A DNA stretch of 64,000 bases, taken from the NCBI RefSeq assembly GCF_002007645.1, contig NZ_CP019791.1, positions 3,216,593 through 3,280,592 on the forward strand. The letters are read 5' to 3'. The DNA is from Anaerohalosphaera lusitana. Its GTDB lineage: Bacteria; Planctomycetota; Phycisphaerae; Sedimentisphaerales; Anaerohalosphaeraceae. The notes beneath the pieces were generated by a model that was not told the DNA's origin, ran no database searches, and was given only the letters and a program-made list of their open reading frames with translations. The translations under genes and the position numbers were made by a program. Position 1 is the first letter of the stretch; every line of letters begins with the position of its first letter. Shown in pieces: positions 1 through 64,000 of the stretch.

Positions 1-184
1 GTACCTGCTGACGTTTGAGGTCGCCGTTTCTTGCGACGGCTTCGAGCACTGCACGCTCGAAGGCTATCTGTTCGTTCGCTTCGACCCGCTCTTGGGTAGA
101 GAAAGTGAAGCCGATAAGTACGGAGCTGAAAAAGGCAGTCACGATGAACATGTATACAACGGGATACCAGACTTTATTGGTCAT
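1..184 (-). CDS. rnfG: RnfG/NqrC-type electron transport subunit, N-terminal fragment (runs off the window)
   Basis: The ATG at 184-182 overlaps the rnfD stop as ATGA, so the two genes are translationally coupled. The 61 visible residues start with a short basic stretch and one transmembrane segment (about residues 6-27), followed by a charged helix. This matches RnfG/NqrC, the subunit that carries covalent FMN on the outer face of the ion-pumping Rnf or Na+-NQR complex. The FMN-binding motif lies beyond the window edge, so identity rests on the N-terminal shape and on rnfD next door. Rnf and Nqr cannot be separated from this fragment. Confidence 0.6.
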   Translation of the reverse strand, partial: MTNKVWYPVVYMFIVTAFFSSVLIGFTFSTQERVEANEQIAFERAVLEAVARNGDLKRQQV

Positions 185-1161
185 GACTCACCCCCTGCCG
201 CTGCGAGTTTGGCTTTCTTGCGTTTGCCGTAACTTTTGACGCCGTAGTCGATGATCGGGGCGAACATATTGCCGAGAAGGATCGAGAACATCAGGCCGCC
301 GTTGAAGATGGAGAAGTTGCGTATGACCGTGGTGCACAGGGCGATGATGATGCCGTAGTATATTCGGCCCCAGTTTGTGCGGGGCGAGCTGACGGGGTCG
401 GTCGCCATGTAGAATGCGCCGAAAAGGAAACCGCCGCCCAGCAGAGCCGTCCATGCGTAATCCATGTTCACGACGCCGGCGGAGGCGAGTATCTGGTTGA
501 GGACGGCGTAGCTTATGACTACAGAGAGGATGGTCGTTCTGCTTGCTGTTTTGGTATAATAGAGATAGAGGCCGCCGATTAGTATGAGCATTGCCGAGGT
601 GACGCCTGCGCTGCCGCTGATGCCGCCGAAGAACAGATCGAACGCAGCGGGTATGTCGCCGCCGGCTTTCATGGCCGCCATAGGTGTGACGGAGGTGATA
701 GCGTCGGTGTTCGTTCCTGTGCTCCATTGGCCTAGTGCACCCCAGCCGCCGAGCGGTGCTGACGGGGGCCATTTTGCGGTCAGAGCGACGGGGAAAGAGA
801 TATAGACAAAACATCTGCCGGCAAGTGCGGGATTGAAGAAGTTCTTGCCGAATCCTCCGAAGACTTCCTTGGAGAACATGATCGCGAAGCTAACCCCGAT
901 AATCTGTACGTGCCATGGCGTGTGCGGGGGGATGACGAGTGAGAACAGCACGGCCGTTACGAAGGCAGCCTCTGTGACGGGCTGGCCCCGCTTTCGGCAG
1001 AACAGGTGTTCGACTATGAAGGCAGTTAAACAGCAGACAAGGAGCGAAACGAGGGAACGCCATCCAAAGAAATAGACGGCACCGATCGCGGGTGGAATAC
1101 TTGCGATCAGGACCCTTCGCATCGCAACCTGTCTGCGTAAAATACTGCTGTACTTAATCAT
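181..1161 (-). CDS. rnfD: RnfD/NqrB-family membrane subunit of an ion-pumping oxidoreductase
   Basis: A 326-residue polytopic membrane protein with the family's early YFFGWR segment (about residues 30-35), the KNFFNPA loop (106-112) and the flavinylation region DAITSVTP (153-160). Thr159 there aligns with the threonine that carries covalent FMN in RnfD/NqrB. The length suits RnfD (about 310-350) better than NqrB (over 400). Rnf couples ferredoxin:NAD electron transfer to Na+ or H+ movement across the inner membrane. The gene starts 33 bp after the rubredoxin stop and overlaps rnfG by 4 bp. No rnfC/nqrA lies directly upstream, where operons of both types usually carry it; that place is taken by oxygen-defence genes. 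The ribosome site before the ATG is weak. Confidence 0.85.
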   Translation of the reverse strand: MIKYSSILRRQVAMRRVLIASIPPAIGAVYFFGWRSLVSLLVCCLTAFIVEHLFCRKRGQPVTEAAFVTAVLFSLVIPPHTPWHVQIIGVSFAIMFSKEVFGGFGKNFFNPALAGRCFVYISFPVALTAKWPPSAPLGGWGALGQWSTGTNTDAITSVTPMAAMKAGGDIPAAFDLFFGGISGSAGVTSAMLILIGGLYLYYTKTASRTTILSVVISYAVLNQILASAGVVNMDYAWTALLGGGFLFGAFYMATDPVSSPRTNWGRIYYGIIIALCTTVIRNFSIFNGGLMFSILLGNMFAPIIDYGVKSYGKRKKAKLAAAGGES

Positions 1162-1194
1162 CGAAGAAGATTGGTTTAGATCCGTATCAAGCTG

Positions 1195-1356
1195 TTAGTC
1201 AACAGGCTCGAATTCTTCCTTGCCTGCGCCGCAATCCGGGCACACCCAGTCGTCCGGTATATCATCAAACGCGGTGCCTGGATCGACGCCGTTGGCCGGG
1301 TCACCCTTCTCGGGGTCGTAAATATAGCCGCACATTAAGCAACGATACTTCTTCAT
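1195..1356 (-). CDS. rubredoxin
   Basis: A 53-residue protein with the two iron-binding knuckles of rubredoxin: CLMCG with Cys6 and Cys9, and CPDCG with Cys39 and Cys42. The family's [10 protein letters not shown] stretch and the DDWVCP segment are also present. Length is typical for a single-domain rubredoxin. The start is supported by AAGGAG six bases ahead of the ATG. Rubredoxin is a small cytoplasmic one-electron carrier. Here its likely partners are encoded in the same cluster: the flavodiiron protein, desulfoferrodoxin and rubrerythrin, which all take electrons from rubredoxin in anaerobes. It sits 36 bp after the ferritin-fold gene and 33 bp before rnfD. Confidence 0.95.
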
Positions 1357-1392
1357 GGTAACTCCTTGTTGTCAAATTAGTATAAAGTAAAA

Positions 1393-1884
1393 TTATCTGA
1401 TAGAAGCAAGGGCCTTATTGAGCGTCTGAATATGGCTCATCTCTTCTCTGATGATGTTCTGGACCTTATCCTTGCCTGCCTTCTGCGGAACGATATCCTT
1501 GATGCCGAGGTAGAAGGCAACAGAGTTCTTTTCAGCGCCGAGGGCCGCTCTGAGGATCTCTTCACGGCTTTCGTTGCCGGTCAAAGTTTCGTCGAGAGAC
1601 TTTTTACCCTCATAGCCGTGTGCGGAAGCCATGGACTGCAGATACATCTCGGCTTCGCCCTCTGGGTCGAAGGTGTTTTCTTCCTTCTCAAGTTCATTCA
1701 GGCTTTCCCTCATTTCGAGAAAAGTTTTTTCATGTCCATCTTCCATCTCAGCCAACGAAGTGAGCATCTTCTTCGTTTCAGGGTCGGACGAATTGTCCGC
1801 TGCTTTACGATAGAACTTAGCGCCATTGCGCTCTATCTCAATGGCCATTTCAAAAATTTCATCAGCATTGAACGTAATGCTCAT
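1393..1884 (-). CDS. rubrerythrin-like ferritin-fold protein without rubredoxin domain
   Basis: A 163-residue all-helical protein. It has two copies of the di-iron pattern of the ferritin/rubrerythrin superfamily: an early EIERNGAKFY helix followed by EMEDGHE, then GAEKNSVAFY followed by EEMSHIQ. There is no C-terminal rubredoxin domain, so it belongs to the erythrin-like ferritin-family proteins common in anaerobes. A role in peroxide reduction or iron handling is inferred from the fold and from its neighbours. The ATG at 1884 overlaps the ferritin stop (TGATG). A TTG one codon upstream is also in frame, but the ATG is the better start. Confidence 0.8.
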   Translation of the reverse strand: MSITFNADEIFEMAIEIERNGAKFYRKAADNSSDPETKKMLTSLAEMEDGHEKTFLEMRESLNELEKEENTFDPEGEAEMYLQSMASAHGYEGKKSLDETLTGNESREEILRAALGAEKNSVAFYLGIKDIVPQKAGKDKVQNIIREEMSHIQTLNKALASIR

Positions 1885-2402
1885 CAAGCTTCTCCTTCTG
1901 CCTCTTCAGGCGTAAAAGTACGTTGACCAAGTTCTCTATCCATCATGAACAGGGCCTGGGGGTTGCCTTCGACCAGTTTAAGCTGACTTACGAGCTTGCC
2001 GGCGTTGTCTTCCTCTTCGACCTGTTCATCTACAAACCACTGCAGGAAATTTTCGGTTGCATAATCATCTTCTTCACGAGCGAGCTTGACCAGCTTGTTT
2101 ATGAGGCCGGTAACTTTCTGCTCGTGCTCAAGTGTCGCCTCGAGTACAGCCAGAGGACTCGCCCACTCAGTGGGCGGACCATCGATCGCAGTCAGGTTGA
2201 CTTTGCCCCCGCGGAAATTCACAAAATCATAAATTTTCATCGCGTGACTTTGTTCTTCCTGGGCCTGGACTCTCATCCAGTTGGCAAACCCGTCCAGATC
2301 CATACCTTCGAAATATGCAGACATCGAAAGGTACATATAACCTGAGTACAATTCTGCATTTATCTGGCTGTTAAGGGCCTTTTCAATTTTTTCAGGTACC
2401 AT
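1884..2402 (-). CDS. ftnA: bacterial non-heme ferritin
   Basis: The 172-residue length and sequence fit FtnA. The N-terminal helix carries Glu17, followed by the YLSMSAYFE helix and the ferroxidase ligands in EEQSHAMK (Glu50, His53). Glu94 (EHEQ) and a later glutamine in the FLQWFVDEQ helix complete the centre. Ferritin oxidises Fe(II) and stores the iron in a 24-mer shell in the cytoplasm, which limits Fenton chemistry. Its start is 6 bp from the desulfoferrodoxin stop and its end overlaps the next gene, so it is certainly part of the oxygen-defence transcript. Confidence 0.93.
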   Translation of the reverse strand: MVPEKIEKALNSQINAELYSGYMYLSMSAYFEGMDLDGFANWMRVQAQEEQSHAMKIYDFVNFRGGKVNLTAIDGPPTEWASPLAVLEATLEHEQKVTGLINKLVKLAREEDDYATENFLQWFVDEQVEEEDNAGKLVSQLKLVEGNPQALFMMDRELGQRTFTPEEAEGEA

Positions 2403-2408
2403 CTTTCT

Positions 2409-2783
2409 CTATCCTTTCCACAGTCCGTGAACATTGCAGTGTTCACGAGCGGTGACAGAATTCGCTTCAACCTTGAACATTGCTTCGGGAGTGTCGCCAG
2501 GCTTTAGGAACTGCTTGTATGACTTGCCGTCAGCCAGCAGTTCGATCCACTGGATGTAATGCTCATCTTCCATTGGATGCTGGACGCTGCCGACCTTAAC
2601 CTTGTAGCCGCCATTGGTCTTTTCTATGACTGGTACATGCTTTTCCTTGCCCTTGTCCTCGGTTGCCGCGGCAAGTTTTTTCATTGGTTCGTTGCAGCAT
2701 ACAAGCTCTCCGTCGCCGCCGTTTAGAACCTCAACGATATTACCACAGATATTACATTTATAAACTTCGAGTCTCTCAGCCAT
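2409..2783 (-). CDS. dfx: desulfoferrodoxin (two-iron superoxide reductase)
   Basis: The 124 residues contain both iron domains. The N-terminal desulforedoxin-type Fe(Cys)4 site is formed by Cys10, Cys13, Cys29 and Cys30. The C-terminal superoxide reductase site has the EKH motif (Glu47, Lys48, His49), His69, His75, and Cys116 with His119. Superoxide reductase converts superoxide to hydrogen peroxide without making oxygen, using electrons from rubredoxin. The peroxide would then go to the rubrerythrin and thiol peroxidase of the same cluster. All ligand positions are intact, so the enzyme should be active. Confidence 0.97.
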
Positions 2784-2827
2784 ATGCCTTCCTTTCGAAA
2801 TGTTAAAACAATGTTTGTATCTCAGCG

Positions 2828-4006
2828 CTACATCAGCGAAGCTTCCTTGTGTTTGGCGACGATAGCGTCAGCCAGTTCGTCAAGCTTTGCGTAATCGTCC
2901 TCAGTGGGGTAACCCTTTGTGACCACCGGTTCGATGATCTCGGCCTTTACCTGCGACATCATGCCAGTTAGCTGGTCGACCATTTTGCTGCCCCAGCCGT
3001 AGGAGCCGATTATCGACATGAATTTCGTCTTCGGCCGTAATGCGTTTACGAGAAAAGCTGCGTATCCCGCCGACGGATGCGCCCCTATAAGCATAGTCGG
3101 GGATGCAAGAACGATCGTCGCGGCATCGACAAGTCCCATCGCGAGTTTGCCCAGCTCAACATCGGTCAGGTTGAACACGTCGACTTTCACGCCCCTGTCC
3201 ATCAGGCTCTGTGAGAAGTACTCCACCATCTTGCGGGTGCTGTCGTGCATCGAAACATAGGGGAGCATGACATAGTTTTTCACGTCTTCGCTGGCCCATT
3301 TCGCGTATGCATCAATGATGAACTTCGGGTTTTTGTAAACCGGCCCGTGACTTGGAGCGATCATCTCAATATTGAATTTTTCCAGCTTCTTGAGATTGCC
3401 GCGTATTTGCCTTCTGAACGGGCTCATGATCTCTGCGTAATATCTTTTCGCGGGGCCATAGATGGCCGACTCGTTCTCAACGAAAATATCACTGGTCGCA
3501 AGATGCGAACCAAAAAAGTCGCAGGGAAACAGTATCTTGTCCTCCTGCAGATATGTCGAAAATGTCTCGGGCCAGTGTACCCATGGCGTGTCGATGAACT
3601 CCAACGTCCTGTCGCCCAACGAGAGGGTATCGCCTTCCTTAATAGTCAGGAAGTTCGACTCGTCCAGACACAGAAGATCGATCAGCATTTTCTTGCATTT
3701 CTCGTTGGCTACCACTTTGGCGTCCGGATAGAGCAAAAGCACATCGTTGATACTTCCGGAGTGGTCCTGCTCGCCGTGATGCGCGACGATGTAATCTATT
3801 TTGGTCACGCCCGCGCTGACAAGATTATCGATCAGTATCTCGGTCTTCTCCGGGTCAACCGTATCGATAAGGACTGTCTTTTCCTGGCCCTTGATCAGGT
3901 AAGAATTGTAACTGGTGCCGTCCGGCAGAGGGATCAGCTCATCGAATAGCCGTCGATCCCAGTCGATCGCACCCACACTGTATATGTTATCCGCTATCTT
4001 TCTCAC
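2828..4006 (-). CDS. fprA: flavodiiron protein (rubredoxin:oxygen oxidoreductase / FprA type)
   Basis: A 392-residue protein made of an N-terminal metallo-beta-lactamase-like di-iron domain and a C-terminal flavodoxin domain (about 250-392). The di-iron ligands are visible as HGEQDH (His77, Glu79, Asp81, His82), followed by the WVHWPET and FPCDFFGSH segments. The family reduces O2 to water (or NO to N2O) in the cytoplasm, with electrons from rubredoxin. The start is a GTG, set by a perfect AGGAGG six bases upstream. It lies 27 bp after tpx and 44 bp before dfx. Confidence 0.95.
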
Positions 4007-4033
4007 GGTACACCTCCTGGCAAAACTAATAAA

Positions 4034-4549
4034 CTATACCAGTTGTTTAGCTGCATTTATCGCAGCATCATAATCGGGCTCGTTTGTGATCTCAGGAACA
4101 AGCTCCGTATATTTTATTGTTCCATCCTTGTCTACTACGAACACGGCCCGAGCCATGAGCCTCAGATCTTTTATGCATACCCCTACCTGCTGTCCGAAAT
4201 TGCAATTTTTGTGGTCGGAAAGCGTCTCGACATTCTCGATGCCTGCAGCCCCGCACCACCTGGCCTGGGCAAAGGGCAGGTCCATGCTTATGGTCAGAAC
4301 CTTGATATCATCGCTCAGGCTGGCCGCCTCTTCGTTGAAACGCCGTGTTTCAGCATCGCACACGCCCGTATCCAGGGACGGAACGGTACAGATGATCAAT
4401 ATCTTGTCCTGGTAGGAAGACAGCTTTACTGGTGACAGATCGTTTTTGACAAGCTCGCTGTCAGGCAGCTTATCCCCCACTTGCACCTCATCGCCCATCA
4501 GAACTACCGGATTGCCTTTCATCGTCACTAAGTTGCTTCGTTCTTTCAT
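4034..4549 (-). CDS. tpx: thiol peroxidase (atypical 2-Cys peroxiredoxin, Tpx)
   Basis: The 171-residue length and sequence match Tpx: the N-terminal KGNPV motif, the peroxidatic site PSLDTGVCD (Cys64), and the resolving cysteine at position 99 in RWCGA. These correspond to Cys61 and Cys95 of the E. coli enzyme. Tpx reduces hydrogen peroxide and alkyl peroxides using thioredoxin. A GGAGA ribosome site lies 7 bases before the ATG. The 118-bp gap to rubrerythrin upstream contains a 9-bp stem-loop, so this gene may have its own promoter or processing site. Confidence 0.95.
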   Translation of the reverse strand: MKERSNLVTMKGNPVVLMGDEVQVGDKLPDSELVKNDLSPVKLSSYQDKILIICTVPSLDTGVCDAETRRFNEEAASLSDDIKVLTISMDLPFAQARWCGAAGIENVETLSDHKNCNFGQQVGVCIKDLRLMARAVFVVDKDGTIKYTELVPEITNEPDYDAAINAAKQLV

Positions 4550-4577
4550 GGCTAGTCTCCTTTAAAGTGCTTCTCCA

Positions 4578-4609
4578 GTTTGCCGACAGCATTAAAGCTA
4601 TCGGCAAAC
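4578..4609. promoter_or_regulatory. stem-loop between rubrerythrin and tpx
   Basis: A perfect 9-bp inverted repeat (GTTTGCCGA / TCGGCAAAC) around a 14-base loop lies in the rbr-tpx gap. No T-run follows on the minus strand, so it is not a classical intrinsic terminator. An RNA-stability or processing element between rbr and tpx is the simplest reading. That role is inferred. Confidence 0.4.
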
Positions 4610-4667
4610 CAGAATTTACGCAAGCTTAAATTTCTTCAAATCCCCAGTATAATAATATGGTTACCCA

Positions 4668-5240
4668 TTAGAAGTTAACAGCTTCAAGCTCGAAGTGTGC
4701 CTGCGGATGCGCGCATGCCGGGCAAACTTCGGGGGCTTCCGGGCCTTCGTGTATGTAGCCGCAGTTCCTGCAGGCCCACCTGACAGGCTTATCCTGCTTG
4801 AATACCGAACCGTTCTCGATGCTGCTTGCCAGTTTCAGATAACGGTCCCTGTGTCTGGCCTCTGCGACGGCGATATTACGGAACACGTCGGCAATATTGT
4901 CAAATCCCTCTTCATCAGCGATCTTCGCAAATCCGGGATACATGTCACTGGTCTCGTAATCCTCTCCAGCAGCAGAAGCCTTGAGATTATCAACGGTGGT
5001 TCCTATTACACCAGCGGGGAAGCTGGCCTGAATTTCCGCTTCACCGCCTTCGAGGAACTTGAACAGCCTCTTTGCGTGTTCTTTTTCCTGATTTGCGGTC
5101 TCTGTGAAGATGGCCTCTATTTGACGGTAGCCTTCTTTACGTGCCTGGCTTGCGAAATAGGTATATCGATTCCTAGCCTGCGACTCACCCGCAAACGCTG
5201 TCAGAAGATTTTTTTCGGTCCGTGTACCCTTTAAACTCAT
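4668..5240 (-). CDS. rbr: rubrerythrin
   Basis: A 190-residue two-domain rubrerythrin. The four-helix di-iron domain has the paired ligand motifs EKEH (Glu52, His55) and EARH (Glu127, His130), plus an early Glu19 helix. The C-terminal rubredoxin-like Fe(Cys)4 domain uses Cys157, Cys160, Cys173 and Cys176. Rubrerythrin is the main hydrogen peroxide reductase of anaerobes, fed by rubredoxin. GGAG lies 9 bases before the ATG. It directly follows the PerR-type regulator with a 31-bp gap, an arrangement common in anaerobes. Confidence 0.97.
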   Translation of the reverse strand: MSLKGTRTEKNLLTAFAGESQARNRYTYFASQARKEGYRQIEAIFTETANQEKEHAKRLFKFLEGGEAEIQASFPAGVIGTTVDNLKASAAGEDYETSDMYPGFAKIADEEGFDNIADVFRNIAVAEARHRDRYLKLASSIENGSVFKQDKPVRWACRNCGYIHEGPEAPEVCPACAHPQAHFELEAVNF

Positions 5241-5271
5241 AGCATCTTTCTCCGGTAATAAAACAATTTAC

Positions 5272-5694
5272 TTAATTATTTTCCTTACAATTATCGCACA
5301 AACCTTCCAGATAAACCGTTGCCCGTAAAACCCTGAAACCTGATGGAAGCTCGGGCGGCACCAGGATATCGTCAAAGGGTTCGTGATGAAAATCCACAAT
5401 TTCATTGCATTTAACACACTTAAAATGTTGGTGGCTGTCCAGATTTGCGTCAAATCTCTTGGCACCACCTGACCCGGCAACAACGAAGGCCAGCCCAGCT
5501 TCGGCAAACGTCAATAAGGTTCTGTTTACCGTATCGAGCGAGACCCGGGGCATCTCTTTTCTTACCTCTCTCCAGACACTCTCTGCAGATGGGTGCTCTT
5601 TTGAGCCTGCAAGTATCCGGTATATAGCCGCTCGCTGCGGAGTCAGCCTCAAGCCCTTGTCTCTGCATAGTTGTTCAAATTTCGTCTCAGCCAT
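5272..5694 (-). CDS. perR: PerR-type Fur-family peroxide sensor
   Basis: A 140-residue Fur-family repressor with an N-terminal winged helix (RLTPQRAAIYRIL, about 16-28). The structural zinc cysteines are Cys93/Cys96 and Cys133/Cys136. Regulatory-site residues align with B. subtilis PerR by an offset of 3: His34, His88, His90 and Asp101. The aspartate at 101 (in EIVDF) corresponds to PerR Asp104, where Fur has glutamate, and this favours peroxide sensing over iron sensing. It heads the cluster of peroxide, superoxide and oxygen reducing genes it presumably controls. A GGGGGG ribosome site lies just before the ATG. Confidence 0.9.
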   Translation of the reverse strand: MAETKFEQLCRDKGLRLTPQRAAIYRILAGSKEHPSAESVWREVRKEMPRVSLDTVNRTLLTFAEAGLAFVVAGSGGAKRFDANLDSHQHFKCVKCNEIVDFHHEPFDDILVPPELPSGFRVLRATVYLEGLCDNCKENN

Positions 5695-5837
5695 TAGATC
5701 CCCCCGCTTTGCATAAAAACCTCATGACGAATTGCTCCCTATCCATAAAACGCTTTATCGTAGCCACTACTATATACGATTCACTCTTACGTTCAACACT
5801 TATTTTCAGAAAATCTTACAAAAATCTCCCTCAGAGC

Positions 5838-6635
5838 TTAGAATTCAACGGTATTGCTCAATTTAGGCGAAACCGCCAGACCCGCCCTGCTGAAGAATTC
5901 CAGACCTCCACCTGCAATAAAGCGGGCATGCTCTATAATCTGCATTATTTTTATTACGTGTTCGACATCACGTTCAAAAACTTTTGACCCCTGTTTTTCG
6001 ACTCCACATTCATCACATGGTATTATCCCTCGCATATCGCATTCCTCGCAGGGCCTGACACCGAGGCCTGCACAGTCACGGCACTGGGCCTCTACTACTT
6101 TGGTTTCCATCTGGCCCGCCTGGGACCTGTAACGGACCCTGTCTTCGATCTTGCCGTCTCCGCGGCAAGTCAGGCAGACAGACCAGCCGCTGCCGCCGCA
6201 CACGCTGCAATCAACATACCCCAATCCGCCGCATTTGGAACAATCTTGTTCGGGAAGACGAGTTGAAGATTCATTCAAAATGCTCTGCAGACTTAGAGAA
6301 CCCGGCAGCGATGAGTCCGCATAGTCGCTCACCTGAGCGTTCCGGCTAACCTCAGCAAGTTCCCGATGGGCACGAACCAGATCGCCCTTCAAGTAGAAGT
6401 CCAAACCATCAGCCAACTGCTTGAAAGATCTCCTGACAGCCTGATCATGTGTTTTGAAATCTTCATGGAGTATTTCGCGATAAGTCAGATTGAAGCCGGA
6501 CGGCGAACTCATGATCTCTATTCTCAACTGTTCCGCATCCATAGTGCCGGCTGGTTGTGCTGCTGTAAAAGATATACTGCAGATAAGTACAAAGACGCCA
6601 AAGAGGAGTAAAAGCAAGTCCTGTCGCTGTTTCAT
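5838..6635 (-). CDS. exported protein with DnaJ-type CXXCXGXG cysteine repeats
   Basis: A 265-residue protein with an N-terminal signal peptide (hydrophobic 7-24, cleavage near AAQ). Between about residues 130 and 215 it has six CXXC knuckles, several of the CXXCXGXG form (CSKCGGLG, CSVCGGSG, CRDCAGLG). These resemble the zinc-binding domain of DnaJ, which binds unfolded polypeptides or redox partners. Finding them in an exported protein is unusual. The gene is the last of a run and overlaps the J-like gene by ATGA, so J-like and zinc-finger halves of a DnaJ-like system are encoded side by side on separate proteins. Function unknown. Confidence 0.75.
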   Translation of the reverse strand: MKQRQDLLLLLFGVFVLICSISFTAAQPAGTMDAEQLRIEIMSSPSGFNLTYREILHEDFKTHDQAVRRSFKQLADGLDFYLKGDLVRAHRELAEVSRNAQVSDYADSSLPGSLSLQSILNESSTRLPEQDCSKCGGLGYVDCSVCGGSGWSVCLTCRGDGKIEDRVRYRSQAGQMETKVVEAQCRDCAGLGVRPCEECDMRGIIPCDECGVEKQGSKVFERDVEHVIKIMQIIEHARFIAGGGLEFFSRAGLAVSPKLSNTVEF

Positions 6636-8986
6636 GCCTGTTCCTCCCGGATCGTGTTGATCAGTTCCCAGGTTTGAAGATTAGCTATTGCGTTTACTCT
6701 GATTTCGTCAATGATGTTGGTGCAGTTTTGGAGCTGGGTCCTGTGGTCCATCGTCAGTTTGTCGAGGGCATTGACATATTCGCCCCGCTCGTCAATCTGC
6801 AATGTCAGCACTTCCAGCAGCCTGACGCTGCTGTCCAGCTCCACCGCGAACTTCTGCAGATAAGTATGACAGCATGAACGTCTGGCCTGGCGCTGAAGCT
6901 CGATGGAGGCTATCGCGTCACGAAATACATCGGCCCGGATGTGCTGTCGAACCAGGATCCCTATCTGATCCGTCATATAGCCCGCCTGGGCCAGAGCCTC
7001 TTCACCAACCTGCGAGAACTCATTCGGCACGTCAAATTCATCATCGCCCTGCCGTGTTTCGTTGCTTTGCTTTGCCATCTTCATTTCGCAAAGCCGGCCA
7101 ATTATACCGCAGCTTCTCGCTCCGAAAGCGAAATACTTGCCGGCATCTACATATTCTGCTGCTGCCGGTCTGCCCTGTTGATATTGAGTTTGGTCAGGAT
7201 CGGTGAATTGCATTTCCCGGACAGCATTCAACCACCAGTCGCTGCACTGCCTGCGTTCCGTCTCGGTGTTTCTTGGTTTCAAATGACCCGGGTCAGCCGG
7301 ACCGATACCCGTCATATCCATAAGCGCTATCCAGACCTGGTGTGAGATCAGAGGATTGTCCGTTTGAGAGATAGCATTTGCCAATCTTATGGCGTTGTCC
7401 CTGCCTCCGATGCGTTTGACCGCACGCAGACGAGCGTTTATAGTCTTGCGGTCTCCGCTGAAACCTTGCTTATCGGCACCAAACAATATGTCCACCGCTT
7501 TGGAACTGCCGATAGTTTCAAGCCTTTCTATTGCTTTGTATCTTTCAACCCTGTCACTCGCCGCCATCTGCCCTTGCAGTTCCTCCAGCTCTTCGGCGGT
7601 AACGCGCCTGGTGTTCTCATCGTCACTATCGAGATCGAGTGTAATCCTCTGTTCGACCAGTTCGGCCCAATCCTCGTTCAGCGGGAACTTAGGCACATTG
7701 GGGTCATAGGGCAGATCGCAAAAATCGTATGCTTTTTGAGCACAGACCATCATGGCCATTCCAATGTCTGCCATAGCGGCCTTTCTGTCGAGTCCATAGC
7801 CCGAGCCGCTTTTCAGAAATGCATAATCTTCACTGGGCGGGGGAACATCTTTTTGCGGAACTATGGGCTGAGCTTGAAAAGTGGTTTGCACCGCATTTTC
7901 CGGGGGTCTTGGCTGTTCCGGGACATCGAGAGCATCATTTTCGTCTGGAACCTGCACCGGCTGGTCAGGTTCGGGTTGCTCGGATCTGACGTCCGGGGGC
8001 AGATCTTCTTCAACCTCTTGATCACCTCGATTGGAGGAGAGAAATGCGATAACGCCAATGAGTATGAGTGTACAGAGAACGGGGACAGCAAAATTGACGA
8101 CTGCCGCCCAGTCGATGGTAAATCCTTCGAATAATGAAGTTCGGTCGCGATCAATCTGATCCTCGGTTTCCTCCTCCGTGACAGGGTCGAGGGGGATGTC
8201 CACAAGCTCATCGCCGGCAGTTGCCCCGCCGTCTTCGCTGAGGTCAAGCAGGCTATCGATATCGGTCTCGCTGAGGTGGCTGACTGTCGCATGCGAGGGA
8301 TCGCCTTTGGTCTGTCTTTCTACCGGTTCGAGAACGTGGTCGCCTGAGACCTCTTCGATGCATTCGAAGACGGCTTTTTCGGTCAGGCCGAGCCTTTTGC
8401 CGAGCTTGACCAGCTTGTTGAACTGTTCGGGAGACAAGGGTCCGTCGCTGGCTTCGAGGCTGACAGCGTCTCGGAAGAAAGATACGTTCAGACCTATCTG
8501 GGTTTCTTCTTTGTTCGAGAGCGGAATGCGTGCAAGGATTGCATCGACGTTCTTTTGGGCGACGCCGATCTGACGTAGTTCCTTTGCCAACGCGACTCGT
8601 CGGGCCGGCGTTAAAGTACCGTCGCTGCTGACGGCATTCATGACTGCGGCGCGGGTCCGCTCGAGCAAGGCGGCATTCTCTTCGGTTTTCTTCTCGATCT
8701 GGCGCTGCTTGAGAAGGAGCTGCTTGTCGTATTCCCGCCGTTTATGTTCATCTGCGAGAACTTCTGCCGCGACCTCGAGCTGCTCTTTTTCGAACTTCAT
8801 TACGAGGGGAATGAACTCCGGGCCGGGTATGTTTTCGCGGAGCTCACGTTTGCGGGCCTTGAGCGCACTGCGGACCACGTCGGCATTGCAGCCCTTGCGA
8901 TCGATGCCGAGTATGTGGTAATAGCTCGGGTCGACTATGTGCCGGGCTATGCCGAGAATGCGATAAAATACTCTTAGATCACTCAT
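6632..8986 (-). CDS. J-like domain membrane protein of the ExbBD-associated module
   Basis: The N-terminal 90 residues look like the J-like domain seen at the head of many planctomycete proteins (PSYYHILGID, then a helix ending in RREYDKQ). The HPD tripeptide that activates DnaK is missing, so co-chaperone activity is unlikely. A charged helical linker and an acidic stretch lead to one transmembrane segment (about residues 300-322). A proline-rich stretch follows, then an alpha-helical C-terminal part of about 400 residues with a HEAT-like section (around 480-590). The ATG at 8986 overlaps the stop of the TPR gene (ATGA). Topology is probably cytoplasmic J-like domain and periplasmic C-terminus. 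Specific function unknown. Confidence 0.75.
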   Translation of the reverse strand: MSDLRVFYRILGIARHIVDPSYYHILGIDRKGCNADVVRSALKARKRELRENIPGPEFIPLVMKFEKEQLEVAAEVLADEHKRREYDKQLLLKQRQIEKKTEENAALLERTRAAVMNAVSSDGTLTPARRVALAKELRQIGVAQKNVDAILARIPLSNKEETQIGLNVSFFRDAVSLEASDGPLSPEQFNKLVKLGKRLGLTEKAVFECIEEVSGDHVLEPVERQTKGDPSHATVSHLSETDIDSLLDLSEDGGATAGDELVDIPLDPVTEEETEDQIDRDRTSLFEGFTIDWAAVVNFAVPVLCTLILIGVIAFLSSNRGDQEVEEDLPPDVRSEQPEPDQPVQVPDENDALDVPEQPRPPENAVQTTFQAQPIVPQKDVPPPSEDYAFLKSGSGYGLDRKAAMADIGMAMMVCAQKAYDFCDLPYDPNVPKFPLNEDWAELVEQRITLDLDSDDENTRRVTAEELEELQGQMAASDRVERYKAIERLETIGSSKAVDILFGADKQGFSGDRKTINARLRAVKRIGGRDNAIRLANAISQTDNPLISHQVWIALMDMTGIGPADPGHLKPRNTETERRQCSDWWLNAVREMQFTDPDQTQYQQGRPAAAEYVDAGKYFAFGARSCGIIGRLCEMKMAKQSNETRQGDDEFDVPNEFSQVGEEALAQAGYMTDQIGILVRQHIRADVFRDAIASIELQRQARRSCCHTYLQKFAVELDSSVRLLEVLTLQIDERGEYVNALDKLTMDHRTQLQNCTNIIDEIRVNAIANLQTWELINTIREEQA

Positions 8987-11346
8987 TCCCAACCCTCACG
9001 GAGACGTTTCATTTGCCTGGTCCAGTTGTCTTTGAGATGCTGTTTATGTTTCACAGTAAAGTATTTCGCCATCCTGTCTGCAAGATCTTGCCGGCCTGCC
9101 TGGTAGGTGGTGGCGATGAGATTGTAGTTGGCCTGGAACCACATCTCGCTGCCCTGAGGCAGACCCTTGGCCAGGACGTTCCATTTGTCGGCTGCGTGCT
9201 GAAACTTACCCGCGCCTTCCAGAGCGCTTGCGTGAGCGGCAAGCACCTCCACCGACTGGCCTGCCTTTGTTTCCTCGATCCTGTCGAATAGATTCAGGGC
9301 CTGTTCATACTTGCCGACCTTGGAATATGCTTTTGCCAGCCCGAACCGGATACGCAGCATAAGATCGTCGTCGAGCTGCTCTGATGCTTTCTGTGACAGT
9401 TTCAATGCATGCTCGTAAACCTCAAATATTGTGTTCTGCTGCTGAGGCCCATCTTTTTCGCTTGCGTACGCTTCGCCTGCCTGTACGAGTGACCTGATCA
9501 CCTGGACGCTGACCTGGTCCTCGGCCAACAGTTCCTGCAGATATTCCGAAAGCCCGCCGGTCTCTGTGTTTGCTGCCCGCACGCGTATCTGCAGGGCACT
9601 GAGTTTGTCGCCGAGAACGTCCTCCACGTCCAGGCTCTGGAGCTTGCTGCATAACTGCAAAGCCATGCTCACATCTGTGCCGGTGTTGAAAACTTCCTCT
9701 GCGATTACAAAACCCAGTTGCACCGCCTTTTGGCGAAGCGCTTCGTTATCTTTTGCTTCGGTGAGTCCGTTGGCCAGCTCCTGCCAGGCAGACTCGCTTT
9801 TGTCAAGCAGAACTGTCTTTTGGTCTTGATCATCGGTCAGCTCGGATGCTTTGAATGCTGCGAGTGACTTGTTGTAAAGAAACGAAAGTTTGATCGAATC
9901 GGCAGGCTGGTCGATGCTTTCCAGGATCGTCATTGCCTGGGCGAATTCTTTCCTTTCTATCATGAAAACGGCTCGGGCGTACCGGCTGTGCATTGTGACC
10001 CGCTCAGAACTGTAGCTGTCTTCCAGCTTATCGAGCAGCGAGATCGCGTTCTCGGGTCCTGTTTGGCCCTGGGTGAAGGCTTTGACCAGCGATCCGATCG
10101 CGAGGACCGCCAGTTCTTCGCCATCGGTTGCTTGCGGTGCGTTCTCGATGTATTCCACCACCGCCCGCGCAAATTCAGCCCGCTTTTCTGTTCCTGCAAG
10201 AGCCAGGCAGCGGGTGTGCCGCAATGCCGTTAGAACCTGTTGGGAAGTCTGCGGACCTGCGGTCTCGAGTCCTTTGCGGGCTTGTTCGGCTGCTGGTTCG
10301 TTCTCGTTTTTCAGCAGGAGTTTGCGCGCCCTTGCGAGCCTGGCGAGAGGGATATCGTATTCGCCGTCGGCCAGCCCCGCGAGCACATGTCCCTGCCATT
10401 GCTCGCCCTGAGTGTAGAGGGCTTCGCCTGTCTGTTCGAGTCTGTTCATGTAACCGCTTGCGTAGGGGTTGCCGGGCCTGCAGATGAATCGCAATGCGTC
10501 AAAACGCATGACCGCGAACTGAAGATCGGTCTGACTCTGTATCTGCGTGCTGTTGTTGTCGAAGTAATCCTGGCAATTCAGTTCGAGCTCCAGGTACATG
10601 CCGAGCTCATTATAAGAACGGCACGTTATCAGCAGCAGTTTTTGCCATAGCGGGGACTGTTCGATCTGGCCGGTCTTGAACTGACCCTCAAGCCAGCTTA
10701 TCAGTTCGTAATGTCTGTTCAGTTCGTAATAGCACATGGCCTGTCCAAGGAGACAGTCTGCGACGATATCGCTGCCCTGATAGCCTCCTATCGTGAACCT
10801 TCTAAAAAGATCGATAGCTTCCTCCATCGCATCGGTTCGGTCCGCTCCGTCTTCGGCCAGCCCGATTCCGTACCAGCACCATGCCTTTGCATAGGTGGCT
10901 CTCGAGCCGTAACCCTTTATCTCCCGCCACCTCTGGCTGCGCTCAGTCGGTCCCCAGCGGTATCGCGTCCTGAGCTGATCCGCATCGTCGGACGCCTGAT
11001 CCGCAAGCTCATCGTAGCGGGTAATGCAACTGCTCAAGAGATCTATCGCCCTGACTGCTGCTGAATCATCGCCGGCGGCGGCTTCTCTGGCATGGATGCG
11101 TCCTTCGACCTGGTCCATGTCCACACCGAGGAAACCGGCCTTGAGGGTGGTAAGCCGCATTCGGTTGGCAGCGTAGAGCAGCCTCGCTTCGTTCAAATAG
11201 GGTCTGGCCTTTTCGATACTCTCACTACCCAGCGCCTTGCCCAGGAGGCTCTTGACCTGGTCCTCGACGCCCTGCTGTTCATCGCCGACTGCCATGCCGA
11301 GAAACAACATTAACGCCAAAACAGAATGAAAAAGCACCTGCTTCAC
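8983..11346 (-). CDS. periplasmic TPR-repeat protein
   Basis: A 787-residue protein with a signal peptide (MKQVLFHSVLALMLFLGMAVG) followed by alpha-helical repeats throughout. Typical TPR residue spacing is clear in the segments around residues 450-480 and 680-740 (for example the AYSKVGKYEQALNLFDRIEE stretch). TPR proteins are scaffolds for protein complexes. Here it overlaps the second ExbD gene by ATGA and the J-like gene by ATGA, so it is translated with them. It is the best candidate for the periplasmic partner that an ExbBD-type motor would act on. That role is inferred from context. Confidence 0.8.
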   Translation of the reverse strand: MKQVLFHSVLALMLFLGMAVGDEQQGVEDQVKSLLGKALGSESIEKARPYLNEARLLYAANRMRLTTLKAGFLGVDMDQVEGRIHAREAAAGDDSAAVRAIDLLSSCITRYDELADQASDDADQLRTRYRWGPTERSQRWREIKGYGSRATYAKAWCWYGIGLAEDGADRTDAMEEAIDLFRRFTIGGYQGSDIVADCLLGQAMCYYELNRHYELISWLEGQFKTGQIEQSPLWQKLLLITCRSYNELGMYLELELNCQDYFDNNSTQIQSQTDLQFAVMRFDALRFICRPGNPYASGYMNRLEQTGEALYTQGEQWQGHVLAGLADGEYDIPLARLARARKLLLKNENEPAAEQARKGLETAGPQTSQQVLTALRHTRCLALAGTEKRAEFARAVVEYIENAPQATDGEELAVLAIGSLVKAFTQGQTGPENAISLLDKLEDSYSSERVTMHSRYARAVFMIERKEFAQAMTILESIDQPADSIKLSFLYNKSLAAFKASELTDDQDQKTVLLDKSESAWQELANGLTEAKDNEALRQKAVQLGFVIAEEVFNTGTDVSMALQLCSKLQSLDVEDVLGDKLSALQIRVRAANTETGGLSEYLQELLAEDQVSVQVIRSLVQAGEAYASEKDGPQQQNTIFEVYEHALKLSQKASEQLDDDLMLRIRFGLAKAYSKVGKYEQALNLFDRIEETKAGQSVEVLAAHASALEGAGKFQHAADKWNVLAKGLPQGSEMWFQANYNLIATTYQAGRQDLADRMAKYFTVKHKQHLKDNWTRQMKRLREGWE

Positions 11347-11771
11347 TCACCAGGTCCTTTCGCGCTGAACCCTACCTTTGAAAAGCCGAGCAGATGAGAG
11401 ATATCTACTGCCTTGACCATGTTCTCAAACGGCACACCCGCCCCGCCGCGTACAATGACATCCATGTCAGATATCTCGCGTCTTATCCGCAGGTTCTCTC
11501 GCAAACCTGCCCAGCCGTCACAAAGTGTACCGTCACAGAATATCCGCAGTTGATCAGCCTCACTGATCAGCTCAATTTCGACGCTGTCCATGTATTCCTG
11601 CTGACCGACACCCTGTTCGACCCTGCTCAGAGCCGCCTGCATACGATTTTCAGGCTGAACGAAATTTGATGTGCACATGAAGAATATGAGCAGCAGCATC
11701 ACTATGTCGATCATGGCCGGCATGTTCAGCTTGTGCGGTTCTCTGTATTTGTCGCTTCTTCGTAGTCTCAT
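11343..11771 (-). CDS. ExbD/TolR-family protein (second copy)
   Basis: A 142-residue protein with a short basic cytoplasmic N-terminus and one transmembrane helix containing the functionally essential aspartate (MIDIVMLLLIFFM, Asp22). A periplasmic domain follows with the family's ending (VKAVDISHLLGFSKVGF). ExbD and TolR sit inside the ExbB/TolQ pentamer and couple proton flow to work in the periplasm. The gene is 12 bp after the first exbD copy, and two ExbD paralogues in series are common in planctomycetes. The periplasmic domain has a CDGTLCDGW insert with two cysteines not found in the other copy. Confidence 0.88.
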   Translation of the reverse strand: MRLRRSDKYREPHKLNMPAMIDIVMLLLIFFMCTSNFVQPENRMQAALSRVEQGVGQQEYMDSVEIELISEADQLRIFCDGTLCDGWAGLRENLRIRREISDMDVIVRGGAGVPFENMVKAVDISHLLGFSKVGFSAKGPGE

Positions 11772-11783
11772 AGTATCTTCCGT

Positions 11784-12200
11784 CTACGATGCCTTGATCA
11801 CACCCACTTTGACACCGGTAATGCCGGCTTTGGCGCATATGTCCAGCAGTCCTCGAACCGCCTTCCAGTCGGTGGTTCTGTCGCCTCTTATGTGAACTTC
11901 CACGTTGCTAGTTCCGGCAGTTTCGGCTTCGTTCCTGACCAGGTTGCCAAATTGATCGGCAGTAATCCGTTCGCCCAGATGATGTATATCCTCGCCCGCG
12001 GTCACACTGAACACGAGCTCTTTTCTAAGCGCGTTGCTCTGCTCGTTGACCTGCTCGGCGGAGGGCAGATCGATCCTCATCTGCCTGGGCGTGACCTGTG
12101 ATACAGACATAAAGAATATGATCAGCAGGAAAAACACGTCAATCAGCGACGCGATGTTCACGCCCATGCCAGGTTTTGGTCTGGGTCTGCAAAGCTTCAT
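11784..12200 (-). CDS. ExbD/TolR-family protein (first copy)
   Basis: A 138-residue ExbD-type protein. The single transmembrane helix carries the conserved aspartate (SLIDVFFLLIIFFM), followed by a periplasmic domain with the ADQFGNLVRNE and VHIRGDRTTDW stretches typical of ExbD/TolR. Its start overlaps the exbB stop by 4 bp, so it is coupled to that gene and probably forms the motor with it. The following copy differs clearly in its periplasmic part, which suggests a heterodimer or two alternative motors. Confidence 0.9.
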   Translation of the reverse strand: MKLCRPRPKPGMGVNIASLIDVFFLLIIFFMSVSQVTPRQMRIDLPSAEQVNEQSNALRKELVFSVTAGEDIHHLGERITADQFGNLVRNEAETAGTSNVEVHIRGDRTTDWKAVRGLLDICAKAGITGVKVGVIKAS

Positions 12201-12964
12201 GCTGAACCGGCTCCCGTGTTCTCTGTCTTACCTTTGCGGAAACGGCCCATAAGCCGTTCGACTTCGATCTCCGCTTCTGCTACGAAGTTATCGATGCGGT
12301 TGCGGAAAAAGGTTGCGAAAAACATGGCTGGTATCGCGACCACGAGGCCAAGGCATGTTGTCACAAGTGCCTCGGAAATACCACCGGCCAACTCGGAAGG
12401 TCTGGCGGCACCCTCGGTGAGAGCGATCTGGTTGAACGAACGGATCATACCAGTAACCGTGCCGAGCAGTCCCATCATGGGTGCTACGGCAGCGATGAAC
12501 GAAAGATAATCCAGCCTGCGGTAGAGCTTCGAGATATTCCGCTCACTGACTTCCTGCATCGCGTTCTGCATGTCGAAGAAGCCGAACATCGAATTCACTT
12601 CGTTGAGACCAGCGGCGATGACCCGACCCAGGAATGAATCATCCTCGGTACACATCTCTTTCGCCCGCTGGTACTCGCCCATACGCAGGTTCTCGCGAAC
12701 GTCGTCGGCGAGTCCCGTGGGTATGAGCTTTTCGTGGCGGATATTGATAAAACCCTCGACCACCAGGGCGAGTACGACCAGTGAGGTCAGCAGGATGATA
12801 TAGCCTATTATCCCGCCTGCAGCGATGGTGCTCCACAACGATATGCGTGTTTCCTGGTCACCGTCTTCGGCGCCGAATGCGGTCGCAACGCAAAGCATGG
12901 CCAGGCACAATGTCAACAGTACTCTTTGCCGGGCTGTAATCCGAAATATCCTCTTTCCAAGCAT
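12197..12964 (-). CDS. ExbB/TolQ/MotA-family proton channel protein
   Basis: A 255-residue protein with an N-terminal signal-like hydrophobic stretch, then three transmembrane segments in the ExbB pattern (about 48-75, 155-180 and 197-222). The family signature lies in the second and third (APMMGLLGTVTGMI and SEALVTTCLGLVVAIPA). ExbB/TolQ pentamers form the stator channel around ExbD/TolR. The ATG at 12964 has GGAGAG 8 bases upstream and is preferred to an in-frame TTG 33 bp earlier. It follows the VWA gene by 35 bp. Confidence 0.92.
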   Translation of the reverse strand: MLGKRIFRITARQRVLLTLCLAMLCVATAFGAEDGDQETRISLWSTIAAGGIIGYIILLTSLVVLALVVEGFINIRHEKLIPTGLADDVRENLRMGEYQRAKEMCTEDDSFLGRVIAAGLNEVNSMFGFFDMQNAMQEVSERNISKLYRRLDYLSFIAAVAPMMGLLGTVTGMIRSFNQIALTEGAARPSELAGGISEALVTTCLGLVVAIPAMFFATFFRNRIDNFVAEAEIEVERLMGRFRKGKTENTGAGSA

Positions 12965-12999
12965 GTTTATTTTCTCTCCTGATGTTGAAATTTTCAAAA

Positions 13000-13965
13000 T
13001 TAACGGCCTGCTACAAAGCGGTACTTGCCGTCATTTTTATTGGCTATCTGTTTGAGTATTGCCTCACCGCTTCTGTTCAAAAATGCGATGGTATTTATTA
13101 CCACTCCGCGTTGTTTGTTATATCTGGTGATATGATCGGACATCGAGCTGTTGAACTGACCATCGCTGAGCAGCCATACAGCGTCGGGGTTAAGGCTCAG
13201 AGCAAGCTCCATAGCGGAAGTCGGATCGGTACTGCCCGAACCGGTAATGCTCTCGAGCCAGTCATAGCAATCCTCCTTGTTCTCTTCGGTTGCTTCGACT
13301 AGTTCGCCTCCGGGCATGGCAATATGGCTGCCGCTGTAGAAAATCACGAAAAACTCGGCAAACTCTTCCAACTCGGATATGCTTCGTCGCAGCTCGGTTT
13401 TGGCCATATTAAGAGGTTCACCTCGCATGCTGCCTGAGCGGTCAACGACATAGACGAATTTGGTGCCGGAGACTTCGAGGCCGAAAAAGCTCGCCCCGCC
13501 TGAGCCTGCAGCACCCCCGCCGCTGAGCGACGCTTCCTGCCAGGCGTTGCCGAGCCCAGCCGTACCCGTATCCATGTTCAGCATTTGGGAATCCAGAACC
13601 TCGCTTCGCATCTGCGCATCTTCGGTGGGCATAAGTGCTCCGAGTTCAACCTTCACCTCGGGCATATCGGCAGATGGTGCGACCGAGACACTTTGATCAA
13701 TCTGCTCCTGCTGACCCAGCGACTCGAGCTCGTCGCCGGATTCGTATTCAACGATCGCAACTTCAACATCGCCGTTGCCGCGGTCCCCGCCGTACATCCA
13801 GCCGATCTTGCCGATACCGACTATCGCCACGACATGGATTATAAGCGATACCGTCCACCCCAGCATCGCTGCGGTGTTGACGCGGCGCTTCCAATTGCTG
13901 CCGCTTTTTGTGCCAGCGGAAGCGTCGTCAAATTCCGGTCTATCCTGAATGCCAGTTCCGTCCAT
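13000..13965 (-). CDS. VWA-domain protein with TonB-like N-terminal anchor
   Basis: A 321-residue protein with a cytoplasmic N-terminus of about 33 residues, one transmembrane helix (about 34-56), a periplasmic linker, and a C-terminal von Willebrand A domain (about 165-321). The metal-binding MIDAS is complete: DRSGS, a later STDPTS threonine, and LLSDGQ. The helix contains SLIIH, the S-x-x-x-H pattern (Ser40, His44) that TonB uses to couple to ExbB/ExbD. Genes for ExbB and two ExbD proteins follow directly, so this may be an ExbBD-driven protein in which a VWA domain replaces the TonB C-terminal domain. That coupling is inferred. It starts 16 bp after holA. Confidence 0.8.
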   Translation of the reverse strand: MDGTGIQDRPEFDDASAGTKSGSNWKRRVNTAAMLGWTVSLIIHVVAIVGIGKIGWMYGGDRGNGDVEVAIVEYESGDELESLGQQEQIDQSVSVAPSADMPEVKVELGALMPTEDAQMRSEVLDSQMLNMDTGTAGLGNAWQEASLSGGGAAGSGGASFFGLEVSGTKFVYVVDRSGSMRGEPLNMAKTELRRSISELEEFAEFFVIFYSGSHIAMPGGELVEATEENKEDCYDWLESITGSGSTDPTSAMELALSLNPDAVWLLSDGQFNSSMSDHITRYNKQRGVVINTIAFLNRSGEAILKQIANKNDGKYRFVAGR

Positions 13966-13981
13966 TGGAACCCTTTAGAGA

Positions 13982-14974
13982 CTAACGGTTTTTGAGTGTC
14001 ATCCCCAACTTGAACACTAACTGCTCTATGGCGACCTTTCCATCCATCCCCCCTGTCTTCATCGAAAGGTCTATGTGGGCCAGTTCACGTATTGCGCTGC
14101 CCAGTTGAGCGAGTCCGACCTTCTTGATCTGCGTCAGAAATGCCGACTGATTCTTTCCGAAGATCCGCAGCTTACCGCAAACCTGTCTTATCGGCACGCC
14201 CGTCTCGATCATGACCTTCGCGTTAAACATCTTGCGCATGTGATACGCAAAAGCTCCCACGGCTGTGTACTCGGCACTGGGGTCGTGTACGAACATATTG
14301 CGAAGTCGTTCGACCGCGCCGGCAGTGTTTCCGCTGGTTATCAGGTCGATCACCTCGAACGCGTTGAATGCACGGCTCTTGCCTATGAGCGTTTCGACGT
14401 CATCAAGCGAGATCTTAGCCGACTCGTCGACGTACATCGCAAGTTTGTCTACTTCGCTTGCGAGCTTTCCGGGATCGTCACCTACAAACTCCACCAGCGC
14501 CGCGGCTGCATCTCTGTCCAGGGTCTTGCTGTGTTCCGTTTTGGCTCGTTCTACGGCATAGCCCGGCAGTTGTGCGGGCTTGAGATCGCCTACCTCGATC
14601 AGCTCGCCGACCTTTGGAAGCTTTTTGGCAAGTTTCGTACTCTTTTGCCATTTACTGACGACCAGAACAAGGACGCCGCTCTTGCTCGGTTCTTCAAAAT
14701 AGCGTTCCAGAAGAGGCCGGTTGGCAGTGATGAACTTATCCGCACCGCGCAGTACCACCACCCGCCGAGATGCAAGGAACGGTACTGTTCGCAGTTCGTC
14801 GAGCACCGTTACGCAGTCGACTTTGTCCGGGTCCGGCTGAAACAGGGCCATATCCCGTTCATCGTCGCCGAGAAGGCTGTCGACCAGCGATTCGCACTGC
14901 TTACCCACAAGGTGCGCGTCCTTGCCGCAGATCACATATATGCAACTGACTTCCTTGTTCTTATTTTTTGCCAT
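13982..14974 (-). CDS. holA: DNA polymerase III delta subunit
   Basis: A 330-residue protein with the HolA pattern: an N-terminal domain with the IYVICGKD start and ELRTVPFLASRRVVVLRGAD (about 58-77), followed by the SGVLVLVVSKW strand, the FVGDDPGKLASEVDKL motif (about 170-185) and a C-terminal helical collar domain. HolA is the clamp-loader subunit that opens the beta sliding clamp. It starts 9 bp after gyrA and lies 16 bp before the VWA gene, so housekeeping replication genes and the envelope module share a transcript. Confidence 0.9.
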   Translation of the reverse strand: MAKNKNKEVSCIYVICGKDAHLVGKQCESLVDSLLGDDERDMALFQPDPDKVDCVTVLDELRTVPFLASRRVVVLRGADKFITANRPLLERYFEEPSKSGVLVLVVSKWQKSTKLAKKLPKVGELIEVGDLKPAQLPGYAVERAKTEHSKTLDRDAAAALVEFVGDDPGKLASEVDKLAMYVDESAKISLDDVETLIGKSRAFNAFEVIDLITSGNTAGAVERLRNMFVHDPSAEYTAVGAFAYHMRKMFNAKVMIETGVPIRQVCGKLRIFGKNQSAFLTQIKKVGLAQLGSAIRELAHIDLSMKTGGMDGKVAIEQLVFKLGMTLKNR

Positions 14975-14983
14975 CGATCAAAG

Positions 14984-17590
14984 CTACTCTTCAGCATTCT
15001 CATCAGGTTCGGCAGATCCTTCGGCCTCACTGGAAGATTCCTCGCCGTTTTGGGCGGATTCAGCCGCCTCTTCTTCCTCTTCAAGGCTGAGCCGTTCGAC
15101 CGCAACCAGTTTATCGTCTTTCTTGAGATTGATCATGCGAACGCCGGAAGTACTTCTGCCGATAACCCTGACTTCCTCCAGGCCGGTCCGTATGATCATA
15201 CCCTGTGCGGTTATCATCATGATGTCGTCTTCGTCCTGAACAGCCTTTATGGCGATCACCTTGCCGTTTCTGTCCAGGCCCTTGATGTTGATTATGCCCT
15301 TACCGCCACGGCTCTGAACACGGTATTCTTCCAACGCGGTGCGTTTTCCGTAGCCATTCTCACACGCTGTCAGCAGTGAAGCACCTTCTTCCACGATGAC
15401 CATGCCTACTACGGCATCGTCTTTGGCCAGGCTGATGCCTTTTACTCCCCTGCTCACGCGCCCCATCGAACGGGCGTCGGCTTCGTGGAAGCGTATGGTC
15501 ATGCCTTTTTCCGTGCCGAGGATGATCTCGTTTTCGCCGCTGGTCACATCGACACCGATCACCCAGTCGCCCTCGTCCAGGCGAACAGCCTTTACGCCGT
15601 TGGAACGCGGGTTGCCGTATGCACTGAGTACGGTCTTTTTAACTATGCCGTTGCGGGTAGCCATGAGGAGCTGCCGCTGATCGTCGAATTCCCGCACGTT
15701 CAGGATAGACGCGATACTGTCGTCGCCCAGGTCAAGCAGATTCGCGATATTCCTGCCCTTGCTCTGTCTGGACATGGCGGGGATGTTGTAGACCTTGAGC
15801 CAGTAGCAGATGCCTCCTGTGGTGAATACCAGCAGGTAATCATGCGTCGAGGCCGTAAATAGATGTTCGATAAAGTCATCTTCCTTCGTCGAAGAGCCTA
15901 TGATTCCTCTGCCGCCGCGTGCCTGCTTGCGGTAGGTATCGATCGGCATACGTTTCATATAGCCCTGATGGCTGATCATCACCAGCACTTCTTCTTCCGT
16001 GATGAGGTCTTCCAGGTCGAACCCTGTCAGGTCCTCTTCACTGATATTCGTGCGGCGGTCATCGCCGTATTTGCCCTTGATCTCGTGAATGTCTTCACGC
16101 ACCACGTCAAACTGCATATCCTTGTTTGACAGCAGTGCTTCGTAGCCTTCGATCTTCTCAGTCAGGTCGCCGTATTCTTTGGCGAGCTTCTCGATCTCGA
16201 GACCCGTAAGCCGCTGAAGCTGCATGGTGAGGATCGCATCCGCCTGCGGTCCGGTCAGGAACTGCTCTTTGCCGTGACGTTCAGAGACGAACGATTCCGG
16301 CAACAGACGTCGCAGTGTTTCTGATTCGACCAGCTTGAGGGGCTTTTCCATCAGGTTGATCTTAGCCGTCGGTGCGTCCGGGGACTTCTTGATCAGCTCG
16401 ATGATCTCGTCAATGTCGCTGACCGCCAGGATCAGGCCTTCCAGGATATGGGCGCGGTTGCGGGCCTTCTTCAGCAGATAACGCGTTCTGCGCCTTATCA
16501 CGATAAGCCTGTGCTCGATGTAGAGCTTGAGCATCTGCTTGATGTTAAGCGTTTCGGGTCGGCTGTTGACCAGCGCGACGTTGTTGATGGCGAACGTGTT
16601 CTGCAGAGGCGTGTAGCGGTAAAGCTTGTTCAGGACGACATTCTCGTCAGCGTCCTTGCGGACCTCGACCACGATCCGCATGCCCTTACGGTCGGACTCG
16701 TCCCGTACGTCGCTAATCTCGGGAATCGTGCCTTCACGCACGCAGTCGGCGATCTTGGAAACAATGGTCGCTTTTACGACCATATAGGGTATTTCGGTGA
16801 ATATAATGCTGATCTTGCCGCGCTTGCTCTCTTCGATGTGGTGTTTTGCGCGGACTTTGAGATGGCCGCGACCGTGGACGTAGGCATCGAGGATGCCTTT
16901 TCGGCCGCAGATTATGCCGCCGGTCGGGAAGTCGGGGCCGGGCAGCACTTCCAGGATGTCCTTGAACGTGCAGTCCGGGTTGTCGATCATCAAAAGCAGT
17001 GCATCGCATACCTCGTTGAGGTTGTGCGGCGCGATGTTTGTGGCCATGCCGACCGCGATACCACTGGCACCATTTACCAGCAGATTTGGGAACTTTGAGG
17101 GCAAAACGACCGGTTCTTTCCGTGTTTCGTCGTAGTTCGGCACGAAATCGACCGTGTCCTTCTCGATGTCCTCCATCATATCCGGGGCGGGTGAGGCAAA
17201 ACGTGCCTCGGTATATCGCATAGCAGCGGGCGGATCGGCGTCGATGCTGCCGAAATTACCTTGCGGGTCAACGAGCGTGTAACGCATGTTCCAGTGCTGG
17301 CCGAGCCGGACCAGCGTGCCGTAGGTGGCCTGGTCGCCGTGCGGATGGTAGTTACCGCTGGTGTCACCGACGATCTTGGCACATTTACGGTGCTTGCCGC
17401 GTGGACCGAGGTTCAAATCGTTCATCGCGACGAGGATACGCCTCTGTGAGGGCTTAAGGCCGTCCCGCACGTCGGGCAGTGCACGCGAAACTATGACGCT
17501 CATCGCATAGTTAAGGTACGAAGTCTTCATTTCGTCGAGGATCTTCATATCCTCGAATCGGTCGTTGATTGTCTCGTTAATATCAGCCAT
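14984..17590 (-). CDS. gyrA: DNA gyrase subunit A
   Basis: An 868-residue GyrA with the breakage-reunion domain. The active-site tyrosine is Tyr126 in AMRYTEARF, and the C-terminal domain has beta-pinwheel repeats with GyrA-box sequences QARGGRG and QSRGGKG. It ends in an acidic tail. Gyrase introduces negative supercoils with GyrB. The quinolone-resistance region reads HPHGDQATYG: the position of E. coli Ser83 is Gln87 and that of Asp87 is Gly91, both changes from the drug-sensitive residues. The gene begins a nine-gene minus-strand run. The GyrA box argues for gyrase rather than topoisomerase IV. Confidence 0.95.
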   Translation of the reverse strand: MADINETINDRFEDMKILDEMKTSYLNYAMSVIVSRALPDVRDGLKPSQRRILVAMNDLNLGPRGKHRKCAKIVGDTSGNYHPHGDQATYGTLVRLGQHWNMRYTLVDPQGNFGSIDADPPAAMRYTEARFASPAPDMMEDIEKDTVDFVPNYDETRKEPVVLPSKFPNLLVNGASGIAVGMATNIAPHNLNEVCDALLLMIDNPDCTFKDILEVLPGPDFPTGGIICGRKGILDAYVHGRGHLKVRAKHHIEESKRGKISIIFTEIPYMVVKATIVSKIADCVREGTIPEISDVRDESDRKGMRIVVEVRKDADENVVLNKLYRYTPLQNTFAINNVALVNSRPETLNIKQMLKLYIEHRLIVIRRRTRYLLKKARNRAHILEGLILAVSDIDEIIELIKKSPDAPTAKINLMEKPLKLVESETLRRLLPESFVSERHGKEQFLTGPQADAILTMQLQRLTGLEIEKLAKEYGDLTEKIEGYEALLSNKDMQFDVVREDIHEIKGKYGDDRRTNISEEDLTGFDLEDLITEEEVLVMISHQGYMKRMPIDTYRKQARGGRGIIGSSTKEDDFIEHLFTASTHDYLLVFTTGGICYWLKVYNIPAMSRQSKGRNIANLLDLGDDSIASILNVREFDDQRQLLMATRNGIVKKTVLSAYGNPRSNGVKAVRLDEGDWVIGVDVTSGENEIILGTEKGMTIRFHEADARSMGRVSRGVKGISLAKDDAVVGMVIVEEGASLLTACENGYGKRTALEEYRVQSRGGKGIINIKGLDRNGKVIAIKAVQDEDDIMMITAQGMIIRTGLEEVRVIGRSTSGVRMINLKKDDKLVAVERLSLEEEEEAAESAQNGEESSSEAEGSAEPDENAEE

Positions 17591-17897
17591 TCGTATTTTC
17601 CATAAACCAGATATTCAAAACGCGCATACGACTTCCGTGTGCCGCGTTCTCACCGGTCCAATTGTAGTGCTAAACCCTTAAAAGTCAATCATATGTCACT
17701 ATTTACGACCGTTCAGACACATTTTTCTGTCGGCCGGTTCGAAACCGGTTCAAAAATGCAAACTATCTGCAAGTTTTACCCTCTTTTGCTCACTTTTGCC
17801 CCATCTTTGAACACAAATAACCCTCAAGGTGAAGCTGTGGATTGCCGATAAATACTTGTAAATATTGGTGCAATTCAAGACCAAAGGAGGCACCCAA

Positions 17898-18104
17898 TTG
17901 TCTGAGAATACAAAAGCAGCTCAAATCACGAAAGCCGGATGGATCGATAAGCACGCCAGGAGCATTCTCATGCTCTGGGCCGGGATGCAAAGCCCGCTGG
18001 ATGTCGACCCTAACTATCTGCAACATATCAAAGAGGAGCTCGAAAGCTGCTTTGAGGATCCGCTCAAACGTTCGCTGATCGAGACGAGCTATCCGGCAGA
18101 CTAA
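17898..18104 (+). CDS. small conserved-looking cytoplasmic protein, TTG start
   Basis: A 68-residue protein with no membrane segment or signal peptide. A textbook AGGAGG at 17885-17890 sits 7 bases before a TTG, so TTG is the real start and the gene is likely well translated. The sequence is alpha-helical and charged, with a WIDKHARSILMLWAGMQSP segment in the middle and a possible second helix at 45-60. I do not recognise the family. It is divergent from gyrA and 149 bp before the ABC-F gene. Confidence 0.65.
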   Translation: MSENTKAAQITKAGWIDKHARSILMLWAGMQSPLDVDPNYLQHIKEELESCFEDPLKRSLIETSYPAD

Positions 18105-18253
18105 CTTCACTGCCAGCCAGAATCGACAACATTTCCTGCCATCGCATACACTTCCACGTCAATGATCGAATTCCCCTCTTAACAACGCACCAGTTTGCAT
18201 GTATCATGCCCCGATACTTAAATCCTGACTAATTCGTGATTACGTGGAAAACA

Positions 18254-20155
18254 ATGGCTCTGCTTACTTTGCAAAATGTCTCCATTGGCTTTGGAGGCCC
18301 GAATATACTTGACGACATCACCCTGCACGTCGAACAGGGAGAGCGTCTGTGTCTGCTCGGCCGAAACGGCGCGGGAAAAAGTACGCTGCTTAAGCTCATT
18401 AACGGCACCATAAAACCAACCCAGGGCGCGATACAGCTCGAGCCCGGCACGAAAGTCGCGATGCTCTCGCAGGAAGTCACGGGCGAGGGTTCGCATTCAG
18501 TGTTCGACGAGGTACTGATCGGGCTGGGTGAGCTGGGTCATTTGCTGGCCGAGTACGAGTTGATTACCAGTCAGGTGGCACACGATCCGTCGGCCGAGAA
18601 TATGTCCCGGCTGGAGAAGGCACAGCATAAAGTCGACACAAATAATGCCTGGTCGATACACCGGCAGGTGCAGACCGTTCTCACGCACCTCGATCTGAAC
18701 GGCAGTGACACCTTCGGCAGTCTCAGTGCGGGCACTAAACGGCGGGTCGAAATGGCCAAGGCGCTGATCACAAAACCTGACATTCTTCTGCTGGACGAGC
18801 CGACGAACCACTTGGACATCAATTCCATCACCTGGCTGGAAGGCTTTTTGAACGATTATCCCGGCACGATTGTATTCGTCACTCACGACCGTTCGCTGAT
18901 ACGTAATCTATCCACCCGCATCATCGATGTGGAGCTGGGGACGATCAGCTCCTGGTCGTGCGATTACGACACTTTCACCCAGAGAAAAGAACAGCACACC
19001 AACGCCCTTCTCAAGCATCGGGCGGAATTCGACAAGAAGCTCGCCGAAGAAGAGCAATGGATACGACAGGGAGTGCGCGAACGGCGGAAACGCAACCAGG
19101 GAAGGGTTCGTGAGCTCCAGGAAATGCGCGAGCAGCGGCGCAACCGTCGTCAGCTTGCCGCGAAAGCGAACATCGAAACGCAGCAGGCGGATCTGTCCGG
19201 TCGACTGGTCATCGAGACTTTTAAGGCCTCGTTCCAGTATGACCACAATCCGCCCATTGTCGACGATCTGAGCACAACGATACTGCGAGGCGACAAGGTC
19301 GGCATTATTGGTCCCAACGGCTGCGGTAAGACAACGTTGCTGCGGCTGCTGCTGGGTCAGCTTAGCCCCACGAGCGGACGGGTCAAGCTGGGGACGAACC
19401 TGCAGATCGCGTATTTCGACCAGCTCCACCGGCAGCTCGATCCGGACAAGGCTGTATGGCAGAACGTGATCGATGGTTATGAAACAGTCGAATTCAACGG
19501 CAGAAAGCGGCATGTCATAGGGTATCTGCAGGACTTTTTGTTCATGCCAGAGCAGTCCAAAAAGCCGGTTCGGACGCTGAGCGGCGGTGAGCGAAACCGG
19601 CTGCTGCTCGCTCAGTTATTTGCAAAGCCGACGAATCTGCTGGTTTTGGATGAACCGACGAACGATCTGGACATGGAAACGCTTGAGCTGCTTGAAGAGC
19701 TGCTTGTAAATTTCCAGGGGACATTTCTGCTGGTCAGTCATGACCGTGAGTTCCTCAACAATGTTGTCACCAGCACGCTTGTGTTCGAAGGCGGGGGCAT
19801 GGTCAAGGAATACGCAGGCGGGTATGACGACTGGCTCAAGCAAAGAAAACCTCTGCCTCAGGATGAAACGAGCAGACCGGCGAAACCCGAAAAGAAGCAG
19901 AAAAAATCTAAACCCAAGCCGGCGCAGAAGAAAAAACTCAGCTACCGCGAGAAACAGGAGCTGGAGCAGTTGCCGGCACGCATAGAAGAGCTTGAGTCCG
20001 AGCAGGCCGGGTTGCATGAAGACATGGCGAAGCCGGACTTCTACAAGCAGGACAGTGAAAAGATATCAGCGGTAATGAACAGATCCGAAAAACTGGACTC
20101 TAAACTGGCGGAATTGTACGAGAGATGGGAGCAATTGGAAGAGCTCAACACCTGA
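18254..20155 (+). CDS. uup: ABC-F family ATPase, Uup-like
   Basis: A 633-residue protein with two ABC ATPase domains and no membrane segments. Domain 1 has Walker A GRNGAGKST, signature LSAGTKRR and Walker B LLLDEPTNHLD. Domain 2 has GPNGCGKTT, LSGGERNR and LVLDEPTNDLD. A charged linker between the domains and a C-terminal coiled coil (last 70 residues, after a lysine-rich stretch) match Uup, an ABC-F protein that acts on ribosomes or branched DNA rather than in transport. The ATG at 18254 gives the usual MALLTLQNV start; a GTG 18 bp upstream is in frame but less likely. Confidence 0.92.
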   Translation: MALLTLQNVSIGFGGPNILDDITLHVEQGERLCLLGRNGAGKSTLLKLINGTIKPTQGAIQLEPGTKVAMLSQEVTGEGSHSVFDEVLIGLGELGHLLAEYELITSQVAHDPSAENMSRLEKAQHKVDTNNAWSIHRQVQTVLTHLDLNGSDTFGSLSAGTKRRVEMAKALITKPDILLLDEPTNHLDINSITWLEGFLNDYPGTIVFVTHDRSLIRNLSTRIIDVELGTISSWSCDYDTFTQRKEQHTNALLKHRAEFDKKLAEEEQWIRQGVRERRKRNQGRVRELQEMREQRRNRRQLAAKANIETQQADLSGRLVIETFKASFQYDHNPPIVDDLSTTILRGDKVGIIGPNGCGKTTLLRLLLGQLSPTSGRVKLGTNLQIAYFDQLHRQLDPDKAVWQNVIDGYETVEFNGRKRHVIGYLQDFLFMPEQSKKPVRTLSGGERNRLLLAQLFAKPTNLLVLDEPTNDLDMETLELLEELLVNFQGTFLLVSHDREFLNNVVTSTLVFEGGGMVKEYAGGYDDWLKQRKPLPQDETSRPAKPEKKQKKSKPKPAQKKKLSYREKQELEQLPARIEELESEQAGLHEDMAKPDFYKQDSEKISAVMNRSEKLDSKLAELYERWEQLEELNT

Positions 20156-20245
20156 CGAAAATCGTCCGTTAGCTGGAGCTTAGGCCGATTTGTGTCGATA
20201 AACAGGGCATCACGATTGACTTTTTTACCAAAGGGAGCAAACAGC

Positions 20246-22009
20246 ATGAAGCCTGATCCGACGAAAACAAAGGGCTGGCAGATCGCCCACGAGGCTGAAA
20301 AACGCATGAAATCACTGGAAAGCCTGGCAAATGAGCTGGGACTTCAGTACGGCGAACTGCTGCCGATGGGTCATCAGCTTGCCAAGCTCGATCAGAAAAA
20401 GATCCGCAGACGGCTGGCTTCAACTCCTGAAGCAAAATACATCGACGTAACCGCCATCACTCCCACGCCGTTGGGTGAGGGCAAGACCACCACGACCATC
20501 GGCCTGGTGCAAGGGCTGGGAAAGCTCAAAAAGAAGGTTATCGGAACAATAAGACAGTCCAGCGCGGGTCCGACTTTCAATATCAAAGGTGCGGGTGCGG
20601 GCGGCGGACTCGCCCAGGCGATACCGATCACGCCACTTTGCATACGGCTGACTGGGGATATAGAAGCCATCACGAACGCCCATAATCTCGCGATGACCGC
20701 GCTCACAGCTCGGATGCAGCACGAGCACAACTACGATGATGCGACGCTGGCTAAACGAAACCTCAAACGACTCGATATCGATCCGGGGAAGGTTCAGTGG
20801 AAATGGGTGCTGGACTTCTGCGCACAGTCTCTTCGAAATATAACCATCGGTCAGGGCGGGCCGAAGGACGGGCTCGAAATGCAATCCGGCGCGCAGATCA
20901 CCGCCTCAAGTGAGTTGATGGCGATCCTTTCGGTCGCTACGGATCTCGAAGATCTCCGCGAAAGGGTCAGCAAGATCGTCCTCGCGTATGACCGTAACGG
21001 CAATAAGGTGACGACCGCGGACCTGGAAGTCGACGGCGCGATGACGGCATGGCTGGTGGACGCTCTGAATCCTAATCTAGTGCAGACACTCGAGGGTCAG
21101 CCGATGCTGGTTCATGCGGGTCCGTTCGCGAACATAGCCATAGGCCAAAACTCCATCATCGCGGACAAAACCGCCTCGAAGCTTGCAGATTATGTCGTAA
21201 CTGAAAGCGGTTTCGGTGCGGACATCGGGTTCGAGAAATTCTGGAACCTCAAGTGCCGCATGTCGGGCCTCAAGCCGGACGCGGTTGTCATTGTCGCTAC
21301 GATCCGTGCTCTCAAAATGCACGGCGGCGGGCCAGCGGTCAAGCCGGGCAAGGCACTGGACAGCACATATACAGAAGAGAATACGGATCTGGTTGCCAGG
21401 GGCTGTGAAAACCTTATCGCCCATATCGAGACCGTCAAAAAAAGCGGCATCAAGCCGGTAGTATGCCTCAATCATTATTACACGGACACCGAAGCAGAGA
21501 TCGAAGTGGTTCGCCGGGCTGCTGGCGAAAACGGTGCACTTTTTTCAGTCAGCAAACACTGGCTCGAAGGCGGCGACGGCGCGATGAATCTGGCTGAGAC
21601 GGTACTGGAAGCATGCGAAGCTCCCAACGAGTTCGATTATCTGTACCCCGATGAAACGCCCTTCCGCAAAAGGATCGAAACGATTGCAACACAGCTTTAC
21701 GGCGCGGCTGATGTAGAGTATGAGCCGGCGGCTATAGAGAAATTCGAAAAGCTCGAAGCCGATCCCTACTACAAAGACTTCGGCCTGTGCATGGTAAAAA
21801 CACACCTGAGCCTGTCACATGACCCTTCCTTGAAAAACCGTCCTGCCGGCTGGACACTGCCCATACGTGATATTTACGTCTACGAGGGTGCCCGATTGGT
21901 CGTGCCGCTCGCTGGTGGGATAAAGCTGATGCCCGGCACTGGATCGGATCCTGCTTATCGGCGGATCGATGTGGATACGGAGACCGGCGAAGTGTATGGA
22001 ATAGGCTAA
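20246..22009 (+). CDS. fhs: formate-tetrahydrofolate ligase
   Basis: A 587-residue protein with the phosphate-binding loop TPTPLGEGKTTTT (about residues 70-82) and further family segments: RQSSAGPTFNIKGAGAGGG, and the GFGADIGFEKFWNLKCR stretch. The enzyme joins formate to tetrahydrofolate at the cost of ATP, feeding one-carbon units into purine and methionine synthesis or the methyl branch of acetogenesis. AAGGGAG lies before the ATG. Usual length is about 555-560, so this one is slightly long at the N-terminus. It ends 25 bp from a convergent Gfo/Idh gene. Confidence 0.96.
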   Translation: MKPDPTKTKGWQIAHEAEKRMKSLESLANELGLQYGELLPMGHQLAKLDQKKIRRRLASTPEAKYIDVTAITPTPLGEGKTTTTIGLVQGLGKLKKKVIGTIRQSSAGPTFNIKGAGAGGGLAQAIPITPLCIRLTGDIEAITNAHNLAMTALTARMQHEHNYDDATLAKRNLKRLDIDPGKVQWKWVLDFCAQSLRNITIGQGGPKDGLEMQSGAQITASSELMAILSVATDLEDLRERVSKIVLAYDRNGNKVTTADLEVDGAMTAWLVDALNPNLVQTLEGQPMLVHAGPFANIAIGQNSIIADKTASKLADYVVTESGFGADIGFEKFWNLKCRMSGLKPDAVVIVATIRALKMHGGGPAVKPGKALDSTYTEENTDLVARGCENLIAHIETVKKSGIKPVVCLNHYYTDTEAEIEVVRRAAGENGALFSVSKHWLEGGDGAMNLAETVLEACEAPNEFDYLYPDETPFRKRIETIATQLYGAADVEYEPAAIEKFEKLEADPYYKDFGLCMVKTHLSLSHDPSLKNRPAGWTLPIRDIYVYEGARLVVPLAGGIKLMPGTGSDPAYRRIDVDTETGEVYGIG

Positions 22010-22033
22010 TTCGTTAGAACGATAGCAGCAGTG

Positions 22034-23041
22034 TTACGCGTTAACGCTTCGTGCGATCTGCTCGATGAGTGAGATCGATTCCTCAACCTCGCCAAGACTT
22101 AGCAGAGGCTCGACGAGCCTTGCCTGCTCGGTACTCTCGCTGCAGTACATAATAAAATCAACCAGCTCGTCCTTTATCTGATTGTTGGAAGGTGTTATCC
22201 AGCCGGGCACTTCGCAGTCGACCTCTTTTCCATCGACGCGCAGCTTCTTTTCCTTGAAGTCACCGCGGACCTCACAATCCTCGCATTCGATACGGACAGT
22301 TCGCTCCTTCGCATCAGCTTCGACAAGCCAGGAAACGAAAAGCTCGCCCTGTACGCCGCTCTGGTGCTCAACATTGATCTGGGCCTCGTAAACCTGCCCT
22401 TCAAAACGTCTGGATCGTTCCACATTCACACCCTTGACGGGGCCGAAGAAATATCTCGCAAGGTCCAGGTCATGCACGACCTTGTCTACGATGATATCGT
22501 CCGGAATGCGTTCGTGGTGCTTCTGCGTTCGCCTGAACGAATAGCTCTGCGGGTTCACCTGCCGTTCGCGTATCATCGAAACTATCTTGATCGCGACGGG
22601 GTTATATCGCTCGACATGTCCCGAGATCAGCTTGCAGCCGTTCTCTTTCGCGAGCCTGACGAGCTCGTCCATCTCTGCCTTGCGCGTGACCAGCGGTTTT
22701 TCCACCAGTACATGGATGCCCTTTTTAAGTGCGGCTGCGACAAATTCGAAGTGGAGTTTCGTCGGCACCGCAATGACGATGATGTCAGGCTTTGAGTCAT
22801 CAAGCATTTTCGCGTAGTCGACATAGTGATCGTATTGCGGAAATGAGGCAAGATGCTCCTCATCGACATCGCAAACACCGGCAATGCGTATCTTGCTGAG
22901 CTGCTTTTCGACGTCGCCCTTGTAATAAGGCTCGTACTGGCCCGCCATGAGCTGCTCCAGGGCATGCAGGTGGTATCCGCCCATCTTGCCCATGCCGGCA
23001 ATACAGACCCGCACCTCTTTGCTGTCAAACCCTAGAAGCAT
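22034..23041 (-). CDS. Gfo/Idh/MocA-family oxidoreductase
   Basis: A 335-residue protein with an N-terminal Rossmann fold (VCIAGMGKMGGYH, about 12-24) and the family's VEKP motif (ALKKGIHVLVEKPL, about 107-120). The C-terminal Gfo/Idh dimerisation domain includes the VDKVVHDLDLARYFFG segment with the usual catalytic His-Asp pair. These enzymes oxidise or reduce sugars and inositols with NAD(P). It is the last gene of a four-gene minus-strand run with two TIM-barrel genes, starting 18 bp after the previous one. Substrate unknown. Confidence 0.88.
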   Translation of the reverse strand: MLLGFDSKEVRVCIAGMGKMGGYHLHALEQLMAGQYEPYYKGDVEKQLSKIRIAGVCDVDEEHLASFPQYDHYVDYAKMLDDSKPDIIVIAVPTKLHFEFVAAALKKGIHVLVEKPLVTRKAEMDELVRLAKENGCKLISGHVERYNPVAIKIVSMIRERQVNPQSYSFRRTQKHHERIPDDIIVDKVVHDLDLARYFFGPVKGVNVERSRRFEGQVYEAQINVEHQSGVQGELFVSWLVEADAKERTVRIECEDCEVRGDFKEKKLRVDGKEVDCEVPGWITPSNNQIKDELVDFIMYCSESTEQARLVEPLLSLGEVEESISLIEQIARSVNA

Positions 23042-23059
23042 TTTTTGGTATTTCCCCCG

Positions 23060-23869
23060 CTATGCCTGAAACTTGACAAGGCGATCGATCGCCTTTTTCA
23101 CATCTTCAAATCGCGACTTGCCGCATTCGCGTTCGATGGCTAACGCACCATCATAACCTATCTCCTTGAGAGCGGTCAGAAAGGCCTGCGTATCTACATC
23201 ACCGTCGCCCCATGGAGTCTCTTTGCCCCACTGAGCAGCCAGTGCGTCTTTGATGTGTACGTGCTCGATGAGGCCGCCAAGGGTTTTGACCGCTTCTACC
23301 GGATCGCCCTTGTCATAAAGCAGCATATTGGCAGGGTCGAAGTTCACGCCCAGTGAATCATGGTTCAGGCTTTCCAGAAATGCGCGAAGCTCGGATGCAC
23401 TTTCCTGGCCGGTCTCCAGCAGCAGCCTTACGCCTTTGGCTTTAGCTGCATCCGCAAGCAGCAGGATCCGCTCGGACAGTTTCGTTCGGTATGCTTCGTC
23501 TTCCATGTCTATAAAGCCCAGATGGAACGAGAGAAGCTGCACGCCGAGATCGGCGGTGACATCTATCGAACGCAGAACTCGCTGACGGTTCTCATCCCAG
23601 CTCTCATCGGGCACAATGCCGCCGGTACGTTTGATAGCATCGAGGGTGCTGTAGTCTTCCTGCTCGAAGCTGACCATCGTACAGGTAACCTGCCATCCCT
23701 GTTCTTTAATGGCGCGGAGGAACTTGTCGCCCTCGCTGCCTATAGCAGGAACGGCGTGCAGGTGCAGATGCTCCAGGCCGAGCTCGGACCTGAGCTGTCC
23801 CAACGTCTCTAAATTATCACTGGCCGACCAGCTGCAAACGCCGGTCGGCCAGTTGTCACACTTGATCAT
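23060..23869 (-). CDS. sugar phosphate isomerase/epimerase-like TIM-barrel protein
   Basis: A 269-residue protein of the AP-endonuclease-2/xylose-isomerase-like TIM-barrel superfamily. Metal-site segments are recognisable: LLLETGQES (about 149-157), GVNFDPANM (about 174-182), HVHIKDA and a late AIERECG. Members isomerise or epimerise sugars, and some cleave 3-keto-glycosides. The stop of the preceding Gfo/Idh gene is 1 bp from its start, so they are co-translated and probably act on the same substrate. The product of one could be the substrate of the other. Confidence 0.8.
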   Translation of the reverse strand: MIKCDNWPTGVCSWSASDNLETLGQLRSELGLEHLHLHAVPAIGSEGDKFLRAIKEQGWQVTCTMVSFEQEDYSTLDAIKRTGGIVPDESWDENRQRVLRSIDVTADLGVQLLSFHLGFIDMEDEAYRTKLSERILLLADAAKAKGVRLLLETGQESASELRAFLESLNHDSLGVNFDPANMLLYDKGDPVEAVKTLGGLIEHVHIKDALAAQWGKETPWGDGDVDTQAFLTALKEIGYDGALAIERECGKSRFEDVKKAIDRLVKFQA

Positions 23870-23870
23870 T

Positions 23871-24887
23871 TTACAGCTCTACCTTGCTGCCTGTCTTAGC
23901 GGATTCTTTCTCAGCCAGAACGAGCCTTACGGATTCCTTGCTGGCCTGTGAGGTTGTAATCTCAGGTACATCTTCGCCGGCTATCGCGTTTACGAAGTGT
24001 GCGATTTCCTGTGAATAACCAGTGCCGGGCAGCACGTCTGGCGTGAACTGGTCGCCGTCGGCAGGACATACCCTGAACATCGGATCCTTAGTCACGTCGA
24101 AGCTGACGGTGGCTTTTTCGAATACGGCGTTGAAGCTCATCTCGAAGCCCCAGCTCGCCTGCATCATCCAGCCGCCCTCAGCGGTGATAACCTTGTCGTC
24201 ATCGTACCTGTACTGAGTGACCATATGGTCGTAATCGCCTGTCGGGCCGGTCATACCTGTGGTAACGACTGCCTTGGGCATGCCGAATACGTACTGGACG
24301 AAATCGGAGTCGTGGATGTGCAGGTCAAGTGCCGCACCGCCACTCTTATTGCCGTCGAGATACCAGTTCTGCCAACCGGTCGTCGGAGTCAGAGCGAGCC
24401 TCTGGAAAGTCAGAACCTTGAGCTCACCGTATTCTTTCGACTCGATCATTTCCTTAAGCTTGACGTATTCAGGCCAGAAGCGGATGCACTGACCGATCTG
24501 CAGTCTCTTGCCGGCATCATTTGCCGCTGCGACCATTTCCTCACAGAGCTCGGTACTGAGGGCCATAGGCTTTTCGCAAAGCACGTTCAGACCTGCTTTG
24601 AGAGCCTTCTTGGTGTATTCGGGGTGCAGATAAGTCGGCAGACAGATCGAAATGCCGTCCAGATCTTCTTTTTCGACCATCTCGTCAAAATCCGTGTAAA
24701 GCGTCTTGTCGCTCAGGTCGAGTTCACCCTCGGCGCCTGCAATATTACCAGCAGTTTCACCTGTGTTCTTGAACCTGTTTTCGTCTATATCGCAAATAGC
24801 GATGATCTTAGCATTATCGAGCGAGCTGTAGCACCCGTAGTGCATCTTACCCATAAAGCCAAGTCCAACGATACCAATCTTAACCAT
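23871..24887 (-). CDS. Gfo/Idh/MocA-family oxidoreductase
   Basis: A 338-residue NAD(P)-dependent oxidoreductase with GIVGLGFMGKMH at the N-terminus, LCEKPMALS (about 96-104) and the C-terminal domain with GGAALDLHIHDSDFVQYVFG, which holds the catalytic Asp/His pair. AAAGGAG precedes the ATG. It is different enough from the paralogue at 22034 that a recent duplication is unlikely. The pair of oxidoreductases alternating with two TIM-barrel genes suggests two oxidation/rearrangement steps. Substrate unknown; a galactose or N-acetylgalactosamine derivative is a guess from the neighbouring glycosidases. Confidence 0.9.
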   Translation of the reverse strand: MVKIGIVGLGFMGKMHYGCYSSLDNAKIIAICDIDENRFKNTGETAGNIAGAEGELDLSDKTLYTDFDEMVEKEDLDGISICLPTYLHPEYTKKALKAGLNVLCEKPMALSTELCEEMVAAANDAGKRLQIGQCIRFWPEYVKLKEMIESKEYGELKVLTFQRLALTPTTGWQNWYLDGNKSGGAALDLHIHDSDFVQYVFGMPKAVVTTGMTGPTGDYDHMVTQYRYDDDKVITAEGGWMMQASWGFEMSFNAVFEKATVSFDVTKDPMFRVCPADGDQFTPDVLPGTGYSQEIAHFVNAIAGEDVPEITTSQASKESVRLVLAEKESAKTGSKVEL

Positions 24888-24935
24888 TATATTCTCCTTT
24901 AATCTTAGTTTATCGATTCGATGACGCGAACGCTT

Positions 24936-25769
24936 TTACTTGAAAAGCTTCTTCATTGCGTCTGCTGTCTTTTCGGGTCTGCCGGGTTCGTAAGGCAGCA
25001 TCTCAGCGGTCAGATAGCTATCGTAGCCGATCTCGCCCAGTGCTTTCTTGACTGATTCGAAATCGACGTCGCCTTCACACATGTCAACAAATCCCTCTGC
25101 AGTGCCGACCATCTTGTAATCCTTGATGTGGACGCGTGCAATACGGTCGCCCAAAATCTTGATCCACTGGTCCGGATAGCCTGTCAGCAGCACGTTACCT
25201 ACATCGAAGTAACAGCCGACGCGATTGGAATCGAAGCTGTCGATGAAGTCACGCATTTCGAGGGGACTGAGAAGGAACTTGTTCCATACGTTCTCGATAG
25301 CGATGGTGACACCAACTTGTTCAGCAGTCGGAACCAGCTTTGCAACTACTTCTTTAGCCCGGTCATAAGCGATATCGTATGGGATCACGTCACCTTCGGG
25401 AAGGAAGAATACGTGTACCGCGCCGGGAACGAACAGATATGCGTCCGTGCCGAGCCACTTTGTGACCTGCAGGGCCTTTTTGGTAAATTCAACGATCTTT
25501 TCGCGTTCAGCGGGATCGTTAGAAGTGGGCGAACAGCCCCAGCTCTCGCCGCTGGCTACACTGCTGATCTCGATACCGATCTTCTCGGCTGTAGCTACTA
25601 TATCCTTACATTCCTGCTCCGTGGTTTCATGGGTCAGAACGCCTTCACTCGCGATGGCGAGCTCGATCGAATCAAAACCCAGGTCCTTTGCTTCCTGCAT
25701 GGCCTCGGCGATGGGCTTTTTAGCCTCGAGACCGCCTTCAAACATCCAGTAACTGGCACCTATTTTCAT
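24936..25769 (-). CDS. sugar phosphate isomerase/epimerase-like TIM-barrel protein
   Basis: A 277-residue protein of the same superfamily as the one at 23060, with the ligand segments TIAIENVWNKFLLSP (about 154-168), GCYFDVGNVLLTGYP (about 185-199), VHIKDYK and YLTAEML. These give the Glu, Asp, His and Glu ligands expected of a divalent-metal epimerase such as tagatose-3-epimerase. AAAGGA lies ahead of the ATG. It is the first gene downstream of the large hairpin that separates it from the GH109 gene, and 48 bp before the next oxidoreductase. Confidence 0.82.
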   Translation of the reverse strand: MKIGASYWMFEGGLEAKKPIAEAMQEAKDLGFDSIELAIASEGVLTHETTEQECKDIVATAEKIGIEISSVASGESWGCSPTSNDPAEREKIVEFTKKALQVTKWLGTDAYLFVPGAVHVFFLPEGDVIPYDIAYDRAKEVVAKLVPTAEQVGVTIAIENVWNKFLLSPLEMRDFIDSFDSNRVGCYFDVGNVLLTGYPDQWIKILGDRIARVHIKDYKMVGTAEGFVDMCEGDVDFESVKKALGEIGYDSYLTAEMLPYEPGRPEKTADAMKKLFK

Positions 25770-25852
25770 TTTAATTCCTTTCGTCTAAGTTACCTCTATC
25801 AAAACGCAGCAAAAAACGGAACTTGCATCAGAACTGCGATCTGCGATATGAA

Positions 25853-25907
25853 CGATGAGACAGACAAACGCATCACACTCTTAAAATGCCGTCTGTCTGC
25901 CTCATCG
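25853..25907. promoter_or_regulatory. long stem-loop between the GH109 gene and the sugar-enzyme run
   Basis: CGATGAG (25853-25859) pairs perfectly with CTCATCG (25901-25907), and the stem continues inside with ACAGAC against GTCTGT and then CGCAT against ATGCC-like bases. It lies in the 208-bp gap downstream of the GH109 stop. There is no T-run on the minus strand, so it may be an mRNA processing or 3'-end stability element that sets different levels for GH109 and the metabolic enzymes. Role inferred. Confidence 0.45.
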
Positions 25908-25977
25908 TCAAGTCAAAAAAGGTTTAGGGACATATCAAGCTAAAATTAAACTCGATAAAAACTTCAAGCAACTATCA

Positions 25978-27360
25978 CTAGAGGCTTGGGTATTCCACGA
26001 TACCGAGCTTTCTTTCCTTTTTCCACATACCGCGGGTGAAGTCCGGGAACTTAACCGGTTCACCCTGCTTACGTACACTCTCTTCACTCACCGGGATAAC
26101 TGAGCTCCAAAGCACTGAATCGTAAACGTCGATATCAGGAGAAATACCCCTTCTCAGTGCCTGGATCAGTCGATAGTCTTCAATATAGTCCATTCCGCCG
26201 TGGCCCATGCCGCCGCTGCCTGCTTTGGCAATTCGCTCCTGGGTTGCCTTCCAGACGGGATGCTCGTATTCCTTCAGGTAGCTGCCGAAATCTTCCCAGC
26301 CGTGGCCCTTGCTCTTACCTTCGATATGGACACGGGACTTTGGATACTTACGCATAATGCCCTTTGTACCCTGTACCAGGAAGTCTCTGCTGTAAGGACG
26401 CGGCAGATGTGTGTCATGCTTGCAAATGATGGTCTTGCCCTTCTTGGTGCGGATCAGTGCGATGTTGACGTCGCCGCAGGCAACATCGGTCTTGGCCATC
26501 GGATGGTCCGCGCCGAGCTTTTCAACGACATACTGGTGCAGTCCCAGAGCCCTGCTGCTGACGGATACCATGTAATCGAAGGTGTCGCCGCGATTGATGT
26601 CCATGCACCATGCCATCGGCCCAATACCGTGTGTCGGATAGAGGTTGCCGTCACGGGTTGTCTGTTCTTTCCATCGCCACTGGCCCTGGTAATATGTATC
26701 GCTGATCAACAAGCCTCGCAGATCGTGGAGGTATCCGCATTCGCCGTGGACGAGATCGCCGAACAGCTTTTGTCCAACCATGTTCATCACAGCCATCTCA
26801 GCTTTGTCGTAGCAGCAGTTTTCCATCATGACGCAATGCTTTTTGGTCTTTTCAGCCGTCTCGACGAGCTTCCAGCAGTCTTCGATAGAAAGCGCGATGT
26901 TGACCTCAGAGGCCGCATGGCTGCCGTTTTCCATGGCCGCCAGACAGATGGGAGTGTGCCATTCCCAGGGCGCAGCATTGTAGACCAGGTCCAGGTCCTC
27001 GTTTTCGCACATCCTTACGAAATCTGTTTCGTCTTTGCCGTAGACAGCAGGTACTTCCAGGCCGGCACTCTTGGCCTGTTCGACCGCCCACTTGGTCCGA
27101 CTGGGACGAATATCACAAACAGCCGCGATCTTAGAGCCGGGTATATGCATCAGCCTTCTGACGTGACCCGAACCCATGTTACCAATGCCAACGAAACCGA
27201 TCCTGATCTCGTCTTTGGGCTCGGTCGTCAATACACGAGGCTTGGTAGTCAGCATAGGTGCCCCGGAACAACCTCCCAGAGCAATTCCGCCCAGAACCGC
27301 TCCAGCGCCTGTTACCGCGCTGCTTCTTAAAAAATCTCTTCTGTTGATACTTCTTGCCAT
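25978..27360 (-). CDS. GH109-type Tat lipoprotein, probable NAD-dependent alpha-N-acetylgalactosaminidase
   Basis: A 460-residue Gfo/Idh-fold protein. It begins with a twin-arginine signal (RRDFLRSS) and a lipobox-like LGGCSG, so it is exported folded and probably lipid-anchored. The body matches GH109 through many recalled family segments: WEWHTP, MENCCYDK, FGDLVHGECGYLHDLR, LYPTHGIGPMAWCMDINRGD, GLHQYV, and the glycine-rich GHGGMDY near the end. GH109 enzymes hydrolyse alpha-linked GalNAc through an NAD-dependent redox step. AAGGAGA precedes this ATG; an earlier upstream start is not supported. The context with GH101 and GH2 strengthens the call. Confidence 0.85.
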   Translation of the reverse strand: MARSINRRDFLRSSAVTGAGAVLGGIALGGCSGAPMLTTKPRVLTTEPKDEIRIGFVGIGNMGSGHVRRLMHIPGSKIAAVCDIRPSRTKWAVEQAKSAGLEVPAVYGKDETDFVRMCENEDLDLVYNAAPWEWHTPICLAAMENGSHAASEVNIALSIEDCWKLVETAEKTKKHCVMMENCCYDKAEMAVMNMVGQKLFGDLVHGECGYLHDLRGLLISDTYYQGQWRWKEQTTRDGNLYPTHGIGPMAWCMDINRGDTFDYMVSVSSRALGLHQYVVEKLGADHPMAKTDVACGDVNIALIRTKKGKTIICKHDTHLPRPYSRDFLVQGTKGIMRKYPKSRVHIEGKSKGHGWEDFGSYLKEYEHPVWKATQERIAKAGSGGMGHGGMDYIEDYRLIQALRRGISPDIDVYDSVLWSSVIPVSEESVRKQGEPVKFPDFTRGMWKKERKLGIVEYPSL

Positions 27361-27611
27361 TTTCAGGTTCTCCTTAACTGTACCCACTACAAGAATTCTA
27401 ATAAAGCACGAGGACGCCATCATTGAACCAAAACCCAGGTTTCAAGCCCACAGAGCCTTTTTACACACTGAACCGATAGTTGTCATGGTGCAAACCACTA
27501 CGTCTTATTTGCAATAATAAGCTTTTCACCCCTTGACTGCCATAGACAGAAGTGATATTTATATGGATATATGTAACTTCTGGCCACTCAATCCAAACCC
27601 GACAATCGCAT
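27361..27611. promoter_or_regulatory. divergent promoter region between GH109 and the AraC regulator
   Basis: This 251-bp gap should hold the promoters of both divergent genes. An imperfect dyad with arms AGAAGT (27548-27553) and ACTTCT (27576-27581) flanks an AT-rich core just upstream of the regulator start. It is a candidate operator for the AraC-type protein. No clear -35/-10 pair could be assigned with confidence. Confidence 0.3.
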
Positions 27612-28511
27612 ATGGAACAAACGCATAAGGATATAAGTAACATAGTGAGGGCAAATGTTCAGTCCCTGCCCCGCGATATCGTCGCGCAGAGCCGCTACTT
27701 TTTCTATGAAACCGAGTCCACAACCCGTCAACCGCTCGAAATAGTCTGCGGCGGATACGAGAGGTGCGGACCGGCATTTTTCATCGACCGAACGGACTAC
27801 CCGTTCCACGTAATTAAGTTCACGATAACGGGCAAGGGAATGTTCATGATAAACGGATCCCACCATAAACTCGAAGGCGGGGTCATCACCAGCTTTTCGC
27901 CAGGCGACAGGCACACTTACAGGTCGGATCCGCACAATCCCATGGAGCATATATTCGTAACTTTCACGGGAACGCGGGCAAACGAACTGCTGCGGTCTAG
28001 TACGCTGTCGAAAACGAAGATAATGCAAATATCAGAGCCTGCCTCAACTTTGCAGATGCTGCATCAGATCCTCCAGGCGGGCCTTGAGAAAAACGAATAC
28101 AGCCAGCAGATATGCTGCAACTATCTGGAGATACTTCTTCTCAAGCAGGCCTCCGCTTTGGCCAACACCAATTCACCGCATTCACTGGCGTTCGACACCT
28201 ACCGCAAATGTAAAAAGTACATCGACGACAATTTTTCAGCTATACGGACCGCTCAGCAGGTCGCTAATTCCTGTGATGTGAATGTTCGCTATATGTCACG
28301 GCTGTTCAAAAAGCATAACTACATCTCGCCGTACGAATACCTGACCCGGCTGAAGATGAACAAAGCGATCAACCTGCTGCTCCACTCGCAGATGCCCGTC
28401 TCGCAGATAGGTCTTGAAGTCGGCTTCGAGGACCAGTTTCATTTTTCGCGCGTGTTCAAAAAGTATCAGGGGCTGTCACCGCAGAATTATCGTCAGCGTC
28501 ACATGTCCTGA
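27612..28511 (+). CDS. AraC-family transcriptional regulator of the O-glycan locus
   Basis: A 299-residue regulator with an N-terminal cupin-type sensing domain (KFTITGKGMFMING and the FSPGDRHTY stretch) and a C-terminal double helix-turn-helix of AraC type (last 100 residues; second helix-turn-helix ends in GFEDQFHFSRVFKKYQGLSPQNYR). The ATG at 27612 is chosen because the sequence upstream is not protein-like; no strong ribosome site is visible. It is divergent from the GH109 gene and convergent with the GH2 gene, so it is the obvious local regulator, probably responding to a released sugar. Confidence 0.9.
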   Translation: MEQTHKDISNIVRANVQSLPRDIVAQSRYFFYETESTTRQPLEIVCGGYERCGPAFFIDRTDYPFHVIKFTITGKGMFMINGSHHKLEGGVITSFSPGDRHTYRSDPHNPMEHIFVTFTGTRANELLRSSTLSKTKIMQISEPASTLQMLHQILQAGLEKNEYSQQICCNYLEILLLKQASALANTNSPHSLAFDTYRKCKKYIDDNFSAIRTAQQVANSCDVNVRYMSRLFKKHNYISPYEYLTRLKMNKAINLLLHSQMPVSQIGLEVGFEDQFHFSRVFKKYQGLSPQNYRQRHMS

Positions 28512-28523
28512 CAGCGATGGTTG

Positions 28524-28560
28524 AAAAAAAGGCCGGCACAGCATCATAGCCGTACCGACC
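28524..28560 (-). terminator. intrinsic terminator of the GH101-GH2 transcript
   Basis: Read on the minus strand, a 12-bp stem (arms at 28549-28560 and 28531-28542, with a few G-U pairs) closes a 6-base loop and is followed by seven T residues. This is a classical rho-independent terminator 38 bp after the GH2 stop codon. On the plus strand there is no T-run, so it should not stop AraC transcription. Confidence 0.85.
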
Positions 28561-28597
28561 TCACACACTCTCGCATAACCATCATGCGAAATTCACA

Positions 28598-32530
<3,933 letters not shown>

Positions 32531-35500
32531 CTATTTCCTGCCTTGATCAACGGTAAAATTATCGATAACCAACTTACCTCGGCTGTTATTCAGTTTCTCA
32601 AATGCGATAAAGCTGTACTCGCTCTCGTCCGTCTTAAACGAGATCTGCATTTTTCCTTCACCCGAAGGTATCATGCGTTCCGCAATTCGAGCACCCACCT
32701 GCGACTCTGCAGCTTCCTGCGAGTATTTCAAATTCACGTCTGAATACCGCGCGACTGAATTAAACCACGAACGGAACCCGATCTTCCCCGCCTGCACAGG
32801 TACGGCCTTTAGCTCTCCCTCAAAGACAGCTTCGCCGTCAACCCATAGCTTGAAGTACTGGCCGACATACCTGATCCTGACTTCGTGTTCCTTGCCGTCA
32901 CCGTCTATGCTCGGCCCCGCATTGGTCAGCGTGCCGTAAGTGTTCGGCGTCGCCCAGACCCATTTCGAACCTGTGTCATACCCGATAAATACCCAGCTAT
33001 CCGCGTTCTTGTAACGTACGAACGCACCGCACCTGCCGTTTCTCTGCGATTCGACCTTGAAAGTCAGTTCTCCGTCGACAACCTCGGGGGTCTCCAAGTC
33101 AAACACACTCGACTTCACGACCAGACGGCCGTTATCTGCCTCGGCACCTGCACCTTCTTCTGCCCCCGCCCAGTTCTCGGCAGCAAGCTTGGGTTCATAA
33201 GTCGCATCAAATTCCGCATCATCAACGTAAGGCTCATCGACGACGAACTTGTATTGATCCGCGTTGTCAGCGATATAGTCGAAACTGACCGTGTACCAGC
33301 TCTGGGGCTCGAGCTTGAGCGTTGAAGGCAGTGTTCGGACGACATAACCAACATGCCGTTCGTCCATTGTCTTGAGCGAGAACCTGCCGTCGATCGTGTC
33401 GTCCGTATAAGGTTCATGCGTCTCAGAAAGATGCGTATTGCAGGGCCTGTTATAGCCGTACACGAAAGGCCCCCAGCCCTCATCCACGTTTTCAAAGTCT
33501 TCGAAGAAGTAATGGCCGTTCTGATCCGCCTTCTCGATCTGAACCACTCGCACATCGTCGAACATAGCAGCCGAGGATTGCTCACCGGCTTCAGCGATCA
33601 GCGAAATAACCGCACCGTCATTGCCCTTCGGCACATCGAACAGCACCTTAAGCCGCTGGAAGTTCGTACCGTTTTTGCTTGCATTCGGGAAATTGCACGG
33701 AAACTCCGTCCTGTCAATGACTTTTTCGACCACTGACCCGCCGAAATCACTCACACGGATTCCCGCGGTCCTGCCGCCGGTCACCTGCGTCCATACAGAC
33801 GCTGTGTATGTCTTGCCGCCCTCAAGACCGACGATCTTTTGCCTTACCTTCGCCGCCGCGCCGGTATTGCCCTCGATGTGCAAGTAAGTCTGGCCGTTCT
33901 CGTCGTTGCTGATCGTGACGTGATCGTTGTCAGCAGCCGGCGAACTCACGTTCCAATAATCAAACCCATGACTGTCAAAACCCATGTCCTTAACCACGCT
34001 GCCTTCGCTCCATTCGACCTTTTGAGCAGGCGCCGACTTTTTGTAAACCACGTAAGGTGTCTCAGCTTTTGCATTTATAACAATGCTGCCGTCATCGACT
34101 GCGATCTCATCGACAAACACCCTGCCCAGATCGGTCAGTTTGTAAAGTTTGACGTTCTTCAGACCCGACCAGCTCGCCGGCAGTATCCACGAACTTGCTC
34201 CCCCGCTGCCGTTCCAGTGGTATATTTTGCTCTCACCCACCGGGTCCCAGGGAATAAACACGCGATCATTAGAAAAGATCAACCTGCCGTCCTTGTATAT
34301 GTTAGTGCTCTGACCTTCACGCTTTGAAATCAGCCCGCCGGAAAAAACCGCCTCAGTATCACTCAGCTTGAGCAGCTCGAAATTCTGCATATATTTGGTA
34401 GGCAGGTTCTTGGTGTAAAACAGCTCGACCACTTCGTGAATATTCTTCTCGTAACCGCCGCTGTCCCAGCCCATAAAGCCGGTGTGATCATACCCCATCA
34501 GCACCGGGTCATAGCCGAAAACGTCTTTGTCGGAATTATGGATGAACCGGTAGATACTGCGCGGGCTTGTTTTATGATGTGACCAGATCGAGTAAGTTCC
34601 AAGATAATTCGGATACTCCGTCCAGATCGGCCAACCAAGCTCATTAAGCTTGCTCCCAAGCTTGTGCGCAACCCAGTCGATCCCGAAGTAAACATCAACG
34701 TACACATACGAAAGATCGGGTATCTTGCCCTTGAGCTCTACAAGTCTGTCGTACAAATTACCTGAAAGCGTGTCCGCCTTGCGATCGATCTTCCACGATT
34801 GATCGAGCCACCGCCAGCCAGGCTGATCCGTCACCAGTTCCTCGCTGAATGCCCTCGCTTCCGGATAAGCTTCCGTATGATTGATATGCACGCCGATCAT
34901 GGCGTTATACTCTTTGGCCTTCTCGCACAAAAACTGCATATCTTCCGCACCGCCGGCCTTTTCGTTAATGTTTCCATAATCCGGGTGACCGCTGTCATGG
35001 CCCTCGGACGCATAGCCCTTGAGCAGAACCGTCTGGCCGAAACCGTCAATGTAATGCGACAGCTTCTTGACATTGTCCAGGATCCTCAAGAAAGGATTCT
35101 GCCCGACGCTGGCAAAATTCATCGCGACATGACTGATACTGCTTTGAATGGTTTCCGCCCCGAATCTGTCCTGCTGGATATCTCGGTAAGCGATCGCACC
35201 GTCCTGCCAGCCGATCAAATCATCGCCGTTACGATCGCGGGTGATTATCACTTTGCACCACGGAAGCTCGACTGTCTCAGTATCGATCTCCCGCCAAATC
35301 CATTTATTGTTCCAGATCGCAAACTGTTTGTCATTGCCACTCCCGGTCGTCTGATACTTGTAACGATGCCAGGTCACGATCGTATTGTTTTCGATCGATG
35401 CTGCCAGATCATCGGTAGTCAGTATGGCATAGGTCGCTGTGGAAGGCTTTGCAGCGATCTGGGCACTTGAAAGCTCTAAAAAGCTTTCCCCGCCTGCAAG

Positions 35501-35956
35501 ATTATTAACAGCCAGCTTGACATTTTTCTGACTTGACCGACCAGTTATCAGATTGTGGTCAGGAATCTCAAAGGTTTTTACCAGCGTGTCGCCGTTTTCC
35601 TGGATATCAGTGACTTCGAATTTCAGAACCGGACCCTCGACACTGAGCTCGGCAAGTATCTTCACCGAAATGGGCTCGATATCCATTGTGTAATGTACAG
35701 TGTCGCCCTTGGCCGAACTCTGAACCGCAGGTTGGTAGCCAGATCCATTTATGAGCACCTTAGCGAGATCTTCGTCCTGGCCGTTGATGGCAGCGCCGTT
35801 GTCAAGCCACTGATACTTAACTACCTGCGGGAAATTGTCAGAAACTGTGACCGCCATATCTTTTGACCTGATAACTGCCCCACTTGCAGAAACCTGGCAG
35901 ATGGCTGTTAATAAGAAAAACATGCTGATGCATTTCTTGAGCGAAATCACCGTCAT
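32531..35956 (-). CDS. secreted GH101 endo-alpha-N-acetylgalactosaminidase
   Basis: A 1141-residue protein with a signal peptide (KKCISMFFLLTAICQVSA). The catalytic part contains GH101 signatures: GWQDGAIAYRDI, LLKGYASEGHDSGHPDYG, the GVHINHTEAYPEARAF segment, and GWRWLDQ. The nucleophile is probably Asp421 in YVDVYF and the acid/base Glu447 in IWTEYP. GH101 releases Gal-beta-1,3-GalNAc from serine or threonine in mucin-type glycoproteins. The last 450 residues are beta-sandwich modules. It is shorter than the roughly 1800-1950-residue bifidobacterial and pneumococcal enzymes. GGAG lies 6 bases before the chosen ATG; two in-frame starts upstream are less likely. First gene of a two-gene unit with GH2. 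Confidence 0.93.
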   Translation of the reverse strand: MTVISLKKCISMFFLLTAICQVSASGAVIRSKDMAVTVSDNFPQVVKYQWLDNGAAINGQDEDLAKVLINGSGYQPAVQSSAKGDTVHYTMDIEPISVKILAELSVEGPVLKFEVTDIQENGDTLVKTFEIPDHNLITGRSSQKNVKLAVNNLAGGESFLELSSAQIAAKPSTATYAILTTDDLAASIENNTIVTWHRYKYQTTGSGNDKQFAIWNNKWIWREIDTETVELPWCKVIITRDRNGDDLIGWQDGAIAYRDIQQDRFGAETIQSSISHVAMNFASVGQNPFLRILDNVKKLSHYIDGFGQTVLLKGYASEGHDSGHPDYGNINEKAGGAEDMQFLCEKAKEYNAMIGVHINHTEAYPEARAFSEELVTDQPGWRWLDQSWKIDRKADTLSGNLYDRLVELKGKIPDLSYVYVDVYFGIDWVAHKLGSKLNELGWPIWTEYPNYLGTYSIWSHHKTSPRSIYRFIHNSDKDVFGYDPVLMGYDHTGFMGWDSGGYEKNIHEVVELFYTKNLPTKYMQNFELLKLSDTEAVFSGGLISKREGQSTNIYKDGRLIFSNDRVFIPWDPVGESKIYHWNGSGGASSWILPASWSGLKNVKLYKLTDLGRVFVDEIAVDDGSIVINAKAETPYVVYKKSAPAQKVEWSEGSVVKDMGFDSHGFDYWNVSSPAADNDHVTISNDENGQTYLHIEGNTGAAAKVRQKIVGLEGGKTYTASVWTQVTGGRTAGIRVSDFGGSVVEKVIDRTEFPCNFPNASKNGTNFQRLKVLFDVPKGNDGAVISLIAEAGEQSSAAMFDDVRVVQIEKADQNGHYFFEDFENVDEGWGPFVYGYNRPCNTHLSETHEPYTDDTIDGRFSLKTMDERHVGYVVRTLPSTLKLEPQSWYTVSFDYIADNADQYKFVVDEPYVDDAEFDATYEPKLAAENWAGAEEGAGAEADNGRLVVKSSVFDLETPEVVDGELTFKVESQRNGRCGAFVRYKNADSWVFIGYDTGSKWVWATPNTYGTLTNAGPSIDGDGKEHEVRIRYVGQYFKLWVDGEAVFEGELKAVPVQAGKIGFRSWFNSVARYSDVNLKYSQEAAESQVGARIAERMIPSGEGKMQISFKTDESEYSFIAFEKLNNSRGKLVIDNFTVDQGRK

Positions 35957-36276
35957 CTCATACTCCATTATCAAAAGAAATTTTGTAGGCATCACCAGAA
36001 TCGACAACCACTTTGCGCCCATATCACCATCATAATGTGATTATCAATAACATCCAATCGCCAGTGATGATAACTACTCCAGACCTTTGAAAGCAAATAT
36101 ATTTTGCTGCTAAACCTGTTTATTGATCTCAAATACACCCCAACTGACCATTATGTGATCACCGCTGCCTCTAAATATCACATTTACGCATTGCAACTAA
36201 AATTTCGACTGCTGAGCTATTACACCCTGAAAAAGCAAACCCCGAGACGGCCATTTAATGACTATCCAACCAAACG
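35957..36276. promoter_or_regulatory. AT-rich upstream region of GH101 with repeated TGTGAT motifs
   Basis: This gene-free stretch separates GH101 (minus) from phoB (plus). It holds TGTGAT at 36036-36041 and 36154-36159 and the reverse ATCACA at 36177-36182; the last two face each other as an inverted pair. TGTGA is the half-site of Crp/Fnr-family regulators. Binding is only a suggestion, since spacing differs from the standard 6 bases. No open reading frame worth calling is present. Confidence 0.3.
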
Positions 36277-36330
36277 CAAACATTGCCCTAACAACAAACT
36301 AATGATTTGCTAACAATCTTGCCGTATAGT
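36277..36330 (+). promoter_or_regulatory. PHO box and -10 element of phoB-phoR
   Basis: Four direct repeats with an 11-bp period lie at 36277, 36288, 36299 and 36310; the consensus is CTAACA plus five variable bases, with the first repeat degenerate. The array ends at 36320, and a -10 element TATAGT follows at 36325-36330. The 11-bp helical-turn spacing is that of PhoB/PhoP boxes, and the array takes the place of a -35 element. It implies autoregulation of phoB. Confidence 0.85.
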
Positions 36331-36364
36331 ACACTGACAAAACTCTTGTAACGAGGGAACAGAT

Positions 36365-37075
36365 ATGGCAAATGAAAGAATACTCATCGTCGAGGACGAG
36401 GAAGACGTTCTCGAACTTGAAAGCTACAATCTCAAAAAGAACGGCTACAACGTTGAAGCAGCAACGACTGGCGAGCAGGCGCTGGAAAAGGCGTTGAACC
36501 ACACCTTTGACCTGGTGCTTCTCGACATAATGCTGCCCACTGTGGACGGCCTGGAGGTCTGCAAGATCCTCAAGACAAATCCCCAGACCGCGGAGGTACC
36601 AATCATAATGCTCACTGCAAAAGGAGAAGAATCCGATATCGTTGCAGGTCTGGAGCTGGGCGCCGACGATTACATTACCAAACCTTTCAGCCCTCGCGTA
36701 CTCATGGCCCGGGTCAAGGCGGTACTTCGCAGAAAAAGAAAACCAACTCCAGAAGAGTCTGAGACGGTTAGACGAGGCCCAATTGAAATACATCCAAATC
36801 GGCACATGGTTACTGTTGAAGGACAGAATGTGGATCTGACCTCCACCGAATTCAGCCTCCTGCATCTGCTTGCCAGAAAACCCGGGTGGGTTTTTACTCG
36901 CTACAAGATCGTCGACGCTATTCACGGAACGGACCATGCCGTCACTGACCGATCAGTCGACGTGCAGGTAGTCGGCCTGCGTAAGAAGCTTGGCTCGGCA
37001 GGAAAACTCATCGAAACAGTCCGTGGAGTCGGATACCGATTTAAGGACCTTTCAGCAGAACAAGATATATTATGA
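36365..37075 (+). CDS. phoB: PhoB-type phosphate response regulator
   Basis: A 236-residue OmpR-family regulator. The receiver domain (1-120) has the acidic pair Glu10-Asp11, the phosphorylated Asp54 in LVLLDIMLP, Thr in LTAKGE, and Lys in YITKPFSP. The winged-helix DNA-binding domain (about 135-232) has the VDLTSTEFSLLHLL and SVDVQVVGLRKKLG segments. When phosphorylated it activates phosphate-starvation promoters by binding tandem 11-bp repeats, which are present here upstream of four units. GAGGGA lies 6 bases before the ATG. Its stop overlaps phoR by ATGA. Confidence 0.93.
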   Translation: MANERILIVEDEEDVLELESYNLKKNGYNVEAATTGEQALEKALNHTFDLVLLDIMLPTVDGLEVCKILKTNPQTAEVPIIMLTAKGEESDIVAGLELGADDYITKPFSPRVLMARVKAVLRRKRKPTPEESETVRRGPIEIHPNRHMVTVEGQNVDLTSTEFSLLHLLARKPGWVFTRYKIVDAIHGTDHAVTDRSVDVQVVGLRKKLGSAGKLIETVRGVGYRFKDLSAEQDIL

Positions 37076-38850
37076 AAAACAGAAGGCTCCTCTGGCAAAT
37101 CTTCACTCCATTCGTCCTTGTGACACTGGCTGCGCTTATATCCGCTGCATTTTACATATCTTACACACTTCGTGATTTCCACCTCGATCAGATAGAACAG
37201 CAGCTTCTGGCTCAGGCATACTTTGCAGAGGAGCTTCTCACCGACAGCCTGGCGAATCAGGAGAACGCCTATCTCAACGAGGTCACAAAAGAACTCGGCC
37301 AGGAAACGGGAACCAGAATAACAATAATCGCTGCCTCCGGACAGGTTGTAGCTGAATCCCATGAGCAGGCCGAAGAAATGGAACTGCACGCGGATCGTCC
37401 CGAGATCGTGCAGGCACTTGAAGGCAGCACTGGCTTCGCAATACGCCCCAGCACCACCCTTGGCCAGGACATGGTTTATGTTGCGATACCGATGATGCAA
37501 GACGGCAATGTAATAGGTGTCGTTAGAACATCCGTATCCGCGGCGTCCATAGACAACACGCTTGCCGAGATATTCACGCAGATAGCCTTTGCAAGCATCA
37601 TTATCGCTTTTGCAGCAGCAATCGTGAGTCTGGGCATTTCACGCAGGATAACCCTGCCTCTTGAAAAACTCCGCGAAGGGGCGAATCGCTTTGCGCAGGG
37701 CGATTTCTCACACACCCTGCCTCATGCTCACGCCTACGAGATCGATGCTCTGGTAACAGCGATGAACAGAATGGCAAAAGACCTTGACAGCCGTATCAAG
37801 ACTATGATTCGTCAGCACAATGAGCAGCAGGCAATCCTCTCCAGCATGGCTGAAGCGGTCATCGCAGTTGACAACAACCAGCAGATCATCAGCATAAACG
37901 AGGCTGCGGAAAAAATGCTTAACATCGATAAGACCGACGCAAACGACAGGAGGCTTAGCGAAGTAGTTCGCAACCCAATGCTCAATGATTATATCCAAAC
38001 CGCCCTTACCGAAGAGACTCATGTAGAGGGTCCTCTCACTCTGCATGACACAGGTCTTGAGCGTCATCTGCGGGTTCAAGGGACACTGTTGCGAGATGCG
38101 CACAATAAAAAGATCGGCGCGGTTGTGGTATTGAATGACATCACCCAGATCCGGCGGCTCGAAAGAGTCCGCAAAGACTTCGTCGCAAATGTCTCTCATG
38201 AACTGAAAACGCCGGTAACATCGATCAAGGGCTTTATAGAAACCCTTCTCGACGGTGCACTCGATGACCCCGAAGATGCTGCTCGCTTCATAAAAATAAT
38301 CGAAAGGCAAACGAACCGTCTTAACCATATAATTCAGGACCTGTTGACGCTTTCCAGGATCGAGGAGCAAACCGAAAGAACCTCCATTGAAGTGGTACCC
38401 GCTAATATTAAGGGCCTGCTCTCTACTGCGGCTCAACTATGCCAGCTTCGCGCATCGGAAAAGAATGTAGAGATAAAGCTGGATTGCGAAAACGATCTGA
38501 TCGCACCCGTCAACCCCTCTCTGCTCGAACAGGCACTGGTCAACCTCATCGACAATGCGATAAAGTACAGCCCTCAAGACGACACAGTGACCGTAAACGC
38601 ACACCAGGACCAGAACAATATAGTCTTTTCCGTAAGCGACAATGGCTGCGGAATAAAAGCGAAATACCTCCCCAGGCTGTTCGAACGTTTCTATCGCGTC
38701 GACAAGGCCCGCAGCCGCAAACTGGGCGGGACCGGACTGGGCCTGGCAATAGTCAAGCATATCTCCCAGGCTCATGGAGGGACGGTCTCGGTAGAAAGCA
38801 CACCAGACATCGGCAGCACATTCACTATCACGATACCTACTACGAATTGA
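37072..38850 (+). CDS. phoR: PhoR-type phosphate sensor histidine kinase
   Basis: A 592-residue inner membrane kinase: transmembrane segments at about 7-29 and 168-189 around a periplasmic domain of about 135 residues, then HAMP (190-243), PAS (about 252-356), the HisKA helix with His376 in ANVSHELKTP, and an HATPase domain with the N, G1 (DNGCGI) and G2 (GGTGLGLAI) boxes. E. coli PhoR lacks the large periplasmic sensor, while Gram-positive PhoR and this one have it. PhoU and the Pst transporter normally tell PhoR about phosphate. Coupled to phoB by a 4-bp overlap. Confidence 0.92.
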   Translation: MKNRRLLWQIFTPFVLVTLAALISAAFYISYTLRDFHLDQIEQQLLAQAYFAEELLTDSLANQENAYLNEVTKELGQETGTRITIIAASGQVVAESHEQAEEMELHADRPEIVQALEGSTGFAIRPSTTLGQDMVYVAIPMMQDGNVIGVVRTSVSAASIDNTLAEIFTQIAFASIIIAFAAAIVSLGISRRITLPLEKLREGANRFAQGDFSHTLPHAHAYEIDALVTAMNRMAKDLDSRIKTMIRQHNEQQAILSSMAEAVIAVDNNQQIISINEAAEKMLNIDKTDANDRRLSEVVRNPMLNDYIQTALTEETHVEGPLTLHDTGLERHLRVQGTLLRDAHNKKIGAVVVLNDITQIRRLERVRKDFVANVSHELKTPVTSIKGFIETLLDGALDDPEDAARFIKIIERQTNRLNHIIQDLLTLSRIEEQTERTSIEVVPANIKGLLSTAAQLCQLRASEKNVEIKLDCENDLIAPVNPSLLEQALVNLIDNAIKYSPQDDTVTVNAHQDQNNIVFSVSDNGCGIKAKYLPRLFERFYRVDKARSRKLGGTGLGLAIVKHISQAHGGTVSVESTPDIGSTFTITIPTTN

Positions 38851-38953
38851 CACCCCATCTGATTCATATTCACTGCTAGAATAATGTTAGAATTCGGCTC
38901 CTACAGCGATGATTCTGCGCGCATGGACAAAAAAATGAAGTAAAAGCTCATTC

Positions 38954-39005
38954 CTAACCACCCACTAACAATTCATTCACATGCCCCTAACAGACTAGGC
39001 ATAAC
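38954..39005 (+). promoter_or_regulatory. PHO box and -10 element of the porin gene
   Basis: Four 11-bp repeats at 38954, 38965, 38976 and 38987 begin CTAACC, CTAACA, TTCACA and CTAACA. The -10 candidate CATAAC is at 39000-39005, right after the array. Position and period are the same as at phoB, pstS and the Na/Pi transporter. Confidence 0.8.
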
Positions 39006-39064
39006 ATCCATCCATAACTGGAGTGCGTGTTAGGGAAAAATTACTTCAAAATGAAAGGGAAAAA

Positions 39065-40273
39065 ATGAAGCAGAAGGTACAAGCAGCATTGGCGGCCATC
39101 ATGATCATGGCCATGGCGGGTCTGGCAAGCGGGGATGAAATTTCAGAACTGCGAAAGCAGGTCGAAATGCTCAGCAAAAAGCTCGAAAAGCTTGAGGCAC
39201 AGCAGCAACAGCAGAAATCGGTATTTGAAGAGCAGATCGACAAAGTGGCCGCTCAGAAAAGCGAAGCGAAACTGCCCGACAGCCTCAAGTGGGCCGAGAC
39301 ACTGAAATTCTACGGCGACTTCCGGTACAGGCACGAATCGATCGACGACGAGACCGCTTCCGAACAGCGGGACCGCAATCGTATCCGTGCACGTCTGGGC
39401 GTTAAGGCTAAGGTCAATGATGAATTCGGCGTAAACTTCCGCCTGGCCAGCGGTGACGATGATCCGGTATCTACAAATGAAACACTCGACGACTCATTCA
39501 GTACAAAAGACATCCGCCTCGACAGGGCCTACGCGATATGGACGCCGAACTGGTCGGACCCCACAACTATCCAAATGGGTAAAATGGGCGTTCCCTTCTT
39601 CAAGGCTGGCGGCAATCAGTTGATCTGGGATGACGACCTGAGCGTCGAGGGTGTAAGCGCCAATTACGGCTGGTCACTCAACGACAACACCTCAGCAGAA
39701 GTCACCGGCGCAGGTTTCTGGGTCGACGAGAGAAGCTCCGATGTCGACACATCACTATGGGGCATTCAGGGGCTCATCAATCGCGACCTCTCTTCTGACA
39801 GCAGCGTAACAGCAGGAGCTACTTACTACGATTACGGCAACATTGAAGGCATTCCTACAACCACGATAGGCACCCTGAGCTCTGACTACAACATATTTGA
39901 AGCACTTGCCGAATACTCCACAAAGATCAACTCCGTACCCGTAAAGGTCTATGGTAACTGGGTAAACAACACCGCAGCAGATACAGGTGAAGATACAGGT
40001 TATCTCCTCGGCATGACCTACAACAAGGCCAAGAAACAGGGAACCTGGCAGCTCGGCTATCAGTATCGGGACCTCGAACAGGAAGCAGTTGTAGGCGCAT
40101 TCAGTGACTCAGACTTCATCGGCGGCGGAACGAACGGCAAGGGTCATAAGTTCAGCTTCGCATATGCCCTGGCCAAGAATACCACCGCGGGCGTAACCTA
40201 CTTCATGAACGAAAAAGGCGACGATGAAACTGACTATGACCGTCTGCAAATCGATTTGAAATACAAGTTCTAA
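39065..40273 (+). CDS. phosphate-regulated outer membrane porin
   Basis: A 402-residue outer membrane protein with a signal peptide (1-21, cleavage near LASG), a coiled-coil segment (about 25-65) that may bind peptidoglycan or trimerise, and a beta-barrel rich in alternating polar and aromatic residues. It ends in aromatic Phe (LQIDLKYKF), the signal for outer membrane insertion. The sequence resembles the putative porin (Porin_5) family. A PHO box just upstream suggests phosphate uptake, in the role PhoE or OprP plays elsewhere. The ATG at 39065 has AAAGGG ahead of it and opens the signal peptide. Confidence 0.85.
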   Translation: MKQKVQAALAAIMIMAMAGLASGDEISELRKQVEMLSKKLEKLEAQQQQQKSVFEEQIDKVAAQKSEAKLPDSLKWAETLKFYGDFRYRHESIDDETASEQRDRNRIRARLGVKAKVNDEFGVNFRLASGDDDPVSTNETLDDSFSTKDIRLDRAYAIWTPNWSDPTTIQMGKMGVPFFKAGGNQLIWDDDLSVEGVSANYGWSLNDNTSAEVTGAGFWVDERSSDVDTSLWGIQGLINRDLSSDSSVTAGATYYDYGNIEGIPTTTIGTLSSDYNIFEALAEYSTKINSVPVKVYGNWVNNTAADTGEDTGYLLGMTYNKAKKQGTWQLGYQYRDLEQEAVVGAFSDSDFIGGGTNGKGHKFSFAYALAKNTTAGVTYFMNEKGDDETDYDRLQIDLKYKF

Positions 40274-40297
40274 CATATTGCTCATATTTACATAGTT

Positions 40298-40341
40298 CTA
40301 ACATCGCTCTAACACAACGCTAACACTTTACGGACTATAAT
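40298..40341 (+). promoter_or_regulatory. PHO box and -10 element of pstS
   Basis: Three consecutive 11-bp repeats at 40298, 40309 and 40320, each beginning CTAACA, are followed five bases later by a perfect TATAAT at 40336-40341. It is the clearest PHO promoter in the window and would drive the whole pst unit. Confidence 0.9.
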
Positions 40342-40371
40342 CTTAGGAACCTTATTGAAAGGAACGCGAAA

Positions 40372-41211
40372 ATGAAACTAACGAAAACTCTCAGAAACAG
40401 TTGGCTTGTACTCGTTGCAGCCATCATGATCAGTTGCCCGGCAATGGCAGCAGAAGAACCTATCGACATCGACGGATCCACGACAGTCGGTCCGATCGCT
40501 GATGCCTTCAAGGAAGCGTTTGAGGACATCCATCCTGACGCATCGCTGACGATCAAGAAGACCGGCAGCGGTGATGGCGCGGCAGCACTGGTTGCGGACC
40601 GCACTGACATCGCGATGATGAGCCGGTTCATGAAGCCAAAAGAATTTAAAACCGCTGTTGATAAGGGAATCTACCCCGTCGCACACGTGGTGGCGATGGA
40701 CGGTGTCTGTGTTGTAGTACACCCATCCAATACTATAGATGAGCTTACCTCCGACCAGGTCAAAGCTATCTATAAGGGTGAGATCACGAACTGGAAAGAG
40801 CTCGGCGGGCCTGACATGAAGATAGTACCGGTAAGCCGTGACACTGCTTCGGGCACATACGAAACTTTCCATAAGCTGGTCATGAAAAAGGAAAAGATGG
40901 ATTCAGGCGTAGAATACGTCAATTCCAATCCACAGGCCCATGCACGTGTATCGAAAACCCAGGGCGCTATTGCTTATGTCGGCCTCGGGTTTCTCGATCG
41001 CAAGGTTAAGGCCCTTGAGATCGATGGAGTAACGCCTACACGCAGAACGATCGCCAAAGGGCTCTATCCTGTCAGCCGTCCGCTCTATCTGTTCACGAAC
41101 GGCTACCCGAAACTCGGTTCGCTGGTACACGCATTCTGTACCTTCCACCTCAGCGAAGAAGGTCAGGAGATCATCGAGTCGAAGGGATTCGTTCCGCTGA
41201 CTGACTACTAA
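40372..41211 (+). CDS. pstS: phosphate-binding periplasmic protein PstS
   Basis: A 279-residue protein with a signal peptide (hydrophobic 9-22, cleavage near AMA). Phosphate-binding segments of the PstS family are visible: DGSTTVGPIADAF (about 34-46), TGSGDGAAAL (about 64-73), DIAMMSR and SRDTASGTYETF (about 155-166). PstS captures phosphate in the periplasm and delivers it to PstCA. It is a short PstS of the kind found in anaerobes and archaea. A strong hairpin after its stop probably protects the pstS part of the transcript. Confidence 0.94.
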   Translation: MKLTKTLRNSWLVLVAAIMISCPAMAAEEPIDIDGSTTVGPIADAFKEAFEDIHPDASLTIKKTGSGDGAAALVADRTDIAMMSRFMKPKEFKTAVDKGIYPVAHVVAMDGVCVVVHPSNTIDELTSDQVKAIYKGEITNWKELGGPDMKIVPVSRDTASGTYETFHKLVMKKEKMDSGVEYVNSNPQAHARVSKTQGAIAYVGLGFLDRKVKALEIDGVTPTRRTIAKGLYPVSRPLYLFTNGYPKLGSLVHAFCTFHLSEEGQEIIESKGFVPLTDY

Positions 41212-41239
41212 TCAAAGAGACACTTTTAAGCACTGACCC

Positions 41240-41269
41240 GGTCTGCCGAGTCTCTGGGCTCGGCAGACC
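41240..41269 (+). promoter_or_regulatory. stem-loop between pstS and pstC
   Basis: A perfect 11-bp stem (GGTCTGCCGAG with CTCGGCAGACC) around an 8-base loop lies 28 bp after the pstS stop. A T-run is absent; an A-rich stretch follows instead, so it is not an intrinsic terminator for the plus strand. The likely role is to block 3' exonucleases and give more binding protein than permease. Confidence 0.6.
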
Positions 41270-41344
41270 ATAAAAAAATATAGATCAACTTTATATCAAG
41301 CTCGAAGTCTTCTTAGTTCTAAGCTTCAAAAGAGAAGGTAGAAT

Positions 41345-42331
41345 ATGCCGCAGAGCAGTAAAAAACCAAACAGCACAGAGCATAATTCACCGGTAGAATT
41401 CTCTGCTCCGCTGATGATGAGCCCTGGCGAAGACATCAGGGGCTTTCTTACATTTCACGGCGTCAAATTTCTGCTCTTTCTAATTACCTGTGCATCCGTT
41501 CTCGCAGTCCTGCTGATCTTCTTTTTTGTCTGCCGTGAAGCGATACCATTTCTGACTCAGCACGACGTGGCCGAATTCTTCACCAGCACCGACTGGTATC
41601 CGGAAGCAGATACTCCGCAGTTTGGCGGACTCGCACTGATAACAGGCAGCATATATGCAACACTGATCGCCATGGTAATCGCCGTGCCGATCGGCCTGCT
41701 TGCAGCAATATTTCTCAGCGATATCGCTCCATTCAAACTTCGCGAATACATCAAACCAATAATCGAACTTCTTGCCGCTATTCCATCGGTCGCGTACGGC
41801 TTCTTCGCAATCCTGATTTTCGCCCCGATGCTCCAGAAGCAGTTCGGCTTCACCACCGGGGCGAACGCCCTCAACGCCGGCATAATACTGGGGATCATGG
41901 CCCTGCCGACGATAATCAGCGTCGCTGAAGATTCGCTCTCCGCTGTCGGCCGCGAGATACGTGAAGCATCCTACGGCCTCGGCGCGAACCGATTCGAAAC
42001 CATTATCAAAGTCGTTATGCCCGCAGCTCACAGCGGAATAATCGCGGGGATCATTCTCGGGGTCATGAGAGCTATCGGCGAAACAATGGTCGTACTTATG
42101 GCCTCCGGTAACGCCAGTCAGATCCCCACGCCCTGGTACGACATCGGTCAGTCCATCAGAACAATGACCGCCACCATCGCCGGCGAAATGGGAGAAACCG
42201 CCAAGGGCTCCGACCACTACTATTCGCTGTTCGCAATAGGCCTGATCCTTCTGGTCTTTACCCTGCTTCTAAATCTTATCAGCGAACACTTCATGGCCCG
42301 AATCCGCAACCGTGCCGGAGGTAACAAATGA
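41345..42331 (+). CDS. pstC: phosphate ABC transporter permease PstC
   Basis: A 328-residue inner membrane permease with six predicted transmembrane segments. The EAA-type loop that contacts the ATPase is seen as EIREASYGLGANRFETI (about 202-218), and further PstC motifs occur (GSIYATLIAMVIAVPIGLL, LLAAIPSVAYGFFA). It pairs with PstA to form the phosphate channel. AAGG lies 8 bases before the ATG. Its stop overlaps pstA by ATGA. The N-terminal cytoplasmic tail of about 38 residues is somewhat longer than in E. coli. Confidence 0.94.
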   Translation: MPQSSKKPNSTEHNSPVEFSAPLMMSPGEDIRGFLTFHGVKFLLFLITCASVLAVLLIFFFVCREAIPFLTQHDVAEFFTSTDWYPEADTPQFGGLALITGSIYATLIAMVIAVPIGLLAAIFLSDIAPFKLREYIKPIIELLAAIPSVAYGFFAILIFAPMLQKQFGFTTGANALNAGIILGIMALPTIISVAEDSLSAVGREIREASYGLGANRFETIIKVVMPAAHSGIIAGIILGVMRAIGETMVVLMASGNASQIPTPWYDIGQSIRTMTATIAGEMGETAKGSDHYYSLFAIGLILLVFTLLLNLISEHFMARIRNRAGGNK

Positions 42332-43956
42332 GCCTGAAAACCAGAGGCATATTCAATAAACTTTTCACATTCTGCTGCTCCAGCTCCGTTGTTCTGCTCG
42401 CAGCGGTACTTATCATAATCCTCGCGCCTATGATGTACACGGGCTGCACCGCTGTCATTTTCCGCGGCACACATGAATTCCGCGCAATGCAGCTCGAGCT
42501 GTTCGACAGAGGCGATCCTCAACAGATACAGCAAGAAGAAGAACGGCTGCAGGAGCTTCGTCAGCCTATCTATGACATGCTGAGCCACTTCGAGCGAGGC
42601 ATAGCAACCGAACAGCTCGTCGATCAGGCAAAGGACATCTACCGCGATTACGGAGATAAACTGCGATACGACAACGTGCCGCGTGATGTTTACCTCAGCA
42701 AACGCCGGCAGGCTCGCGAAATCCGCAACCTGCTGAGTGACGCATATGAAACCACGGACAAAACCGAGGCACTTGAATACCTCGACGAAGTAGATTCCCA
42801 CGAGCTCAAGCCCGATTTTGCGGACACGAAGATCGCTCAGCTTTTCGAGATGGCCGACGAATATCGTGAAATCGTGAACACCGTCGATCTGGACCGCCGG
42901 GATGAATACCTCACCGCGCTCGATGAAGTGAAGGAAGCACTTCGCCGTCTGTTCGGGCCTCGCCCGGGCGCTGAAAGAGCACATCTGGCCATGAACCGCT
43001 ACGGCTCGACGAGATGGGATCAGGTTCAGAAAAACCTGGACGTGCTTCTGTACGCACAAAAATGGGTGCAGGAAGAACCCGGCCAGCCCGCGGTCAAAAA
43101 ATCCGTATCTCGTGCCGAGGAACAATTCGCAGGAACGACCCTCGAGCCCTTGTTCGCGATGGTCGAAAACGATATCGAAAAACTCACTCAGCCCAAACCG
43201 ACCTTTTACTGGCAGTATTTCATAGATGACAGCACACCCGGCTACTTCTTCGGCGGTGTCGGTCCTGAAATACTAGGAACCATCCTGATAACCCTGGGCG
43301 CGATGCTTTTCGCCACGCCGCTGGGAATTATCTCCGCGTGGTATCTCGTCGAATACGGCAAAGACGGCCATGTGGTACGGATAATACGTTCATGCGTAAA
43401 TACGCTCGCAGGCGTACCGAGCATCGTGTTCGGTCTGTTCGGTCTGGCATTTTTCCTGATGTTCCTGTTTCCACGCATCGGCCTGTCTTCCGAACCGTCA
43501 ATCCTTGCGGGCTCACTTACCCTCGGTCTGCTCGTACTGCCAGTCATTATCCGCGCCAGCGAAGAAGCAATCCGATCAGTACCGCAAACATACAAAGAAG
43601 CATCACTGGCACTGGGCGCCGGTGAATTCCGCACTTTCCTGACAGTCACCCTGCCTGCCGCCCTGCCGGGAATCCTTACGGGCATCATACTCAGTCTCTC
43701 GCGGGCCGCGGGTGAAACCGCTCCGGTGCTTTTTATCGCGGCAATAGCATCAGGTCCAAAACCCGGATCCATATTTGACCCGACTCGACTGCTGTCGTAC
43801 GGCAGCTACGTAATCGCAACCGGCGACCGGATCGCAATGAGAGTGCCTCACAAACAGTACGGCATGGTGATGACACTGATACTGCTCGTACTGCTGTTAA
43901 ACATAGTCGCCATAGTGGTCCGATCGAAGATGGCACGCAAACTGAGAGGATACTGA
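42328..43956 (+). CDS. pstA: phosphate ABC transporter permease PstA with large extracytoplasmic insertion
   Basis: At 542 residues it is nearly twice the usual 290-300. The permease core lies in the last 260 residues: [22 protein letters not shown], the [15 protein letters not shown] stretch, and the EAA-loop [16 protein letters not shown]. Between the first transmembrane segment (about 18-45) and this core is an insertion of about 250 residues rich in Glu, Arg, Leu and Gln, alpha-helical and without membrane segments. By topology it should lie in the periplasm and could contact PstS or the porin's coiled coil. The insertion is seen directly; its role is unknown. Confidence 0.92.
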
Positions 43957-43957
43957 T

Positions 43958-44845
43958 ATGCCTTTCGACATCGCAGGAACCCGTCAAATGCAAAAAAGAG
44001 CAAGTTCAGCAAATAAAAAGGCCGAGAAAATGCCTCAGATCAAAATTAACAGCTCAAATCAGCCGGATCCCGAACCCAGGCCGGTCAAGGACAAACCGAT
44101 CATTACCTCGGAAGACTTCTGCCTGTACTACGGCAGCAAAGCCGGCGTTCAAGACATATCGATGGAGATATATCCCACCTCCGTCACCGCGATCATCGGT
44201 CCCAGCGGCTGCGGCAAGAGCACGTTCCTGCGCAGCATAAACCGCATGAACGACCTGATACCGCACACCAGCGCAAAGGGTCAGCTTCGCGTCAACGGAT
44301 CCAATGTATACGACAAACAGATCAACCTAGTAAATCTCCGTCAGCAGGTTGGCATGGTGTTCCAGAAGCCCAATCCGTTTGCGAAAAGCATTTATGACAA
44401 TATCGCCTACGGTCCCCGCCTTCAGGGTATCCGAAACCGCGCCCGCCTTGACGAGATAGTTGAAACATGCCTGAAATCTGCGGCCCTGTGGAAGGAAGTA
44501 AAGGATGACGTGAATAAGTCCGCTCTGGCTCTTTCGGGCGGTCAGCAGCAAAGACTGTGCATCGCTCGTACACTTGCAACCGAGCCCAAGGTACTGCTGA
44601 TGGATGAGCCATGCTCCGCGCTGGACCCCATCGCGACCGGCCGCATCGAGGACCTGATCAACGAACTCAAGGACAAATACACCATCGTTATCGTGACCCA
44701 CAATATGCAGCAGGCCGCTCGCGTGAGCGACATGACTGCATTCTTCTGCATGGGCGAGCTGATCGAATACGACCAGACTGACAGACTCTTTACGAACCCG
44801 GCCGAGAAACAGACAGAGGACTACATCACTGGAAGGTTCGGCTGA
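43958..44845 (+). CDS. pstB: phosphate ABC transporter ATPase PstB
   Basis: A 295-residue ATPase with Walker [10 protein letters not shown], the Q-loop, signature LSGGQQQRL, Walker [14 protein letters not shown], and the H-loop histidine in [11 protein letters not shown]. The PstB-specific SINRMNDL helix is present. GAGAGGA precedes the ATG. There is an N-terminal extension of about 45 residues rich in Lys, Gln and Pro compared with E. coli PstB (257 residues). It starts 1 bp after the pstA stop. Confidence 0.95.
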
Positions 44846-44846
44846 T

Positions 44847-45197
44847 ATGCACAAGCAGTATCACGGCAAAACCTGGAAGATCCGCTCGGCAAAACGATAT
44901 CCTCAGGCACGAAACCATATCATAATCGGCCGGGTCGTCGATACCACTGAGGCATTCATTAGAATCAAATGCAGAACGTTCCATTTCGGACGCACCGTAA
45001 CGTCGGCCAAGGACATAGACATCGGACCAAACATGACCCGCATAGTCCCATGGAACAGCATCGAGATCGTGAATGAACTGCCCGATTCATTTGACTATGC
45101 GTCGGCAGAGCTTATACTGGATTCCAAGGGCCGGGTTGCGTTGAAGGACCACAATTACCTGTCTCCGCTGTGTTCGAGATCGGAACAAAGATATTAA
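44847..45197 (+). CDS. small basic protein of unknown function between pstB and phoU
   Basis: A 116-residue protein, basic at the N-terminus, with a compact beta-rich middle (HIIIGRVVDTTEAFIRIKCRTFHF) and no membrane segment. It starts 1 bp after the pstB stop and 82 bp before phoU, so it belongs to the pst transcript. The IIIGRVVDTTEAFIRIK part looks like a small beta-barrel of SH3 or OB type. I do not recognise the family. A regulatory role in phosphate signalling is a guess from position. Confidence 0.7.
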   Translation: MHKQYHGKTWKIRSAKRYPQARNHIIIGRVVDTTEAFIRIKCRTFHFGRTVTSAKDIDIGPNMTRIVPWNSIEIVNELPDSFDYASAELILDSKGRVALKDHNYLSPLCSRSEQRY

Positions 45198-45279
45198 CTG
45201 GAAACCCACCAAAGCGCAAATAGGGACGCCAATCGGCGTAAGCAGTTTTGAAATGGTTTTCCACAACGGGAGCTTAACA

Positions 45280-45948
45280 ATGCCTGTACACATGAAACAT
45301 GAGATAGACAAGCTCAAGCAAAACCTTGTAAACCTGTGCAGCGTCGTCGAAGAAGAACTCTGGCAGGCTGTAAAGTCGGTAAAAAACGCCGACGCGGACC
45401 TGGCCGCAAAAGTCATCGGCAACGATCAGAAGATCGACGATCGTGAGGTCGAGATAGAGGAAGAATGCCTAAAGATCCTCGCACTCTACCAGCCGGTTGC
45501 GATTGACCTGCGGTTCATCATTACTGCCATGAAGATCAACAACGACCTGGAACGTATAGGCGATCTCACCGTCAATATCGCCGAAAGGAGCCAATTTCTG
45601 GCCAATCAGCCTCAGGTCCCGATTCCCTTTGACTTCGAAAGCATGACCGAAAAAACCCAGGCCATGCTCAGAAAAAGCGTCGATGCGCTGGTAAAGATGG
45701 ACTGTCAGATCGCACACGAAGTATGCATGTCAGACGATAAAGTAGATGCCATCAATCGACAAATGTACGACCAGGTCAAAAAAGAGATCGTAAAACACCC
45801 CGACTGGGTTGAGCAGCTCATTCATCTGCTCTCGATCTCGCGGCACCTTGAGAGAATCGCGGACCACACCACGAATATCGCAGAAGATGTGATTTACATG
45901 GTCGAAGGTAAAATAGTACGTCACACCACCGAAAAATTCGGAAGCTAA
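45280..45948 (+). CDS. phoU: phosphate signalling protein PhoU
   Basis: A 222-residue protein with two PhoU repeats of three helices each, including the metal-binding patterns EIEEECLKILALYQPVAIDLR and DDKVDAINRQMYDQVKKEI. The NNDLERIGDLTVNIAERS and RHLERIADHTTNIAEDV segments end the two repeats and hold the iron or manganese ligands. PhoU links the Pst transporter to PhoR and represses the regulon when phosphate is plentiful. GGGAG lies 8 bases before the ATG at 45280. Confidence 0.95.
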   Translation: MPVHMKHEIDKLKQNLVNLCSVVEEELWQAVKSVKNADADLAAKVIGNDQKIDDREVEIEEECLKILALYQPVAIDLRFIITAMKINNDLERIGDLTVNIAERSQFLANQPQVPIPFDFESMTEKTQAMLRKSVDALVKMDCQIAHEVCMSDDKVDAINRQMYDQVKKEIVKHPDWVEQLIHLLSISRHLERIADHTTNIAEDVIYMVEGKIVRHTTEKFGS

Positions 45949-45966
45949 CACAGCCCTAACATTTGC
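45945..45966 (+). promoter_or_regulatory. partial PHO-like repeat pair over the phoU stop
   Basis: Two 11-bp repeats (CTAACACAGCC, CTAACATTTGC) overlap the end of phoU. They have the same form and period as the full PHO boxes but number only two and lack an obvious -10 element at the usual distance. They may be an auxiliary site for the downstream transporter or a remnant. Confidence 0.4.
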
Positions 45967-46048
45967 AGACTTAAACCACGTCAAAACAAGGGATTACAAA
46001 AAATATCGAACCCCTTGACATCTGTTTCGCTGCGCACTATTGTATGTC

Positions 46049-46102
46049 CTAATCGAACGCTAACACTGAGCTAACACTATTCTAACAATCCGGAACTATA
46101 CA
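46049..46102 (+). promoter_or_regulatory. PHO box and -10 element of the Na/Pi cotransporter gene
   Basis: Four 11-bp repeats at 46049, 46060, 46071 and 46082 begin CTAATC, CTAACA, CTAACA and CTAACA. Four bases after the array lies a -10 element TATACA (46097-46102). The arrangement matches that at phoB and pstS almost exactly, so this gene is in the same regulon. Confidence 0.87.
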
Positions 46103-46153
46103 TTCCCGCCAGTTTCGGATTCGCCTTTTTTAGTGCTCTAATTAGGACAAATT

Positions 46154-47860
46154 ATGCAGACTGACCAGTTTTTCTCGATGCTCTTTCAAATTGTGGGCGG
46201 CCTGGGCATATTCCTGTTCGGTATGAAGAACATGTCCGATGGTATGCAGGCCATTGCGGGCGAAAAGCTTCGCAAGATGATCAACGCGATCACGAACAAC
46301 CGCATCTTTGCCTGTACGGTCGGCATGGTGGTCACTATGCTCATCCAGTCCAGCTCCATCACCACCGTAATGACGGTGGGTATGGTCAATGCGGGACTGA
46401 TGAAGCTTACCCAGGCGATCGGCGTGGTCCTCGGTGCAAACATCGGCACGACCGTCACCGCATGGATACTGGCACTGAAAATAGGCAAGTACGGCCTGCC
46501 GATCCTCGGCATCGCAGCCATTTTCTATATCTTCAGCAAAAGAGAACGTGCGAAATTCACCGCTACCGTCGTACTCGGCATTGGCATGATCTTCTTCGGC
46601 CTGGAGCTCATGAAAGACGGCTTTGCACCAATCCGTGACATGCCCGAGTTCATTGAGTGGTTCCATAAGTTCAGCCCCGGTGACGGCACATTCTCATTCA
46701 TGAACTATCTGCGCATCTGGAGGATAGTCCTTGTCGGTGCATTGCTGACAGCTATAGTACAGTCATCTTCGGCGACAATCGGCATAACCATCGGCCTTGC
46801 AGCGAACGGGATCATTGACTACCATACCGCTGCTGCTCTGGTACTAGGTGAGAATATCGGCACCACAATTACTGCCTTCTTAGCCTCTATCGGGGCAGGC
46901 TCGAATGCTAAAAGAGCATCATACGCTCACATGGCAGTCAATATACTTGGCGTGGTCTGGATTACCATTCTCTTCTGGGTATACGTAGATTGGGTCCCCC
47001 AAGTCATCGGCGCAGACCCCACAGCCACAGCCGTCGGTGAAGATGGTAAGTCCATGTTCGTCAACGCCGAAAGCCTTATCGCAGCAACCCATACCGGCTT
47101 CAACGTGGCAAACGTACTCATATTCCTGCCCTTCACAGGGCTGCTCGCAAAGCTGCTCAACAGGATAGTACCGGAAAGAGAGCTCAAGACACACAAACCG
47201 CTCACTGTCCTGGACTCGCGTGTCCTGGATGCACCCGCTCTTGGGATCGAACAGGCCCAGCGTGAGATCCTCAAAATGGGCGAAAGAGTGTCCCGCATGT
47301 GCGGAAGCTTGCGACATGTGCTGATAAAGTCAGAGCCCGACCCAAGGCGTGAGGAAAAGATATTCAGTCGGGAACGAGACCTCGATCTGATACAGAAAGA
47401 GATTACCGAGTTTCTGTCAAACGTTCTCGCGCACAACCTCTCGCACGAGGCCGTCAATCAGGGCCGTAACCAGTTGCGTATGGCCGACGAGTACGAATCC
47501 ATAAGCGATTACATCACGACCATACTCAAGCTCAAACTCAAGATGCGGGACAGTGACATTTCCATGACGGACGAAGGCTTCAACAATATTATCGACCTGC
47601 ATGACCATGTCGCCCAGTATATCGGTATGATAAACGAAGGTGTCAGGACCGGCGATGAGACCCTGATCATCGATGCCCAGACCAAGGGCAAAGCCATCAC
47701 GCGTCTTATGAAGGATTACCGGGCACAGCATCTTGAACGCTTCGGCGAAGCTCAGAACAACCCGCTCAAGAGCCTGATCTACACAGACATGCTAAACGCC
47801 TACCGCAGAATGAAGGACCACGCCTTCAACATCGCGGAGATACTTGCAGGCGAAAAGTAG
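46154..47860 (+). CDS. Na+/phosphate cotransporter with C-terminal PhoU-like domain
   Basis: A 568-residue protein of the NptA/PNaS family (PF02690). The duplicated transport core has the two QSSS motifs (LIQSSSITTVM and VQSSSATIGI) and GANIGTTVTA / GENIGTTITA repeats. After about residue 350 comes a soluble PhoU-like helical domain (residues about 370-560, ending AYRRMKDHAFNIAE). It moves phosphate across the inner membrane with Na+, probably as a second system beside Pst. The PHO box upstream shows control by PhoB. A terminator follows directly. Confidence 0.93.
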   Translation: MQTDQFFSMLFQIVGGLGIFLFGMKNMSDGMQAIAGEKLRKMINAITNNRIFACTVGMVVTMLIQSSSITTVMTVGMVNAGLMKLTQAIGVVLGANIGTTVTAWILALKIGKYGLPILGIAAIFYIFSKRERAKFTATVVLGIGMIFFGLELMKDGFAPIRDMPEFIEWFHKFSPGDGTFSFMNYLRIWRIVLVGALLTAIVQSSSATIGITIGLAANGIIDYHTAAALVLGENIGTTITAFLASIGAGSNAKRASYAHMAVNILGVVWITILFWVYVDWVPQVIGADPTATAVGEDGKSMFVNAESLIAATHTGFNVANVLIFLPFTGLLAKLLNRIVPERELKTHKPLTVLDSRVLDAPALGIEQAQREILKMGERVSRMCGSLRHVLIKSEPDPRREEKIFSRERDLDLIQKEITEFLSNVLAHNLSHEAVNQGRNQLRMADEYESISDYITTILKLKLKMRDSDISMTDEGFNNIIDLHDHVAQYIGMINEGVRTGDETLIIDAQTKGKAITRLMKDYRAQHLERFGEAQNNPLKSLIYTDMLNAYRRMKDHAFNIAEILAGEK

Positions 47861-47880
47861 TTAGCAGAAAGCACAAACTC

Positions 47881-47916
47881 AGGCCCCGATGTGATCGTCA
47901 CTGAGGGGCCTTTTTT
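47881..47916 (+). terminator. intrinsic terminator after the Na/Pi cotransporter gene
   Basis: AGGCCCC (47881-47887) pairs with GGGGCCT (47905-47911), with an inner GTGA/TCAC stem, and a run of T residues follows from 47911 to 47916. It lies 20 bp after the stop codon and ends the phosphate region. Confidence 0.9.
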
Positions 47917-48043
47917 GTGCCTTATCCGCACACCTGGCAATTCTCTCGACCGAAATCAGAGAACTCCTTATTTCACAAATCGCTCATTTCGGCAAAACTG
48001 CAACCTGAATCGACAACCAATATGATATTTTAAGGAGGTCACA

Positions 48044-48343
48044 ATGAGCGATCCGACCAAATGGTTTGTACAGAATTCACCGGAACTGGGCCAACTATTC
48101 GCGGACTTTTACGAGGGCTGTAAGGAAAAGGGTGCACTTGACAAAAAGACGAAGGAGCTTCTCATGGCATCACTCGCCTGTGTTTTCCGCTGCCCGCACT
48201 GCGTGGAAGAGCACATCAAGGGAGCCCTCGACGCAGGTGCCTCGAAGCAGGAAGTGACCGAGGCCCTGCTGATCGCCGCCGTTGAGGGCGCAGGGACTCA
48301 GCTAGCCTGGAAAAAAGAAACCTTTATGAAACTCCTCGGCTAG
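48044..48343 (+). CDS. AhpD-like carboxymuconolactone decarboxylase family protein
   Basis: A 99-residue protein with the CMD-family helix pattern and the redox motif CPHC (Cys50, Cys53), followed by the conserved His57 in EEHIKGAL. This is the AhpD-type catalytic arrangement, in which the disulfide supplies electrons to a peroxiredoxin. Cys46 nearby is extra. An excellent TTAAGGAGG precedes the ATG. It stands alone between two terminator-bearing or empty gaps, so its partner peroxidase may be elsewhere, for example the Tpx at 4034. Confidence 0.88.
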   Translation: MSDPTKWFVQNSPELGQLFADFYEGCKEKGALDKKTKELLMASLACVFRCPHCVEEHIKGALDAGASKQEVTEALLIAAVEGAGTQLAWKKETFMKLLG

Positions 48344-48417
48344 CATACTGCAAAAATACAGTCACAGCATTGGGCTTGAGCGACCTTCAGGCTGTGCAAT
48401 CCCAGCCTGCACAGCTT

Positions 48418-48636
48418 CTAGGCCGCTCTTTCCTTTGCTTTGACTCTCTTTTTCTTGATCTGCCACACACTTGTCACGCCGTTCTTTGTAGCGGTTCCCT
48501 CAAGCCGCCCCGAAGTCGCCACCTTCGTTTGGATCTCGCCCAGCAATGCCACCTTCAGCAGAGCATCGAGCCTCGAACGCAGCACCATTTGTTTCCGTCT
48601 GGTGATCGAACTGGCTTTAAGCACCCATACGTCCAT
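48418..48636 (-). CDS. small basic hypothetical protein
   Basis: A 72-residue reading frame whose ATG has GGGAG 7 bases upstream. The product is strongly basic at the C-terminus (IKKKRVKAKERA) and has a VWVLKASSITRRKQ start. I do not recognise it. It could be a small nucleic-acid-associated protein. Support is limited to the ribosome site and clean start; no neighbour gives context. Confidence 0.4.
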   Translation of the reverse strand: MDVWVLKASSITRRKQMVLRSRLDALLKVALLGEIQTKVATSGRLEGTATKNGVTSVWQIKKKRVKAKERAA

Positions 48637-48825
48637 CAGTTTTCTCCCAACTGAACATTTCTCTGCAGACAATTCAACTTCACTAAAAACCTAACAAACA
48701 AACTCGCAAATGCAAAACGCCCCGGACAAAAATTCATATTCATCCTGTTAACTCTTTTTCATATTTGCCAAATAAACCCAAAACCGCTATCATCCCCCGA
48801 AACAGTAACAAAGAAGAAAGAAGAA

Positions 48826-49077
48826 ATGAATCCGCAGGTCATATTCATCCTGAAGCTGATACTGATACTCACGGCGGGACCGCTTTTTATCATTGCCGCG
48901 ATACTGCACGCTTACGCGCGTATAAAACTCAAGCCCCCGCCCGAGGAAATGGATGCATACTACTTTGAGGTCGAGCACATGAATCCCGATCTGGCACGCT
49001 ACCGAAAGTGGACCCGCAGCACCTATACCGCGGCCATCATCGCAATGGCCATGCTGTTTCTTGGTCTGATAATATAA
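48826..49077 (+). CDS. small two-helix membrane protein
   Basis: An 83-residue protein with two transmembrane segments (about 5-29 and 66-83) joined by a cytoplasmic loop of mixed charge (KLKPPPEEMDAYYFEVEHMNPDLARYRKW). A purine-rich AAGAAGAAAGAAGAA run precedes the ATG in place of a normal ribosome site. Family not recognised. It is convergent with the polymerase IV gene 13 bp away. Confidence 0.65.
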   Translation: MNPQVIFILKLILILTAGPLFIIAAILHAYARIKLKPPPEEMDAYYFEVEHMNPDLARYRKWTRSTYTAAIIAMAMLFLGLII

Positions 49078-49090
49078 GCGGGCAACCCCC

Positions 49091-50257
49091 TCAAGCTCCG
49101 CCCCGCTTGATCACCCCGTTTCCAAACTTTTTCTTGATCTCGTCCACCGCCTTGTCGACCTTGTCCTGCTTGCCGTCCTCATTTTCCTCGAACAGCTCCA
49201 ACTGACCGCTCCGCTCTTCGCTGAGCCTGTCCACGCCGAACCCAAGAAGTCGTAAGGGTCCGCCGCTGCTCCGCCACCACTTCTCAAAAACCTCCCGCCC
49301 GACTGCAAAAAGCGTACTCGTCGAATGCGTCGGTCTGCCGAGTTTATGTGACCTCGTGATCGTCTTAAAATTGCCGTAACGGAACTTCAGCGTCACTCCG
49401 CCGGCACGCAGGCCGGCATCCCGCAGCCGCATCGCAACCTTCTCAACCTGCCCCAGCAGCACCTCCGCCAGAACATCCTTATCCCCTACATCCGTCTCGA
49501 ACGTCTCTTCCTGGGAAATGCTCTTAGCCTGAGAACTGATTTCCACTTCCCGTTCATCCTCGCCCATGCTGAGTTTTTTGAGGTCCTCAGCCGCATTACC
49601 CAGCAGATACCGCAAACTCTCCACATCCCTGTCCTGCAGGTCTCCAAAGGTTCTGATTCCTTGATCCTGCAGCTTTTTGCCGGTAACCTTACCTACGCCC
49701 CACATTCGCCCTATATCGAGCCCGCGCAGAACATCCAGTTTGTTCTCCTCCGTTATAACAAAAAAACCGTCAGGCTTATCGAGATCGGAGGCAAGTTTTG
49801 CAAGAAACTTGTTCGGAGCAATGCCCACAGATGCCACCAGGCCTGTTTCCTCATGGATAGTCTTCTTTATCAGCCGGCCTATTTGCTCGGCGGAACCCCA
49901 GATCCTCTTAGAATCCGTCACATCCAGGAATGCCTCGTCCACCGACAGCGGTTCCACCAGGGGCGTGAACCTGAAAAAAATCTCCCTTATTGCCAGTGAA
50001 AACTCCTTGTACCGCCCCATTCGCACGGGCAGAAATATCCCATTCGGGCACAACCTTTTCGCCTGTGCAGTCGGCATGGCAGAATGGACTCCGTACTTTC
50101 TTGCCTCATACGATGCAGCGGACACCACGCCCCGCCCTTCCGCACTGCCGCCCACGATCACGCATTTACCCGCCAGTTCGGGCTTGTCATGTATCTCCAC
50201 GGACGCAAAAAATGCATCCATGTCCACATGAATTATGTTTCGTTTCCGCTTGGCCAT
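49091..50257 (-). CDS. dinB: DNA polymerase IV (Y-family)
   Basis: A 388-residue Y-family polymerase. The catalytic acidic residues are in HVDMDAFFASVE (about 10-21) and SVDEAFLDVT. The helix-hairpin-helix region IGRMWGVGKVTGKKL and the little-finger domain follow. It copies past DNA damage with low fidelity. The ATG at 50257 gives the usual start close to VDMDAFFA; a possible upstream extension is not protein-like. The last 25 residues are a charged, non-conserved tail. Confidence 0.94.
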   Translation of the reverse strand: MAKRKRNIIHVDMDAFFASVEIHDKPELAGKCVIVGGSAEGRGVVSAASYEARKYGVHSAMPTAQAKRLCPNGIFLPVRMGRYKEFSLAIREIFFRFTPLVEPLSVDEAFLDVTDSKRIWGSAEQIGRLIKKTIHEETGLVASVGIAPNKFLAKLASDLDKPDGFFVITEENKLDVLRGLDIGRMWGVGKVTGKKLQDQGIRTFGDLQDRDVESLRYLLGNAAEDLKKLSMGEDEREVEISSQAKSISQEETFETDVGDKDVLAEVLLGQVEKVAMRLRDAGLRAGGVTLKFRYGNFKTITRSHKLGRPTHSTSTLFAVGREVFEKWWRSSGGPLRLLGFGVDRLSEERSGQLELFEENEDGKQDKVDKAVDEIKKKFGNGVIKRGGA

Positions 50258-50395
50258 CCTAAAAAACACATCCAAATTAAACCGGGCGTTTGTAAATCCG
50301 CACGTAATTATTATAATGCACCAGCTCTTGGGCATAGAAAAAACCAGGCAAAACTGTACAAAACTAAGCAAAACCGGAAGAAAGGACAGCAAAAC

Positions 50396-51088
50396 GTGGT
50401 AAAACTCGTCATTTTTGACATGGACGACACGCTCTACGACGAGGTAGATTACTGCCGGAGCGGGTTCAATGCCGCCGCCCGCTACCTTAGCAAGAAGTCA
50501 CATTTGCCTGATTCGGTCAGTGTTCAGGCAATTGCAGATGAATTGTGGCACCAGTTCACAGCCGGCAACACTACACGTACATTCAACGCAGCCCTGGACA
50601 AATTCGATTTGCCCTATGATATGGACCTGATCAAGCGACTTATCACCGCATATCGCGAACATAAACCCCGGATAAACCTGCCTTATGACAGCAAAATGAC
50701 ACTTGATACGCTGTCACAGCAGTACGATCTGGCGCTTTTAACAGACGGATTTTTGCCCGCTCAGAGGCTCAAAGTTAAAGCATTGGATATTGAAAAATAC
50801 TTCAAGTGCATCGTTTTCACAGAGGAAATGGGGCGAGAATACTGGAAACCGCACCCGGCTGGTTTCGAGAAGATACTCAAAAAGTTGGCTGTAGAGCCTT
50901 GTAACGCTGTTTATTTCGCTGACAACGTGGCTAAAGACTTCATTGCTCCAAATAAGCTGGGTATGTCCTCTATTCGCCTGATCCGTCCTAACGGTGTCCA
51001 CCATGGCGAACCAGCCTCTCCGGAAGCAGCCCCGGATCATACGATCACTGATATCAAGGACCTGCCCGGCCTGTTGGAAAAACTGTAA
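50396..51088 (+). CDS. HAD-superfamily hydrolase (pyrimidine 5'-nucleotidase/phosphatase-like)
   Basis: A 230-residue HAD subfamily IA enzyme. Motif I is FDMDDTLYDE, with the nucleophile Asp near the start. Motif II is LLTDG, motif III lysine lies in YWKPHPAGFEKI, and motif IV is YFADNVAKDF. The start is a GTG with AAAGGA upstream, and the reading frame further upstream is not protein-like. The substrate is a phosphate ester, unidentified. It is divergent from dinB with about 140 bp between the two starts. Confidence 0.85.
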   Translation: MVKLVIFDMDDTLYDEVDYCRSGFNAAARYLSKKSHLPDSVSVQAIADELWHQFTAGNTTRTFNAALDKFDLPYDMDLIKRLITAYREHKPRINLPYDSKMTLDTLSQQYDLALLTDGFLPAQRLKVKALDIEKYFKCIVFTEEMGREYWKPHPAGFEKILKKLAVEPCNAVYFADNVAKDFIAPNKLGMSSIRLIRPNGVHHGEPASPEAAPDHTITDIKDLPGLLEKL

Positions 51089-51253
51089 ACAACTGCAACA
51101 AAGACATTTATCCGCCTGGATCGAACAATTTGTGACCCTCTGGCTTATCTATCAAGACGCTGCAGTATGAACTTTGCAAGCCTAAGGTCACGAACAGTGT
51201 TTTTTTGTTGACTAAAACCGTCTCTGCGGACATACTACAGGACTTTAATACCT

Positions 51254-51271
51254 AGCTGCCCCTTCGCAGCT
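51254..51271. promoter_or_regulatory. short stem-loop upstream of the coiled-coil BRCT gene
   Basis: AGCTGC and GCAGCT pair around a 6-base loop, followed by ATTTTG. It lies in the 226-bp gap between the HAD gene and the next gene. It may be a weak terminator for the HAD transcript. The rest of the gap shows nothing recognisable. Confidence 0.35.
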
Positions 51272-51314
51272 ATTTTGTGGACTGATTATGTATCTTTAAA
51301 AGGAGTAGTTTTCT

Positions 51315-52751
51315 ATGGCAGGTAGATCCTCTCAAAGCAACGCCATGCTATATACAGTAATCACCTTTGTCTCGCTTTTCATTATCGCTACTGTCGTCGC
51401 GGTCATCTTCTACCTCAAATATGAGGACGAAAAGATGATCAGCCAGAAGAATATCGAAAAGGCCGACCAGCTCGCCACCGACTCGCAGTTCCGTCAGCTC
51501 AGCCGGACTGTCGGCGACATCAAGTCCGGCGAAACTTATATCGGCGCGATGCAGGATTATCTCGATCAAATGGTCACTGTCGTAACAGGCGAGAAGATCG
51601 ACACTTCGGCACGTGTAAAGGTCAATGACACCAAAAAGGAGATCAATCAGACACTTGAGGCTCTGGGTGATGAATTTGCCGCAGCATATGGTCCTGAAGG
51701 CGTGGATTTGCTGCAGACACTCGTACAACTCAAGAACAGCCTGGATGCCCAGAGGCAGCAGCAGGAAAACCTCCGTCAACAGCTCGACAAACTTCAACAG
51801 AAATACGCCATTGACCAGCAGGCCTGGGAACAGACCAAAGAAGAGATCATAACCGACAAAGAGCAGTACCAGGCGCAGGCCCAGGAGATCCAGGAAAAAT
51901 ATGACGAACTCAATCAGCAGATGCAGCAGTCCGCTGATCAGCAGGTCCAGATTTGGAAGGACCGTTACGAAAAGACTGAGAATGCACGCGAGGAGCTGCT
52001 CGTAGAACTTGAGAACACCGAGGAAAACCTGCAGGAAACAAAGCAGGAACTAAGCGATGCGCTTGCGAAACTTGAAGAGATCAAGCCAAGACCCGACATT
52101 GAAGTTGCAGCTTACCAGCCTGATGCGGAAGTTGTGGCTGTTGATCTGCAGACCGATGTGGTATACCTGAACATTGGATCGGACCAGCACGTCTACCGGG
52201 GTCTGACCTTCTCTATCTATGATAGAAGCGCTCCCGTACCTGAAGATGGTGAGGGCAAGGCAGAGGTTGAGGTTTTCCGCGTTGATGAGAAGGTTTCATC
52301 CGCCAGGATCGTTTCATCCAGCAAGAAGAATCAGATAGTCGAAGGCGACAAGGCAGTCAATCTGATCTGGGACGAAGAGACCAGCAACGACTTCGTAGTG
52401 GTGGGCTCTTTCGATTTCGACCGTGACGGCCTTGTAGACCGTGACGGCAAAGAAAAGGTCGAACAGCTTATCGAACGCTGGGGCGGCAAGATCAAAGAAA
52501 CTGTGGATATCAATACTGACTTCCTGGTGATGGGCACCGAGCCCGAGGTAATGGCTGAACCCACGGCTTCGGAGATGGCAATCGATCCGGACGCCGAAGA
52601 TAAATACCAGGCGCAGCTTGATCGTGTCGATGCGTACTACAAAGCTATTGAAAAAGCTGAGACGCTTGCAGTACCGAAGTTCAACCTTAAGCGTTTCCTG
52701 CTGCTTACAGGGTATGAAACAACCGCTAAGCAGTCAGAGCCTACATCCTGA
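51315..52751 (+). CDS. membrane-anchored coiled-coil protein with C-terminal BRCT-like domain
   Basis: A 478-residue protein with one N-terminal transmembrane helix (about 11-34). A long coiled coil rich in Gln, Glu and Lys follows (about 135-258). Next is a beta-rich domain (about 275-355) with VVYLNIGSDQHVYRGLTFSIY, and a C-terminal domain (about 358-467) that fits the BRCT pattern: VVVGSFDF, then a helix ending in RWGGKI with the Gly-Gly turn at 390-391, TDFLVMG, and a last helix with FNLKRFLLLTG. About 25 residues are inserted before the last helix. BRCT domains usually act in DNA repair, so a membrane-anchored one is odd. Function unknown. AAAGGAG precedes the ATG. Confidence 0.75.
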   Translation: MAGRSSQSNAMLYTVITFVSLFIIATVVAVIFYLKYEDEKMISQKNIEKADQLATDSQFRQLSRTVGDIKSGETYIGAMQDYLDQMVTVVTGEKIDTSARVKVNDTKKEINQTLEALGDEFAAAYGPEGVDLLQTLVQLKNSLDAQRQQQENLRQQLDKLQQKYAIDQQAWEQTKEEIITDKEQYQAQAQEIQEKYDELNQQMQQSADQQVQIWKDRYEKTENAREELLVELENTEENLQETKQELSDALAKLEEIKPRPDIEVAAYQPDAEVVAVDLQTDVVYLNIGSDQHVYRGLTFSIYDRSAPVPEDGEGKAEVEVFRVDEKVSSARIVSSSKKNQIVEGDKAVNLIWDEETSNDFVVVGSFDFDRDGLVDRDGKEKVEQLIERWGGKIKETVDINTDFLVMGTEPEVMAEPTASEMAIDPDAEDKYQAQLDRVDAYYKAIEKAETLAVPKFNLKRFLLLTGYETTAKQSEPTS

Positions 52752-53454
52752 CCGGCTCGATCCCTATGCCGGCGACATAAACGTCGCCCGTATATTCACG
52801 GCTCGCCGTCGAAGTGAAACCGCGTTTTGCTGCTGCAAACGTAACGGTAAAATTCGCTTTGATGGCGAGCTGTTTTTCTGTCGGGACGCCCTTGTTGCAA
52901 TTCAACCCAGAGGGTATGTCCACTGCGACAACACTCTTGCCTAACTTATTTATGTCATCGATCAATTCCGGGTAGTTGCCTCTCAATGCGCCCTTCAGCC
53001 CTGTCCCGAACAAAGCGTCCACAATAATGTCACTGTCTTTTGCAAAATGCTCGACCCGCTTGTCGAGGCCGTAGAGGCCCATATCAAGCTGGAATACGCC
53101 GATCTCCATCTTGCATACTATATCCAGGTTAGTTTTGGCATCACCTTTTATCTTGCTCTGATCCCCGCATGTCACAACTTTCACGTCACAACCTGCGTCT
53201 GCAAGATGCCTTGCGATCACAAAACCGTCTCCGCCGTTGTTGCCGATTCCCGCGAAGATACAAACTTTCGGGTTTTCAACATCACCAAGATGCTCCAGTA
53301 TCACTTCCGCACATCCCCTGCCTGCGTTTTCCATTAGAACGCAACTGGGCACACCTATTTGCTCGATCGCCCATTCGTCAAATTTGCGAACTTCTTCTCG
53401 CGATAAAACACTATCTCCGGGGGAATATTTTCTGACGTTGAAAACCTTTGCCAT
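52741..53454 (-). CDS. nnrE: NAD(P)H-hydrate epimerase
   Basis: A 237-residue protein of the YjeF N-terminal family with VLMENAGRGCAEVI, FAGIGNNGGDGFVIARHL, the VDALFGTGLKG stretch and VAVDIPSGLNC. It converts the R form of hydrated NAD(P)H to the S form for repair. The C-terminal dehydratase half (NnrD) of the E. coli fusion is missing, so NnrD must be separate. The ATG at 53454 is preferred to a GTG two codons earlier. Its 3' end overlaps the preceding convergent gene by 11 bp. Confidence 0.9.
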   Translation of the reverse strand: MAKVFNVRKYSPGDSVLSREEVRKFDEWAIEQIGVPSCVLMENAGRGCAEVILEHLGDVENPKVCIFAGIGNNGGDGFVIARHLADAGCDVKVVTCGDQSKIKGDAKTNLDIVCKMEIGVFQLDMGLYGLDKRVEHFAKDSDIIVDALFGTGLKGALRGNYPELIDDINKLGKSVVAVDIPSGLNCNKGVPTEKQLAIKANFTVTFAAAKRGFTSTASREYTGDVYVAGIGIEPVRM

Positions 53455-54105
53455 TGCCACCTCACTTTAAAGCAATTCATATTCGAAGGGAACCTGCATA
53501 CCCGCAAGATCTACCCATAAACGGCAGAGAGAATTAACCGCTGACCAATCATAGTATTATCCAAAACATGCAAAATTCAACTGCTTTTTTGTGAATAATA
53601 ATCTCCTGCATCTCGATACCATAGTGACTGATACCGATCGTGCGTTCTCGTCAATTGTAGGTGGCGTTTCCCAAAGATTATTAACACTACCAGACAACAC
53701 AGGCCCGCCCGGATATACATTGTTGTAATTTCGATCATAGAACCGTATCCGCCCAGACTTTGACTGCACCGAGATTGCGGCGGAACATCCATGCTATCCG
53801 AAGTGCCTGTCGCGGGTTCGTATCGGCCAGGTGACTCCGACCAGCTGATAACCGCAGACGTGTCTCTGAGGGCGGGATAAAGACTTTTTGGGAAAAACGG
53901 CCCGAGATGCGCTCAGGGAAGGACTTTCTGTTAATTTCTTTGAGCATCAGAGACAAAGGTCTGACAGATTAACGGCAATAAAATCAATCAGGAAATATAA
54001 CAATGTTAATAAAAGAATCAGTAACGCAAAGGCCCTTTTGTTGCGCCCAAAGGATAGGAGTGTTCATTTACGCGGCTAAATGAACACTCCCGATTCACTC
54101 TGTTT
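53455..54105. other. gene-free stretch of 650 bp with an inverted repeat
   Basis: No gene can be supported here. Short frames on both strands lack ribosome sites and protein-like composition, and none resembles a known family. The only structured element is the perfect inverted repeat at 54057-54090. The stretch may be decayed coding DNA. Confidence 0.5.
54057..54090. repeat. perfect 14-bp inverted repeat near the end of the secreted-protein gene
   Basis: GGAGTGTTCATTTA (54057-54070) is exactly mirrored by TAAATGAACACTCC (54077-54090) around a 6-base loop. It lies 15 bp downstream of the stop of the minus-strand gene. No T-run follows on either strand. It could be a terminator that relies on another factor, or the end of a lost mobile element. 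Confidence 0.6.
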
Positions 54106-55737
54106 CTACTTTATGGATTCTTGTTTGGTAGCAATCGGCACATAACCGGCTTCCATGCCAATCGGCGGAGTCATTATCAATGCCGGGTCCATATCTGCAA
54201 GTTCACCGAAATCCGGTTCAGGCAGGTACTGCTTATCTTTTGTCCAGTTGCGGTGCAGCTTTTCAACACGCTTCTGCAGGTCCTCGCGTTCCACATCCGT
54301 CAAATCGGCATTGAGAATCGCCGGCTGGTCAGCAAACCGGTACCAGTAATAAGTTACTTTCGAGCCATCACCGGGATACGCATAGAAAGGCCCCGCAGCC
54401 GGCCCTGGCCTCTTCCAGCAACTGTCCGGATCTTCCGGTGTAACCATCGATTGTGATGGACGGCTTTCAGCTCTGCTGAAGTCCGCACCTGCAAGCCCTG
54501 TCTCCTGGGGTACCTTTTTAGGATCTACGACCCTCCACACTGGATTGCCCTTCCCATCCTTGCCAAGCTTATAGTACTGAGGAAGCGTAATAAGCTTACC
54601 ATTTTTTGTCTCTTTTTTGGTTACCATTTCCTCGTTCCACTTAAATCCGAAGCTGCTCGGATCCGGCGCAAACGGAGTTGCAAAAGAATCCCAGGTAAGT
54701 CTCACCTTTTCGTCCCTTGGCGTATTCGGCGGATATATCCTCCAGGTCGCCCATCCGCGACCTGGAAACTCATGCAAACCGGCAGCTTTAGTGTCAATTT
54801 TACCGCTGGCGACGGGCCCGCCTTTAAACCACTCCTCTACAGAATTCCATAGTGCATTCTTGCTATATGACAAAACCTTGTGTACGATTATTGATTCGCC
54901 ACTGTTGTTATTTGGAAACGATGTCGGTGCTACCCTGGCATAAGCATCGCCGTTTTTGTCCTTGCCAATAGCCGCCGGAACATACTGGGTTTCCATCTGT
55001 AGAGCCCTGTTCGGGTTAGAAGGCTTGGAATCAAGAAACATCCCTGCAAGCTCGGGTTTTTCGGTTGTTATCCGGGACCAGTAATATGGAGTAAAAAAGG
55101 TAACCGGCCCTTTAAAGTTTCCGGTGTTCAAAAACAGCGTCCAGCAGTTATTTCCTGTGGGAACATCTTTTCCCGCTGTCTTTTCCTTAGGCTCTGTCAG
55201 CGGCAGCGGCAAATAACCATATCCCCAGAGCTGACCGCATGTACCCTGCTTGACATTGAGACCATCCGGCGGCCACAGAACCCAGGGGCTAAGCTGCGCG
55301 ACAGCATATTTGCCTTGCGGCTTTTCCCAGCTCCTTCCTTTACCTGAACCTGGACCGTTAGCCCAACTGGTAAAATTCAGCTCAACGCCGCCCATAATGA
55401 ACTTAGGTGTTTCCGTGGCAAAATGCGTATTACGCCACCATCCCAGGCCTCCTTCAATGTCTGTATAGAATTTCTCTCCCGGCTTCTTTTCATGCTTTGG
55501 ATGCATCCACGTACCGAACAGACCCGTTTGGAATCGCCGACCAGGATATTCCTTCAGCAGCGGCCAGGCAGCGACATACATCGAAAACCCGCCCCCGTAA
55601 GACTGATCAACATTCTCATTAGGCGCACCCAAGTACCCGGCCATCTCGCCTTTTTCGGCGTCACCAAACACACCAGACGTGAAAACAATCAAAAGAGCCA
55701 AACATACGATCGAAAACGAACACCAACTTTTTTTCAT
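54106..55737 (-). CDS. exported protein of unknown function
   Basis: A 543-residue protein with a signal peptide (MKKSWCSFSIVCLALLIVFTSG, cleavage near VFG). The mature part is rich in Trp, Tyr, Pro and Gly, with short turns, and looks beta-rich (for example GGLGWWRNTHFATETP and ATWRIYPPNTP). There are no membrane segments after the signal. No enzyme motif was recognised. The ATG at 55737 is preferred because it opens a clean signal peptide; sequence upstream is not convincing. It stands alone between two gene-free stretches. Confidence 0.7.
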   Translation of the reverse strand: MKKSWCSFSIVCLALLIVFTSGVFGDAEKGEMAGYLGAPNENVDQSYGGGFSMYVAAWPLLKEYPGRRFQTGLFGTWMHPKHEKKPGEKFYTDIEGGLGWWRNTHFATETPKFIMGGVELNFTSWANGPGSGKGRSWEKPQGKYAVAQLSPWVLWPPDGLNVKQGTCGQLWGYGYLPLPLTEPKEKTAGKDVPTGNNCWTLFLNTGNFKGPVTFFTPYYWSRITTEKPELAGMFLDSKPSNPNRALQMETQYVPAAIGKDKNGDAYARVAPTSFPNNNSGESIIVHKVLSYSKNALWNSVEEWFKGGPVASGKIDTKAAGLHEFPGRGWATWRIYPPNTPRDEKVRLTWDSFATPFAPDPSSFGFKWNEEMVTKKETKNGKLITLPQYYKLGKDGKGNPVWRVVDPKKVPQETGLAGADFSRAESRPSQSMVTPEDPDSCWKRPGPAAGPFYAYPGDGSKVTYYWYRFADQPAILNADLTDVEREDLQKRVEKLHRNWTKDKQYLPEPDFGELADMDPALIMTPPIGMEAGYVPIATKQESIK

Positions 55738-56276
55738 AACAGATCTCGGAACATAATGTAGTGTATTGAAACTATCACAATGAGCATACTGCCAATCTGT
55801 TAATGTATCAATGGCAAATAACGTTGCATAAGTCCCAAAAACCAACAAGAGCCCCCCAGATAACCATCCAAAGAGGATCTTGCGAAAGCAGAGTAACCAT
55901 GTTAAACGAATGAGGCGAAAACCAAAATAACTAATCAATTATCCCACGTCAATCACTACGTAGTCAGCACTAATGAGTCATCGGACGATACCGCCGACGC
56001 GAAGCAGGCGTGGAAGAAGCACTTGGAGATGTACCTGGCGGGCGTTTCCGTCCGTCGGCGAGCTCCTTCACAGCCCTTTTTAAGAAAAAAACCGCACCCG
56101 GACGATCTGAGACGGTCGACATTGACTTCTGGGCACAGCAAGCAAAGTAATGGACAAAGTCCTCGAAGACTCGAAAAAGCGACTGACGCAAAAGCTGTTT
56201 TTTAAGACATTTTCGAGGTAATCATCTTGACACAACCTCTCAGAAGACCTTATATTTCATAGCTTTATCAAACGAA
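55738..56276. other. gene-free stretch with a possible transposase remnant
   Basis: No intact gene is supported in this 540-bp gap before the tRNA. On the plus strand around 55975-56060 a short reading segment contains KQAWKKHLEMYLAGVSVRR, which resembles part of IS256-family transposases, but the frame soon becomes unlike that family and has no start. It is best read as decayed mobile-element DNA, with low certainty. Confidence 0.3.
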
Positions 56277-56350
56277 GCGCTCGTAGCTCAGGTGGATAGA
56301 GCAACGGATTTCTAATCCGTAGGTCGGGGGTTCGAGTCCTCCCGGGCGCG
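56277..56350 (+). tRNA. tRNA-Arg (anticodon TCT)
   Basis: A full cloverleaf can be drawn. The acceptor stem GCGCTCG pairs with CGGGCGC (one G-U pair) and the discriminator is G. The D-arm contains AGCTCAGGTGGATAGAGC. The anticodon stem ACGGA/TCCGT closes the loop TTTCTAA with anticodon TCT, and the T-arm has GGGGG-TTCGAGT-CCTCC. CCA is not encoded. It reads AGA codons. Confidence 0.95.
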
Positions 56351-56365
56351 TTGGTTGAATCGGCT

Positions 56366-56402
56366 CTAAGTCCTTGGTATTTAAGGGACTTAGGGCTTTT
56401 TT
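56366..56402 (+). terminator. intrinsic terminator of the tRNA-Arg gene
   Basis: CTAAGTCC (56366-56373) pairs with GGACTTAG (56386-56393), followed by GGC and six T residues (56397-56402). It begins 16 bp after the tRNA. Confidence 0.88.
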
Positions 56403-56601
56403 AATGAAATCAATAGCTCCCGCATGACATGAATCAGGTCCACGACCTTCCATGGCCCGGGCTCGCAAATCATAATTTGCCTAGTTTTTGAACCGTTTTA
56501 AGTAAAAGTCTTGTCAAGAATAAGCAAAACTCTCCTGTCCTTCAGGCACTCATCCCTTACTATGTAAATGTACGAGAATTGATTGGGGATCAGAGTGTGA
56601 A

Positions 56602-57486
56602 ATGAATTACACAACGCCGTTCAAATTTGCGAAGATCGTCATAACGAACTTTCTCGAAGACGAAGCGATCGTACGCGGAGCCGGGCTTGCATTCTTCACT
56701 ACGCTTTCGCTGGCACCGATACTCACGATACTGCTTGCAATCGCAGGTTTCATCAGCCCTCAGGCTCAGCAGGAGCTGATAGAATCGATCAATGATCAGG
56801 TCGGGCCCCAGGTTGCGAAAGCTCTGGAAGTCGTCATAAAAAATGCATCCGAAAGACAGCTTGCCGGAAAGATATCAGTAATTCTGAGCACCGGTTTGCT
56901 GTTTTTTTCAGCTACCGCGGTCTTTGTTCAACTGCAAAAATCCATTAACAGGATATGGGGTGTTAGAGCCCAGCCGCAAAGCAGGATTTGGGGATGGATC
57001 AGAAAGCGTCTTATGTCCCTGGGCATGGTACTTGGAATAGGGACAGTAATACTGCTCTCGATAGTTGTCAGTACTGTCCTGACCATAATATTGACGGGTT
57101 TGACTGAAATAGTTGACTTCGCTGCGACACTTCTGGTTTTTGTTTTACTTTTTGCGCTGATCTTCAAGTTTCTGCCGGATGTCAAGATCAGTTGGAAGAA
57201 TGTTTCAGTAGCGGCGTTTTCAACTGCAGCATTATTTGCTATAGGCCGGTACGCCCTGCTCTACTATTTTTCACATACCACTGCAGGGTCAGCGTATGGA
57301 GCAGCAGGCTCTCTGTTCGTACTTCTGCTTTGGGTTTACTATTCCTCGCTCATCTTTTTTCTTGGGGCAGAGATCACCCATGTCTATGCGACCGGTTTCG
57401 GGGAAGAGATCGAGCCTGCAGACTACGCAGAGTACACAAAAAACCATGAAGATCAGAAGAAACGCATTCGAGATGCCCTGAAATAA
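56602..57486 (+). CDS. YihY/UPF0761-family inner membrane protein
   Basis: A 294-residue protein with six predicted membrane segments and the family's ALAFFTTLSLAPIL start (about residues 25-40). The RIWGVRAQPQSRIWGWIRKRL loop and the late YGAAGSLFVLLLWVYYSSLIFFLGAEITHVYA stretch are also typical. The family was once thought to be RNase BN; its real role is unknown. A weak ribosome site precedes the ATG. The IS3 element begins 93 bp after its stop. Confidence 0.9.
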   Translation: MNYTTPFKFAKIVITNFLEDEAIVRGAGLAFFTTLSLAPILTILLAIAGFISPQAQQELIESINDQVGPQVAKALEVVIKNASERQLAGKISVILSTGLLFFSATAVFVQLQKSINRIWGVRAQPQSRIWGWIRKRLMSLGMVLGIGTVILLSIVVSTVLTIILTGLTEIVDFAATLLVFVLLFALIFKFLPDVKISWKNVSVAAFSTAALFAIGRYALLYYFSHTTAGSAYGAAGSLFVLLLWVYYSSLIFFLGAEITHVYATGFGEEIEPADYAEYTKNHEDQKKRIRDALK

Positions 57487-57575
57487 GACACAGCCAGGTC
57501 CTATAACACTGTTTGACCCAAAGCTCAGATACACTCCAGAACAGCTCCTTTCACGCTAATTATCTAGCTCAAAAG

Positions 57576-57579
57576 CGTT
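57576..57579. repeat. left copy of the 4-bp target site duplication
   Basis: CGTT abuts the left end of the IS3-family element and is repeated at 58862-58865 on the other side. A 4-bp duplication is usual for the IS407 group. Confidence 0.8.
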
Positions 57580-57662
57580 TGGCTTGACCCCGAAAAACTG
57601 TACCGTTGCTGATTAGAGAGTATCCGTTATAATTTGTTAGTTTTTATGGAAAGGATGCTCTT

Positions 57663-57941
57663 ATGAAACGCAAGAATCACAGTCCCGAACAGATTGTCAA
57701 GATGCTCCGCCAGGCGGATGCTGTAATCGGCTCCGGCGGTACGGTCCAGCAGGCCTGCCGTGAGCTGGGCATCAGCGAGGCGACCTACTACAACTGGCGC
57801 AAGCAATACGGCCGCATGAAGCTCGACCAGGTCAAGCAGCTCAAGGCCCTGCAAAAAGAGAACGCCCAGCTCAAAAAGCTCGTTGCCGACCAGGCACTGG
57901 ACAACGCCATACTCAAAGAGGCGCTTTCGGGAAATTACTGA
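57663..57941 (+). CDS. IS3-family transposase OrfA
   Basis: A 92-residue protein with a helix-turn-helix (GGTVQQACRELGISEATYYNWRKQYG, about 27-50 in two blocks) followed by a leucine-zipper-like coiled coil (LKALQKENAQLKKLVADQAL). It binds the ends of the element. Its end carries G GGA AAT (57929-57935), a -1 slippery heptamer in the right frame, which would join it to OrfB as a 394-residue OrfAB transposase. Confidence 0.95.
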   Translation: MKRKNHSPEQIVKMLRQADAVIGSGGTVQQACRELGISEATYYNWRKQYGRMKLDQVKQLKALQKENAQLKKLVADQALDNAILKEALSGNY

Positions 57942-58846
57942 GCCCGGCCCGGAGACGCAAAGCGGCCAGGCATGTTCAAAAGAGTCTGGCCGTATCCGAG
58001 CGTCGGGCATGCAAGGTGATAGGTCAGCCGCGAGCCAGCCAGCGGTATAAACCTCAGCAGCAGCCAACGAACACGGCACTGACCAGCAAGATAATCGAGC
58101 TGGCAAAGGAACACCAAAGCTACGGCTACAGGTTTATAACGGCCAAGCTTCGTCAGCATGGCTGGCGTGTAAATCATAAACGAGTTCAACGAATATGGCG
58201 AAAGGAAGCATTACAGGTGCCTCACAGACGCAAAGGACGAAAAACGAAAGGCAACAGCGACAACAGCTGCAGCGTGCAAAAAGCCGACTACAAGGACCAT
58301 GTCTGGACGTATGATTTCGTCAGCGACCAGAGCGAGGACGGTCGCAGTCTGAAGTTTCTCACGGTGCTCGATGAGTTCACGCGTGAGTCGCTTACGATAG
58401 AAGTAGGCAGGTCGATCAAGTCGGGCGATGTGGTTGAAACGCTGGAATACCTGTTTGCGGTCCGAGGCGTGCCTGGGTTTATACGTAGCGACAACGGGCC
58501 GGAATTTGTGGCTAGTGCGATCAAGAAGAAGCTCGGCAAAAAGAACGTCGAAACGCTTTATATCGAGAAGGGTCAGCCGTGGGAAAATGGCTTCATCGAA
58601 TCGTTCAACGGCAAGTTCAGAGATGAGGTGCTCAATCGTGAGCTGTTTTATTCGGTTAAGGAAGCGAAAGTGATTGTCGAACAGTGGCGGATGGAATATA
58701 ATAACCATCGGCCGCACAGCGGGCTGGACTACGCGACCCCGGCCGAGTTCGCCGCCACGTGCATTGCTTCCGCTTCGCCTACGGCTCAGCTACAGCAATA
58801 TACGACAGATGAGAAGGACAACTCTCTAACAGTAGCTGGTACATAA
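57935..58846 (+). CDS. IS3-family transposase OrfB (made as OrfAB by -1 frameshift)
   Basis: This frame, -1 relative to orfA, begins at the slip site and reads on through SERRACKVIGQPRASQRYK, which matches the N-terminal part of IS407-type OrfB. The integrase domain follows, with the DDE triad: Asp in WTYDFVSD, Asp in RSDNGPEF and Glu in NGFIESFNGKF. There is no ATG in frame until well inside the domain; the GTG at 58016 would drop conserved sequence, so frameshifting is the likely way to make it. About 303 codons. Confidence 0.9.
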   Translation, partial: LLSPARRRKAARHVQKSLAVSERRACKVIGQPRASQRYKPQQQPTNTALTSKIIELAKEHQSYGYRFITAKLRQHGWRVNHKRVQRIWRKEALQVPHRRKGRKTKGNSDNSCSVQKADYKDHVWTYDFVSDQSEDGRSLKFLTVLDEFTRESLTIEVGRSIKSGDVVETLEYLFAVRGVPGFIRSDNGPEFVASAIKKKLGKKNVETLYIEKGQPWENGFIESFNGKFRDEVLNRELFYSVKEAKVIVEQWRMEYNNHRPHSGLDYATPAEFAATCIASASPTAQLQQYTTDEKDNSLTVAGT

Positions 58847-58861
58847 TTCGGGGGCAGGTCA

Positions 58862-58865
58862 CGTT
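58862..58865. repeat. right copy of the 4-bp target site duplication
   Basis: CGTT directly follows the right end of the IS3-family element and matches the copy at 57576-57579. Confidence 0.8.
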
Positions 58866-58965
58866 TACATGCCAAACAACTCAGACTTTAGGCTAAAACA
58901 AGCAGCTAAACCAGCCGATATGTAGCGAGTAAAGAATGCTATGAGAATTCGCAAGAGGGACAATG

Positions 58966-60618
58966 ATGGACAGTTTAGACAATAGCACGAACAAATCAGT
59001 TCCGGATCAGTCTTCAACCGCTGTGGGTGAACTGATCGGACAGCTTGAGGATTTTGAAACGTCTCAGTTGGAAATGCTCCAGTGTCTGCAGGACCTGCCA
59101 AATTGCAGACAGGCAGATCAGACACTCGACCAGCTTCTGGAAAAACTGGACACCACCTCAGCAAAACTCGATTCACTGCGTCAAAGACTTGATCCTAAAT
59201 TCAACGACCCCGCTTTGTCATCGAACGACACGGTAGAGACTACCATTTTCGACTATGTTTCGGACGGAGTCATTATCCTGGAAGCGGGCAAACCAACATA
59301 TGTTAATAAAAAAGCGGCTTTGATATTGACTGATTCAGAGGGAATTGAGCTCGCAGAGATAACGAAGATAATAAGCGAGCTGGGCCTTACGGAGATGCTC
59401 GAAACTGAACAGACAGAGCAGATAGAGCTCAAACGCCCTTCCGGGAAATATCTCAATATTCAGCATCACACGATCGATTCCTCACAGAAGAAATCTGTTT
59501 TCATCATTGAGGATCGCACTGAAAAGATCGCCGGTAAAAAGGCCAAGAGCGATTTTATCGCTGCGATAAGCCACGAGCTTCGCACTCCGGTCACGTGCAT
59601 CCGAAACGCAGTGTCGAACATACTTGCGGGCGTCACCGGCAAGGTGAATCCTAAAACACGGACATATCTTGAAAAGGTTCGCAGTGACTGTCATCGCTTT
59701 TCCAATCTCGTAAGTGACCTGCTGGATGTTTCCAAACTTGAAACAGGCGTAATGCCCCTCAATCGAGAACCAGTTCGCCTTGCCAGTCTTATCCGGCAAA
59801 CCACGGAACGTATGCGTCACCTGGCAGACGAAAAAAACATTAACCTTGAATTCACAACTTGCCCGCCCTGTTCGAGCATCTACGCGGACCCTCAGCGTCT
59901 GCCGCAGTCGTTGAGCAATATACTGGACAACGCGATAAAGTTCACTCCGGCTGAGGGCAGGGTCACAGTGGAAGTATCTGAAACGACCGATAATCTTACG
60001 ATCGCAATTAAAGACACAGGAATCGGCATACCTAAATCTCTGCAGCCTCGCATATTTGAAAAGTTCTATCAGATCGGGCGTCAGGCAGGTGCTGGTTACA
60101 AGGGTGCTGGACTGGGTCTGCCTCTCAGTAAAGGCATTGTCGAAGCGCACGGCGGAGCTATTTCTCTTGAGAGCACCGAAAAGCAGGGATCCACTTTTTT
60201 CTTAACCATGCCCAGGACCGATCCCGCCCAACTGCTTAAAAAACGGCTTTCACAACTTGAGGAACAGGTAACCCATACAGGTGAAACGGCGACGCTCATG
60301 CTCGTTACAGCGCCTGATGAAGCCAATGAACAAATCACAGAGAGGATGATCGATCTGCCTGGTGCTGTTGATGCAGTATTGTCGGAAGAAGATCACATCC
60401 TTGAAACAAGCAAAGGTGAAGTTTTGATCCTCTTCTGTGACAAGAGGTCTGCAGCACGTAAAAAGCATGATAAAATCAGAAAAATTCTGCACGAACAGAT
60501 GAATAATAGCTTTGGTGCCCTCCCTCATATGCCGATGGTGGGTGTAGGTCGTTACCCTGGCAATGCAACAAGGATCGATAAGCTCGAAGAAGCCGTTAGG
60601 GAAAACCTTAAAGAATAA
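58966..60618 (+). CDS. soluble hybrid-sensor-like histidine kinase with PAS domain
   Basis: A 550-residue kinase with no transmembrane segment. The N-terminal 85 residues are helical and could form a coiled coil. A PAS-like domain (about 92-185) precedes the HisKA helix with His203 in AAISHELRTP. The HATPase domain has N box NILDNAIKF, G1 DTGIGIP and G2 GAGLGLPLSKGI. After about residue 425 comes a domain of about 125 residues of unknown type. The ATG at 58966 is 6 bases from AGAGGG; another ATG lies one codon earlier. The next gene, 40 bp on, is a receiver-only protein and is its likely partner. Confidence 0.88.
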   Translation: MDSLDNSTNKSVPDQSSTAVGELIGQLEDFETSQLEMLQCLQDLPNCRQADQTLDQLLEKLDTTSAKLDSLRQRLDPKFNDPALSSNDTVETTIFDYVSDGVIILEAGKPTYVNKKAALILTDSEGIELAEITKIISELGLTEMLETEQTEQIELKRPSGKYLNIQHHTIDSSQKKSVFIIEDRTEKIAGKKAKSDFIAAISHELRTPVTCIRNAVSNILAGVTGKVNPKTRTYLEKVRSDCHRFSNLVSDLLDVSKLETGVMPLNREPVRLASLIRQTTERMRHLADEKNINLEFTTCPPCSSIYADPQRLPQSLSNILDNAIKFTPAEGRVTVEVSETTDNLTIAIKDTGIGIPKSLQPRIFEKFYQIGRQAGAGYKGAGLGLPLSKGIVEAHGGAISLESTEKQGSTFFLTMPRTDPAQLLKKRLSQLEEQVTHTGETATLMLVTAPDEANEQITERMIDLPGAVDAVLSEEDHILETSKGEVLILFCDKRSAARKKHDKIRKILHEQMNNSFGALPHMPMVGVGRYPGNATRIDKLEEAVRENLKE

Positions 60619-60658
60619 ATATGGCGATAGTTTCAATATTTAACACGGGAGATTTAGT

Positions 60659-61078
60659 ATGTTTGAGTTCCTGTTTGGAAACAAGAAAGCTAAAAAGACA
60701 AAAATCCTTATCGTTGACGACGAGCCGAATATCGTCCAGACGCTGAAGGACCGACTGGAAATGAATGAGTACGCTGTACTGACAGCCGAAAACGGCAAGG
60801 AAGGTCTGGACACAGCGACAGCGGAAAAGCCTGACATTATACTTCTTGACGTCATCATGCCCATAATGGACGGGCATGAGATGCTCGAAGCCCTTCGCAA
60901 ACAGCCTGACTGCGAGGACATTTCTGTAATCATGCTCACCGCCCGCAGCCAGACGCAGGATATTGCCCGGGCCAATGCGTGCGGCATCGAGGACTATATA
61001 GTAAAACCGTTCGACCTGAGTGAACTGCTGGAAAAGATAGAGCGCCTCGTCGAACACAAAAAGGCCGTGCTCAAATAA
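60659..61078 (+). CDS. receiver-only response regulator
   Basis: A 139-residue protein made of a single receiver domain after a basic N-terminus (FGNKKAKKTK). The acidic pair is Asp20-Asp21, the phosphorylated residue Asp64 in IILLDVIMP, Thr in LTARSQ and Lys in YIVKPFDLSE. There is no output domain, so the signal is passed on by protein contact, as in CheY or Spo0F. The adjacent soluble kinase is the likely phosphate donor. Confidence 0.9.
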   Translation: MFEFLFGNKKAKKTKILIVDDEPNIVQTLKDRLEMNEYAVLTAENGKEGLDTATAEKPDIILLDVIMPIMDGHEMLEALRKQPDCEDISVIMLTARSQTQDIARANACGIEDYIVKPFDLSELLEKIERLVEHKKAVLK

Positions 61079-61157
61079 GAGGGATTTGCGCTAAGGCAGA
61101 TCGCCATACTGCCATGGCAGGATTACGGATCTTCCGGACAATCATATAGCCAACACA

Positions 61158-61189
61158 AGAAGCTGTTTCGCTTTTGCGGGACAGCTTCT
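61158..61189. terminator. stem-loop between convergent genes
   Basis: AGAAGCTGT (61158-61166) pairs perfectly with ACAGCTTCT (61181-61189). It sits in the short gap between the convergent receiver gene and the SurE operon and overlaps the stop codon of the minus-strand gene. There is no T-run on either strand. A shared weak terminator is likely. Confidence 0.5.
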
Positions 61190-61760
61190 ATCTTAATCGC
61201 GTCCAGCTAACACTCTGGCCGTTTACCTTCACCAATTCCGCCCTCTCGATGAGCCATTCGCCGCCATTCTTTGCCAGTTCCAGTTCCATCTCTACACGGA
61301 ACACTGGCGCAATATCCGCATAACCTGTCCCTTTGGCCGGCTTGCCGAATACCCCGAGCTCGACCGTCGCATGCCTGCCATCCAGTTCGATCACCTTTTT
61401 GCCAAAGTCGATATCTTCCACCGCCCGCCGATCCAGGACACTCCGGCACCGGGCCATAAACTCGGCTTTGGAACCATGCACCGCATCTGAATAGTCTCTC
61501 GCCAGCAGGTCCGCAATGTCACCCGGCCTGCTCTCGATCACAGCGGTCCGACCAGCCTCTAACTGCTTGTTTATGGCCTCCATATCACTGTCCAGCAGAT
61601 AATCCACACCGATGCCTGCAGCGACGATCGCGAGGACAACAACATAATGCCACCACCGCTTTTCCATGCCACCGAAAACGGATCGTGAGACAATGATCAC
61701 CCAAACCGCAAACGCGATACCAACTGCCAGCCAAGGTGTCTCCACTGGATTCAGCATCAT
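61188..61760 (-). CDS. membrane-anchored SnoaL/NTF2-like protein
   Basis: A 190-residue protein with two membrane segments (about 9-25 and 37-53) followed by a soluble domain with a cone-like alpha-beta pattern (DIADLLARDYSDAVHGSKAEFMARC) typical of NTF2-like folds. Function unknown. The ATG overlaps the surE stop (ATGA), so the two are co-translated. Confidence 0.7.
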   Translation of the reverse strand: MMLNPVETPWLAVGIAFAVWVIIVSRSVFGGMEKRWWHYVVVLAIVAAGIGVDYLLDSDMEAINKQLEAGRTAVIESRPGDIADLLARDYSDAVHGSKAEFMARCRSVLDRRAVEDIDFGKKVIELDGRHATVELGVFGKPAKGTGYADIAPVFRVEMELELAKNGGEWLIERAELVKVNGQSVSWTRLR

Positions 61761-62512
61761 TCAATCTCCTTGTGTGTCTCAATCTCTTTCAGATCAGCAT
61801 TTCGCACCTCGTCGGTCATGTTGAAATGCAGTGCCGTTACTGTAATGTATCCCTTGCTCAACGAAGTTACATCCGTCACAAGATCCTCTTTCCTTGCAGG
61901 TCCGCCGGTTATGCGGTATTTTACTCGGCCCCTGGAATCTTGTTCTGCTGCATAGGTTTCTTCATATCCGCTCGTAGAATGAGGGACGACAACCAGCCCC
62001 TTCGGCTGCCCCTTCGAGAGCCTTGGTATGTTTACGTTCATAACATCGCCCGGGCGTAAAGGCAGGAGCTTTTTGACAACAGAGGCACAGTATTCGGATA
62101 TTTTGTCCATATCCATATCTTCCTCATATGCGGCACTGAGTGCGATTGCCGGGGCACCGAAGAAGGCCCCTTCCATAGCAGCAGCGACCGTACCGCTGTA
62201 ATGCACGTGTATACCCACGTTCGCACCGTAATTGATCCCTGAAACAACGAGGTCCACCTTATCTTTGATGATCTCGGTCATACCCAGTTTCACGCAATCG
62301 GCAGGCGAGCCTTCGATGCTGTATCCGCTGAACTTGCCGGTGAGCTCGACCTTGTCACATGTCAGGGGGATCAGACTGATGCTGTGACTTGCTCCGCTCA
62401 TCACCTCGGCAGGTGCAACGACTGTTACTTCAGCAATTTCACACAAACGCTTGTATATCGCAAACAAACCAGGGGAAAATATCCCATCATCATTAGTCAG
62501 CAGAATATGCAT
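61757..62512 (-). CDS. surE: 5'/3'-nucleotidase SurE
   Basis: A 251-residue protein with the N-terminal SurE signature ILLTNDDGIFSPGL, which holds the metal-binding Asp pair. The SGASHSISL loop and VSGINYGANVG segment complete the active site. SurE removes phosphate from nucleoside 5'- and 3'-monophosphates and short polyphosphate in stationary phase. The ATG at 62512 is placed directly before ILLTNDD; the sequence upstream (rich in Lys) is not part of the family. The ribosome site is weak. It is coupled to the following gene by ATGA. Confidence 0.94.
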   Translation of the reverse strand: MHILLTNDDGIFSPGLFAIYKRLCEIAEVTVVAPAEVMSGASHSISLIPLTCDKVELTGKFSGYSIEGSPADCVKLGMTEIIKDKVDLVVSGINYGANVGIHVHYSGTVAAAMEGAFFGAPAIALSAAYEEDMDMDKISEYCASVVKKLLPLRPGDVMNVNIPRLSKGQPKGLVVVPHSTSGYEETYAAEQDSRGRVKYRITGGPARKEDLVTDVTSLSKGYITVTALHFNMTDEVRNADLKEIETHKEIE

Positions 62513-62721
62513 TTTCTTCTTTTTCCTCAAAGCTGTCATATAAGAACCACTCCAGAAGCAAAACAGAACTCTGTTATTCAGCCCAGTCGCCAATATCCTA
62601 CCATATCAGGCTGGAATCACAAGTCCCGGCTTTGAGCCGAATGCGAATTTGCTTTGCCCGTAACAATCACTTCTGCTAAAATATTCATCCTATTTAGACG
62701 CGTAGCGGAAAGGAACTCACA

Positions 62722-63978
62722 TTGTATCAGGCGAGCAGTATAATATTATTTGTATTCAATCTACTTCTGATCTCGGCCGGTCCGATCCGGGGCGAACAAC
62801 TGATTGTCAGAGAGACCATACCGCCGGTTGTAACCAGCCAGCGGGTCCAGAGTACTCCAGCTGCGACGATGAAGTGTCCGAACGGACGCACCGTGGAAGC
62901 CCACATATTCTTCTGCGACACCTCGGATGCACCGGGCGATCCCAATCTGGCAACACGCCAGTACTTCGAAAATACAACCCGCAACTACATCTTCGGCACT
63001 GGCGAGAACGGCATACAGAGCTGGTTCGATTATTATTCGCACGGTAAGATACGGTTTCGCTATGTCGTACATCCTGACTGGCTGCGACTGCCCAAAACAC
63101 AGGAATACTACCTGAAGCCGCTACCGGGCAAACCAAAAAGCTGGAACTGGCCGGAATGGATCGCAGATGTTACGGACACACTGCTGGCCGCAGGTTATGA
63201 GCACACCGACACACGACTGCCGATAATCATTAATCCTCCAAACTCCAGCAAAGTATTTATGGGCGGCGGTGCTATACATGCCCTCAAGGTCAATGCCCCT
63301 AATGCCAGGTTTCTGCATCTCGGCGGCGGCATTTATCTCGATGATTCAGATCGTTACGCTTATCTGCGAAATGAAGGCGTTGTCATACATGAGATAGGAC
63401 ACTTCCTGGGGCTACCGGACCTCTATAACGGCACACGAGGTTTCAACTCATGGGACATGATGGGCGGTGCATATGACGCGGCCGGCTTTTGCGGATGGCA
63501 CCTTCATTGCCTTGACTGGCTCGATAAAAGCCGCAAACGGTACGTCGTATCGACCGGGTCGAAACCGCAGACAATGACACTCACGGCCCTGTCAAAGGGT
63601 GAGGGCGTGTTTATGATGGTGATCCCCGATAATCCAGCAAAACCTGAACAGCTTCGCTCGCCCTGGATCATCGAACTCAATCAGCCTGTTCTCGAACGCG
63701 AAAAGAATAATGGCGGCCCTGACAAACACATCCTACTCCCCGAAGCAACGGGCGTGCTCGTCTACCGCCTCGAACCCGACAAGAATCCGGTTCTGCAGTC
63801 CTACTTCCGCGAAATACCCCAGGACAAAACAAAACGCAAGCCAAGGCCGGACTACCTTAACAAGACTCTCTATGGGCCTGGTGATATCTTCAAAAATCCT
63901 GAGGCCCCTTTCAAAATGCGGGTACTGAGCATCAAAGACAAGACCGCCAATATAAGACTTATCATTCCTAAACCCTGA
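62722..63978 (+). CDS. secreted M6-type metalloprotease
   Basis: A 418-residue protein with a signal peptide (YQASSIILFVFNLLLISAG). The zinc site HEIGHFLGLPDLY (His223, Glu224, His227, Asp233) is the HExxHxxGxxD form of M6 (immune-inhibitor A-like) proteases. The YYSHGKIRFRYVV and the GFNSWDMMGG loop with the Met-turn (WDMMG) also match. The start is a TTG with AAAGGA upstream, which gives the clean signal peptide. Together with GH101 it suggests use of secreted or host glycoprotein. It ends close to the window edge and is complete. Confidence 0.88.
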   Translation: MYQASSIILFVFNLLLISAGPIRGEQLIVRETIPPVVTSQRVQSTPAATMKCPNGRTVEAHIFFCDTSDAPGDPNLATRQYFENTTRNYIFGTGENGIQSWFDYYSHGKIRFRYVVHPDWLRLPKTQEYYLKPLPGKPKSWNWPEWIADVTDTLLAAGYEHTDTRLPIIINPPNSSKVFMGGGAIHALKVNAPNARFLHLGGGIYLDDSDRYAYLRNEGVVIHEIGHFLGLPDLYNGTRGFNSWDMMGGAYDAAGFCGWHLHCLDWLDKSRKRYVVSTGSKPQTMTLTALSKGEGVFMMVIPDNPAKPEQLRSPWIIELNQPVLEREKNNGGPDKHILLPEATGVLVYRLEPDKNPVLQSYFREIPQDKTKRKPRPDYLNKTLYGPGDIFKNPEAPFKMRVLSIKDKTANIRLIIPKP

Positions 63979-64000
63979 CGACAGCTTCAAAGGCACTACC

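Follow-up and report, generated by a model that had tools for sequence, protein, structure and literature searches.

A conserved gene module of Anaerohalosphaera lusitana and its relatives combining a vWA-type transducer, an ExbB/ExbD motor and a J-like membrane protein as a candidate trans-envelope machine

Seven adjacent genes of Anaerohalosphaera lusitana, located on the minus strand at positions 5838–13965 of the window (the whole 64,000-nt stretch of NZ_CP019791.1 that was analysed), probably encode a trans-envelope machine driven by the proton motive force (PMF), in which a VWA-domain transducer and a bitopic J-like adaptor would turn the activity of an ExbB/ExbD motor into mechanical work on the cell envelope, a reading to which a probability of about 0.68 is assigned. 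Proton-driven motors of the ExbBD/TolQR type are known from only a few tasks, namely Ton, Tol, gliding and type IX secretion. In the present case the motor belongs to a fixed set of seven to eight genes, in organisms without TolB and, as regards several genomes, without any Ton component, so that it must serve another task. The module is well conserved and sharply testable, and occurs in organisms devoid of the usual users of such motors.

The open reading frames and their coordinates (Table 1) confirm seven contiguous genes on one strand, with 4-bp stop/start overlaps at four of the six junctions, as stated in the preliminary description of this DNA. The two ExbD genes are separated by a 12-bp gap, and the spacing between the VWA and ExbB genes is about 35 bp if ExbB starts at ATG 12964, which is preceded by AGGAG and reads as likelier than the upstream TTG (12997) of the ORF list. 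The names given to the TPR, J-like and cysteine-repeat proteins are less secure than those of the VWA, ExbB and ExbD proteins, because their Pfam matches fall below the cut-off, and an NCBIfam search of the module proteins gave no equivalog above cut-off. The J gene is present in a single copy in the window's genome.

Table 1. Genes and overlapping junctions of the module, with its upstream neighbours (window coordinates)
Feature	Position	Strand	Remarks
VWA-type force transducer (predicted), 321 aa	13000..13965	-	Pfam VWA 3.3e-8, above cut-off
ExbB/TolQ-type motor subunit	12197..12964	-	Pfam MotA_ExbB 2.7e-32, above cut-off
ExbB/ExbD1 overlap	12200-12197	-	ATGA
ExbD/TolR-type subunit 1	11784..12200	-	Pfam ExbD 3.3e-17, above cut-off; Asp in LIDV motif
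ExbD/TolR-type subunit 2	11343..11771	-	Pfam ExbD 2.8e-17, above cut-off; Asp in MIDI motif
ExbD2/TPR overlap	11346-11343	-	GTGA
TPR-like exported helical-repeat protein, 787 aa	8983..11346	-	GTG start; N-terminal signal sequence
TPR/J overlap	8986-8983	-	ATGA
Bitopic J-like protein, 784 aa	6632..8986	-	DnaJ Pfam E 0.019, below cut-off
J/CxxC overlap	6635-6632	-	ATGA
Exported Cys protein, 265 aa	5838..6635	-	DnaJ_CXXCXGXG Pfam E 0.018, below cut-off
holA	13982-14974	-	Upstream neighbour, outside module
gyrA	14984-17590	-	Upstream neighbour, outside module

The first gene specifies a protein with one N-terminal transmembrane (TM) helix bearing an SxxxH motif (residues 40–44, window 13848–13834), followed by a glycine/acidic linker and a VWA domain (residues 171–317, 13455–13015) with the MIDAS sequence DRSGS. 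SxxxH lies within the membrane helix of 30 of the 31 module members and the MIDAS consensus DxSxS is found in all 31, while S40, H44, D175, S177, S179, T246 and D268 are invariant in an alignment of seven relatives. A Pfam search found no TonB_C on the window transducer, where a VWA domain occurs instead, and a sequence search against solved structures returned eukaryotic or bacterial VWA proteins. These motifs point to a TonB-like force transducer, in keeping with the TonB-like VWA anchor proposed earlier. In the ExbDs, the proton-site Asp is kept in those relatives whose frame was readable.

Several TPR families match the TPR-like protein weakly at residues 642–706, below the Pfam cut-off, and its matches among solved structures are confined to weak helical-repeat ones (PPR, MamA); the profile built for its family matches relatives over nearly their full length, with an E-value of 4e-239 for the window protein. 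The J-like protein comprises a J-like domain (residues 15–91, 8944–8714) with no HPD, a TM helix (residues 293–320, 8110–8027) and a HEAT-like helical region (residues 457–593, 7618–7208). A J-domain fold is predicted by its AlphaFold2 model (mean pLDDT 65.5, four-sequence alignment), residues 15–91 of which match the Tid1 J domain with a Z-score of 9.3 over 73 aligned residues (rmsd 3.2), a score at which helical matches can be generic; Foldseek returned nothing below E 0.001 for the whole model. HPD is absent from the J position of every relative keeping the domain, the sole HPD string (in L125) lying past the first 100 residues of a protein whose J position reads HPR, in line with the earlier characterisation as a J-like membrane protein without HPD. 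By domain profile, the same degenerate J domain is carried by many unrelated planctomycete proteins. A set of loci (L004–L029) illustrates an HPD-less J-like domain of about 85 residues, with a motif like DPDYYQLLGL, which is widespread in Planctomycetota on proteins that have little else in common. The window's own domain does not reach the Pfam threshold for DnaJ and has no match to another Pfam family.

The Cys protein has a signal sequence, a helical N-terminal part and six CxxC motifs around residues 132–208, four of which are CxxCxGxG, and fold searching returned DnaJ/BSD2-type zinc-finger matches of low significance. The number of CxxC motifs ranges from 4–7 in window-type members and four in family f8 down to one or two in most f4 members, and ten f7 relatives have none at all, so that it is the helical portion of this protein, as opposed to its zinc-binding repeats, that is conserved. 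The J and Cys parts form a single chain in G057, G564, G462, G364, G579 and G548 (loci L061, L068, L114, L128, L138 and L139). Given these fusions and the signal sequence borne by the Cys protein where it stands alone, the C-terminus of the J protein should be periplasmic. The charge around its TM helix, taken from an alignment with some rows in a wrong frame, left the topology undecided; the J-like domain is predicted to be cytoplasmic, in contrast to the exported Cys protein.

That the block is not a product of chance follows from the recurrence of the same order in 24 other loci. The sample consisted of 248 genomes of the class, searched with ExbB, J and VWA models, the loci then being read with family profiles. 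Counting the window, 25 loci have the full order VWA-(X)-ExbB-ExbD-ExbD-TPR-J-CxxC on a single strand. By profile, 19 of them have the extra gene X and three do not; the others are L081, whose Cys gene was recognised among the listed ORFs, and L138 and L139, whose J part has diverged beyond the reach of the profile yet shares one ORF with the CxxC part. X, which sits after VWA in most relatives, encodes an exported protein of about 360–400 residues without a clear Pfam family. The 25 loci represent six or more families of the class (f1, f2, f4, f7, f8, f109) and one named Sedimentisphaerales MAG, and the idea of a strain-specific cluster was rejected. In L081 and in the Sedimentisphaerales MAG the flanking genes differ from gyrA-holA. 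The earlier proposal of a conserved, energised envelope module is supported. Further loci ending at contig ends agree with the order (G145, from another class, and G572, G295, G586, G319, G582 and G591). In G405 the two ExbD genes are interrupted by an ORF resembling a REP-type transposase (L062, 8547–9518), the order being otherwise intact. Pairwise distances of the module proteins correlate with r values of 0.50–0.93 (maximum for TPR-J, 0.93), which suggests that the genes have largely been inherited together, these correlations also reflecting shared species history.

The order has exceptions. A J match is present in all 15 sampled f4 genomes, and within the window's family the module is clearly present in 2 of 14 genomes, one of which (G462) retains only a J-CxxC remnant. 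This fusion (L114, 5406–8558) stands alone near gyrA, with VWA, motor and TPR gone from the locus, and the best ExbB match of the genome is weak (1.3e-5). Two f4 genomes, G270 (L126) and G311 (L122), have VWA-X-TPR-J-CxxC in order with no room for ExbB-ExbD-ExbD; SxxxH is retained in their VWA proteins, and the J-like domain is missing from their J proteins. A coupling of motor loss to J-domain loss, as seen in these two genomes, was dropped as a general rule, since G462 keeps its J domain without a motor. Because all three genomes keep other parts without motor genes at the locus, the motor of the module can be lost, or perhaps borrowed, and J and CxxC are the pair that most stubbornly stays together. 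Replacement of the J and CxxC genes with the rest of the module in place, which would have spoken against a common function, was not found in relatives; the converse, J and CxxC without motor genes at the locus, does occur, in G462 as well as in G270 and G311.

In a tree of 58 ExbB sequences, 26 module ExbBs (f4, f7, f8) group with one from G287 (support 99/99), and those of the window, L081, G057 and G405 form a group of their own (92/99); placing all module ExbBs in one clade gave a p-AU of 0.30, compatible with one clade or two groups. Two other well-supported groups are non-module motors, the first from loci of the TPR-ExbB-ExbD-ExbD type and the second of a class-wide VWA-ExbB-ExbD type that includes the second motor of the window's genome. 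This second vWA-ExbB-ExbD locus (L158, G000:C1:1835500-1848000, 4655–6982) has an SxxxH helix and lies beside a clpX-like gene; TPR, J and CxxC genes were not found there by profile.

Periplasmic vWA force transducers were proposed in 2025 (PMC12204202) as VWA domains on a TonB-like TM helix with a conserved His, of unknown function, encoded in PVC bacteria next to one tolQ-like, two heterologous tolR-like and one TPR gene. According to the accessible part of that report, many but not all of them carry a full SHLS motif, and in AF3 models of related transducers it is through the conserved His that docking on the motor occurs. With its motor-docking His helix, C-terminal VWA domain and set of one tolQ-like, two tolR-like and one TPR gene, the core of the module appears to belong to this class; of the SHLS motif, the window protein retains S and H and has I and G where L and S would be expected. 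The module differs from the class, as far as the accessible part describes it, in its order (VWA first, TPR after the motor), in its ExbBs, which fall outside the tree group whose loci (the TPR-ExbB-ExbD-ExbD type above) resemble the published order, and in its J-like, Cys/helical and X genes, which that part does not mention. What is new relative to it is the fixed J-CxxC(-X) extension, and no description of the J-CxxC association was found in a literature search for which subscription papers were mostly out of reach. The preliminary description gave these parts no known combined function; a core of TPR, TolQ, two TolR and vWA had already been proposed as a force-transducer class. The transducer-helix His, the MIDAS site and the degenerate J domain offer handles for probing the role of vWA force transducers, which PMC12204202 leaves open.

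In the mechanism proposed here, ExbB and two different ExbDs would form a TolQR/ExbBD-type motor in the inner membrane, on which the SxxxH helix of the VWA protein would dock as TonB and TolA do. The VWA linker would span the periplasm, allowing the metal-binding VWA domain to grip a periplasmic or outer-membrane partner, for which the helical-repeat proteins encoded alongside are the likeliest candidates. The J-like protein may act as a bitopic adaptor: its degenerate J domain would serve protein docking in the cytoplasm and not Hsp70 stimulation, and a single TM helix would connect it to a HEAT-like solenoid in the periplasm, of which the Cys/helical protein would be a periplasmic extension, as suggested by their fusion in several relatives, while the TPR protein would serve as a periplasmic scaffold. 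The machine would perform mechanical work on some partner in the envelope, much like Agl-Glt or Tol-Pal, and would serve neither TonB-dependent import nor folding. Weighing against a single machine are G270 and G311, whose loci are without motor genes, and the solitary fusion of G462, where part of the set can outlive its motor or borrow one.

Evidence on what the motor may serve comes from the Ton, Tol and outer-membrane parts of sampled genomes. None of the 25 genomes of the class that were sampled has TolB_N, which was recovered from the controls (E. coli, Caulobacter and Bacteroides), and on this basis Tol-Pal proper was rejected. Omp85 is present in all 25, which indicates an outer membrane. 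The TonB-receptor plug domain is absent from all six f4 genomes examined that have the module or its non-motor part, and the TonB C-terminal domain from five of these, the sixth (G270) having one weak match; other genomes, that of the window among them, do have the plug domain. Because plug, TonB C-terminal domain and TolB are all absent in the five, their gene content implies that the module can neither energise TonB-dependent import there nor assist a Tol system.

For the output, envelope maintenance in the manner of Tol and transport in the manner of Agl-Glt are the foremost candidates. As a substitute for Tol-Pal, the motor would pull an outer-membrane or peptidoglycan-bound partner via the VWA domain, keeping the outer membrane attached and constricting. 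The module shares its motor subunits and an SxxxH-type docking helix with Tol-Pal and Ton, but has no TolB, Pal, or TonB or TolA C-terminal domain, and carries a VWA domain in their place. Such a substitute is conceivable, if with the odds against it: it would account for outer-membrane-bearing genomes devoid of TolB_N, and vWA-like and ExbB-like genes are indeed widespread in the class (236 and 228 of the 248 genomes, respectively), but the module includes no Pal-like gene, and the J-type module is so patchy in the window's family that an essential envelope role would rest on other, commoner vWA motors. A similarly tentative reading is that of a distinct machine with a task unrelated to Ton or Tol, in which the pseudo-J domain would link the vWA transducer to a cytoplasmic partner and the TPR/HEAT solenoids would carry force, Phycisphaerae-wide and with no described counterpart.

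In layout, the closest characterised machine appears by analogy to be the Agl-Glt system of Myxococcus xanthus, which according to the accessible part of PMC3169522 has an AglR-AglQ-AglS motor of one TolQ-type and two TolR-type subunits, a TonB-like bitopic transducer with a cytoplasmic FHA domain (GltG) and exported TPR proteins (GltC, GltD, GltE). A comparable role for the module in surface transport or gliding, with one TolQ and two TolR driving a moving trans-envelope complex and its surface cargo, is rather unlikely. The motor make-up, a TonB-like transducer whose membrane partner carries a regulatory domain in the cytoplasm, and the exported TPR proteins do argue for it; yet the module has a J-like domain instead of FHA, placed on a protein separate from the transducer, and forms a single compact operon, while VWA proteins go without mention in the Agl-Glt gene table as far as accessible. 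The likeness is moreover one of layout, none of the named Glt proteins being assigned here by sequence, and no evidence of motility was found.

The preliminary description had favoured an energised periplasmic machine for folding or assembly, built around a split DnaJ-like pair, which is now highly improbable. The predicted J-domain fold, shared with DnaJ/Hsp40 and with HPD-less J-like proteins such as Pam16, and the DnaJ-like CxxCxGxG repeats, present in some members, are encoded by adjacent and often fused genes. Unlike in DnaJ/Hsp40, however, the HPD motif is lost in all domain-bearing relatives, and the two parts usually form separate chains that the inner membrane probably keeps apart (J predicted cytoplasmic, Cys exported), while the same J domain recurs phylum-wide on unrelated proteins. 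The four CxxCxGxG repeats of the window protein recall type I DnaJ, but most f4 and f7 relatives have zero to two CxxC, including the ten with none. With HPD lost and the Cys motifs not conserved, the split DnaJ chaperone was rejected, and the folding machine is not supported. As to the energising of TonB-dependent import, which can be almost wholly discounted and was rejected for the f4 genomes, the ExbB/ExbD motor, the TonB-like helix and the presence of two plug-domain proteins and one TonB C-terminal domain elsewhere in the window's genome, all outside the module, are outweighed by the five module-bearing genomes with neither plug nor TonB C-terminal domain and by a transducer that ends in a VWA domain.

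Since VWA begins 16 bp past holA, co-transcription with gyrA-holA is possible in the window's genome. A scan for promoters and terminators found promoter-like sites somewhat more often than in shuffled sequences, and terminator-like sites in ordinary number. Adjoining the module, the stretch 1393–5694 holds what is judged to be an oxidative-stress/iron gene set, with ferritin-like, desulfoferrodoxin-like, flavodiiron-like and peroxiredoxin-like genes, rubrerythrin and a Fur/PerR-type regulator.
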